Positions 1 through 37,433 of a DNA stretch of 37,433 nt are shown one piece after another (position 1 is the stretch's first letter; each line of letters begins with the position of its first letter). This DNA comes from an uncultured Clostridia bacterium (lineage in GTDB: Bacteria > Bacillota > Clostridia > Oscillospirales > Acutalibacteraceae): assembly GCA_945863885.1 (NCBI GenBank), contig CAMAZY010000025.1, positions 1-37,433 on the forward strand, given 5' to 3'. The notes under the pieces are model-generated. The model searched no databases and was not told the DNA's origin. It saw only the letters and a list, made by a program, of their open reading frames with translations. A program made the position numbers and the translations under genes.

Positions 1-5
1 CCACA

Positions 6-40
6 ATTATTCATTATTCATTTTTCATTATTCATTAAAA
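6..40. repeat. Degenerate 7-bp tandem array, unit ATTATTC
   Basis: Five consecutive 7-base units are visible: ATTATTC, ATTATTC, ATTTTTC, ATTATTC, ATTAAAA. It is AT-rich and lies in non-coding DNA beyond the 3' end of rimO. The unit differs from the YAGANNN heptads found elsewhere in the window but shares the period of seven. Function unknown. Confidence 0.7.
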
Positions 41-58
41 TCCCACGGCTCGGGCACC

Positions 59-162
59 CAGCTTTCAATCAAGTACTATGTACTCCGGCATTGGAGTCGC
101 CATGCGACCAAACTAAAATTTACCGCCGGCTCTCATCTCCGACTGACAGCTTTCAATAAAGT
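59..162. repeat. 16-bp direct repeat pair in intergenic DNA
   Basis: CAGCTTTCAATCAAGT at 59-74 and CAGCTTTCAATAAAGT at 147-162 match at 15 of 16 bases, 88 bp apart. Between them lies a small palindrome GTCGC-CAT-GCGAC. The segment has no plausible gene. It may be a decayed element or regulatory DNA for a gene off the left edge. Confidence 0.45.
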
Positions 163-166
163 TTCA

Positions 167-184
167 GCAGCCCAAACGGGCTGC
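167..184 (-). terminator. Possible rimO terminator hairpin
   Basis: GCAGCCC-AAAC-GGGCTGC forms a perfect 7-bp stem with a 4-base loop about 70 bp past the rimO stop. On the minus strand it is followed by TGAAACTTTATT, which is only moderately T-rich, so termination is plausible but not certain. Confidence 0.4.
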
Positions 185-232
185 CAAATAGAATCTGCAT
201 ACTTTCCGTCACAAAAGAGTAAACCTGCGACC

Positions 233-267
233 ACTTCTAACCTCTAACATCTAACATCTGCCATCTG
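233..267 (-). repeat. Heptad array A (YAGANNN), overlapping the rimO stop codon
   Basis: Read on the minus strand the units are CAGATGG, CAGATGT, TAGATGT, TAGAGGT, TAGAAGT, five exact 7-base steps. The TAG of the third unit is the rimO stop codon, so the last few rimO codons are array-derived. Related arrays occur at 18994-19028 and 23299-23333. Confidence 0.75.
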
Positions 268-1594
268 AGAGCACTTCCGCCACAAGGTCGCAGTCGTCAA
301 CGCCGATCACCTTTGCATCGACAAACTGCCCGGGCAACAGCTCTTCTTCGGTCGAAAGAATCACTACCGAATCAATCTCCGCACAGTCCATATAGGTGCG
401 TCCGTAATAGAGCATATCGTTTTCGTTGTAGCCGTCAACAAGCACCCGGTAGGTCTTGCCGATCTTTTCTTTCTGAATGCTTTCGAAGATTTCATACTGC
501 TGCTGCATAATCAGCTCGCAGCGGTGATTTTTCGTCTCCTCGTCAAGCTGGTCGGGCATTTTCGCCGCCGCTGTCCCCTCTTCGGGGGAATAGGCAAAAC
601 AGCCGAGCCGGTCAAATCTTGCTTCTTCGACAAACCGGGAAAGAACTTCAAAATTTTCCTCGGTTTCCCCCGGGAAGCCGGCAATCAGCGTTGTGCGGAT
701 TACGACATCGGGAATCTTTTCCCGGATCTTTTTGATAAGAGCTAAAAGTTCTTCTTCGCTTCCCGTGCGGTTCATCTTTTTGAGAATACGGCTGTCGGCG
801 TGCTGAAGCGGAAGATCAATATAATTGCAGATTTTGTCTTCGTTCGCAATCGTATCAAGAAGCTCGTCGGTCAGCGCATCGGGATAACAGTAAAGAAGCC
901 GGATCCATTCGATGCCGTCGACCTTGCAAAGTTCTTTTAACAGTTCGGAAAGCATCAGCTTGCCGGTAAGGTCAATCCCGTATTTCGTAACGTCCTGGGC
1001 AATCAGGACGATTTCTTTTACCCCGTTTTTGCCGAGGGTTTTCGCTTCATCAAGTATACTTTCGACCGTGCGGCTTCTGAATTTGCCCCGGATTGCGGGA
1101 ATCGCACAGTAGGTACAGCAGTTTGAACAGCCGTCGGCGATTTTCAGGTACGCAAAATGCTTCGGCGTCGTAATCACACGGTCGCCCTCAAGCGGTAAAC
1201 AGGCCTTGTCAGGAAAGGAGCAGACAGAGGTTTTGCTTAAAAGACTTTTGCAGATATTTACGATATCGGCGTTCGCTCCGATTCCGACAACGCCGTCAAC
1301 CTCGGGGATTTCATCAAGTATCTGTTCTCTGTACCGTTCGGCAAGACAGCCTGTCACGAGCACAGCTTGTACCGTTCCCTCTTTTTTCAGCTCGCACGCC
1401 GAAAGAATCGCTTCAATTGCTTCTGCTTTTGCGCTATCGATAAAGCCGCAGGTGTTGACGATGATCAGGTCGGCGTTCTGCGCTTCTCCCGTAATTTCAT
1501 AGCCATGCTGCGCAAGCTTTGCGAGCATCAGCTCGGCGTCCACCTGATTTTTCGGACAGCCTAATGATATCAAAGAAATTTTTTGTTTATTCAT
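251..1594 (-). CDS. rimO: Ribosomal protein S12 methylthiotransferase RimO
   Basis: RimO is a radical-SAM enzyme with two 4Fe-4S clusters that methylthiolates a conserved aspartate of ribosomal protein S12. The protein has 447 residues, normal for the family. The N-terminal methylthiotransferase domain carries LGCPKN with Cys13, plus Cys49 and Cys83 as cluster ligands. The radical-SAM CxxxCxxC is Cys156, Cys160, Cys163. The C-terminal ~70 residues look like a TRAM domain. The start overlaps the recX end by 8 bp, making it the last gene of recA-recX-rimO. Oddly, the final residues (SDGRC) and the TAG stop lie inside a degenerate 7-bp repeat array, so the native C-terminus may have been altered. 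Identification by motif is strong; MiaB-like paralogues are less likely given the RimO-type N-terminus. Confidence 0.93.
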   Translation of the reverse strand: MNKQKISLISLGCPKNQVDAELMLAKLAQHGYEITGEAQNADLIIVNTCGFIDSAKAEAIEAILSACELKKEGTVQAVLVTGCLAERYREQILDEIPEVDGVVGIGANADIVNICKSLLSKTSVCSFPDKACLPLEGDRVITTPKHFAYLKIADGCSNCCTYCAIPAIRGKFRSRTVESILDEAKTLGKNGVKEIVLIAQDVTKYGIDLTGKLMLSELLKELCKVDGIEWIRLLYCYPDALTDELLDTIANEDKICNYIDLPLQHADSRILKKMNRTGSEEELLALIKKIREKIPDVVIRTTLIAGFPGETEENFEVLSRFVEEARFDRLGCFAYSPEEGTAAAKMPDQLDEETKNHRCELIMQQQYEIFESIQKEKIGKTYRVLVDGYNENDMLYYGRTYMDCAEIDSVVILSTEEELLPGQFVDAKVIGVDDCDLVAEVLSDGRC

Positions 1595-2204
1595 AGTCGG
1601 TTTCCGTCTCTTCCTTTATGGTTTCAATTGCCTGTCTGATTTCCGGATAGCCGTAGCCCATGGCGACAAGACCGTTGATCGCCCGTCGGACACCTTTTTC
1701 GGTGTCAAGGCAGCGGCCGTATTTGCGCTTGAGAGCCACCAGAATTTCGTCCTCACCGACTTCGGTTTCGTCGGCGACATCTCTTGCAAGCGATTGGTCA
1801 ATCCCCTTTTTCAAAAGCTCGGTGACAATTCTGCGCTTTCCGTAATGCCTGACCCGGACAAGCTCGGCGGCGTAAGCACGGGCAAAGCGTTCGTCGTCAA
1901 CATAACCCTCTTCCGTCAGCTTTCCGACCGCTTCTTCTGCGCCCTCACCGTAGCCTTTTTGCCGAAGCTTCGTCAAAAGCTCCCGGCTTGAGTGGTCACG
2001 CAGAGAAAGCAGGTCACACGCCTTTAAAAAAGCACGGCGGGAGTTGACCTCATCGGTAAGAGAGGCCAACTCCTCGTCGGAAATATCACTGTTGTTGTCA
2101 AAGCCGCAGGTATAAACAAAATCACTGTCGGCGGTCATTTTGTATTCGCCGTCGATATAGATGTGAACCTTGTTCCCCTTGCCGGGCTTATACTCAAGCT
2201 TCAT
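1587..2204 (-). CDS. recX: Regulatory protein RecX
   Basis: RecX binds RecA filaments and modulates recombinase activity. The protein has about 205 residues in three-helix repeats, seen as [21 protein letters not shown], then a segment ending [18 protein letters not shown], then [15 protein letters not shown]. These match the RecX consensus, notably YVDDERFA. An upstream TTG at 2219 is in frame, but the ATG at 2204 is the more natural start. The start lies inside the last codons of recA (11-bp overlap), which suggests translational coupling. The 3' end overlaps rimO by 8 bp. Expression should follow the recA promoter and so be damage-inducible. Identification is firm; the exact start is less sure because no clear Shine-Dalgarno precedes either codon. 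Confidence 0.9.
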
Positions 2205-3279
2205 CTTCGTCTTCGTCAACGGCTATGTCAAGCTTCGCTTTGGCACCCTTAGCGGTCGGTTTGGCGGCTTTTTTCTTCGACTCAACGGTCACGCCGTTTT
2301 TCACCGCCTCAAAAATCTTCGCTTCGATTTCGTCGGCGAGCGCCTTGTTCGAAGACAATAGCGTCTTGACGTTTTCACGTCCCTGACCGAGCCGTTCCTC
2401 ACCGTAGGAGAACCAGGCGCCGCTTTTGCTGATGATGCCGTAATCGGTGCCCAGGTCAACAAGCTCACCCTCGTGCGAGATGCCGGTGCCGTACATAATA
2501 TCGAAAAATGCTTCTTTAAACGGCGGCGCAACCTTATTTTTGACAACCTTGGCCTTTGTCCGTGTACCGACAATTTCACCGCCGGTGCCCTTGATGATAT
2601 CGGCCTTTCTGACGTCGATACGGACCGAGGAATAAAACTTTAGCGCCCGTCCGCCCGTGGTGACCTCGGGGTTGCCGTAAACGACGCCGACCTTTTCACG
2701 AAGCTGATTGATAAAAATAACAAGGGTATTGCTCTTTGCGACAACACCGGTAAGCTTGCGTAACGCCTGCGACATCAGTCTTGCATGCAGTCCGACATGG
2801 CTGTCGCCCATTTCGCCCTCGATTTCGGCTCTCGGAACCAAAGCGGCAACCGAGTCGACGACAATGATATCGAGTGCTCCCGAACGGGCAAGCGCTTCCG
2901 TAATCGAAAGAGCGTCTTCGCCGTTGTCCGGCTGAGAAACTAAAAGCGAATCCACATCAACACCCAGAGCCTTTGCATATATCGGATCGAGTGCGTGCTC
3001 GGCGTCGATGAAAGCCGCTTCTCCGCCGTTCTTTTGCGCCTGCGCAACACAGCAAAGTGCAAGCGTCGTTTTACCGGACGATTCCGGTCCGTAAATTTCA
3101 ACGATTCTTCCCTTCGGAAGTCCGCCGACGCCGGTTGCAATATCAAGAGCGACCGAGCCGGTATGGATCGCTTCTACATTCATTTCGGAATTCTGACCAA
3201 GCCGCATAACGGCGCCTTTTCCGTATTGTTTTTCGATTTGAGCCAGCGCCGTATCGAGCGCCGATTTTTTATCTGCCAT
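2194..3279 (-). CDS. recA: Recombinase RecA
   Basis: RecA forms ATP-dependent filaments on single-stranded DNA, drives strand exchange and triggers LexA self-cleavage. The 361-residue protein has the usual length. Walker A is GPESSGKT at residues 64-71, Walker B is in [12 protein letters not shown], and the family motif [13 protein letters not shown] is present. The C-terminus is acidic (ends DEDEDEA), as is typical. The start is set by GGAGGATA 5 bases upstream of ATG. The promoter TTGATT-N17-TATAAT and a LexA-like palindrome lie just upstream. First gene of recA-recX-rimO. Confidence 0.98.
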
Positions 3280-3295
3280 GAGATATCCTCCACTT

Positions 3296-3309
3296 CGTAC
3301 AAATGTTCG
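3296..3309 (-). promoter_or_regulatory. LexA/DinR-like box upstream of recA
   Basis: On the minus strand the site reads CGAACATTTGTACG, matching 12 of 14 positions of the Gram-positive SOS palindrome CGAACATATGTTCG. It lies just downstream of the predicted recA -10 element, where a bound repressor would block initiation. This fits classic SOS control of recA. Confidence 0.75.
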
Positions 3310-3320
3310 TTATGTCCTAT

Positions 3321-3349
3321 ATTATATATGATTCCCCCGAAAAAATCAA
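3321..3349 (-). promoter_or_regulatory. recA promoter (SigA type)
   Basis: On the minus strand TTGATT (3344-3349) and TATAAT (3321-3326) are separated by exactly 17 bases. Transcription would start near 3314, immediately before the LexA-like box. Confidence 0.75.
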
Positions 3350-3402
3350 CTGTTTTTCAGCAATTTGTTGACGGATAATCGGACAGTGAACCGACCGGAA
3401 AC

Positions 3403-3438
3403 AAAAACGCAGCCTGCAAAAAGCAAAGCTGCGCATTT
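3403..3438 (-). terminator. Terminator downstream of the LRR protein gene
   Basis: CGCAGC (3408-3413) pairs with GCTGCG (3428-3433), with an inner TGC/GCA pair. On the minus strand the hairpin is followed by TTTTT at 3407-3403. A T-run on the plus side suggests it could also stop transcription from the other direction. Confidence 0.65.
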
Positions 3439-3456
3439 TTCTTCAGATAAATCGGC

Positions 3457-4035
3457 TTATTTCTTCCCTAAGCTTTGGAAAAAAGCGAGGATCTTGGCAA
3501 TCAGCGACTTGATTAAATCAATAATACTATTGGTTGCCTTGGTCTGTTCCTCGTCAAGATCACCGTCAACGACATTGATCTCAAGGTTATCCGCAAAGCC
3601 GTACACCGTAAAGAACTGGTAATTCGACTTGTAGCAGTTGACCTTGATTGTTCCGCAGCCGTCAAACGCATCGTACTGACAGCTGATCATAGTTGACGGA
3701 ACATTGATCTCGGTAAGCGACGTACAGTTTTTAAACGCCCGGTTGCCGATCGAGGTAACACCTTCGGCGATGTTGATTCGGGTTACGTTTTCACAGCCGA
3801 GAAAAGCCTCGTCGCCGATGGATTTCACTTCATAGGTTTTCGAATCGATTTTGACGGTTGCGGGAACCTTGATAACGCCGGCGGCGGTTTTACTGCAGGA
3901 ATCGAGCCGTGCGTATCCGAATTCATCAACGCTGTACTTCAGACTTCCGGCGGCGAAAGAGCAAACCGAAAAGACGGACAGCGCAAGAATCACGCATAAC
4001 ACAACCGAAACAATTTTTTTACAAGATTTCAACAT
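3457..4035 (-). CDS. Small secreted leucine-rich-repeat (BspA-type) protein
   Basis: The protein has about 192 residues and begins with a signal peptide (SCKKIVSVVLCVILALSV, cleavage probably after SFA). The middle carries BspA/LRR_5-type repeats, seen in VKSIGDEAFLGCENVTRI, VTSIGNRAFKNCTSLTEI and a third, partial unit ending YDAFDGCGTI. Such repeats form solenoids in surface or secreted proteins of gut bacteria, often for adhesion. The C-terminus (IIDLIKSLIAKILAFFQSLGKK region) is a strongly amphipathic helix, an unusual ending. The start is taken at the ATG at 4035 because AAGGAGGA lies 7 bases upstream; an ATG at 4041 would sit almost on the ribosome site. It is a single-gene unit with its own promoter and terminator. 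The binding partner is unknown. Confidence 0.85.
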   Translation of the reverse strand: MLKSCKKIVSVVLCVILALSVFSVCSFAAGSLKYSVDEFGYARLDSCSKTAAGVIKVPATVKIDSKTYEVKSIGDEAFLGCENVTRINIAEGVTSIGNRAFKNCTSLTEINVPSTMISCQYDAFDGCGTIKVNCYKSNYQFFTVYGFADNLEINVVDGDLDEEQTKATNSIIDLIKSLIAKILAFFQSLGKK

Positions 4036-4056
4036 ATTCATTCCTCCTTGTCTGGT

Positions 4057-4085
4057 ATTATACAGTTTGCACAGTTGTTAATCAA
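4057..4085 (-). promoter_or_regulatory. Promoter of the LRR protein gene
   Basis: On the minus strand TTGATT (4080-4085) and TATAAT (4057-4062) are 17 bases apart, about 20 bases before the start codon region. Confidence 0.7.
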
Positions 4086-4226
4086 CCACATTTACAATAG
4101 TTTACAGTTCTTTCATATTCGCAGCCGAAAAGTCCCGAAATCAGCGAATTGCCATTCACCGGAAAAGGAGTCCGTCCCCTGTTGAATCAAAAAAATACCA
4201 CTTGCAAAAAAGTTTTTAAAAAAGGC

Positions 4227-4255
4227 TTGCATTTTTCCGTCAGTTCTGTTAAAAT
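4227..4255 (+). promoter_or_regulatory. rpmB promoter
   Basis: TTGCAT (4227-4232) and TAAAAT (4250-4255) are separated by 17 bases and precede rpmB by about 45 bases. Confidence 0.7.
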
Positions 4256-4300
4256 AAGCAATGCTTATGTTGTACAAAATGGTTAAGGAGGTGCTGAAGT

Positions 4301-4489
4301 ATGGCAAAATGCGATTTCTGCGGTAAAGAAGTAACTTTCGGCATTAAAGTTTCTCACTCACACAGACGTTCCAACAGAACATGGAAGCCCAACGTTAAGC
4401 GCGTTAAGGCAATTGTAAACGGCTCACCGAAGAGAGTTTACGCCTGCACCCGCTGCTTGCGTTCCGGTAAGGTTACCCGTGCAGTCTGA
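4301..4489 (+). CDS. rpmB: 50S ribosomal protein L28
   Basis: L28 is a small structural protein of the large ribosomal subunit. The 62-residue product starts MAKCDFCGKEVTFG and contains HSHRRSNRTWKPNVKRV, the family hallmark. Two cysteine pairs (CDFC near the N-terminus, CTRC near the C-terminus) indicate the zinc-binding form of L28. The start is fixed by AAGGAGGTG at 4285-4293. It is monocistronic, with its own promoter and an intrinsic terminator at 4509-4544. Because the cysteine-containing form is present, zinc-dependent regulation of a cysteine-free paralogue elsewhere is conceivable, but nothing here shows it. Confidence 0.97.
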   Translation: MAKCDFCGKEVTFGIKVSHSHRRSNRTWKPNVKRVKAIVNGSPKRVYACTRCLRSGKVTRAV

Positions 4490-4508
4490 TTATTTGAATT
4501 GACACATT

Positions 4509-4544
4509 GGGGCTGTCGCATTCCGAATGCAACAGTCCCTTTTT
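4509..4544 (+). terminator. rpmB terminator
   Basis: GGGGCTGTCGCATT pairs with AATGCAACAGTCCC across a 3-base loop, with one wobble and one mismatch, followed by TTTTT and then CGTTTTTT. It ends 27 bases before the next gene, so that gene needs readthrough or its own promoter. Confidence 0.85.
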
Positions 4545-4571
4545 CGTTTTTTATGAAGGCGGTGCATCATC

Positions 4572-5795
4572 ATGAAATCAAGACTTGTCAAAGCATTCAA
4601 CAAGTTCTACAACGACTTTTTGTTTTTTGTCGTGTGGCGGCTTGTGTTCTTTTTTCATTCCCTTTTCCCCGTCGACAAAAATCTTGTGGTCTTTGTTGCA
4701 AGCTGTGACAAAACAATGCCGAAGGAATACCGGCTTCTTTATGAAAAGGCCGAGTCAAACGGCTACAAATGCGTTTGCCTGTACGACCGCAGGACGAAAA
4801 ATGCCGGCTACATAAGACGCCAGTACGAAAAAATGAAGTACGGTGCCGAATTTCAGCGGTATTACGCAAGGGCGAAAACGACTTTTTTATACGAGTATTA
4901 TCTCCCCGCCTTTTCGCATAAACCGAGAAAAGGCTCCCGTCTTGTTCAGCTGTGGCACGGCTGCGGCGCATTCAAGAAGTTCAGCTATTCGACAAGGGAT
5001 TCCAAATGGGGACTTGAAAGCAAGCTGTTTGACCGCTACAAGGTGCATAAAAGCTACACGGATATCGTCGCATCGGGCGGATTTATCGTTCCCGAATATA
5101 CCGAAGCGTTCAATGCAGACGACGGAATCATCAAGGTTTTAGGCGTTCCGAGAACCGACGTGTATTTTGACAGCGATTTCGTCAAAGCGCAAAAAGACAT
5201 TCTTTTGAAAACATATCCCGGACTTACCGGAAAACGGCTCGTCCTCTGGGCGCCGACCTTCAGGGGCAACAATATGCGCTCGTCATATAATGATAAAGCG
5301 ATCGACTTTGTAAAGCTTGCCGCTTCGCTCGACAGCGACACGGTTTTTTTGATCAAGCTTCATCCCTTTGCGTCGAGCGTGCTCACTTTCAGCGAGGAAG
5401 AAAAGAAAGCCATCGACGGAAAAATCCTCAACATCTCCGACACGGTATCGACCGAAACCGCTCTTTGCTGTGCCGACGTTGTCATAACCGACTATTCGTC
5501 GCTGATTTTCGAATATGCGCTTTTATCAAGACCGATGATTTTTTACGCTTACGATCTCGACGAATACGAAAAGGAAAGAGGCTTCTATTACGATTACCGA
5601 AGCTTTGTCCCGGGAAAAATCGCCAAAAACACCGACGAGCTGATCGATTGTATCAAGAACGCCGAAAGGGACTTCGATAAGAATGCAGTCGAAGCGTTCA
5701 AAAATAAATTCATGTCCGCCTGCGACGGACATTCAACCGAAAGAATCTTTCAACAGCTTATTGCCGGAAACGGCGGAAAGGAAGCACAGGTATGA
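4572..5795 (+). CDS. CDP-glycerol:glycerophosphotransferase family protein
   Basis: The enzyme family (TagB/TagF/TarL type) transfers glycerol- or ribitol-phosphate from a CDP donor to teichoic acid or another cell-surface glycopolymer. The 407-residue protein shows the family motifs in order: QLWHGCGAFKK (~residues 125-135), VLGVPRTDVYF, LWAPTFRG, IKLHPF, and VITDYSSLIFEYALLSRP with the conserved DYSS. It is shorter than polymerising TagF enzymes, so it resembles the catalytic module of a primase or side-chain transferase. A hydrophobic stretch near residues 15-30 could associate with the membrane. The start is preceded by AAGGCGGTG. The next gene overlaps by 4 bp (ATGA). The genes tarI and tarJ at 17247-18996 make CDP-ribitol, a possible donor, but the link is inferred. 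Confidence 0.88.
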   Translation: MKSRLVKAFNKFYNDFLFFVVWRLVFFFHSLFPVDKNLVVFVASCDKTMPKEYRLLYEKAESNGYKCVCLYDRRTKNAGYIRRQYEKMKYGAEFQRYYARAKTTFLYEYYLPAFSHKPRKGSRLVQLWHGCGAFKKFSYSTRDSKWGLESKLFDRYKVHKSYTDIVASGGFIVPEYTEAFNADDGIIKVLGVPRTDVYFDSDFVKAQKDILLKTYPGLTGKRLVLWAPTFRGNNMRSSYNDKAIDFVKLAASLDSDTVFLIKLHPFASSVLTFSEEEKKAIDGKILNISDTVSTETALCCADVVITDYSSLIFEYALLSRPMIFYAYDLDEYEKERGFYYDYRSFVPGKIAKNTDELIDCIKNAERDFDKNAVEAFKNKFMSACDGHSTERIFQQLIAGNGGKEAQV

Positions 5796-6115
5796 TCGGT
5801 ATCGGAAAATGGGAAATCACCATCAACAATATGTTCATCAAAGCCACGGGTGTTGCCGAAATCATCGACAACAACGGCAATTACGAAATCAAAGTCAGTC
5901 TCCCCGACAAATACAAGAACGTTAAAATCAGCTATCGGGAAATCAGAGAGGTCGGTTCCGATACGCTCGCCGGAAAAGCGGAAATTTCTCTTTTTCCCGG
6001 CAAGATTTTCGACGGAGCGTTCACGTTTGAGGGCGACCGCTGTCACGGATATGTCACGATTCCCATGTTCGGCGGAAAACGGCTCGAAATCAAAAACGGC
6101 CGCAAAATCGGCTGA
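5792..6115 (+). CDS. Hypothetical protein coupled to the glycerophosphotransferase
   Basis: I do not recognise this 107-residue protein. It has no signal peptide, membrane segment or cysteine motif. The pattern of short alternating strands (KWEITINNMFIKATGVAEI, YEIKVSLPD, HGYVTIPMFGG, RLEIKNGRKIG) suggests a compact beta-sandwich or lipocalin-like fold. The start codon overlaps the stop of the transferase gene (ATGA), so the two are probably co-translated. The gene is followed directly by a strong bidirectional terminator. A role alongside the surface-polymer transferase is a guess from context only. Confidence 0.75.
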   Translation: MIGIGKWEITINNMFIKATGVAEIIDNNGNYEIKVSLPDKYKNVKISYREIREVGSDTLAGKAEISLFPGKIFDGAFTFEGDRCHGYVTIPMFGGKRLEIKNGRKIG

Positions 6116-6136
6116 ATCACAATCAAAAAAACAAAA

Positions 6137-6168
6137 CCGGGTACTTTCGCTGTACCCGGCCTTTTTTT
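6137..6168. terminator. Bidirectional terminator
   Basis: CCGGGTAC-TTTCGCT-GTACCCGG forms a perfect 8-bp stem followed by CCTTTTTTT on the plus strand; on the minus strand it is followed by TTTTGTTTTTTT. It separates the convergent 5792 gene and the glycerophosphodiesterase gene and probably serves both. Confidence 0.9.
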
Positions 6169-6171
6169 CCC

Positions 6172-6942
6172 TTAATAAGTGTGCTTTTCAATCAGTCCGT
6201 TTGTCACGTCGGGGAAATTGGTGATAATTCCGTCAACCTTACAATGTATCATGTTTTCGATTGCCTTTACGCTGTCCACCGTCCAGGCGTTGACCTCGAT
6301 TCCGGCTTCGTGCGCAGATTCAACATATTTTTCGTCCACAAAAGCGTAATGCGGATGCAGAGCGTCGGCGCCGATGCTTTTGGCGTACGGCACATAGTTT
6401 TTCAAAAGCCGGTCACGCCACATATTCATTCGGGTCGGACAGTAAAGAAAGCCCGTTTTACAGTTTTCATCAATCGTTTTCGCCTCGACAAGAAGCTTCG
6501 GGTCAAAGCTTGAAATAATCAGCTTATCGAACAGTCCGTGCTCTTTGACAAGCCGAATCGTCTCTTTCACGATTGCGGTTTCGTTTTCTTTCGGACTTTT
6601 CAGTTCGATATTCAGTACCGAAATGTCGGTCGTTTCAACAAAGCTTAAAAACTCGTCAACGGTCGGCAGTCTCGTCCCGGCAAACTTCGGGCTGAAATAG
6701 GAGCCGAAATCGTAACCCTTCAGCTGTGCAAGCGTCATTTTCGAAATTTCACCCTCGCCGTCCGAGGTTTCGTCAATCGTATAGTTATGGCAAATAACAA
6801 GCTGTTCGTCCTTTGTGATATGGACATCCGTTTCAAAGCCGTCAACACCGATCTGAACGGATTTTTCGAACGCCGCAAGTGTATTTTGCGGTGCGTACTT
6901 GTTGGCGCCTCTGTGCGACAGTACTTTAGGCAGTGCCATCAT
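6172..6942 (-). CDS. Glycerophosphodiester phosphodiesterase
   Basis: The enzyme hydrolyses glycerophosphodiesters to glycerol-3-phosphate and an alcohol. About 256 residues form a GDPD TIM barrel. Visible motifs are LSHRGANKYAPQNT with the catalytic His-Arg and Asn, GFETDVHIT with the metal-binding Glu and Asp, and VICHNYTIDET with the second catalytic His. The C-terminal NAWTVDS and DGIITNFPD are also family motifs. No signal peptide is seen, so it acts in the cytoplasm. An in-frame TTG at 6957 exists, but AAAGGTG precedes the ATG at 6942, which I chose. A promoter with perfect TTGACA lies just downstream of the manA stop. It could recycle glycerol phosphate from lipids or teichoic acids; the exact substrate is unknown. 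Confidence 0.93.
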   Translation of the reverse strand: MMALPKVLSHRGANKYAPQNTLAAFEKSVQIGVDGFETDVHITKDEQLVICHNYTIDETSDGEGEISKMTLAQLKGYDFGSYFSPKFAGTRLPTVDEFLSFVETTDISVLNIELKSPKENETAIVKETIRLVKEHGLFDKLIISSFDPKLLVEAKTIDENCKTGFLYCPTRMNMWRDRLLKNYVPYAKSIGADALHPHYAFVDEKYVESAHEAGIEVNAWTVDSVKAIENMIHCKVDGIITNFPDVTNGLIEKHTY

Positions 6943-6972
6943 TTTCACACCTTTCAATCATTTTACTACCGA

Positions 6973-7001
6973 ATTCTAACACTTGGCAAAAGGATTGTCA
7001 A
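6973..7001 (-). promoter_or_regulatory. Promoter of the glycerophosphodiesterase gene
   Basis: On the minus strand TTGACA (6996-7001) and TAGAAT (6973-6978) are 17 bases apart. The -35 element begins only two bases past the manA stop codon. Confidence 0.8.
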
Positions 7002-7003
7002 GG

Positions 7004-7963
7004 TCATACCCTGGTTTCCAGCACCGTTACGTTTCCGAGAATGTCGAATTCGCCGAACGACGCCGGAACAAAAATGCTTTCACCCTTATAAAGCGTCATC
7101 GTGATGTCGTCTTTCATCAGCACGCCGTTTCCGTCGACGGCAACAAGCGACACAAACGAAGTTTCGTCGGCACAAAGCGATGCCTTTTCTTCGATTTCGA
7201 GCCGGTTGACCGTAAACAGATCACACGAAACCAAAAGCGTCTTACAAAATCCGTCAAGTTCTTCCCGTTCGCCCTGCGGCTCACCGCCTGCCAAAACGGG
7301 ATTGAGATTGATAACATCGACCGCCTTGTCGATATGAAGCTCTCTCGGCTTTCCGTTCTGAAGCCGGCCGTAGTCGTAAACCCGGTAGGTAACGTTCGAG
7401 TTCTGCTGAATTTCGGCAAGAAGAATCCCCTTGCCTATCGCATGAACCGTACCGGACTGAATAAGGAAGATGTCTCCCTTTTTCACCTTGACCCGGTTAA
7501 GGCCGTCTAACAGCGTTCCGTTTTCAATCGAAGCCCGAAGCTCCTGCTTCGTCATGCTTTGGCGAAGGCCGTAAATCAGTTCGGCGCCCTCTTCGCAGTC
7601 GAGAATATACCACGCTTCGGTTTTTCCGTACTGTCCCTCATTTTCCATGGCGTACTTGTCGTCGGGGTGCACCTGAACGGAAAGGTTGTCCTTAGCGTCA
7701 ATAAGCTTAATCAGAATCGGAAAATAATCGAACCTTTCCGCATTCTTTCCGAGACAGTCTTTTCCCTTTTCGGCTATAACCTGACTGAGGGTCATGCCGT
7801 CGTATCGTCCGCCGGAGACAACGCTTTCTCCGTCCTTGTGGCACGAAAGCACCCACGCTTCCGCCTGTTTTTCAAGCGGGGATTCCACCCCGTATTCCTC
7901 TTTGAGACGGTTTCCGCCCCAGATATAGTCCTTTACGGCAGGTATCAGCTTTAGCGGCTTCAA
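7004..7963 (-). CDS. manA: Mannose-6-phosphate isomerase, class I
   Basis: The enzyme interconverts mannose-6-phosphate and fructose-6-phosphate using zinc. Zinc-site motifs are visible: SVQVHPDD (Gln and His), GKTEAWY (Glu) and SGTVHAIG (His). QQNSNVTYRVYDYGR is another family signature. An ATG at 8005 would give 333 residues but has no ribosome site. A TTG at 7963 gives MKPLKLIPAVKDYIWGG, 319 residues, close to the Bacillus enzyme, and follows an AAGGA/GTGAT-like site; I prefer it. The protein is cytosolic. The gene is divergent from bofA and followed by the separately promoted glycerophosphodiesterase gene. Function is sure; the start is uncertain. Confidence 0.93.
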   Translation of the reverse strand: MKPLKLIPAVKDYIWGGNRLKEEYGVESPLEKQAEAWVLSCHKDGESVVSGGRYDGMTLSQVIAEKGKDCLGKNAERFDYFPILIKLIDAKDNLSVQVHPDDKYAMENEGQYGKTEAWYILDCEEGAELIYGLRQSMTKQELRASIENGTLLDGLNRVKVKKGDIFLIQSGTVHAIGKGILLAEIQQNSNVTYRVYDYGRLQNGKPRELHIDKAVDVINLNPVLAGGEPQGEREELDGFCKTLLVSCDLFTVNRLEIEEKASLCADETSFVSLVAVDGNGVLMKDDITMTLYKGESIFVPASFGEFDILGNVTVLETRV

Positions 7964-8032
7964 ATCAATCACTTTCCTTCGGTATATTTTTGAACTTTTT
8001 TTCATAATAATGAAACAGTCAGAACGATATAG

Positions 8033-8046
8033 GTCATCCGGATGAC
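8033..8046. promoter_or_regulatory. 14-bp perfect palindrome before bofA
   Basis: GTCATCCGGATGAC is perfectly self-complementary and ends one base before the AGGAG ribosome site of bofA, in the manA-bofA divergent region. It may be a regulator site or a leader hairpin; no known operator is recognised. Confidence 0.4.
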
Positions 8047-8062
8047 AGGAGTTGAACCGACC

Positions 8063-8323
8063 ATGGATTTTAACTGTAAAACCCTTTTGGGTCTGCTGAT
8101 TGTATCAGGTATCATTATACTTTTTTCTATGCTCAAAAGCAAGAGGTTTTTCCGCTCGCTTCTCTTTTCGGCGGCTTGCGGAATCTGCACGCTGTTTGCG
8201 GTGAATATGCTGTCCGCCGTCACGGGCGTCTCTATCGGGTTCAACCCCGTAACCGCCGGCATCTGCGCCGTCGGCGGAACTCCGGCCGTAATCCTTTTGC
8301 TTGTAAGCCGTCTGATGCTATGA
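8063..8323 (+). CDS. bofA: BofA-like pro-sigma-K processing inhibitor family protein
   Basis: In Bacillus BofA holds the SpoIVFB protease inactive in the outer forespore membrane until pro-sigma-K processing is needed. This 86-residue protein has two hydrophobic segments and the family C-terminus: VNMLSAVTGVSIGFNPVT followed by GGTPAVILLLV, equivalent to the Bacillus region N..G..(V/I)P.N..T....G.PG. The Bacillus protein is 87 residues. The ATG at 8063 follows CAGGAG; an ATG at 8042 would lie upstream of that site. The gene is alone on the plus strand and its 3' end overlaps the convergent amidase gene by 6 bp. It supports sporulation ability but could have drifted in function in a clostridial lineage. 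Confidence 0.82.
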   Translation: MDFNCKTLLGLLIVSGIIILFSMLKSKRFFRSLLFSAACGICTLFAVNMLSAVTGVSIGFNPVTAGICAVGGTPAVILLLVSRLML

Positions 8324-11143
8324 ACAAATAAACTTTTCAATGCCGTCGCTTATCGCTGCGGCTATTTTTTCTCTTGACGCCGTATCCGCCATGACTGCAC
8401 AGTCGTCGTTATTCGTCACATACCCGACCTCAATCAGAACGGACGGGCACTCCTCGAGTCTTGTCACGCTGAACGGGTGGAAATCACAGCCTCTTGAAAG
8501 CTTCGTCTGCTTTTCGGGCGAAGAGGCATAAAGCTCTTTCCATACGGAAACGAGTTCGTCATAAATGCTTTTGGCAAGCGGCTTTGACATCGGGCGGAAA
8601 TAATACGCCGACGTTCCGTAATTCGAAGCGTTTAACGAGCCGTTGCCGTGAAGACTGATATACACGTCGGGCTTTACGCTTCTTGCGATTGCCTTTCTTT
8701 CTTCAAGACTGAGCGTGCTGTCGCCGCTTCTTGTCAGATACACCGTCGCTCCCCTTTTCCGAAGCTCGTTCATGACGGCGACCGCCGTATTGAAATTGAG
8801 ATCCGCTTCTCTGACCGCACCGGAATAGCCGACGGCGCCGGAATCCTTTCCGCCGTGCCCGGGGTCGAGCAGAATGACCGCACCTTTCAAGGTCTGCGGC
8901 TTATTGTGTATCGTTAAAACCAGATTATCGTTTGCGTCGTACGAAAGACTGTACCCGTAATACTTTCCCTTTTGCCGAAGCGGCATCGTAAGCGTTACAC
9001 AGCCCGACGACGAATCGGTTCCCCACGAAGCGGAGGACACAACGTCGCTTGCGGACACATCGATTTTTCCCGAAGCCGAGGTCGTATGATAAAACGTAAA
9101 CTGAATATACTCGGCAGTGAAGCTTTCCACATTATAAAGCTTGTTGTAGCCCGAGTGATACGACTGCGGCGCAAAACCGAAGGAATACGGAACTTTCCAT
9201 TTTGTCGACAGTCTGACCGTCAGCTCGCCGCCGTCCGATGAACACGACACGACCGAAAGGCTGTTAGCGCCCATATCGTATTTTTCAAGCAGCATTACGT
9301 TTTCCCGCAAGACCCGCCGTCCGCACGCAAGCTCATAAAAATACCGTGTCTTTTCCTCTTCGCTGTCGTACGCCTCGCTTTGACCGACAACGTAGTCCAT
9401 GGTGCCTTTGGCGAGCGTCGTATAAAACGGAACAAAAGCGTCGCTGTTCGTGCCCGCCGGCCAGGTGTCGGCATATTCATTCATCACAACGCACATCTGA
9501 TTTCCGGTGTACGGGATCGACGGAATCTCAACGGTTTCGTAAGTGGTACCCACGGTCGGCACCTGTGTCACGGCGCTGACCGACACATCACCGTTCGAAA
9601 ATGAAGTCGACGCTTCCTTACCGTCGTTTGAAGCGGGAAGCGTAACCGCAGCAGACGTTGTCGTTTCGGGTACGGAGTAAACCACGGTCGGTCCGTCCGC
9701 CGTTTCGGTTTTTGAATCAAGAATCGCCGTTACATGAAGCTGTCCGATGGACTCAAGCTCGATCCGGCTGTCAGGCATTCTGATTGTCGCCGTATACCGG
9801 CGGTAGCCGCCGCTTTCATAGCCGCTGTCCTTCGCCTTTACGGTTTTTGCCCCGACCTTGACAGTGACCTCGCTGCCGCTTGCCGCATAGACGGTAAGCT
9901 TGATTTTTTGGCTCATATAGGCCGTGATGTTCGGCATCGGTTCAACGGACTTGATCAGATTTCCGCTGAAACGGGCTTTGATTTTGTATGTAATCTTCTC
10001 TCCGTTCTGGCTGATGACGAACTTGTTCAGTCCCGTCTTCAAAGACAGCTCAATGATTGCTGTTCCGTCGGCGTCAAAAAGAAAGCTTTCCCCGTCAAGA
10101 TAAGCCGGATAAAGGCTTGAGCCGTTGATTTTCAGCGAGAGGGTATAGTTGTCCGTTTCGGACACTTCCCCGTTATAGCCGTCGATTCCAAGCTTCTGAA
10201 AGGCGGTCGCCATGACAATACCGTCTTTGACATATTGCTCAACGGCCGAAAAACAGCATTGACGGTTTTCCTCGGCGTCCCGGTAGGAGTTAAACACGAC
10301 CGCCTTGACTTTTGCGCTTTTTTCCGTCTCAATAAGCGAAGAAAGAAGCAGGGACGGTGCAAGCTTGTCCCCGGAAAACGGGGACAGATCAAACGAAACC
10401 GCCGTGGGCACTTGCGATTTTTCCGCCGTTTTAAGCATCTTTTCAACCGATTTTTCAAAGTCGTCCTTATTGTCTGCGGTGCCTTGGGAAAGCAGAAGCA
10501 AGTCAAGATGCGACGCATCAAGCTCCAGAGAAGAAAGCTCTTTGTAAGACAGCGGAAGCGATAAAATCAGTCTTTCATCGCTCTTCCCTTTCAGCTTTTT
10601 GTTAAGCGACATGAGTTTTTTGTTAACCGATGCGGCTTTTGCCTTTCCGACTCCGGTGAGCACGATTCCGTCGATGTTTTTGCTTTCGGCAAGCGAGGCG
10701 ATATAGGAGACCGGGAAAGAAGCGTCAACTTCCGCATAAACCGTCAGCTTCTTTTCTTTCAGTGCTTTGACAAACGAATAAAAGGCGGCATTTTTCTCTT
10801 TGTCCGGCTTCGTTCCATCTTTTTCGGCGTCATATTTTTTCGAAAACGCCTTCGCTTTTATGATCACACTTTTACAAAAACCGTTTTCGAGCGAGGAAAC
10901 GACGTTCGCCCGTTCCTCCTTGGCTTCGGCTTCGTCGGAATCGGAAAAATCAATGTCCGCTCCTTCTTCGATACGCATCATAAACTCGTTGTCCGACGCC
11001 TTGACGACAGGTTCCGTGACCGTTCCGGTGCTTTCCTGTTTAAGCGTTGCTTCGCTTTTCTGTGCAAAACAAGCCGCTATGATGACGGCTGCGACCATTA
11101 CCGCAACCGCCGCCGCAATAATCCATATCCTTTTCTTTTTCAT
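8318..11143 (-). CDS. Large N-acetylmuramoyl-L-alanine amidase with N-terminal barrel-like region
   Basis: The C-terminal ~190 residues (about 752-941) are an Amidase_3 zinc amidase that cuts the MurNAc-L-Ala bond of peptidoglycan. Ligands are His763 in LLDPGHGG, Glu779 in READLN and His832 in ISLHGNG; catalytic Glu905 is in VLIEVGYVTN. The N-terminus has an uncleaved or cleavable membrane segment (residues ~5-27). Residues ~75-320 look like a degenerate alpha/beta barrel (SVIIKAKAF, LTVYAEVDASF, IDGIVLTGVG, LILSLPLS) resembling the glycosidase-like neighbour. The middle (~330-740) is rich in beta strands and Ser/Thr. The 941-residue length is far above a simple CwlD. It follows the glycosidase lipoprotein gene by 19 bp, probably as an operon. 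It acts outside the membrane in wall remodelling, perhaps during sporulation. Confidence 0.88.
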   Translation of the reverse strand: MKKKRIWIIAAAVAVMVAAVIIAACFAQKSEATLKQESTGTVTEPVVKASDNEFMMRIEEGADIDFSDSDEAEAKEERANVVSSLENGFCKSVIIKAKAFSKKYDAEKDGTKPDKEKNAAFYSFVKALKEKKLTVYAEVDASFPVSYIASLAESKNIDGIVLTGVGKAKAASVNKKLMSLNKKLKGKSDERLILSLPLSYKELSSLELDASHLDLLLLSQGTADNKDDFEKSVEKMLKTAEKSQVPTAVSFDLSPFSGDKLAPSLLLSSLIETEKSAKVKAVVFNSYRDAEENRQCCFSAVEQYVKDGIVMATAFQKLGIDGYNGEVSETDNYTLSLKINGSSLYPAYLDGESFLFDADGTAIIELSLKTGLNKFVISQNGEKITYKIKARFSGNLIKSVEPMPNITAYMSQKIKLTVYAASGSEVTVKVGAKTVKAKDSGYESGGYRRYTATIRMPDSRIELESIGQLHVTAILDSKTETADGPTVVYSVPETTTSAAVTLPASNDGKEASTSFSNGDVSVSAVTQVPTVGTTYETVEIPSIPYTGNQMCVVMNEYADTWPAGTNSDAFVPFYTTLAKGTMDYVVGQSEAYDSEEEKTRYFYELACGRRVLRENVMLLEKYDMGANSLSVVSCSSDGGELTVRLSTKWKVPYSFGFAPQSYHSGYNKLYNVESFTAEYIQFTFYHTTSASGKIDVSASDVVSSASWGTDSSSGCVTLTMPLRQKGKYYGYSLSYDANDNLVLTIHNKPQTLKGAVILLDPGHGGKDSGAVGYSGAVREADLNFNTAVAVMNELRKRGATVYLTRSGDSTLSLEERKAIARSVKPDVYISLHGNGSLNASNYGTSAYYFRPMSKPLAKSIYDELVSVWKELYASSPEKQTKLSRGCDFHPFSVTRLEECPSVLIEVGYVTNNDDCAVMADTASREKIAAAISDGIEKFICS

Positions 11144-11162
11144 ATATCGTTCTCTTTCCGTT

Positions 11163-12410
11163 TTACTCTTTTCTTGTTTCTTTTGAGTATATCATATTAT
11201 AAAGATTTTGTATCTCTTTTTCCTGAAAATTTACAAATTTTATACTGTAAAGACAATATCCGTCGATTCCGCTTTCCGCTGCGGCTTTCACCTGTCTTGC
11301 AATAATGTCGCAGTTTTGTGTCCACTCGTCCTTTCCCGTTTCGCCCGCATATTCGTCCGGTTGGCCGATCTTATAAAGGGCAAGGCCTGCAAAAAGCTTT
11401 GTGTTGCCGCAGGCGGTCTTTTTCCATTCGGCAAGACACTTTTCAAACGGCTGACTTTCGTTTTCGAAGCCAAAATAGATTTGCGGAATCATCACGTCGC
11501 AGTAGCCGTCCTCCCGCAGCCACCGCCTGACATCGGCATAATGAACCGAAATATTCTTTTCGATATTGCCCGACGGGCTGACGGAAAAGATCTTGTCGTC
11601 CCCGAACGCTTTCACCGTTTCGTAAATGCTTTTGACAAGCCGGCTGACGTTTTCACGGCGCCAGTCATCGATCGTTTCGGTTCCGCCGTTTTTCTTGTAA
11701 GCCGCATACTGCTTTTTGTCAAAGCCGTTTCCGGTATCCGGATAAAAATAGTCGTCGATATGGATTCCCGAAAGCTCGTATCCGCTTAATAGCTCCCTTA
11801 CGGCGTCCGTCACAAGGCGCACCGTCCTTTCGCTTGCCGGATTATAATACAGACCCTCTCCGGCTCTGACCACATCGCCGCTTCCGCTTTGATAAAGCGT
11901 ACAGGCTCTTTCGTTTTGATCAAGCTTTCCGATATCAAACACCGACTGAATCCGATACGGATTGATCCATGCGTGAACCCCGATAGAAAGCTTTTTGGCT
12001 TGTTCGATAATCACGCTTAACGCATCAAACGGCAGCTTGTCCCCTCTTTTTCCGGCAAAAACGGCGCTTGACGGATAAATCTGAGACGGATAGATCGAAT
12101 CCGAAAACGAAACCGCATGAACAAAGACGTCGCTCACCCCGAGCTTTTTGGCGTTTTCCAAAAGAGAAGCGATATATCCGCCGTATTCCTCCCGGCTGCA
12201 ATCGTTTTCGGGGGGCTTCAGTTCAAGATACGAAATCCATGCGGCACAGCGGATATCCGATTTGTTGAACAAAAAATCGCCGTCATCGTTTCCGGCGGCA
12301 GGGTTATCAAAATCGATCACGTCTTTCGAGTCCTCGGAAAACAGCCCGTTCGAGCAGGAGCAAAGAAACAGCATGACGGGTAAAAGCAGCAAAATAAGAA
12401 TTCGTTTCAT
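11163..12410 (-). CDS. Family 10-like glycosyl hydrolase lipoprotein (DUF187/GHL10)
   Basis: The 415-residue protein has a lipoprotein signal (ILILLLLPVMLFLCSCSN; lipid on Cys18 or Cys20). The rest is a GHL10 TIM barrel: RCAAWISYLEL, SDVFVHAVSFSDSIYPS, IGVHAWINPYRI, LYYNPAS, GIHIDDYFYPD with the acidic pair, IFSVSPSGN and DVMIPQIYFGFEN. YngK-type proteins of this family are thought to cut glycosidic bonds in wall glycans, but the substrate is unproven. The start follows GGGAGG by 6 bases. The amidase gene lies 19 bp downstream, so a glycan hydrolase and a peptide-stem amidase are likely made together on the outer membrane face. Confidence 0.9.
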   Translation of the reverse strand: MKRILILLLLPVMLFLCSCSNGLFSEDSKDVIDFDNPAAGNDDGDFLFNKSDIRCAAWISYLELKPPENDCSREEYGGYIASLLENAKKLGVSDVFVHAVSFSDSIYPSQIYPSSAVFAGKRGDKLPFDALSVIIEQAKKLSIGVHAWINPYRIQSVFDIGKLDQNERACTLYQSGSGDVVRAGEGLYYNPASERTVRLVTDAVRELLSGYELSGIHIDDYFYPDTGNGFDKKQYAAYKKNGGTETIDDWRRENVSRLVKSIYETVKAFGDDKIFSVSPSGNIEKNISVHYADVRRWLREDGYCDVMIPQIYFGFENESQPFEKCLAEWKKTACGNTKLFAGLALYKIGQPDEYAGETGKDEWTQNCDIIARQVKAAAESGIDGYCLYSIKFVNFQEKEIQNLYNMIYSKETRKE

Positions 12411-12485
12411 CTCATACCTCCCGGTTGGTCAATCTGTCCGGGTCTTTCCGGTGCCCGGATTTTCGGTTTCATCTTCTGATAGCTC

Positions 12486-12514
12486 TTGACTTTCGCCAAA
12501 AAAAATAATAGGAT
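12486..12514 (+). promoter_or_regulatory. Promoter of the zinc-ribbon/DUF1294 pair
   Basis: TTGACT (12486-12491) and TAGGAT (12509-12514) are 17 bases apart, about 30 bases before the start codon. Confidence 0.55.
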
Positions 12515-12543
12515 ATACGTATCATATGCAAGGAGGAACAAGA

Positions 12544-12837
12544 ATGGCACTCAATTTTTTCGATAAATCCTATATCAAAAGCCACGGCATTTCCAATAAA
12601 GTAATCTGTCCCGACTGTAAAAAGACGGTGGAAATGGGACTTTTCGAAACGCTCGACGTATCCGCCGTTGCGATTTTTCTTGAAAAAGAAATGTCGGAAT
12701 ATTTTTCGGTCTGTCCGTCCTGCTCGGGTATTTTCGCTGTCAATCCTATGTTTATGAAAGAAAAGGAAAAAGGTACGTTTTGTATTCTGACGGCGGACGA
12801 TCTGACTTCGCTTAAGGGCACCGATGGAAGCCTTTGA
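12544..12837 (+). CDS. Small zinc-ribbon protein, function unknown
   Basis: The 97-residue protein has two CxxC pairs, CPDC near residue 23 and CPSC near residue 57, likely one structural zinc site. It has no signal peptide or membrane segment. I do not recognise the family. AAGGAGG precedes the ATG at 12544; an in-frame ATG at 12526 would lie before that site and is rejected. The 3' end overlaps the DUF1294 gene by 14 bp, so the pair is probably co-translated. A role with the membrane partner is possible but unproven. Confidence 0.8.
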   Translation: MALNFFDKSYIKSHGISNKVICPDCKKTVEMGLFETLDVSAVAIFLEKEMSEYFSVCPSCSGIFAVNPMFMKEKEKGTFCILTADDLTSLKGTDGSL

Positions 12838-13114
12838 TTTTTTCAAAGCCGTCGGCATCGTTGCTGCTGTCTTTTCCGTCCTTGCCGTCCTTTTCACCGT
12901 CGCCGACAAGCTTTTCGCCAAACGGCACAAACGCCGAATACCCGAAAACACGCTGATTCTTGTCGGAATATTCGGCGGCGCCGCTTTTGAATATATCACG
13001 ATGAAGCTCATTCATCATAAAACCCTGCACAAAAAGTTCATGGTCGGTCTTCCGTTGATTTTTCTTCTTCAGCTTGCCGCTTTAACGGCAATATACGTTT
13101 TCTTTTTCCGATAA
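12824..13114 (+). CDS. DUF1294 membrane protein
   Basis: The 96-residue protein has three hydrophobic helices (about 7-25, 44-60, 74-95). The family motifs are clear: DKLFAKRHKRRIPENTL, GIFGGAAFE and HHKTLHKKFMVGLP, the conserved arginine/PE and HKT.H signatures of DUF1294. The molecular function is unknown. It overlaps the upstream zinc-ribbon gene by 14 bp. It converges on sipL with only 2 bp between stop codons and no hairpin between them, so transcripts of the two genes may overlap. Confidence 0.88.
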   Translation: MEAFDFFKAVGIVAAVFSVLAVLFTVADKLFAKRHKRRIPENTLILVGIFGGAAFEYITMKLIHHKTLHKKFMVGLPLIFLLQLAALTAIYVFFFR

Positions 13115-13116
13115 TC

Positions 13117-14649
13117 TCAGCACGGGATCATAATCATTCTGTCCTCGTTGACTGTATCCGTTTCAATACCGTTTTCTTCCTTGATGCCGGAAAGAACGGT
13201 ATTGTATTTTTTTGCAATCGACCAAAGGCTTTCGCCCTTTTTGCAGTAGCAGACAGCGATTGTGCAGTCCTTTTTCGGCTTCTTCTTTTCTTCGTCCGGC
13301 TTGACGGAAACAAGTACCCTTTCACTTGTCACCGCAAAAACGTCCGCCATGACGTAAAAGCTCATAGTGAGCTTCGCCTTGTTTTCGGCTTCCGCTTCAC
13401 ATTTTACACCCGTTACGGTCAGCACCGGATGACATCTGATTTTTTCACAGGGCTTTTTCAGACTTTCTTCAATATCAAAGTCGACGCTTCTTTGCGCTGT
13501 CTGAAGCCTGCCCTCTTCGTCGGTAAAGATCACGTCGACTGCGGCCGTCGCTTTTATCAGCAGCCCCTTTTCGTCAAGAATCGGCTCTGCACTGCATTTT
13601 ACGGCTCTTGCGTCGAGCACACTGCCGATTTTCGAACACGGCAATTCAACCGTACGGGATATGCTGTCGTTTTTTTCGAGCGTCTGGGCAAGAGAAAGAA
13701 AATCAAGCTCCCGGTACTCGCTTTCGGTTTCGCATCCGGTGCAATAGCAGTCCGAAATCACCGTAACATCGCTTTCAACCGTCGAACAGACGACTGCGCT
13801 GACCTTCGCCGCCGCTTCAAGCAGTCTGCACTTTCCGCTTGCGTCGGTTTTCGGCTCAAGAATCAGGGATCTTACAAACAGACGGACATTATTCATGCCG
13901 TCCTCCGTCAATCCCGGAAGCTCGACGATCTGACTGATCGGCATATCATGGCGGCGGGAAACAAGACCTCTTTCATCGCTGTCCTCACAGTATACGATTT
14001 CAAGCTTAAGCTCACCTTTAATTAAGAGCTTGCCCGTAACAGCCTTGACCGATTCAATTAAGGCGACAGCCGTCCGGCTGACGATTTTACCGATCGGCTT
14101 TTCGGTTTCGCTAAGTTCAATCGTCTCGGAAAGATCAAAGGTCTTTTCCCCCGTTACGGTGCCGCTGACAGCTTTGACACAGTGGGTCAGGGTCTGAAAA
14201 TCCGCACTGTCGTGTATAACCGGCAATTCGCTTTCCTTTGCGCCGAAGATTTTGATATTGACGGCTACGCTTGCGCTGACCGCCGCTCTGCGCTGGCTTT
14301 CCGCACGGCAGTTGACGTATTCGACCTCCGCCGCCGCATAGGCACAGGCGTTTTCGGGCATATTTTTCACGTCGGTATATTTTGTAAATTCAGCCGTCTT
14401 GTCAAAGCAGTCGATTTTTTCGTCGTCGTTAACATACAGCAGTCTGATAAGAAGACTCCCCCGTACGTTGACTCTGTCGCCGCTTATCTGGACGCTGACC
14501 ACGTCCGGAGTCAGCGAGCATTTTAAAATGCGCTTGATGTCCGAGCAATAGTCGGGCAGATTCAGCTGTTCATCAACACTTTGGGTTACCGAGTCTTCGA
14601 AGAAGCACTTCGGGGTCACAATTTTCACTTTTTCCTGTTCAAATTTCAT
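13117..14649 (-). CDS. sipL: SipL-like spore morphogenesis protein (SPOCS/DUF3794 + LysM)
   Basis: The 510-residue protein carries repeated SPOCS (DUF3794) domains, seen from residues 1-200 (QLNLPDYCSDIKRILKCS, VNVRGSLLIRLLYVNDD) and again at 150-300 and 310-430. The C-terminal ~45 residues form a LysM module (KKGESLWSIAKKYNT, IMIP). This architecture matches Clostridioides SipL, which binds the SpoIVA coat-basement ATPase and recruits the spore coat. It acts on the forespore surface in the mother cell. GGAAGGTG precedes the start. A sigma-E-like promoter is visible upstream. LysM probably helps bind SpoIVA rather than peptidoglycan. Together with bofA this argues for sporulation. Confidence 0.9.
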   Translation of the reverse strand: MKFEQEKVKIVTPKCFFEDSVTQSVDEQLNLPDYCSDIKRILKCSLTPDVVSVQISGDRVNVRGSLLIRLLYVNDDEKIDCFDKTAEFTKYTDVKNMPENACAYAAAEVEYVNCRAESQRRAAVSASVAVNIKIFGAKESELPVIHDSADFQTLTHCVKAVSGTVTGEKTFDLSETIELSETEKPIGKIVSRTAVALIESVKAVTGKLLIKGELKLEIVYCEDSDERGLVSRRHDMPISQIVELPGLTEDGMNNVRLFVRSLILEPKTDASGKCRLLEAAAKVSAVVCSTVESDVTVISDCYCTGCETESEYRELDFLSLAQTLEKNDSISRTVELPCSKIGSVLDARAVKCSAEPILDEKGLLIKATAAVDVIFTDEEGRLQTAQRSVDFDIEESLKKPCEKIRCHPVLTVTGVKCEAEAENKAKLTMSFYVMADVFAVTSERVLVSVKPDEEKKKPKKDCTIAVCYCKKGESLWSIAKKYNTVLSGIKEENGIETDTVNEDRMIMIPC

Positions 14650-14675
14650 TTTACTGCACCTTCCTTCTAAGTCAT

Positions 14676-14704
14676 TACTATTCGTGCAGCACTCGGAATA
14701 TGAT
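14676..14704 (-). promoter_or_regulatory. Candidate sigma-E-type promoter of sipL
   Basis: On the minus strand TCATATT (14698-14704), a good sigma-E -35, is followed after 14 bases by AATAGTAA, a weaker match to the CATACANT -10. The spacing fits, and sipL is a mother-cell gene in Clostridioides. No SigA promoter is apparent here. Confidence 0.4.
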
Positions 14705-14705
14705 A

Positions 14706-14731
14706 AAACCGCCTTGAAATCAAAGCGGTTT
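14706..14731. terminator. Hairpin at the 3' end of the XRE regulator gene
   Basis: AAACCGC, then TTGA-AA-TCAA, then GCGGTTT form a hairpin with one mismatch that includes the regulator's stop codon. T-runs follow on both strands (stronger on plus). It probably terminates the regulator transcript before sipL. Confidence 0.55.
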
Positions 14732-16138
14732 ATTTTTGTTGTTTTCGACTTTGGCTTTCACCTGCGCAATCCGGTTTTCAAGATGACCGATTGCGACCGT
14801 CTTGGGTAAAACCATCTTTGAGCGCAGCAGATAATGAAAGAAATTCTTGAATGAGGAAATCAGCAATTGATTCCGGATAATTGCTTGAAATGTCTGCGGA
14901 ACCATAAAGTTTTCAACGGAAACATCGGTACCGATCAGCGTACAATAAAGCGGATTGATTTCAATGAAAAGATTGTCGCCGATATGAAAACGGCTGTCGT
15001 CGAGAATATAGACGCAGTCCTCTTTGATTTTTTCAAGAAGAATCAAAAGAAAATGCAAGACCTGTTCTTCATTCATCAGCTTGCAGTAGTCCCCCGGCAG
15101 TTCGTCCACAACCCGTCTTTCGATCAGCTTGTCAACGGCGTCATACGATAAGATATGCACCAAAGAAGAACTTGCAAGCATTCGCTGATAATGGTCATAG
15201 CAGATATTGACAAGCTCATTTTTCAGATCCTCCGGCATACAGTCAACAGCAATATCCGAAAAAAACTTTTTATCGCCGTAGGGAGCTACGCACGGATACG
15301 GCCCGAGTTCATATCGGTAAACGGAATTCGCAAAAAAGCTTTTTGTATACACATCCTTGATTTCAAGGATATCGCCCGGTACGTCTCCGATCCTTTCGGC
15401 CTTTTCAAGATACATCTGATCGATCTTACTTAAAAAGGTTTCGGCGAAGTTTTCGCTTTCGATCACGGTGCCGCTTTTCTCGTCAAACACCATGGCGTAT
15501 TTTTCGCTGATAATAAAATACGGATAAACCAGGGTGTTTTGCCGGAAAGACGGAACCTCGACAAGATACGGATAACATCTTTCCTGCATAAAACGGACGC
15601 AGGAAAACAGATTTTCGATATCCTCTGTTCCCTTTGTACCGAACGGCAAGCCGACAAGATGTCTGAACTGAATATCTTCTTTTTTGACAAAATAATAGAA
15701 AAGCTCATCCAGCTTTTCAAGTTTGCATGAATAATTGGAAGTAATTTCACCCTTGCTGTTTTCGATAATGAAATTCGCCGCAGAAACGATGTCCTGCTCA
15801 CCGGAAAGATTCTTCAAATCGGCAACTGTACCGACTTCAGGTTTTTGGGCTTCATAATAATCCGGCATTTTATTTAAAAGAGTAAAAATGCACTTGACTC
15901 TTTTAAAATCCGTTTTACCGTATTCAAGTTCAAAAAATTTGTTATAGAGTTTTTGCGTTTCGGTATTGGAAAGTGCAAGCAGTGTGACGATTTGATTCAG
16001 ACTATCCTCGGATATTTTGCGCTTGCCGGAAAAAACACTGTAAAGATTTCCTCTGTTGATTCCGATTTGAGATGCTACCGTTCCGACGGGGATCCCCCTT
16101 TTCTTAATACATTCTTCGAGATACTCTCCGAATTTCAC
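14720..16138 (-). CDS. XRE-type helix-turn-helix protein with a large unknown C-terminal domain
   Basis: The first ~60 residues are a Cro/C1-type helix-turn-helix (GTVASQIGINRGNLYSVFSG, then KISEDSLNQIVTLLALS). The remaining ~410 residues match no family I know; they are mixed alpha/beta with no membrane segment or obvious ligand site. At 472 residues it is much larger than a simple repressor, which suggests a sensor or effector-binding region. The start is GTG at 16138 with AAGGGTGG 7 bases upstream. A perfect TTGACA-N17-TATAAT promoter lies upstream. The divergent neighbour is a VanY-like carboxypeptidase gene, a possible target. The stop codon lies in a hairpin. Confidence 0.85.
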   Translation of the reverse strand: MKFGEYLEECIKKRGIPVGTVASQIGINRGNLYSVFSGKRKISEDSLNQIVTLLALSNTETQKLYNKFFELEYGKTDFKRVKCIFTLLNKMPDYYEAQKPEVGTVADLKNLSGEQDIVSAANFIIENSKGEITSNYSCKLEKLDELFYYFVKKEDIQFRHLVGLPFGTKGTEDIENLFSCVRFMQERCYPYLVEVPSFRQNTLVYPYFIISEKYAMVFDEKSGTVIESENFAETFLSKIDQMYLEKAERIGDVPGDILEIKDVYTKSFFANSVYRYELGPYPCVAPYGDKKFFSDIAVDCMPEDLKNELVNICYDHYQRMLASSSLVHILSYDAVDKLIERRVVDELPGDYCKLMNEEQVLHFLLILLEKIKEDCVYILDDSRFHIGDNLFIEINPLYCTLIGTDVSVENFMVPQTFQAIIRNQLLISSFKNFFHYLLRSKMVLPKTVAIGHLENRIAQVKAKVENNKNKPL

Positions 16139-16214
16139 TTAATAACCACCCTTTTCAAAATGAAAAAAAGTAAAACCATATCCAATCAATATACGACTTT
16201 AGAATCCAAAAGGA

Positions 16215-16243
16215 ATTATAAACAAAACCTCTTAAAATGTCAA
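16215..16243 (-). promoter_or_regulatory. Consensus promoter of the XRE-type gene
   Basis: On the minus strand TTGACA (16238-16243) and TATAAT (16215-16220), both perfect, are 17 bases apart. The leader would be about 70 bases. Confidence 0.85.
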
Positions 16244-16311
16244 TAAGACAAAAAAGCGAAAAGTCCCGAGCGTTCCCCGCATTTTTTATAAATTTATACT
16301 AATCTTTCTTT

Positions 16312-16378
16312 TTTCGTAAGCTTTTCTTAAAACAATTCCGTTTTCATCGGTTCATAATAAAGGCAATCTCTTACGAAA
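16312..16378 (+). promoter_or_regulatory. Inverted repeat flanking the vanY-like leader, covering the ribosome site
   Basis: TTTCGTAAG (16312-16320) is complementary to CTTACGAAA (16370-16378). With G-U pairs the stem could extend into the GAAAGGA ribosome site, hiding it. The left arm plus the adjacent TTTTCTTAA 11 bases on could instead be direct-repeat sites for an OmpR-type activator. Both readings are speculative. Confidence 0.4.
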
Positions 16379-16390
16379 GGAAAACCAATA

Positions 16391-17140
16391 ATGAAAAACA
16401 AAAATAAAAAAGCAAAAACTATCTTTTACACGCTTGCGGTTCTCTGCGCTTTCGCAATTGCCGCCGTAACCTTCAACAAACTTACGGGAATCATAGAATA
16501 TATCCACTTTGAAACCGAGCAAAGCGCCGACGCATCGGGTAATGTGATTGATTTCACCGGCGATCCGCTTTTGCTCGTCAACAGCCGCAACCGCTATGAC
16601 AAACAGCCGTGTTCTCTTGTCAGCGTTTACGAAAACAAGACAAAATCGTACCTTGTCAAAGACAAAAACGTGCTGTTGAAAAAAGAAGTGATCGAGGCGC
16701 TCAATTCGATGATGGACGACTTTCAAAAAGAAACCGGACTGTCCAATGTCAACGTCATAAGCGGTTACCGCAGCACGGACGACCAGAAGAAGCTTTATGA
16801 AAAGTATCTGCTGTCTAACGGAAAGGCTTACACCGAAAAATACGTTCAGAAGCCGGGCTTCAGCGAGCATCACACGGGCTACGCCGTTGATTTTTCGCTC
16901 TATTACCGGGAGGACGGACACAGCGAGGATTTCAAGGGACAGGGAGAGTACGGCTGGATTTGTCAGAACGCATGGAAATACGGCTTTGTTTTACGGTATC
17001 CGGAAGACAAGGCCGCCGTCACAGGAATTGCTTACGAGCCGTGGCACTTCCGCTTTGTCGGAAAAAAGGCGGCAAAGTACATGACGGAGCATTCGCTTTG
17101 CCTTGAAGAATACGTTTCCGGCGGGTATGACGGTATCTGA
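16391..17140 (+). CDS. VanY-type D-alanyl-D-alanine carboxypeptidase (M15B)
   Basis: The enzyme removes the terminal D-Ala from peptidoglycan stem peptides. The 249-residue protein has an N-terminal membrane anchor (residues ~10-27) and an extracellular M15 domain. Motifs are SGYRS (124-128), SEHHTGYAVD with zinc ligands His160 and Asp167, and EPWHFRF with catalytic Glu216 and zinc ligand His219. Length and order are normal. GAAAGGA precedes the start. It may trim wall stems in normal growth; nothing here shows a vancomycin-resistance cluster (no VanA/VanH/VanX). It is divergent from the XRE-type gene. The leader has a striking inverted repeat. Confidence 0.93.
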   Translation: MKNKNKKAKTIFYTLAVLCAFAIAAVTFNKLTGIIEYIHFETEQSADASGNVIDFTGDPLLLVNSRNRYDKQPCSLVSVYENKTKSYLVKDKNVLLKKEVIEALNSMMDDFQKETGLSNVNVISGYRSTDDQKKLYEKYLLSNGKAYTEKYVQKPGFSEHHTGYAVDFSLYYREDGHSEDFKGQGEYGWICQNAWKYGFVLRYPEDKAAVTGIAYEPWHFRFVGKKAAKYMTEHSLCLEEYVSGGYDGI

Positions 17141-17182
17141 TTAAAAAAAACGTCCCGTTCAACAGCCCGGTATGATAAAAAG

Positions 17183-17211
17183 TTGACAATCGGTCAAATA
17201 TATTGTAGAAT
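17183..17211 (+). promoter_or_regulatory. tarIJ promoter
   Basis: TTGACA (17183-17188) and TAGAAT (17206-17211) are 17 bases apart, about 35 bases before tarI. Confidence 0.8.
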
Positions 17212-17246
17212 GGTGGGTAATCAAAATTAAGTATGAGGTGAATTTT

Positions 17247-17960
17247 ATGGTATATGCAGTCATAGCCGCCGGCGGTATCGGCAGCAGAATGGGAAACCTT
17301 GAAAAGCCCAAGCAGTATATTACGCTCAAGGACAAGCCGATCATTGTCCATACGGTCGAAAAGTTTTTTGTAAAAAGCTGTTTCCAAAAGATCATCATTC
17401 TCTGCCCCGACCAATGGGTAAGCTATACGAAGAATATTCTTGCGAAGTTTCTTCCCGAAAACGACAAAGTCATTGTCATCAAAGGCGGAAGCACAAGAAA
17501 CGAAACCATCATGAACGCCATTAAGTATATCGAAGAGACCGACGGTCTTGACGACGACACAATCATCGTCACGCACGATGCGGTACGTCCCTTCGTTTCG
17601 GCAAGAATCATCGACGAAAACATTGAAGCCGCTCTTGAGTACGGTGCCACGGACACCGTCGTTCCGGCAACGGACACCATCGTTGAAAGCCAGAACGGCG
17701 CCACCATCAGCTCGATTCCCGACAGAAGCAAGCTGTATCAGGGTCAGACCCCGCAGGCTTTCAAGGCCAAGCTTTTAAAGGAGCTTTATTACAGCCTTAC
17801 CGAGGACGAAAAAGCCATTCTTACCGATGCGTGCAAGATTTTCAGCATGAAGGGCTACGACGTGCACATGATTCAGGGCGAGGTACACAACATCAAGCTC
17901 ACCTATCCGTATGACCTGAGAGTTGCGATGGCGCTTCTTGAGGACAAAGAGATAAAGTGA
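17247..17960 (+). CDS. tarI: D-ribitol-5-phosphate cytidylyltransferase TarI
   Basis: TarI makes CDP-ribitol from CTP and ribitol-5-phosphate for ribitol-phosphate teichoic acids. The 237-residue protein has the nucleotidyltransferase motif AAGGIGSRMG, then PKQY, HTVEKF, GGSTRNETIMNA, VTHDAVRPF, ATDTIVES, YQGQTPQAF and LTDACKI. The overall pattern is closer to Staphylococcus TarI than to the paralogue IspD, as I recall those sequences. The neighbour tarJ, 10 bp downstream, settles the choice. GAGGTG precedes the ATG at 17247; an in-frame GTG at 17238 is part of that ribosome site. IspD activity as a second role cannot be excluded by sequence alone. Confidence 0.92.
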   Translation: MVYAVIAAGGIGSRMGNLEKPKQYITLKDKPIIVHTVEKFFVKSCFQKIIILCPDQWVSYTKNILAKFLPENDKVIVIKGGSTRNETIMNAIKYIEETDGLDDDTIIVTHDAVRPFVSARIIDENIEAALEYGATDTVVPATDTIVESQNGATISSIPDRSKLYQGQTPQAFKAKLLKELYYSLTEDEKAILTDACKIFSMKGYDVHMIQGEVHNIKLTYPYDLRVAMALLEDKEIK

Positions 17961-17970
17961 GGTAGAATCA

Positions 17971-18996
17971 ATGCTTAACACTGTTTACAGATTAACACAG
18001 CCGAGAAAATTCGAAATCGCTTTCAATGAAATCGACATCTTCAAGCCGGAGGTCATCGTCCGTCCGTTGTATCTTTCAATCTGCAACGCCGACCAGCGGT
18101 ATTATCAGGGCACAAGAGACGCCAAGGTGCTTGCCAAAAAGCTGCCGATGGCACTGATCCACGAGGGAATCGGCGAAGTCGTATACTGTCCTGACGGAAG
18201 CTTCAATCCCGGCGACAAGGTCGTCATGATTCCCAACACACCGGTTGAAGAGGACGAAATCATCGCCGAAAACTATCTTCGTTCAAGCAAGTTCCGGGCA
18301 AGCGGCTTCGACGGCTTTATGCAGGAGTATGTCCAGCTGCCTGCCGACAGACTGGTTCTTCTTCCCGATGATATCGACCCCGAGGTTGCCGCCTTTACGG
18401 AAATCGTTTCCGTCAGCGTTCATGCGATTTCACGGTTTGACCGGTTCGCCCACAAAAGAAGAAATGTTATCGGCGTATGGGGCGACGGTAATTTAAGCTA
18501 TATGACGAGCCTGTTTTTGAAAAAGTTCTTCCCCGAAACAAAGGTTTATGTTTTCGGAATTGTACCCAAGAAGCTTGCCGACTTCACTTTCGCCGACAAG
18601 ACCTTCCTGACAACCGAAATCCCCGACGACTTACAGCTTGACCATGCCTTTGAATGTGTCGGCGGCAACGGCTCCCAGGTCGCAATCAATCAGATTATCG
18701 ACTACATCAATCCCGAGGGAACGATATCCATCCTCGGTGTCAGCGAGTATCCCGTTCCGATCAACACCCGGATGATGCTTGAAAAGGGTCTTCGTATGTT
18801 CGGAAGCAGCCGCAGCGGCCGGGTCGATTTTGTAAAAACCGTCGAGATGTATAAGCAATATCCCGATATTGTTGAGTATCTCAGTCACATGGTCGGCATC
18901 GTCAAGCCTGTGCGCAACATCAAGGACATGATGGAAGCGTTTGATCTCGATACAAAAAAAGCGTTCGGAAAGACCATCATGAAGTGGGAGAAATAG
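17971..18996 (+). CDS. tarJ: Ribulose-5-phosphate reductase TarJ
   Basis: TarJ reduces ribulose-5-phosphate to ribitol-5-phosphate with NADPH, feeding TarI. The 341-residue zinc-type medium-chain dehydrogenase shows VRPLYLSICNADQRYYQG (catalytic zinc Cys), LPMALIHEGIGEVV, VVMIPNTP, ASGFDGFMQEYV, GVWGDGNLSY (nucleotide fold), HAFECVGGNGSQ, AINQIIDYINPEG and MFGSSRSGR. These closely match the Staphylococcus enzyme as I recall it. GAGG precedes the ATG, and the gene is 10 bp after tarI. The TAG stop is the first unit of a degenerate heptad array (TAGAGGT), as also seen at rimO. A terminator follows. Confidence 0.95.
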   Translation: MLNTVYRLTQPRKFEIAFNEIDIFKPEVIVRPLYLSICNADQRYYQGTRDAKVLAKKLPMALIHEGIGEVVYCPDGSFNPGDKVVMIPNTPVEEDEIIAENYLRSSKFRASGFDGFMQEYVQLPADRLVLLPDDIDPEVAAFTEIVSVSVHAISRFDRFAHKRRNVIGVWGDGNLSYMTSLFLKKFFPETKVYVFGIVPKKLADFTFADKTFLTTEIPDDLQLDHAFECVGGNGSQVAINQIIDYINPEGTISILGVSEYPVPINTRMMLEKGLRMFGSSRSGRVDFVKTVEMYKQYPDIVEYLSHMVGIVKPVRNIKDMMEAFDLDTKKAFGKTIMKWEK

Positions 18997-19028
18997 AGGT
19001 CAGAAATACAGACTTCAGAATACAGAGG
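18994..19028 (+). repeat. Heptad array B (YAGANNN), starting at the tarJ stop codon
   Basis: Units are TAGAGGT, CAGAAATA (8 bases), CAGACTT, CAGAATA, CAGAGG. The TAG of the first unit is the tarJ stop. The array runs into the terminator that follows. It resembles arrays at 233-267 and 23299-23333. Confidence 0.7.
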
Positions 19029-19057
19029 CAGCCTGCCGGGGAAATCCCGGCAGGCTG
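19029..19057. terminator. Terminator between tarJ and lacZ
   Basis: CAGCCTGCCGGG-GAAAT-CCCGGCAGGCTG is a perfect 12-bp stem with a 5-base loop, followed on the plus strand by ATTTCATGATATTTTATTTTTT. The genes converge here, so it may also mark the lacZ 3' end. Confidence 0.75.
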
Positions 19058-19070
19058 ATTTCATGATATT

Positions 19071-22000
19071 TTATTTTTTGTCACTTGTTACCGGCATAAT
19101 ATAAAAGCCGAACTTCAGTTTATCCTTGAGCAAAACATTATATTCGGGCAAAACGTCCGGGCCGCAGCTGTTCGAACCGGTGCCTCTCATAAAGCCGTCG
19201 ATATTCAGACAGATACGGTTGTCGTCCTTTAAGTCCTCAATATGCTTCGCCTTTTTTAAGGTGCGGTTCGTGTACGGTCTTGCGCTGAACGTGAACGGAC
19301 GCTTGCGGTACCGGATTTTGATTCCCGTTCCGTCCTCATCGGTAAATTTTACATAGCGGGTTCGAGTATGCATACCGTTTTCCTGCGGCTTGATATAGTT
19401 GACGCAAAGATCCCGGATTCCGGTCTTATAAATGCCCATTGTGCTGTGCTCTTTGAAGTCGGGAAGATTCTCTTCTTCACCGAGACCGAAATATTCAACG
19501 TTATGAAACGACTTGTCAAGATCAATCGTCAGACCGAAACGGGGAAGCTCAACCGAACCGAGTTTGAAAATCCCGGGTCTTTTCAGCTTTGCAATCACGG
19601 TAATCGTTCCGTCGGGATAAATCTTGTATTTCAGCTTGCAGTCAAACAGCTTATGCGAGCCGTTTTCGATCTTACCGACCGTCTTGATCTCGACATACCG
19701 TCCGTCTTTATCGTTGATGCAGTCGGTAATCTTTTCGCTGATATATCTTGCTTTTTCAAGCCCCTCTTTTGCCCAGTATCTGACCCGGTTGCGGTCATTA
19801 TCAAGAGCGGCACGGTATACATTCACGTCAACGCCGTAGCTGTTGGCAAGAATTTCTTTAGAGTCGATTTTAAGACTCAGAAGAACGCCTGTCTGCTTGT
19901 CAAATTTGACCCGGCCGTTTTCAAAGCCGACAACGATCGTATCGCCTTTTTTCGAAAAAACAACGCCGTGGCTTGTCCGGATGTCCGGGCGGGCAAAGAA
20001 TTCTTCCAACACGAGCTGCTGTTTGGAAACGAGTCTGCCGTCTTTGTCTTGACAGATAAAGTTGATATGGTAGGTGTTATCCTTGTCCGTCATTTTGTGG
20101 TTGATTAAAAGCTCTTTTGAAGCCCCCGGCTCGAGCGAAAGCTGAATCGGTCCGCTGTCATACACTTCACCGTTTTTAAGAAGCTCGTAGCTTAACGAAT
20201 ACTCCGACGCATCGGTGAAGCTTTCGGTGTTCGTAAAAAGATACATATTGTCGCTGACGAAGCTGACCCGTATCGGACGGTAAACCGCTTTCATTTCGAA
20301 AGCGCCGGTGTGCGGCGTACGGTCCGGGAAGAAAAGCCCGTCTACGCAGAAGTTTCCGTCGTGAACCTTTTCTCCGTGGTCGCCGCCGTAGGTATATTTA
20401 TGCTTCGCCTTTTCGTCGTACACGCTGTGATCCGCCCATTCCCAGATACAGCCGCCGCAAAGCTGTTCGCTTGAATAAATGATCTTCCAATAATCCTCAA
20501 GCGAGCCGGGGCCGACACCCATGGCATGGCAGTACTCACAAAGGAAATACGGCTTGCCTTTATATCTCGGCCCGAACGAATGCGAAGCGATGCGTTTAAG
20601 ATTTTCGGGACTCTGATACATTTCGGACACCACATCGTAAGAGCCTCTCGGTGTCCGGATAACGCCCTCGTAGTGAACGGGGAGATCCGAAACCTGCTTT
20701 AACATCTCATAACACTTATCCTGATTTTTCCAGCCGCCCGATTCGTTGCCGAGACTCCACATCGTCACGCACGCATGATTCTTGTCCCGTTCAAACATAC
20801 GCAGAACCCTGTCCTTATATCTTGCAAGCCATTTAGCGTCGTTGCTGAGAATATTCGGCTTCATGGTCGGCTTGCCTTCAAGCGTGCTTTGTGTTCCGTG
20901 GGTTTCAATATCGGCCTCGTCAATCACATAAAGGCCGTATTCGTCGCAAAGGTCAAGGAAGATCGGATCCGGCGGATAGTGCGAGGTTCTGACGGCGTTG
21001 ACGTTGAACTCCTTCATAAGCTTCACGTCCTTCAGAAGATCTTCGGCGCTCATGACATAGCCGGTTTTTGCGTGGGTATCGTGATGGTTGACGCCTTTGA
21101 ATTTGATCGGCTTTCCGTTGAACAGGAAGCGTTCGCCGTCGATTGTAACGGTTTTAAAGCCGACGTGCGCCCTTATCACCTCAACGGTCTTGTCCTTGTC
21201 TTTGAGCGTAATAAAAAGCTCATAAAGCTCCGGCTTTTCCGCATTCCACTCTTTTACGCTGAGATTTGAAAACGAAAACAGAACATTCTCAGAAGCGTTC
21301 CGGGTCTGAGATACAACGCACTTTTTATTCTTTACAAGCTCGGCACAAACCGAAAGGCTTCCGAAGTTTCCGGCGCAAAGGCTGATTCCGGCTTCAAGGT
21401 CATAGCGGCTCCCGGCCTTTTTGGTTTTAACCGAGTAGTCCAGAATATAGCTGTCACCGTACTCGGATACATATACATCACGGAAAATACCGTTTTCCCG
21501 GAACATATCCTGACATTCAAGATAGGTGCCGTTACACCATTTCGTCACAATGGCAAGAAGCTCGTTTTCGCCCGGCACGGCATAACCGTCAAGCGAGAAC
21601 TCCGCCATATTGTGTGAGCATTCACTGTAACCGACATAGCGTCCGTTCACATAAAGCGTAACGCACGAGCAGACCCCGAGAAAGGTTATCACGCTGTGGG
21701 CTGTATCAGAATTGATTGTGAATTTCTTCGTATACACACCGGCAGACATCTCCTCCGGCACGTTCGGATAATCAAACGGAAATTCGTACCTCGAATTGAT
21801 GTACACCGGACTTTCATATCCGGTTCTTTGCCATGTTGAGGGGACACGGACCGTATCGAATGTCATCTTGTCCGTATCAATATTACCGGGAAGCCGGGAC
21901 AGCTTTTCGTAATACCGGAAGTTCCATTCGCCCGAAAGAACAGTGACAATTTTACTGTTATAGCGTTCGGTCAGCGCCGTCTGTTTTTCAAGGCTCTTGC

Positions 22001-22097
22001 GGTCATCGTAAGGAATAAAATAGCTTCTCCCTGCCTTTTTCCCCTTTTCAAAAACTTCGAAGTTGTTCACTTCCAGCTTTTTGATCTGGTATTTCAT
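19071..22097 (-). CDS. lacZ: Beta-galactosidase (GH2)
   Basis: The enzyme hydrolyses terminal beta-galactosides such as lactose. The 1008-residue protein has the five-domain LacZ layout: N-terminal sugar-binding jelly roll (~50-210), immunoglobulin-like domain (~215-315), TIM barrel (~320-610) and a C-terminal Bgal_small_N domain (~720-1000). The barrel has the GVNHHDTH and NAVRTSHYPP motifs, acid/base Glu452 in SLGNESGG and nucleophile Glu521 in FLCEYCHAMG. There is no signal peptide, so it is cytoplasmic. The start is fixed by GAAGGAGG. No permease is adjacent. A perfect 17-base palindrome lies between the -10 and the ribosome site, a candidate operator. Substrate range beyond beta-galactosides is not visible from sequence. 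Confidence 0.96.
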   Translation of the reverse strand: MKYQIKKLEVNNFEVFEKGKKAGRSYFIPYDDRKSLEKQTALTERYNSKIVTVLSGEWNFRYYEKLSRLPGNIDTDKMTFDTVRVPSTWQRTGYESPVYINSRYEFPFDYPNVPEEMSAGVYTKKFTINSDTAHSVITFLGVCSCVTLYVNGRYVGYSECSHNMAEFSLDGYAVPGENELLAIVTKWCNGTYLECQDMFRENGIFRDVYVSEYGDSYILDYSVKTKKAGSRYDLEAGISLCAGNFGSLSVCAELVKNKKCVVSQTRNASENVLFSFSNLSVKEWNAEKPELYELFITLKDKDKTVEVIRAHVGFKTVTIDGERFLFNGKPIKFKGVNHHDTHAKTGYVMSAEDLLKDVKLMKEFNVNAVRTSHYPPDPIFLDLCDEYGLYVIDEADIETHGTQSTLEGKPTMKPNILSNDAKWLARYKDRVLRMFERDKNHACVTMWSLGNESGGWKNQDKCYEMLKQVSDLPVHYEGVIRTPRGSYDVVSEMYQSPENLKRIASHSFGPRYKGKPYFLCEYCHAMGVGPGSLEDYWKIIYSSEQLCGGCIWEWADHSVYDEKAKHKYTYGGDHGEKVHDGNFCVDGLFFPDRTPHTGAFEMKAVYRPIRVSFVSDNMYLFTNTESFTDASEYSLSYELLKNGEVYDSGPIQLSLEPGASKELLINHKMTDKDNTYHINFICQDKDGRLVSKQQLVLEEFFARPDIRTSHGVVFSKKGDTIVVGFENGRVKFDKQTGVLLSLKIDSKEILANSYGVDVNVYRAALDNDRNRVRYWAKEGLEKARYISEKITDCINDKDGRYVEIKTVGKIENGSHKLFDCKLKYKIYPDGTITVIAKLKRPGIFKLGSVELPRFGLTIDLDKSFHNVEYFGLGEEENLPDFKEHSTMGIYKTGIRDLCVNYIKPQENGMHTRTRYVKFTDEDGTGIKIRYRKRPFTFSARPYTNRTLKKAKHIEDLKDDNRICLNIDGFMRGTGSNSCGPDVLPEYNVLLKDKLKFGFYIMPVTSDKK

Positions 22098-22112
22098 ATT
22101 TTCTCCTCCTTC

Positions 22113-22129
22113 GAATATCCGTGATATTC
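22113..22129 (-). promoter_or_regulatory. Palindrome at the lacZ transcription start
   Basis: GAATATC-CGT-GATATTC is a perfect 7-bp inverted repeat with a 3-base centre, just downstream of the predicted lacZ -10 and before the ribosome site. Its position suits a repressor operator. Confidence 0.6.
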
Positions 22130-22135
22130 AAAGGT

Positions 22136-22164
22136 ATCATACCACATCTGAAAAAATATTGCAA
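22136..22164 (-). promoter_or_regulatory. lacZ promoter
   Basis: On the minus strand TTGCAA (22159-22164) and TATGAT (22136-22141) are 17 bases apart, with a TG extended -10. The rest of 22165-22356 shows no convincing gene or hairpin. Confidence 0.6.
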
Positions 22165-22356
22165 TTCCCGGCGGAAGAAAAAAATACCTTATAAAAATCT
22201 ATATCCGGCGGCGCAGACCGAAAAGGTAAAACCGGCTCCCCTTTGGCGCCGGAAAAAGGAAAATCAATTCCCGGACGCACCGATTACCGTCACCGCGAAA
22301 GCGTAAAAGGGAAAGAATATCTCTTTCGGTACATAGTATGCCGCCGAAATTTTTAA

Positions 22357-22386
22357 TTGACACGGGCGTGTCTTCGGGAATATAAT
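22357..22386 (+). promoter_or_regulatory. mtnN promoter with overlapping palindrome
   Basis: TTGACA (22357-22362) and TATAAT (22381-22386) are perfect and 18 bases apart. GACACG-GG-CGTGTC at 22359-22372 overlaps the -35 element and is a candidate operator. Confidence 0.7.
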
Positions 22387-22443
22387 AATGGAACAGAACA
22401 AAAACGAAAACAAAAACAGAGCGTGAAAGGACTGTCAAATCAA

Positions 22444-23151
22444 ATGAAAAAAACCGTCGGAATTATTTTTGCCGATTCTATGGAATATCTGCCTTTTAAA
22501 AAGTCAGCCGCCGAAAAAGGCGCAAAGGAAGAAACGCTCCGGGGCATGAACAGCATCGGATATACCGTACAAAAAGACGGAAACGAGCTGGAAATCGTTG
22601 CCGTCGAATGCGGAATCGGAAAGGTCAACGCCGCCTCGGCCGCCGCTTTCCTGATCGCCGACCGCAAAGCCGATACGATTCTCAACGCCGGACTTTCGGG
22701 CGCAATCAGTAAGGTCAAAAGAGAGGACATCGTTGTCGGGACAAGCTATATGCAGTGCGACCTTGATTTAACGGCAATCGGCTACAAGCTTGCCGAAAAG
22801 CCGGACGGCGAGGAGTATATCCACCCGGCGGACGAAACTCTTGTTGAACTGACAAAGCAAATCGGCTCTTTTTGTTACGGAAAACTCGGTACGGGCGATA
22901 TCTTCCTGACCGACAAGGACAAAAAGGAGCTTTTCAAAACGATGTTCGATCTAACCGCTTTTGATATGGAGACGGGAGCGATTGCAAGTATATGTCGGAA
23001 AAACAGCGTTCCGTTTCTTTCCATCAGAAAGATCAGCGACGACGCCGATGATGCTTCCGGTGAGGATTACCGGGAGATGAACAACCGTGCGGAAAGCTGT
23101 CTGACGGAGATTTTGGAAAAGCTGACGAAAAAAATCTGTGAAACCATGTAA
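22444..23151 (+). CDS. 5'-methylthioadenosine/S-adenosylhomocysteine nucleosidase family protein
   Basis: Members cleave adenine from methylthioadenosine and S-adenosylhomocysteine, helping recycle methionine. The 235-residue protein starts KKTVGIIFADSMEYLPF, has AVECGIGKVNAASAAAF, NAGLSGAI (phosphorylase fold), LTAFDMETGAIASIC with the substrate-binding Met-Glu, and SIRKISDDAD with the catalytic Asp. It is cytosolic. The ATG at 22444 is preceded at some distance by AAAGGA; upstream in-frame codons lack homologous residues. It has its own promoter and lies before the methionine-type transporter operon, fitting a shared theme. Other nucleosidases of the same fold are possible, so no symbol is given. 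Confidence 0.85.
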   Translation: MKKTVGIIFADSMEYLPFKKSAAEKGAKEETLRGMNSIGYTVQKDGNELEIVAVECGIGKVNAASAAAFLIADRKADTILNAGLSGAISKVKREDIVVGTSYMQCDLDLTAIGYKLAEKPDGEEYIHPADETLVELTKQIGSFCYGKLGTGDIFLTDKDKKELFKTMFDLTAFDMETGAIASICRKNSVPFLSIRKISDDADDASGEDYREMNNRAESCLTEILEKLTKKICETM

Positions 23152-23168
23152 AAAATACCAAAAGCCTA

Positions 23169-23197
23169 TTGACAAGGTAGGTTTATTCCGCTATAAT
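23169..23197 (+). promoter_or_regulatory. Perfect consensus promoter before the 36-codon ORF
   Basis: TTGACA (23169-23174) and TATAAT (23192-23197) are 17 bases apart, the full SigA consensus. Confidence 0.85.
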
Positions 23198-23228
23198 ACG
23201 TTCATCTTAAGGAAAGGCGGCGGAAGCT

Positions 23229-23339
23229 GTGCACGAAAAATTCAACAAATTCGAAGAGCTCGTCCGGCAGAACTTCCGTTTCGGACGAATGTGCGGTTCA
23301 GATATCAGAAATCAGACAACAGATGTCAGAAATACTTGA
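23229..23339 (+). CDS. 36-codon ORF, probable gene remnant or small protein
   Basis: A GTG start preceded by AAGGCGG opens a 36-residue frame (HEKFNKFEELVRQNFRFGRM and so on). A perfect consensus promoter lies upstream. The last 12 or so codons are encoded by heptad array C, and the TGA overlaps the -35 of metQ. The first ~22 residues look like an ordinary protein N-terminus, so this may be the 5' stub of a gene whose remainder was replaced by the array. I do not recognise it. It could still be a functional small protein or leader. Confidence 0.45.
   Translation: MHEKFNKFEELVRQNFRFGRMCGSDIRNQTTDVRNT
23299..23333 (+). repeat. Heptad array C (CAGANNN)
   Basis: Five exact 7-base units: CAGATAT, CAGAAAT, CAGACAA, CAGATGT, CAGAAAT. 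The array ends three bases before the -35 of metQ. It is the most regular of the three related arrays. Confidence 0.85.
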
Positions 23340-23365
23340 CATTCATCTTATTTTAAGCCTATAAT
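23336..23365 (+). promoter_or_regulatory. metQ operon promoter
   Basis: TTGACA (23336-23341) and TATAAT (23360-23365) are 18 bases apart. The leader is only about 30 bases, too short for a SAM riboswitch or T-box. Confidence 0.8.
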
Positions 23366-23398
23366 ATAATCAATTGTAATGAAAGGAGTTTTACTCTT

Positions 23399-24334
23399 AT
23401 GAAAAAAATAGTATCCATAGCACTTGCCCTTGTTCTCGTTCTCGGCTGCGTTTTCGCTTTTGCCTCCTGCGGCGGTAAGAACGACACCGAAACCACCGCT
23501 TCCTCTGGCGAAGCTACCTCAGGCGAAGCTGCCACAAGCGAAGCCCCGTCAAACAAAAAGGCAACGGTTATCGCTGTTCCCAACGACACCACCAACGAAG
23601 CCAGAGCTTTGATGCTCCTTGAACAAAACGGTCTTATCAAGCTCAAAGAGGGCGCAGGCATTGCCGCCACGAAGAACGACATCGCCGAAAATCCGTACAA
23701 CATTGAAATCAAAGAAGTGGAAGCCGCTCAGATTCCCAACGTACTGCGTGACGTTGACTTCGGCGTTATCAACTCCAACTACGCCATTGCGGCCGGTATC
23801 AATCCGAAGGAACAGGCTCTTGTTCAGGAAAATTCCGCTTCCGCTTACTCCAACATTCTTGCCGTAAAAGAGGGTAACGAAAACAGCGACAGCATCAAGG
23901 CTCTTGTCGCCGCTCTCGAAAGCAAAAAGGTTGCCGACTTCATCAACGAAAAGTATGACGGCTCGGTAATCAGCGTTGTTGAGGCTCCGGGCGACGGATT
24001 TGATCCCAACGTTAATTACGACGCTCTGAAGGGCACCACCATCAAGGTTGCCGCTTCTCCCGCTCCGCACGCCGAGATTCTTGCTGTTGCCAAGGAAATC
24101 CTCAAGGAAAAGGACATCACGCTTGACGTTATTGAATATACGGATTATGTTCAGCCGAACAACGTTGTTGAAAGCGGCGAGGTTGACGCCAACTACTTCC
24201 AGCATACGCCCTACCTTGACGACTTCAACAAGGAAAACGGTACACACATCGTTTCCGTCGCTTCCATTCATGTTGAGCCGATGGGCATTTACGGCGGCAA
24301 GCAGACTTCCCTTGACGCAATCAAAGGTGAATAA
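23399..24334 (+). CDS. metQ: MetQ/NlpA-family substrate-binding lipoprotein, circularly permuted
   Basis: Family members capture methionine outside the membrane and deliver it to MetNI. The 311-residue precursor has a lipoprotein signal with lipid on Cys24 (FASC) and a Ser/Thr/Glu-rich linker to ~53. The order of the mature halves is reversed relative to known MetQ. Residues ~55-193 (VIAVPNDTTNEARALMLLE, AAQIPNVLRDVDFGVIN, SNYAIAAG, KKVADFINEKYDGSV) match the usual second half. Residues ~212-311 (IKVAASPAPHAEIL, EYTDYVQPN, DANYFQHTPYLDDFN, HVEPMGIYGG, SLDAIKGE) match the usual first half. The usual junction SLDELK/IAIPND is thus split to become the two termini. ATG follows AAAGGAG. First gene of a five-gene run. 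Methionine as ligand is likely but not proven. Confidence 0.9.
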   Translation: MKKIVSIALALVLVLGCVFAFASCGGKNDTETTASSGEATSGEAATSEAPSNKKATVIAVPNDTTNEARALMLLEQNGLIKLKEGAGIAATKNDIAENPYNIEIKEVEAAQIPNVLRDVDFGVINSNYAIAAGINPKEQALVQENSASAYSNILAVKEGNENSDSIKALVAALESKKVADFINEKYDGSVISVVEAPGDGFDPNVNYDALKGTTIKVAASPAPHAEILAVAKEILKEKDITLDVIEYTDYVQPNNVVESGEVDANYFQHTPYLDDFNKENGTHIVSVASIHVEPMGIYGGKQTSLDAIKGE

Positions 24335-24357
24335 GAGAATTTAACAAGTAAACAACT

Positions 24358-24383
24358 GTGCCGGTTGCGGTTGCAATCGGCAC
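24358..24383 (+). terminator. Intercistronic hairpin between metQ and metN
   Basis: GTGCCGGTTGC-GGTT-GCAATCGGCAC pairs fully (one G-U) and is followed by TGAATCGTTTTC. It could act as a weak terminator or 3'-end stabiliser so that the binding protein is made in excess over the ATPase. Confidence 0.6.
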
Positions 24384-24418
24384 TGAATCGTTTTCAAAAA
24401 ATAAGGAGGGACTTCTCC

Positions 24419-25432
24419 GTGATTGAAATCAAAGGACTTTCAAAAACCTTTCAGACTGCCGACGGCAAGGTCGAAGCCTTAAGCGACATCAACCTGACGA
24501 TTGAGGACGGCGATATTTACGGAATCATCGGCATGAGCGGCGCCGGTAAAAGCACGCTTGTCCGGTGCATCAATATGCTCGAAAGACCGACAGAGGGCAC
24601 CGTTATCATCGACGGAACGGACATGACGAAGCTTTCGGCAAAACAGCTTCGTGAAAAACGCCGCAGCATCACGATGATTTTTCAGCAGTTCAATCTTCTT
24701 ATGCAGCGTAACTGCCTGAAAAACATCTGCTTTCCGATGGAGCTTGAAGGCGTAAAAAAGTCGGAAGCCAAAAAGAGAGCCAAAGAGCTTTTAGAAATTG
24801 TCGGACTGCCCGACAAGGCGCTCTCCTACCCTGCTCAGCTTTCGGGCGGTCAGCAGCAGAGAATCGCCATTGCAAGAGCCCTCGCCACAAACCCGAAGGT
24901 TCTTCTTTGCGATGAAGCGACAAGCGCACTCGACCCGAACACGACCCACTCGATTCTTGAGCTGATTCGTGACATCAACAAAAAGCTCGGCATCACCGTT
25001 GTCGTCATCACGCATCAGATGAGCGTCGTTGAGGATATCTGCCGCTCGGTTGCGATTCTCGACCAAGGTAAGGTCGTCGAGCAAGGCAGAGTGTCCGACA
25101 TTTTTGCGAATCCCCAATCACACGCCGCCAAGAAGCTTGTTTTCCCGTCGGGCGGCGAAAGCGTCATTCTCAAAAAAGAGGGCGAAAGACGTATGCGGAT
25201 CGTTTTCAACGGCTCCTCGACCGCCAGCACGCCCCTGATTGCCCAAATGGCGGCTGAGCACGGCATTTACGCCAACATCTTAGGCGCTTCGACAAGAAGC
25301 ATCAACGAACAGGCGTTCGGCAATATGTTAATCAGCATCAAGGACGAAAATTCGAATTTCGACAAAGCCATGGCGTATCTTCAAGCGCAAGACGGCATCA
25401 TTGTTGAGGAGGTGACCGATAATGGGCAGTAA
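24419..25432 (+). CDS. metN: Methionine-type ABC transporter ATPase MetN
   Basis: MetN hydrolyses ATP to power import through MetI. The 337-residue protein has Walker A GMSGAGKS (38-45), signature LSGGQQQR, Walker B VLLCDEATSALDP and the switch His in VITHQMS. The C-terminal ~75 residues (from MRIVFNGSSTASTPLIAQMA) form the NIL domain that binds methionine and inhibits transport in known MetN. The start is GTG at 24419, preceded by AAGGAGGG. The 3' end overlaps metI by 11 bp. Confidence 0.95.
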   Translation: MIEIKGLSKTFQTADGKVEALSDINLTIEDGDIYGIIGMSGAGKSTLVRCINMLERPTEGTVIIDGTDMTKLSAKQLREKRRSITMIFQQFNLLMQRNCLKNICFPMELEGVKKSEAKKRAKELLEIVGLPDKALSYPAQLSGGQQQRIAIARALATNPKVLLCDEATSALDPNTTHSILELIRDINKKLGITVVVITHQMSVVEDICRSVAILDQGKVVEQGRVSDIFANPQSHAAKKLVFPSGGESVILKKEGERRMRIVFNGSSTASTPLIAQMAAEHGIYANILGASTRSINEQAFGNMLISIKDENSNFDKAMAYLQAQDGIIVEEVTDNGQ

Positions 25433-26126
25433 GCTGTTTTCCGCCGAAGCGTTTCAGCTTGCGTGGGAGGTTTTGAAAACACAGATTCCCCTGGCAATAT
25501 GGGAGACCTTTTATATGACGGTGCTTTCGACCGCCCTTGCTATCGTGATCGGTCTGCCGCTCGGCGTCCTTCTTGTTGTCGGCGACAAAAACGGCATTCT
25601 TCCGCTTCCGAAGCCGATTATGAGCGTCTTAAACGTCATCATCAATCTGCTTCGTTCGGTTCCGTTTCTGATTCTTATGATTATGGTGTTCCCCCTTTCA
25701 AGGGCTATCGTCGGAACGACCGTCGGTACCAAGGCGGTTATCGTTCCGCTTGTCATTGCGGCGTTTCCGTTTGTTGCCCGCCTTGTTGAAGGGAGCCTTC
25801 GGGAAGTCAACCCGAACATCATCGAAGCCGCCCAGAGCATGGGCGCCACCCCGTTTCAGATTATCTGCAAGGTAATGCTGCCCGAAAGCGTTCCGTCACT
25901 TATCTCGAACGCCACGATTGCCATTACGACAATTCTCGGCTATTCGGCGATGAGCGGCATCATCGGCGGCGGCGGCTTAGGCATGATTGCCATCAATTAC
26001 GGCTATTACCGGTATAAATATCTGACAATGGTTGTCGCTGTTATTCTGCTTGTCATCATGGTACAGATTTTCCAGAGTGTCGGTACCTACCTTGCAACAA
26101 AAAGCGACAAGAGACTGAAGAAATGA
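25422..26126 (+). CDS. metI: Methionine-type ABC transporter permease MetI
   Basis: MetI forms the membrane channel of the MetNIQ importer. The 234-residue protein has about five membrane helices, with the first at ~23-50. The family motif NLLRSVPFLILMI and the ATPase-coupling EAA loop (EAAQSMGATPFQIICKVMLP) are clear, as is SGIIGGGGLGMIAINYGY. Length matches known MetI. It overlaps metN by 11 bp, and the AhpD-like gene follows 10 bp later, so expression is tightly coupled. Confidence 0.95.
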   Translation: MGSKLFSAEAFQLAWEVLKTQIPLAIWETFYMTVLSTALAIVIGLPLGVLLVVGDKNGILPLPKPIMSVLNVIINLLRSVPFLILMIMVFPLSRAIVGTTVGTKAVIVPLVIAAFPFVARLVEGSLREVNPNIIEAAQSMGATPFQIICKVMLPESVPSLISNATIAITTILGYSAMSGIIGGGGLGMIAINYGYYRYKYLTMVVAVILLVIMVQIFQSVGTYLATKSDKRLKK

Positions 26127-26136
26127 GGAGAAAAGT

Positions 26137-26688
26137 ATGAGCTATCTCAGTATGATGGATTATGAGACTTCAAGTGACGAAGTCAAACGTGAATTTGACG
26201 ACCAGATAAAAAAGCACGGCAGAATTACCAACATGAAGAAAACGCTTCTTCATTCTGTTCCGGCTTTCAAGGCTTACATGGAGTGGTACACGCTTTACGA
26301 CCTGATTGTGCCGTTTGTCGGCGAACGGGCGTTAAGCCTTTACTGCTATGCGATTTCAAAGGGCAACGACTGTCTGATCTGCGGCTCGTTTTTCCGCAAG
26401 ATTCTGATTGACGCCGGGGAAGACCCGGACAATCCGAACCTTTCCGAGACGGAAAGTCTTTTGATGGAACTCGGTCAGGCGATCTGTGTTGACCCGCACC
26501 ATATTCCCGACTATATCTACGACGACTTAAAGAAGCTGTTTAATGAAGAACAAATCGTTTTGCTGCTTTCGTTCGCCGGTATCATGTACGCAACGAATCT
26601 CTTCAACACGATTGCCAAAGTGCCGCTTGACGAGGTACTGTACAACTACAAGCTGAAAACCAAAGAGGAGGAAACCGAAAATGGCTGA
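26137..26688 (+). CDS. AhpD/carboxymuconolactone decarboxylase-like protein
   Basis: The 183-residue protein is an all-helical AhpD-like protein. The usual redox pair is present as Cys79-x-x-Cys82 (CLIC), with Glu63 in VGERALSLY upstream. The proton-relay histidine usually four residues after the second Cys is replaced by Phe86. It has no signal peptide. GAGGAG precedes the ATG. It sits 10 bp after metI and overlaps the next gene by 8 bp, so it belongs to the transporter operon. A peroxidase-type or other redox role with the dehydrogenase is possible; the substrate is unknown. The call is to family level only. Confidence 0.75.
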   Translation: MSYLSMMDYETSSDEVKREFDDQIKKHGRITNMKKTLLHSVPAFKAYMEWYTLYDLIVPFVGERALSLYCYAISKGNDCLICGSFFRKILIDAGEDPDNPNLSETESLLMELGQAICVDPHHIPDYIYDDLKKLFNEEQIVLLLSFAGIMYATNLFNTIAKVPLDEVLYNYKLKTKEEETENG

Positions 26689-27484
26689 TTTTGACAACAA
26701 GGTTGCTTTTATCACCGGCGCCGCTCACGGTCAGGGACGTGCGGTCGCATTAAGTCTCGCCGCAAAAGGCGCAAAAATCGTCGCTTTTGATGTAGCGAAA
26801 AAAATTGAATATCCGAAGTATGAATTCGGCACAAACGATGAGCTTGAATCGCTCGTAAAAGAAATTGAGGACTTGGGAAGCAAGGCGATTGCCTGCGTCG
26901 GTGACGTCCGGGACGACAAAGCCGTTACCGCCGCCGTCAACAAGGCAGTCGAAACATTCGGCACGATTGACATTCTCTTCAACAACGCCGGAATCTGCGC
27001 TTATGCAACGGTTGACAAGATGACGGACGAGGAATGGAATGCGATGATTGACATCAACCTCAAAGGGCCGTTCAACGTTACAAGACGTGTCGCACCGGTC
27101 ATGATGAAAGCCAAAAAAGGCGTTATCATTAACAATTCCTCCGTCATGGGTCTTCGGGGCGGCAACCGGCTTTCGCACTACACCGCCTCCAAATGGGGTC
27201 TTACGGGTCTTACCAAGGCGTGGGCAATTGAGCTTGCCCCCTATAATATCCGGGTCGTCAGCATTCACCCGACAGGCGTCAACACACCGATGAACGACGG
27301 ACTTGCCGCCATGGAAGGCAAAACGCCCGAGGAAATCGCCGAAGCGAGTGCCGGCAATCTTCTTCCCGTTCCGTGGATTGAACCCGAAGACGTCGCCAAT
27401 CTCGTTGACTACATTGCAAGCGACAAGGCACGGTATGCGACCGGCTCACAGTTTGTCCTTGACGCCGGACTTCTGACAGTATGA
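26681..27484 (+). CDS. Short-chain dehydrogenase/reductase with an inserted segment
   Basis: The 267-residue SDR has the cofactor motif TGAAHGQG (13-20), NNAG (101-104), Ser153/Ser154, and the catalytic Tyr167-x-x-x-Lys171 (YTASK). After the second strand (VAFDVAKK) there is an insertion (IEYPKYEFGTNDELES) before the usual helix. A similar YP-containing insertion is typical of the mycofactocin-associated SDR group, where NAD is tightly held. No mycofactocin genes are seen here. GAGGAGG precedes the ATG. Last gene of the metQNI-AhpD-SDR run, followed by a terminator. The substrate cannot be read from sequence. Confidence 0.88.
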   Translation: MADFDNKVAFITGAAHGQGRAVALSLAAKGAKIVAFDVAKKIEYPKYEFGTNDELESLVKEIEDLGSKAIACVGDVRDDKAVTAAVNKAVETFGTIDILFNNAGICAYATVDKMTDEEWNAMIDINLKGPFNVTRRVAPVMMKAKKGVIINNSSVMGLRGGNRLSHYTASKWGLTGLTKAWAIELAPYNIRVVSIHPTGVNTPMNDGLAAMEGKTPEEIAEASAGNLLPVPWIEPEDVANLVDYIASDKARYATGSQFVLDAGLLTV

Positions 27485-27487
27485 CTA

Positions 27488-27521
27488 AAAACGACGGGCC
27501 TCTTTTGAAGTCCGCCGTTTT
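27488..27521 (+). terminator. Terminator after the SDR gene
   Basis: AAAACGACGGGC pairs with GTCCGCCGTTTT (one mismatch, one wobble) around a 10-base loop, followed by CTTATATTC. It ends the transporter operon and faces the convergent GDSL-like gene. Confidence 0.65.
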
Positions 27522-27533
27522 CTTATATTCACT

Positions 27534-28064
27534 TTACGCCATCATGGCCTCGTTAAAGGTAATCGGGTGCTTTCTCATGAAAAAGCGAAGTACCGAAAAG
27601 AATCTGAGAGTTGATTTTGCGCTTTTCAAGGCCGCCTGGGTGTCAACATAGATACAGCCCGTTTCCGCCGCCAACCGTTTCAGTCTTTCGTTGACCGCCG
27701 ACGCTTTCGGGTCAAGGGACATAACGGAAACGATATAGATTTTCGCCTTACAGCGGTTATGAAGCGTATACAGCATCCACTGATACTTTTCAATAAAATC
27801 CGACAGGCTGAAGCATTCCGATTTGATGTCCTCATCGCCGAGACAAATGAAAAGCTTTGACGGCTCAAGGTCAAGCACACAGCTTTCGAGGACATCGCTG
27901 ACCTTATCGATTGTCAGCCCACCGACACTTCTGTTGTACACCGGCAAATCGGTATCAAAATCCTGCGCAAGCTCGTTGACGGGTACCGATTCAAAATAGG
28001 TTGAGCCGAAAAACACCACGCCGTTTTCTTTTGCCACTTCGTTAATCTGTTTAAAATCAATCAT
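27534..28064 (-). CDS. SGNH/GDSL-like protein with degenerate catalytic blocks
   Basis: The 176-residue protein has the layout of a small SGNH hydrolase: VVFFGSTYFE for block I (Ser21), YNRSVGGLT for block II (Gly), LFICLGDEDI for block III and a C-terminal His in RKHPITFNEAM. However, block I lacks the GDS aspartate, block III has GDED in place of GxND, and the DxxH aspartate is missing. Esterase activity is therefore doubtful or altered. No signal peptide. It overlaps the PQ-loop gene by 4 bp (ATGA), so the pair is co-translated from the promoter divergent to lysR. Function unknown. Confidence 0.75.
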   Translation of the reverse strand: MIDFKQINEVAKENGVVFFGSTYFESVPVNELAQDFDTDLPVYNRSVGGLTIDKVSDVLESCVLDLEPSKLFICLGDEDIKSECFSLSDFIEKYQWMLYTLHNRCKAKIYIVSVMSLDPKASAVNERLKRLAAETGCIYVDTQAALKSAKSTLRFFSVLRFFMRKHPITFNEAMMA

Positions 28065-28414
28065 TCCGAGACCGCCTTTCTGCTGAGTGCCTGAGCCGGA
28101 TTTTGGACGGCTTCAAGCCTGATATTTTTTATTTCATCGCTGTTTATTCTGTCGTACCGTTTGTTGATAAAGTAAACAACGATATTAGCCGAAACAATGA
28201 CAAGATTGAGGATATAAACCACAAGGACGTAACCGACGTTATGGTTGATGATCTTCGCCGTGATTCCCGCAACATAGCCGAAGCAAATAAGAAGAATAAA
28301 CTGAATGCTCATGTTCTTTGCGCTCTTTGCCTTGATGTTTTTGATGACCGACATCGGCCACGACAAACCGAAGCATATGAGCATGATGGTTTCAAGAATT
28401 TCTGATACTGACAT
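28061..28414 (-). CDS. PQ-loop/SemiSWEET-like small membrane protein
   Basis: The 117-residue protein has three membrane helices (about 5-22, 37-60, 64-84). The first loop reads FGLSWPMSVIKNIKAKSAKNMS, close to the PQ-loop motif, with a Trp-Pro in place of Pro-Gln. Bacterial SemiSWEETs are ~85-100-residue sugar transporters that dimerise; this one has an extra polar tail of ~30 residues. CGGAGG precedes the ATG. It is coupled to the GDSL-like gene and divergent from lysR. Sugar transport is a reasonable guess only. Confidence 0.75.
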   Translation of the reverse strand: MSVSEILETIMLICFGLSWPMSVIKNIKAKSAKNMSIQFILLICFGYVAGITAKIINHNVGYVLVVYILNLVIVSANIVVYFINKRYDRINSDEIKNIRLEAVQNPAQALSRKAVSE

Positions 28415-28464
28415 AAAAGAACCTCCGTTCGATTTTGTTTCTGTCTTTTCTTTCTTACAGTATC

Positions 28465-28493
28465 AGTATAGCATTGACAACCGATAATGTCTA
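28465..28493 (-). promoter_or_regulatory. Promoter of the PQ-loop/GDSL pair
   Basis: On the minus strand TAGACA (28488-28493) and TATACT (28465-28470) are 17 bases apart. It overlaps the divergent lysR promoter, so polymerase can occupy only one at a time. Confidence 0.65.
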
Positions 28494-28502
28494 ATATATA
28501 AT
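28474..28502 (+). promoter_or_regulatory. Consensus promoter of the lysR gene
   Basis: TTGACA (28474-28479) and TATAAT (28497-28502) are perfect and 17 bases apart. The leader is about 85 bases. Confidence 0.85.
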
Positions 28503-28504
28503 AC

Positions 28505-28519
28505 TTATGATATTCATAA
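28505..28519. promoter_or_regulatory. LysR-type box (T-N11-A palindrome)
   Basis: TTATGA-TAT-TCATAA is a perfect inverted repeat containing a T-N11-A core, the usual LysR-family binding shape. It lies at the predicted lysR transcription start, consistent with autoregulation, and upstream of the divergent promoter. Confidence 0.65.
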
Positions 28520-28594
28520 CTTTTATCTTATCCGTTCTAAAAAATTTATCGAACTGCCCGGAATTATGTAAGCTTCTGACAAGGAGGATAAAAA

Positions 28595-29473
28595 ATGGAA
28601 CTGACACAGCTGAAATATTTTCTTGAAGTGGCCGAAAGCCAGCATATCACCAAAAGTGCCCAAAAGCTCCATATTGCCCAGCCCGCCCTGTCTCAGTCGA
28701 TCCGCCGGCTCGAAACAGAGCTTCGGGTTCCGCTGTTTGCTTCCAAAGGCCGCAATATCGTCCTGACCGAATACGGAAAGTATTTAAAAGAAAAGCTTCA
28801 GCCCGTTATCGAAGCGCTCGACTCGATTCCGTCTCAGCTTCAGACCATGGCAAAACTTGAAAGCGAAACGATTCACCTGAATGTGCTCGCCGCTTCGACG
28901 CTTGTTACCGAAGCGATTATCGAATATAAAAAGACGCACGATGACGTCAATTTTCAGCTTTTACAGTCACAGACCGATGAGCTTTACGACATCGGCGTCA
29001 GAACCAAGCTTTTCTATCAGTCCGGCGAAGAAAACGACAGCACCTTTGTCTGCACAGAAAAAATATTTCTTGCCGTTCCTAGCTCCCATGCGCTCGCCGA
29101 AAAGAACAGCATACAATTAAGCGAAGCGTCTGACGAGGGCTTTATCAGCCTGATGGGCTCCCGTCAGCTTCGCCTGATTTGCGACAGCTATTGCCGCCAC
29201 GCAGGGTTTACCCCGAAAATCATCTTCGAAAGCGACAGCCCCGCCGCCGTCAGAAATATGATTGCCGCCAACATGGGCGTCGGCTTCTGGCCGGAATTCA
29301 CCTGGGGCAGGCTTGACAGCGACAAGGTCAAGCTTGTCGAAATCGAACAGCCGCTTTGCCGCCGGGATATTATCATCGACTACAAGCTGAACAAAACCGA
29401 CTCCGGCTCCGTTATTGACTTTTTTGATTTCTTCAAGGACTTCTGCCGAAAAAAAGCGGAAGCGGTTTATTGA
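28595..29473 (+). CDS. LysR-family transcriptional regulator
   Basis: The 292-residue protein has the LysR N-terminal winged helix-turn-helix (LTQLKYFLEVAESQHITKSA, then AQPALSQSIRRLE) and a substrate-binding effector domain from ~90. Length is normal. AAGGAGG precedes the ATG. It is divergent from the PQ-loop/GDSL pair, its likely target, and the shared region has a T-N11-A palindrome. The stop codon overlaps the -35 of the following gene. The inducer is unknown. Confidence 0.93.
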   Translation: MELTQLKYFLEVAESQHITKSAQKLHIAQPALSQSIRRLETELRVPLFASKGRNIVLTEYGKYLKEKLQPVIEALDSIPSQLQTMAKLESETIHLNVLAASTLVTEAIIEYKKTHDDVNFQLLQSQTDELYDIGVRTKLFYQSGEENDSTFVCTEKIFLAVPSSHALAEKNSIQLSEASDEGFISLMGSRQLRLICDSYCRHAGFTPKIIFESDSPAAVRNMIAANMGVGFWPEFTWGRLDSDKVKLVEIEQPLCRRDIIIDYKLNKTDSGSVIDFFDFFKDFCRKKAEAVY

Positions 29474-29498
29474 CACACAAAGATGCCCGGAATATAAT
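29470..29498 (+). promoter_or_regulatory. Consensus promoter of the cytidylate-kinase-like gene
   Basis: TTGACA (29470-29475) and TATAAT (29493-29498) are perfect and 17 bases apart. The -35 contains the lysR stop codon. An (ATA)n run follows the -10. Confidence 0.85.
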
Positions 29499-29534
29499 AA
29501 TAATAATAGCAGGGTATACGAAAGGAGCGGTATT

Positions 29535-30155
29535 ATGAGAATCATTACCATCAGCCGTGAATTTGCAAGCGGAGGGCGGGAGGTCGGAAAACGGCTCGCC
29601 GACGAATTGGGCTTCGATTATTACGACCGTGAGGTAATCAACCGGATTGCCGAAAAAAGCTCGTTTGCGCCCGATTATGTGGAAGAAATGCTTGAGAAGG
29701 GATTGCCGAAGGTTTTTCCGCTGACATTCGGCCGCACCTTTTCCTACCCCGATTCCGCTTCGCAGAATTTCAATAAAATTCTGCTTGCCGAACAGCAGAT
29801 CATCACCGAAATCGCCGAAAAAGGACGGGATTTTGTCATCGTCGGAAGAAGTGCCGATATTATTCTTTCAAAATATGACACTTACAATATTTTCGTCTAT
29901 GCCGATATGCCCTCCAAAATTCTGCGCTGCCGTCAAAGAGCACCGCAGGGTGAAAATCTCAGCGACAGAGAGTACGCAAAAAGAATAAAAAAAATAGACT
30001 CTGCAAGAGTCTCAAACCGTGAACTGATCGGCAACGGCGGCTGGGGTGAAAAAGAGAATTACAATCTTTGCCTGAATACGACCGACATTGAAATAAAAGA
30101 AATCATTCCGGCGCTTGTAGGCCTTGCGCTCGCCTATTTTCAGCACTCGCTTTAA
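29535..30155 (+). CDS. Cytidylate kinase-like family protein
   Basis: The 206-residue protein opens RIITISREFASGGREVGKR, the glycine-rich nucleotide loop of the cytidylate-kinase-like family, followed by LGFDYYDREVINRIAEKS. DFVIVGRSADIIL and the arginine-rich RCRQRAP lid are visible. True Cmk makes CDP from CMP; members of this family are widespread in Clostridia and their substrates are unproven. AAAGGAG precedes the ATG at 29535; an upstream in-frame extension overlaps lysR and is rejected. Its 3' end is 6 bp from the convergent SLOG gene. Confidence 0.88.
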   Translation: MRIITISREFASGGREVGKRLADELGFDYYDREVINRIAEKSSFAPDYVEEMLEKGLPKVFPLTFGRTFSYPDSASQNFNKILLAEQQIITEIAEKGRDFVIVGRSADIILSKYDTYNIFVYADMPSKILRCRQRAPQGENLSDREYAKRIKKIDSARVSNRELIGNGGWGEKENYNLCLNTTDIEIKEIIPALVGLALAYFQHSL

Positions 30156-30161
30156 ACCGTC

Positions 30162-30542
30162 TTACCAGCGAAGCGGCATATTCTCGTTCTTCACATCGGT
30201 AATATGTCCGTTTTCAACGGTATAAATGATTGTCGGCTTTTCTTTCCTTCGGCAAAGCCCGATCACATTTTCGGTTCCCCGGCTTTTTCCGTCCCAAAAC
30301 GCAACGACCATATCCGCCGCATCAACGATTTTTTCGTTTCGGATAAGAGGTGCACGGATTCCGTATTTTTTATAATCGGGCAAAATTTCGATATACTCAA
30401 GTCTGTATTCTTCTGCAAGCTTCCGTGCGCTTTCGTCGATTCCCCTTGCGCCGCCGGAGATTATCGCCGCAGTATCGGCAGGAAGATATTTTCTTTGAAT
30501 GGTAAACTCAATTTTTCTTGAGCCGACAACGGCAATTTTCAT
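30162..30542 (-). CDS. SLOG-domain (DprA/DUF2493-like) protein
   Basis: The 126-residue protein is a single Rossmann-like SLOG domain: MKIAVVGSRKI, then IISGGARGIDESARKLAEEY (the GGARG nucleotide loop), then APLIRNEKIVDAADMVVAFWDGKSRGTENVI. SLOG proteins bind nucleotides or related ligands and occur in DNA uptake, stress and defence contexts, but this single-domain type has no assigned role. GGAGGTG precedes the ATG. It is divergent from the MBL-fold gene with a shared palindrome. Confidence 0.82.
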   Translation of the reverse strand: MKIAVVGSRKIEFTIQRKYLPADTAAIISGGARGIDESARKLAEEYRLEYIEILPDYKKYGIRAPLIRNEKIVDAADMVVAFWDGKSRGTENVIGLCRRKEKPTIIYTVENGHITDVKNENMPLRW

Positions 30543-30569
30543 TTTTTCACCTCCGACGGAATTTTCTTT

Positions 30570-30599
30570 ATAATATCACGAACAATAAGAAAAAGTCAA
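30570..30599 (-). promoter_or_regulatory. SLOG gene promoter
   Basis: On the minus strand TTGACT (30594-30599) and TATTAT (30570-30575) are 18 bases apart, adjacent to the palindrome at 30600-30616. Confidence 0.6.
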
Positions 30600-30616
30600 C
30601 CCGATTGACAATCGGG
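30600..30616. promoter_or_regulatory. Palindrome between divergent SLOG and MBL promoters
   Basis: CCCGATT-GAC-AATCGGG is a perfect 7-bp inverted repeat with a 3-base centre. It covers the -35 of the MBL promoter and abuts the -35 of the SLOG promoter, so one bound protein could control both. A terminator reading (TATTTTTTATT follows) is less likely because no plus-strand gene ends nearby. Confidence 0.6.
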
Positions 30617-30632
30617 TATTTTTTATTATAAT
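30605..30632 (+). promoter_or_regulatory. MBL-fold gene promoter
   Basis: TTGACA (30605-30610) and TATAAT (30627-30632) are perfect, 16 bases apart. Confidence 0.75.
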
Positions 30633-30660
30633 AATACCAAAAGGAAAGGACAGAAACGCT

Positions 30661-31536
30661 ATGTTCAAGCTGATACAATGCGCCGAAAACACCTATTACT
30701 TAGACAGCTTTGCGAAAGTCGGCGTCTATTATCTCGGTAACAATGAAGTCATGCTGATCGACTCATGCGACCACCGAAAAAGTGTAAAAGATCTCGATAC
30801 CGCTTTGACCGAACGGAACTGGAAAGTAAAATTCATCGTCAACACCCACTCCCATCTTGACCACATCAACGGAAACGGCTTTTTCAGAGAAAAATACGGC
30901 TGTGAGATCTATGCACCGGAAACGGAAAAAACCTTTGTTGACGTTCTTGCACTTGAAAGAACCGCCTACTTCACCGCCGTTCCGATGCGTACGCCCTTTA
31001 ACCCGACGTTTGTTCCGACGGGAGAACGCACAAAGCTTTTGACGAAAGACATATTACCCGAGGGCTTCGACATCATCAGCCTGCCGGGTCATACGCTGAA
31101 TATGGTCGGCATCAAAACCGCCGACGATGTCTGGTTTACAGCGGACTCCGTGCTCGCCGAAGAAACCTACCAAAGCTACAAAATTCCGTTCTTTCTGCTG
31201 ATCGATCAAAGCATCAAAACGGCGGAAAAGGTAGCCGAATTAAAAGGCAGGTATTTTGTGCCGTCACATGCCGTCCCCGGTGAAAGCATCAAAGAGCTTG
31301 CCCTGTTCAATGCGGACGCTTTAAGAAAAATCAAAAGCTTCATCACTTCGATAGCCGACGGTCGCTCGTTTGAGGGAATCCTTGAAGAAGCCGACAGACA
31401 GTGGAGGCTCGACTACAACCCGGACAAGTATACCAAGGTCGGCATCACCGTCAAGGGCATACTGCAAAGTCTGCTTGATGAGAAGATATTTACGGCCGAT
31501 ATTGAAAACAGCAGGCTGATTTATAAAAGAATATAA
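30661..31536 (+). CDS. Metallo-beta-lactamase-fold hydrolase
   Basis: The 291-residue protein has the metal-binding motif NTHSHLDHING (His63, His65, Asp67, His68), a downstream LPGHTLNMVG histidine and the FTADSVLAE aspartate. The C-terminal ~90 residues form an extra helical region ending in a winged-helix-like segment (TVKGILQSLLDEKIF). No signal peptide. AAAGGA lies upstream of the ATG. It is a stand-alone gene divergent from the SLOG gene. The family covers thioesterases, glyoxalases and others; substrate unknown. Confidence 0.9.
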   Translation: MFKLIQCAENTYYLDSFAKVGVYYLGNNEVMLIDSCDHRKSVKDLDTALTERNWKVKFIVNTHSHLDHINGNGFFREKYGCEIYAPETEKTFVDVLALERTAYFTAVPMRTPFNPTFVPTGERTKLLTKDILPEGFDIISLPGHTLNMVGIKTADDVWFTADSVLAEETYQSYKIPFFLLIDQSIKTAEKVAELKGRYFVPSHAVPGESIKELALFNADALRKIKSFITSIADGRSFEGILEEADRQWRLDYNPDKYTKVGITVKGILQSLLDEKIFTADIENSRLIYKRI

Positions 31537-31607
31537 AACATTTTAATCGTTTCTTAATAAATTTTAAATACTTTCAAAGTACACTTCTTATACTTTACAT
31601 GTTAATA

Positions 31608-31625
31608 ACAATGTGCTTACATTGT
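31608..31625 (+). promoter_or_regulatory. Leader hairpin of the 40-residue peptide gene
   Basis: ACAATGT-GCTT-ACATTGT is a perfect 7-bp stem with a 4-base loop, ending just before the AGAGAGGTG ribosome site. It could stabilise the mRNA or be a regulator site. A -10-like TATACT lies at 31589-31594 without a clear -35. Confidence 0.5.
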
Positions 31626-31648
31626 AAAAAGAAAGAGAGGTGTACATA

Positions 31649-31771
31649 ATGGAACAGATCAAAGAATTACTTGCTGATTTCGATTTCGCTGCTATCATCG
31701 AAAAGATCATCGCTTTCGTAAAGGACTTCTTCGCTAAGTTCACAGGCGGTGCTGCTGAAGACGCTGAATAA
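31649..31771 (+). CDS. 40-residue amphipathic peptide, probably highly expressed
   Basis: A 40-codon frame starts at ATG with AGAGAGGTG 6 bases upstream. The peptide has no signal sequence. Residues ~13-33 (FAAIIEKIIAFVKDFFAKF) form a strongly amphipathic, aromatic-rich helix and the tail is GGAAEDAE. Codon choice is extreme: all eight Ala are GCT, all five Ile ATC and all six Phe TTC, which suggests very high expression. A near-perfect intrinsic terminator follows 10 bases after the stop. I do not recognise a family. Possibilities include a membrane-active peptide, a leaderless bacteriocin-like or phenol-soluble-modulin-like peptide, or a small abundant structural protein. The helix resembles the C-terminal helix of the LRR protein at 3457-4035. 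Confidence 0.75.
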   Translation: MEQIKELLADFDFAAIIEKIIAFVKDFFAKFTGGAAEDAE

Positions 31772-31780
31772 TTCAAGAAA

Positions 31781-31817
31781 AAAACATGACCTCGGGTTTT
31801 CCGGGGTCATGTTTTTT
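31781..31817. terminator. Terminator of the peptide gene, shared with ydcF-like gene
   Basis: AAAACATGACCTCGG-GTTTT-CCGGGGTCATGTTTT is a 15-bp stem (one G-U pair) with a 5-base loop and a T-run. The convergent ydcF-like gene ends at 31816, inside the T-run, so the hairpin probably stops both. Confidence 0.92.
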
Positions 31818-32433
31818 AGCTGAAAATGCATTTTAAAAAGTCCTTGTTTCTTGCAAGCACCTCTCTTGCCGACCAGATAATCTGTGCCGGATACCGTAAA
31901 AGATGGGCTTCGACACCGTACGCTTCAAGCCCCATGCTTCTTGCAATATACAAAGCCCTCGGCATATGATAGGACTGCGTGATGATAATGATCTTTTCGG
32001 CTGCGTTTTTCTTGGCGTTCAGAATACTGTCATAAGTCGAAAGACCGTAAATATCTGTTTTAATTTTTTCTTCGCTGATACCGTATTGTTCTATACACAC
32101 TCTTTTCATGACTGCCGGCTCGTCATAGCTGTCCCGGGAGCTTCCGTCCCCCGTTAAAAACAGATAGTCCGCCGAACAGATTTTAAACGTCTCGCACCCC
32201 TCTTCGATTCTTTCCCGAAGCATATCCGAGGGACTACCGTCCGGCCGTATGCCGCACCCCAAAACAAGCACACAATCAACATTGTTTAAAAAAGCGGTCT
32301 TCTCCCGGCCGACAATGCTCTTCTGGGCACTGAAGATAATATAAAAGTTCACAGACAGCACATAGACAAGAAGCACACCGACAACGGCGGCAAACGTGAT
32401 TGCCGTTTTTTTGATTTTCTTTTTGTTCTTCAT
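31816..32433 (-). CDS. YdcF/SanA family membrane protein (DUF218)
   Basis: The ~205-residue protein has an N-terminal membrane helix (about 10-30) and an extracellular DUF218 domain: CVLVLGCGIRPDGSPSDML, ADYLFLTGDG, IYGLSTYDSILNAKK, IIITQSYHMPRALYIARSMG. SanA homologues affect envelope permeability and vancomycin exclusion in Enterobacteria; the activity is not settled. Two ATGs exist, at 32442 and 32433; AAGGA touches the first, so I chose the second. Upstream, two AAATCGTAAG copies are 22 bp apart. Convergent with the peptide gene. Confidence 0.88.
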   Translation of the reverse strand: MKNKKKIKKTAITFAAVVGVLLVYVLSVNFYIIFSAQKSIVGREKTAFLNNVDCVLVLGCGIRPDGSPSDMLRERIEEGCETFKICSADYLFLTGDGSSRDSYDEPAVMKRVCIEQYGISEEKIKTDIYGLSTYDSILNAKKNAAEKIIIITQSYHMPRALYIARSMGLEAYGVEAHLLRYPAQIIWSAREVLARNKDFLKCIFS

Positions 32434-32504
32434 CTTTATCATTCCTTACAATCGGTATACTGCAAGAATAAAGCATTGTCTTTTTCTTTTCAATACAAGA
32501 CCGC

Positions 32505-32536
32505 AAATCGTAAGGTAAGCTTCAGAAAATCGTAAG
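32505..32536 (-). repeat. Paired 10-bp direct repeat upstream of the ydcF-like gene
   Basis: AAATCGTAAG occurs at 32505-32514 and 32527-32536, exactly 22 bp apart (two helical turns). This spacing is typical of OmpR/PhoB-type activator sites. A related TCGTAAG is in the vanY-like leader. Confidence 0.45.
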
Positions 32537-32540
32537 AATC

Positions 32541-32569
32541 AAGCCGACGAAGTCCTTTTTCGCCGGCTT
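32541..32569 (-). terminator. Hairpin after the DUF523 gene
   Basis: On the minus strand AAGCCGGCGAA pairs with TTCGTCGGCTT (one G-U) around a 7-base loop. The T-run is weak (GATTCTTACGATTTTC), so termination is likely but may be partial. Confidence 0.5.
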
Positions 32570-32587
32570 GTATAAATTTTAGGTTTG

Positions 32588-33010
32588 TTATTTTTCGCCC
32601 GTGACCTCGATTCCGTTCTCAAAAAGAAGCCGTGCCGTCATACCCATGCCCGGGATAAGCTTTCCGCTGAACGTGCCGTCATAAATATGCGTTGTTCCGC
32701 ACGAAGGGCTGTTTTGCTTGAGTATCGCTTTTTTGATGCCATGCTCCCGACAGAGCGCAAGCACTCTCTGTGAACCGAGTAAATACGCCTCGGTTCTGTC
32801 CTCTCCGTCGCAGGACACAATTCTTCCGTTCATAATTTCACACGGCGTTCTCGGTGTTTCAAGACCGCCCTCCTGTTCAGGACAAACGGGAAGTGCCTTT
32901 CCACTTTCATACAGTGCCCGGACTGTTTCGTCGGGTTTGCTTTTTCCGTCGTAGCGGCAGGGAAAGCCGCAAAGACAGGCGGAAACCGCATATTCATACT
33001 CTTTTTTCAT
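32588..33010 (-). CDS. DUF523 family protein
   Basis: The 140-residue protein has the conserved cysteine motifs SACLCGFPCRYDG, PVCPEQEGGLETPR and LKQNSPSCGTTHIYDG of DUF523 (YbbK-like), which probably bind metal or an iron-sulfur cluster. The molecular function is unknown. Start and the cyclophilin gene's stop overlap (TAATG), which implies translational coupling to the lipoprotein gene upstream; the two products do not obviously share a pathway. It is cytosolic. Confidence 0.9.
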   Translation of the reverse strand: MKKEYEYAVSACLCGFPCRYDGKSKPDETVRALYESGKALPVCPEQEGGLETPRTPCEIMNGRIVSCDGEDRTEAYLLGSQRVLALCREHGIKKAILKQNSPSCGTTHIYDGTFSGKLIPGMGMTARLLFENGIEVTGEK

Positions 33011-33711
33011 TATGAAACCTGAACCATGGTATCAATATAGATCGGTTCAACCGGCGACGCCTTTTCGCCGAAAGAATTGTAGGTCATCTCATGCTCACAG
33101 AACGAGTCAACTACGTCCATACCCTCGATAACCTTTCCGAAAGCGGCATAATCGCCGTCAAGCTGAGTACAGCCGTCGGAATAACAGATAAAGAACTGGC
33201 TGGAAGCGGAATTGTTATTCTGGCTTCTCGCCATGGAAATCACGCCTCTTGTGTGTGAAAGCGTATTTTGAGAAAAGCCGTTCGACGCAAATTCGCCGTA
33301 AATTTTGTCTTTACTGCCGCCCATTCCGGTTCCTTCGGGGTCGCCGCCCTGCGCCATAAAGCCGGCATAGACACGGTGGAATGTCAGACCGTCATAAAAC
33401 CCGTCATTCACAAGCTTAAGGAAGTTTTCGACGGTTTTCGGTGCGTATTCGGGATAAAGCTCAATGGTGAACTTTCCGCCCTCTTTCATTGTTACCTGTA
33501 CTTTCGGATGATTCATATCATCTGCCTCCGTTTCATTTGTTTCATTATCTGATTTCTGCGTTTGCGCTTTGTCCGTTTTTTCGTCGGAAGTGACTTGCTT
33601 GGTTTCAAGCGGCTGACTTGTTTCGTCTTCCTTTGTCTTGGCGCACGAAGCAAAAACAGCAGTAATCAAAGCAAGGCACAGAACCAGACAACATAATTTT
33701 TTAACGTTCAT
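33010..33711 (-). CDS. Cyclophilin-type peptidyl-prolyl isomerase lipoprotein
   Basis: The enzyme isomerises X-Pro bonds to help extracellular folding. The 233-residue protein has a lipoprotein signal with lipid on the Cys of VFASC (about residue 23), a Lys/Glu/Thr linker to ~65, and a cyclophilin domain from ~70: FTIELYPEYAPKTVENFLKL, LTFHRVYAGFMAQGGDPEGTG with the catalytic Arg, ISMARSQNNNSASSQFFI. It acts on the outer membrane face. The start has only a weak GGGGT site. A MITE-like element lies 52 bp upstream and may have displaced or supplied the promoter. It is coupled to DUF523 downstream. Confidence 0.93.
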   Translation of the reverse strand: MNVKKLCCLVLCLALITAVFASCAKTKEDETSQPLETKQVTSDEKTDKAQTQKSDNETNETEADDMNHPKVQVTMKEGGKFTIELYPEYAPKTVENFLKLVNDGFYDGLTFHRVYAGFMAQGGDPEGTGMGGSKDKIYGEFASNGFSQNTLSHTRGVISMARSQNNNSASSQFFICYSDGCTQLDGDYAAFGKVIEGMDVVDSFCEHEMTYNSFGEKASPVEPIYIDTMVQVS

Positions 33712-33763
33712 CGTTTTACCCCATACGAAATTTTATAAACAAAATCTCGCCCTTTCAGGAATT

Positions 33764-33945
33764 TTAAGGAAGCTCTGATTAAATCTGATGTACAGATTAC
33801 GCCGTCAGATTTTTCGTCAGAAAAGTGCAAAAGCTGCGCAGGAATCCTGTCGGATTTCAAGCGGTTTTTGTGCTGTTCCGGCGGAAAATATGCAAGTAAG
33901 CTGTGCATCAAAGCGTATGCTGTGATTTATTCAGAGGTTCCTTAA
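33764..33945. mobile_element. 182-bp MITE-like element with imperfect terminal inverted repeats
   Basis: The ends are complementary over 22 bases with two mismatches: TTAAGGAAGCTCTGATTAAA at the left and, read inward, TTAAGGAACCTCTGAATAAA at the right. The outer TTAA on each side may be a target duplication or part of the repeat. The interior has no credible gene. It fits a non-autonomous element mobilised by an IS elsewhere. Confidence 0.75.
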
Positions 33946-34038
33946 CACTGCTAATTATACAGATTTTGACAGCGGTGTCAAGACAACTTGTTTTGATTTA
34001 AGATTCATAAAAAAATTTTTTGTTTTTTCAAGTCCGAT

Positions 34039-34068
34039 GATACAAAAATTTTCAGAATATGGTATACT
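34039..34068 (+). promoter_or_regulatory. Promoter of the rlmI-like/pseudokinase genes
   Basis: An extended -10, TGG-TATACT (34063-34068), is clear; the -35 (GATACA at 34039-34044) is weak. 33946-34038 is AT-rich with no gene. Confidence 0.55.
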
Positions 34069-34115
34069 GTTTGTGAAAAAACATAAGTATAATTTTTAAA
34101 GGAATGAAAGCAGAT

Positions 34116-35342
34116 ATGAAGTCAACCCGAAGCTATCCGATTGCAATGATAACCGAAAAAGCCGAACGCAGTCTGAAAAACGGACACGTCTGGGTTTACG
34201 GCGAAGAAGTAACCGCAGTAAACGGGAAATACGAAAACGGCGACCTTGTCGATGTCGTATCGAAAAAGGGACGCTACCTCGGCACCGGGTTTATCAACGA
34301 CAACTCGAAAATCCGGATCCGCATTATCTCCAAAAATGCAAACGACAAATTCGACGTCGCTTTTTTTGAACGCCGACTCCGCTATTGTATCAGCCACCGC
34401 ATGACGGTCATGGGCGATGACTTTACTTGCTGCCGTCTTGTTTTCGGCGAAGCGGACGGCTTTCCGGGTCTTACCGTCGACCGCTTTGACGATATTCTTG
34501 TCACGCAGACCTTAAGTCTCGGCATCGAAAAACGCAAGGATATTATCTTCCCTCTTCTTGTCAAAGTGCTCGGCGAAGCCGACGTAAAAATCCGGGCTAT
34601 CTTTGAACGAAACGACGTCGGAATCCGGGAAAAAGAGGGCCTTACCGAATACAAGGGCTTTTATGAATACGACGGGCTTTCAACTGATCTTGACGGAAAA
34701 ATCGATATTTGTGAAAACGGCATCACCTATGATGTTGACTACATCAACGGTCAGAAAACCGGCTTTTTCCTCGACCAGAAATACAACCGCCTTGCCGCCG
34801 CAAAAATCGCCAAGGATAAAACAGTTCTCGACTGCTTTACCCATACGGGCGCCTTTGCGTTAAACTGTGCAAAGGCCGGCGCAAAGCGAGTGACGGCGGT
34901 CGACATATCAAAAGACGCCATTGAACTTACCAAAAAGAATGCCGGACTCAACGGACTTGACAATGTCGATTTTATCTGCGAAGATGTTTTTGAACTGCTC
35001 ACAAGGCTTTACGAAAGCGGCGACAGAACCTACGACTATATCATTCTCGATCCGCCGGCTTTTACCAAAAGCAGTAAAACCGTCAGAAACGCCGAGCGGG
35101 GCTACAAGCAGATCAACATGAAAGCCATGCAGCTTTTGCCCAGAGGCGGCTATCTTGCTACCTGTTCGTGTTCACACTTTATGACCGACGAGCTGTTCCG
35201 GAAAATGCTGAAAAGTGCCGCAAGCGACGCCGGTGTCAGCCTTTTGCAGGTCGAGGCAAGACAGCAGTCGCCTGACCACCCGATTCTTTGGAACGTTCCG
35301 GAAACGGATTATCTGAAGTTTTATATTTTCCAGGTTATCTGA
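34116..35342 (+). CDS. RlmI-type 23S rRNA (cytosine-C5) methyltransferase
   Basis: RlmI-type enzymes methylate a cytosine of 23S rRNA using S-adenosylmethionine. The ~408-residue protein has an N-terminal PUA domain (GHVWVYGEEVTAV, LVDVVSKKGRYLGTGFIN), a central EEHEE-like region (VDRFDDILVTQTLS) and a Rossmann methyltransferase (VLDCFTHTGAFALNCAKAGA, VTAVDISKDAI, YIILDPPAFTKSSK, YLATCSCSHFM). The order matches the family. ATGs at 34104 and 34116 are both possible; AAAGGA touches the first, so I chose 34116. The pseudokinase gene follows after 37 bp, probably in the same transcript. Other members of this family methylate different positions, so no symbol is given. Confidence 0.9.
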   Translation: MKSTRSYPIAMITEKAERSLKNGHVWVYGEEVTAVNGKYENGDLVDVVSKKGRYLGTGFINDNSKIRIRIISKNANDKFDVAFFERRLRYCISHRMTVMGDDFTCCRLVFGEADGFPGLTVDRFDDILVTQTLSLGIEKRKDIIFPLLVKVLGEADVKIRAIFERNDVGIREKEGLTEYKGFYEYDGLSTDLDGKIDICENGITYDVDYINGQKTGFFLDQKYNRLAAAKIAKDKTVLDCFTHTGAFALNCAKAGAKRVTAVDISKDAIELTKKNAGLNGLDNVDFICEDVFELLTRLYESGDRTYDYIILDPPAFTKSSKTVRNAERGYKQINMKAMQLLPRGGYLATCSCSHFMTDELFRKMLKSAASDAGVSLLQVEARQQSPDHPILWNVPETDYLKFYIFQVI

Positions 35343-35379
35343 CATAAATCCGACAAATAAGCACCAAGGAGGATAAGCC

Positions 35380-37248
35380 ATGATCAATACCGACAATCTT
35401 TGTATGGGCTGTATGAATCCGCTTTTGCCCGAAGATACTATGTGCCCGCACTGCGGATATGACCGCCGCCGTGTTCAGACCGCTCCTTGTCTTCCTCTTC
35501 GCACCATGCTGAAACAACGCTACTTAGTCGGTGCGGTCACGGCGAAAACCAACACCGCTATCACCTATTGCGGTTTTGACCTTACCCAAGGCAAACGGAT
35601 CAGCATTCATGAGTTCTTCCCCGAAAAAATTGCATTCCGGACAGCCGGTGAAAAACAGGCGGCGCCCGACCCGCAGTTTAGTCCGCTTTATTATGAGTGT
35701 CTTAACAGCTTTGACGAGCTTTGGAAAACGCTTCAGTCTTTAAACGGTATCGAAGCGTTGGAGACGCCGTATGACCTGTTTTATATGAATAACACGGTGT
35801 ATGCCGTCACCGACTATAAACAGTGCATCACCATTCGTCAGTATTTAGACGCAAACGGCGTACGCCTTTCCTGGCAGCAGGCCTGCGAAGCGTTTATGCC
35901 CGTATTTGACGCTCTTGATTATCTTCACCGTTCGGGAATTATCCACGCAGGTATCAATATCAGCACCGTGACCATCGGCTCCGACGGCAAGATCCGCTTA
36001 TCGGCTCCCGGCATTGCGCAGTCGGTCGCCTCCATCCCCGAGGTGGAAGCGGTTTTACAGGACGGCTATGCCCCCGTCGAGCTGTATGACAAACGGTTTC
36101 AGATAGGTCCCGAGGCCGATATCTATTCGCTGATGGCGGTCATGTATATCTGTATGACGGGAACGTCGCCGCAAAAATCGACCGAACGGATTCAGCGGGA
36201 CGCCATGATTATCCCGCATTCGCTTGCGTCCGGCATGACAAGCGACGCCATCGGCGTTCTCATCAGAAGCTTAAAGGTTTTTCCTGACGAGCGGTTTCAC
36301 AGCATGAATGAACTGAAAAGCAATATTCTTTCTTCGCTTAATCCCGAGCCCCGAACTTCCGCCCCTGCCGGAAGCAACGGTTCCGGTACCACCTTGCCGA
36401 AACCGGCCGTACCGAAAAAGACCGACGAAAACAAAGCCGACGGCAAGAAAGCCCCGTCAGAAAACAACGCAAAAAAAGATTCGGGCGGTGCTATCGCCCT
36501 GAAAGCTGTCATCAGCGCTATCGTAATCGGCTTCGTTGTGTTTTCAACGCTCTATACCACCGTTTTGTATGAAAGCATCAGCATTCCGTTCCTTGATAAG
36601 CTCTACGCTCCGCTCAGCTTTCTTCCGGTCAATCAGATCAACAGCGACGGGCCGACCGTAGCGCCGAGTACCACCGAAGATATTGCAAAAATCACCGTTG
36701 CGCCGACCACAACCGTACCGCCTGCGACGGCTGCGCCGACCGTACCGACAACGGCACCCGAGACTTCCGCTCCTTCCTCTTTGCCGCCTTCGACAACCGA
36801 AGAACCGGAGCAGACCCATGTCACATCGAGCCGGATGGTCGAAGTGGCAGACTTTACAAAGCTGACCTATCCGGACATTCGTTCCAACACGGTATTCAAC
36901 CGGAATTTCAATTTTGAATATCGGTTCGAAGCGAGCGACGACTACCCCAAAAACGCCGTCATCAGCCAGAGTATCCCGGCCGGTCAGACCGTCAATCAGG
37001 GAACGACCATTATCCTTGTCATCAGCACAGGCCCCGAAAAAGTAAAAATGCCCGACGTAATCGGCATGGATTACGAGCAGGCAAAAATCACCCTTGAAAG
37101 CAAGGGCTTCAAAGTCAACAAAGAAGTCAAGGACAACGACGGGAACGAAACACCGGGAAAGGTGTATACCATGTCTCTTGTTGCCGGCCTTGAATTTCCA
37201 AAAGGAACCGAAGTTACGCTTGTTGTATGGGGCGACCGTCCGAATTGA
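35380..37248 (+). CDS. Zinc-ribbon/pseudokinase/PASTA membrane protein
   Basis: The 622-residue protein has four parts. Residues 8-25 are a zinc ribbon (Cys8, Cys11, Cys22, Cys25). Residues ~45-320 have a Hanks-type kinase fold, including ALDYLHRSGIIHAGINIS, GYAPVELYD and ADIYSLMAVMYICMTG. A membrane helix at ~371-392 and a Thr/Pro-rich linker follow. Two PASTA domains occupy ~485-552 and ~555-617, outside the cell. Catalytic residues are lost: the VAIK lysine is His77, HRD reads HAG (189-191) and DFG reads APG (209-211); the glycine loop is also missing. It should therefore be a sensor or scaffold, with PASTA likely binding muropeptides as in PrkC. AAGGAGG precedes the ATG. Confidence 0.92.
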   Translation: MINTDNLCMGCMNPLLPEDTMCPHCGYDRRRVQTAPCLPLRTMLKQRYLVGAVTAKTNTAITYCGFDLTQGKRISIHEFFPEKIAFRTAGEKQAAPDPQFSPLYYECLNSFDELWKTLQSLNGIEALETPYDLFYMNNTVYAVTDYKQCITIRQYLDANGVRLSWQQACEAFMPVFDALDYLHRSGIIHAGINISTVTIGSDGKIRLSAPGIAQSVASIPEVEAVLQDGYAPVELYDKRFQIGPEADIYSLMAVMYICMTGTSPQKSTERIQRDAMIIPHSLASGMTSDAIGVLIRSLKVFPDERFHSMNELKSNILSSLNPEPRTSAPAGSNGSGTTLPKPAVPKKTDENKADGKKAPSENNAKKDSGGAIALKAVISAIVIGFVVFSTLYTTVLYESISIPFLDKLYAPLSFLPVNQINSDGPTVAPSTTEDIAKITVAPTTTVPPATAAPTVPTTAPETSAPSSLPPSTTEEPEQTHVTSSRMVEVADFTKLTYPDIRSNTVFNRNFNFEYRFEASDDYPKNAVISQSIPAGQTVNQGTTIILVISTGPEKVKMPDVIGMDYEQAKITLESKGFKVNKEVKDNDGNETPGKVYTMSLVAGLEFPKGTEVTLVVWGDRPN

Positions 37249-37327
37249 CAGCCGGCGCCCTCAGTTTTAAAGCAGAACGGCATGGATTCGGAAAAATTGT
37301 TTTCCGTACTGACCGTCAGCTCTTTTT

Positions 37328-37377
37328 ATCCTGCCCGGAAGTGACCGTCCCGTCACTTCCGGGCAGGATTATTTTTT
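37328..37377 (+). terminator. Strong terminator after the pseudokinase gene
   Basis: An 18-bp perfect stem (37328-37345 with 37352-37369) around CGTCCC is followed by ATTTTTT. It lies 80 bp after the stop; 37249-37327 shows no gene. Confidence 0.92.
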
Positions 37378-37433
37378 CGGTTCTTCACGGATTCGTGTGT
37401 AAAACACTACGAGAAGAAGGTAAAGAGATAAAT

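Follow-up and report, generated by a model that had tools for sequence, protein, structure and literature searches.

Circular permutation has been described previously among substrate-binding proteins. The solved treponemal protein Tp0684 (TpMglB-2) is a circularly permuted type I glucose-binding lipoprotein, for which a separate class, Type Ic or Cluster Bc, was proposed. According to the accessible part of that report, it still binds its ligand and changes shape, and its permuted part shares 13% identity with the canonical counterpart, the authors leaving recruitment from another gene possible (PMC4990184). Among type II folds, the glycine-betaine-binding proteins (OpuAC, ProX), the molybdate-binding proteins and CysB were recognized by CPSARST as a circular-permutation family in the excerpt consulted (PMC2395249), and for DNA methyltransferases, which also occur in permuted order, duplicated permutation intermediates are mentioned as documented (PMC3320104). 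In the methionine-binding lipoprotein MetQ of Neisseria, the ligand is contacted by R156, N213 and N238 from one lobe and by Y81, F98, H100 and Y103 from the other (PMC6739813, in part), and lipidation matters for the stimulation of MetNI (PMC8416018, in part).

The window analyzed here, a stretch of 37433 nucleotides from an uncultured Clostridia bacterium, carries at positions 23399–24334 of the forward strand an unbroken reading frame of 311 residues. It encodes a MetQ/NlpA lipoprotein in which the second half of the family fold (residues 55–193) stands ahead of the first half (residues 212–309). The locus is organized as follows.

22357..23151, + strand: MTA/SAH nucleosidase, a methionine-salvage enzyme, immediately upstream of metQ (TIGR01704, 92.2 bits, cut-off 73.8)
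23336..23365, + strand: promoter-like site TTGACA-18-TATAAT upstream of metQ, 12 of 12 positions, a consensus match only
23383..23388, + strand: ribosome-binding site AAGGAG, read directly
23399..23470, + strand: signal peptide and lipobox, residues 1–24, with Cys24 as the predicted lipid anchor, from the sequence pattern only
23471..23560, + strand: low-complexity spacer, residues 25–54 (pLDDT blocks 47–56)
23561..23977, + strand: canonical second half, residues 55–193, with ligand residues R69, N125 and N152
23978..24031, + strand: linker, residues 194–211, PGDGFDPNVNYDALK, a homologue of the N-terminal arm found in canonical Gemmiger-type MetQ
24032..24325, + strand: canonical first half, residues 212–309, with ligand residues Y250, F267, H269 and Y272
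24326..24334, + strand: two C-terminal residues and stop codon, the former lobe-to-lobe crossover
24419..25432, + strand: metN, ATPase with a C-terminal NIL domain (Pfam ABC_tran, NIL)
25422..26126, + strand: metI, permease (Pfam BPD_transp_1)

A second promoter-consensus site matching at 12 of 12 positions lies at 23169–23197. The metN gene starts with GTG preceded by AAGGAGG; its product scored 360.3 bits with the ABC_MetN model, below the cut-off of 499.7, and that of metI 204.1 bits with the MetI model, slightly below 212. Between metI and a short-chain dehydrogenase gene, a 183-residue ORF (26137–26688, + strand) had no Pfam match at E 0.001.

The Pfam profile Lipoprotein_9 matched the 311-residue ORF in two stretches with a total of 279.5 bits (cut-off 27), the better one placing residues 53–192 on profile positions 95–234 of 236, i.e., on the second half. 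In a phmmer search against the PDB, residues 213–309 aligned with positions 11–107 of 4ib2 and residues 57–191 with positions 111–249, so the halves are reversed relative to this structure; for 22 of 22 PDB sequences among the matches listed, the best stretch lay at the canonical-order position. The score thus passes for the family, whereas a single stretch in canonical order, as seen for the canonical Gemmiger-type protein L087, is absent. The two reversed stretches mark the window protein as a permuted variant and not as an ordinary family member. It also scored below the cut-offs of the NCBIfam models NF008285 (166.9 bits versus 374) and TIGR00363 (164.1 versus 228.85), but so did all four canonical MetQs tried (L087, L093, L274 and L180), and these models therefore cannot separate permuted from canonical proteins.

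The first-pass annotation had read this ORF as a MetQ with exchanged halves, and the alignments of both stretches to Lipoprotein_9 and to PDB sequences bore this out, with the order reversed and not canonical. Its coordinates and residue ranges proved correct to within a few residues, the linker it put at about 20 residues measures 18 between the half models, the retained signal peptide and lipobox could be read directly with Cys24, and no half-copy was found inside the ORF, in agreement with the claimed lack of a leftover duplicated half. A structural comparison with MetQ, which it had also proposed, gave the same picture. The AlphaFold model of the window protein is confident (pLDDT 89), and a sequential structure aligner matched 141 residues with 4ib2, at 55% identity over these residues, compared with 243 of 243 for a canonical control. 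The predicted structure is two-lobed, like solved members of the type II (ModA/OpuAC-like) fold. TpMglB-2-type structures (Type Ic/Cluster Bc) were absent among the 50 matches listed per structure search, an absence that does not amount to a test. The third-position GC of the halves (0.60 and 0.62) is close to that of metN and metI (0.63 each), and so neither half looks recently imported.

Both orders were found among relatives, for which a search had been suggested by the first-pass annotation. A scan of a species-genome collection covered the best 80 of 154 loci, the order being scored with one model per half, and classification of all loci collected in the analysis gave 104 distinct permuted, 175 distinct canonical and 6 single-half ORFs. 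A completeness filter left 103 permuted (window included) and 170 canonical proteins. The permuted proteins fell into four groups, A–D, named by their linkers, with one protein moved by hand from B to A. Group A, to which the window protein belongs, comprises 79 proteins from Bacillota and some Treponema, with a linker of 18 residues in 78 of them. Group B contains 14 proteins from Coriobacteriia (linker 13–15), group C 8 proteins from the Gemmiger family (linker 12) and group D 2 proteins from Coriobacteriia (linker 26). Each group has its own linker and its own canonical neighbors. The chain ends 0–4 residues past the half-1 model in 99 of 101 proteins of groups A, B and C (0–2 residues in 72 of the 79 in group A) and 7–8 residues past it in D. 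The gene order is metQ-metN-metI in group A and Gemmiger relatives, and metN-metI-metQ in B, C and the D locus with metN/metI nearby.

Genome surveys counted a permuted copy as a single long match among the matches listed. In the window's class, at least 16 of 341 genomes carried such a copy, and 140 had a match of any kind at 1e-20. For its genus, with the window genome included, the count was at least 9 of 24. In the Gemmiger family it was at least 12 of 197 (4 of group A and 8 of group C; any match in 76), in Coriobacteriia at least 15 of 296 (13 of group B and 2 of group D; any match in 149) and in Spirochaetota at least 1 of 198 (any match in 43). A second MetQ match was absent from the surveyed genomes of groups A, B and C (at 1e-20 in the class, at 1e-8 in the Gemmiger family and Coriobacteriia); both D genomes and the spirochaete additionally carry canonical copies. 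In a Treponema record from horse faeces (L071, 1125 to beyond 6886), a distant canonical metN-metI-metQ set lies immediately upstream of a permuted metQ-metN-metI.

The window comes from a metagenome-assembled genome fragmented into 67 contigs and most related loci are labeled MAG, which could suggest that the halves were swapped in assembly or binning. Such an artefact, named in the first-pass annotation as a way for its reading to fail, is practically negligible as an explanation in view of the 103 distinct permuted proteins past the completeness filter and the constant linker of group A. Moreover, the permuted order occurs in strain-named records without a MAG label, namely those of Oscillibacter sp. 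MSJ-31, O. valericigenes An907, Faecalibacterium sp. An122 and F. gallinarum JCM 17207 (L035, L045, L064 and L070), and in a plasmid record of Vescimonas fastidiosa MM35, where the protein is annotated as plain MetQ/NlpA (WP_212820853.1).

The seven methionine contacts of Neisseria MetQ, carried over through E. coli MetQ, correspond to R69, N125, N152, Y250, F267, H269 and Y272 of the window protein; in the part of PMC6739813 consulted only the equivalence of N238 with E. coli N229 is stated, and the six other contacts were assigned from identical letters close to that offset. None of the 103 permuted proteins has lost any of the seven, and in the canonical set of 170 each contact is conserved in 154 to 170 proteins. 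The operon context is likewise that of MetQ, with metI and a metN bearing the NIL domain. The window genome is 97.97% complete, and the ORF is the sole MetQ found there; four other matches of the window protein in it were weak, and neither half model recognized the surrounding ORFs. Of the 24 genomes of the genus, counting the window's own, 15 gave no MetQ match, which indicates that the system is dispensable. The protein might have left methionine import for another ligand or a receptor role, a view with which the lack of any Rfam match within the window, and hence of a SAM or T-box leader, would agree. This appears quite improbable given the conservation of all seven contacts, the transporter genes, the methionine-salvage nucleosidase upstream and the lack of a second MetQ in the genome. 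As far as sequence features can tell, the permuted MetQ would most likely hand methionine to MetNI like ordinary MetQ.

The lipoprotein signal with Cys24 follows the expected pattern, and among 60 permuted proteins that were aligned, at least 90% keep this cysteine. The lipobox pattern missed 4 of 79 group A relatives, one of which (L069) has an LPAC site. Three group A proteins (L075, L077 and L080; two Treponema records and one Clostridia record) are without a recognizable lipobox cysteine, and the lipid tether is thus not universal. Twin-arginine-like signals (RRNFLK or RRDFLK) were noticed by eye on six permuted proteins (L064, L066, L070, L073, L082 and L159), which could be exported in folded form. 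The median distance from the cysteine to the fold, measured approximately to the model starts in 75 of 79 A, 14 of 14 B, 8 of 8 C and 152 of 170 canonical proteins, was 6 residues in A, B and C versus 16 in canonical proteins. The spacer of the window protein exceeds that of most permuted relatives (group A median 6). By analogy with the role of lipidation in MetNI stimulation in Neisseria, the changed placement of the anchor may alter function.

For phylogenetic analysis, the halves were aligned separately and then joined in canonical order. In a first set of 77 rows, three state changes were obtained for A, B and C, each clade with 100% bootstrap, of which strongly supported branches force just two. 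The AU test gave p = 0.030 for a single A+B+C clade, 0.0905 for A+B and 0.0928 for B+C, with no value for A+C. A second, differently sampled set of 64 rows included more canonical neighbors; these were picked after a quick tree had been viewed, which is a caveat. In this set, well-supported branches force three changes, with support as single clades of 80/98 for A and 68/8 for B, and the AU p values were 0.00115 (A+B+C), 0.00845 (A+C), 0.000348 (B+C) and 0.00976 (A+B). A single clade of all four groups had p = 2.7e-60 in a 40-row set. Group D grouped with canonical Treponema proteins, which fall among its two rows (L189 and L190), so that D forms no single clade; a reversion, or else a fifth event, may lie behind this.

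In a tree of MetN and MetI, B and C lie on one side of a branch with 100/100 support, and A lies on the other side with canonical operons, those of Gemmiger among them. A single A+B+C clade had p = 1.7e-67 and B+C 4.9e-7. However, neither A nor B was one clade in this tree, and A as one clade was not rejected (p = 0.439), so movement of metQ between operons or a reversion in Gemmiger is possible, and the partner genes agree only in part with separate origins. One ancient permutation, from which all four groups descend through reversions or the spread of metQ alone among operons, would account for the same cut place in all groups. It would also fit the first set, in which A+B and B+C were not singly rejected, and the transporter tree, according to which metQ and metNI histories can differ. 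Nevertheless, a common origin of this kind is improbable. In the sequence trees, a single origin of A, B and C was rejected in the second set, as was every pair (below 0.01), and more weakly in the first; the groups differ in linker sequence and length and in gene order, and the loop of group C has the length found in its canonical neighbors (exceptions L179 and L195). The single permutation event assumed in the first-pass annotation thus gave way to four separate permuted groups, and MetQ was probably re-opened at the hinge at least four separate times, likely through duplication and fusion.

The linker of group A has the motif NP-G/T-DGYD..VDY.AL.G. When the N-terminal spacers of 169 canonical MetQs (49,789 windows) were scored for it, four Gemmiger-type proteins (L087, L089, L169 and L171) gave 42.2, 40.8, 35.4 and 28.0 bits, the next-best window reaching −7.8 bits. 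The L087 model already shows this arm in ordered form (pLDDT 91 and 96 in its blocks, 56 in the block before). The match identifies the group A linker as the old N-terminal arm, closed onto the old C-terminus. The linkers of B, C and D have no match to this motif, and the arm origin is thus shown for A alone. By eye, the D linker looks like the C-terminal tail of a canonical protein with a Ser-rich spacer after it. An arm-like linker in A and a tail-like one in D are as expected from duplication and end-to-end fusion.

No fused tandem MetQ intermediate was found among the classified ORFs (175 canonical, 104 permuted and 6 single-half). Tandem canonical metQ genes, in two or three copies with frames sometimes touching, were observed in spirochaetes (L353:1482–4018, L301, L299 and L293), and on a plasmid of Deinococcus wulumuqiensis two canonical metQ genes lie 34 bases apart (L362:2659–4243); such tandems are possible raw material for fusion and permutation. 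Two further loci (L108:3031–4638, + strand; L187:2870–4600, − strand) encode a two-receptor fusion in one ORF, with a family-3 amino-acid binding domain (SBP_bac_3) ahead of a canonical MetQ domain, adjoining metN and metI. The fission of metQ into two genes and their re-fusion in the opposite order, a general alternative route to permutation in the part of PMC3320104 consulted, is unlikely here. Separate half-genes were not found, as five of the six single-half ORFs run off the DNA end and the sixth (L027) is a divergent paralogue of full length in which the model missed the first half, and the arm-like A and tail-like D linkers are those that end-to-end fusion predicts.

Taken together, the window very probably encodes a naturally circularly permuted MetQ that serves MetNI with its methionine site kept, the same hinge having been cut at least four independent times in groups A–D. 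The natural and probably functional permutation of the first-pass annotation is supported by sequence order, the predicted structure with its canonical control, ligand residues, operon context and occurrence in many genomes. The chain would have been opened at the first inter-lobe crossover, at the hinge, with a short ordered linker now bridging the former C- and N-termini, fold and methionine site being kept. The lipid anchor would now be attached to the other lobe, on its hinge side, and the two lobes would close on methionine and then dock on MetNI like ordinary MetQ, whatever benefit the rearrangement may bring. For group A, the former arm in the linker points to a tandem duplication followed by in-frame fusion and trimming as the putative route. 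A more tentative extension, which we consider somewhat doubtful, is that the MetQ hinge is prone to repeated permutation, at least four lineages having independently moved the lipid-anchored N-terminus to this inter-lobe crossover because the swap alters opening, closing or MetNI docking, and that the tandem metQ genes of this family supply the raw material. The short anchor would then sit at the hinge with one covalent crossover cut, and in A the closure arm would have pre-existed in ordered form.

The permuted protein is labeled as plain MetQ in current annotation, as in the Vescimonas record. Named strains, a hinge that was apparently cut several times independently and a traceable source for one linker make two questions directly testable, i.e., whether permutations arise through duplication or fission and whether both intact hinge crossovers are needed for binding-protein closure and docking. 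Permuted MetQ is also a naturally occurring scaffold for methionine sensors, its new termini lying at the hinge, and its apparent recurrence illustrates the freedom with which nature can re-open a protein chain.

The first-pass annotation did not recall such a permutation being described. This holds only in part, as permuted binding proteins are known (PMC4990184, PMC2395249, as far as consulted), whereas permuted MetQ itself appears new, no report of it having been found in the open-access literature as judged by titles and the starts of abstracts. Its repeated emergence at a single hinge in closely related proteins, and a linker whose source can be traced, likewise appear to be new. The window protein shares with canonical MetQ (E. 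coli, Neisseria and 4ib2 from Ruminococcus gnavus) the family, lobes, ligand residues, lipoprotein signal and metN/metI, and differs in the reversed halves, the termini at the hinge and the lipid anchor on the other lobe. Tp0684 is, from the text consulted, likewise a natural, membrane-tethered circular permutation, known from treponemes and Gram-positive gut bacteria, but with a type I fold, a sugar ligand and a different cut site. The permuted DNA methyltransferases are enzymes, whereas MetQ is a binding protein. The OpuAC/ModA permutation family, as described in the available excerpt, joins very distant proteins with less than 24% identity and an invisible route; in contrast, the halves of the window MetQ are 56–73% identical to canonical Gemmiger-type MetQ, and the source of one linker is visible. 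The binding-protein permutations found in the literature link distant proteins without a trace of the route, whereas in MetQ both orders occur in close relatives.
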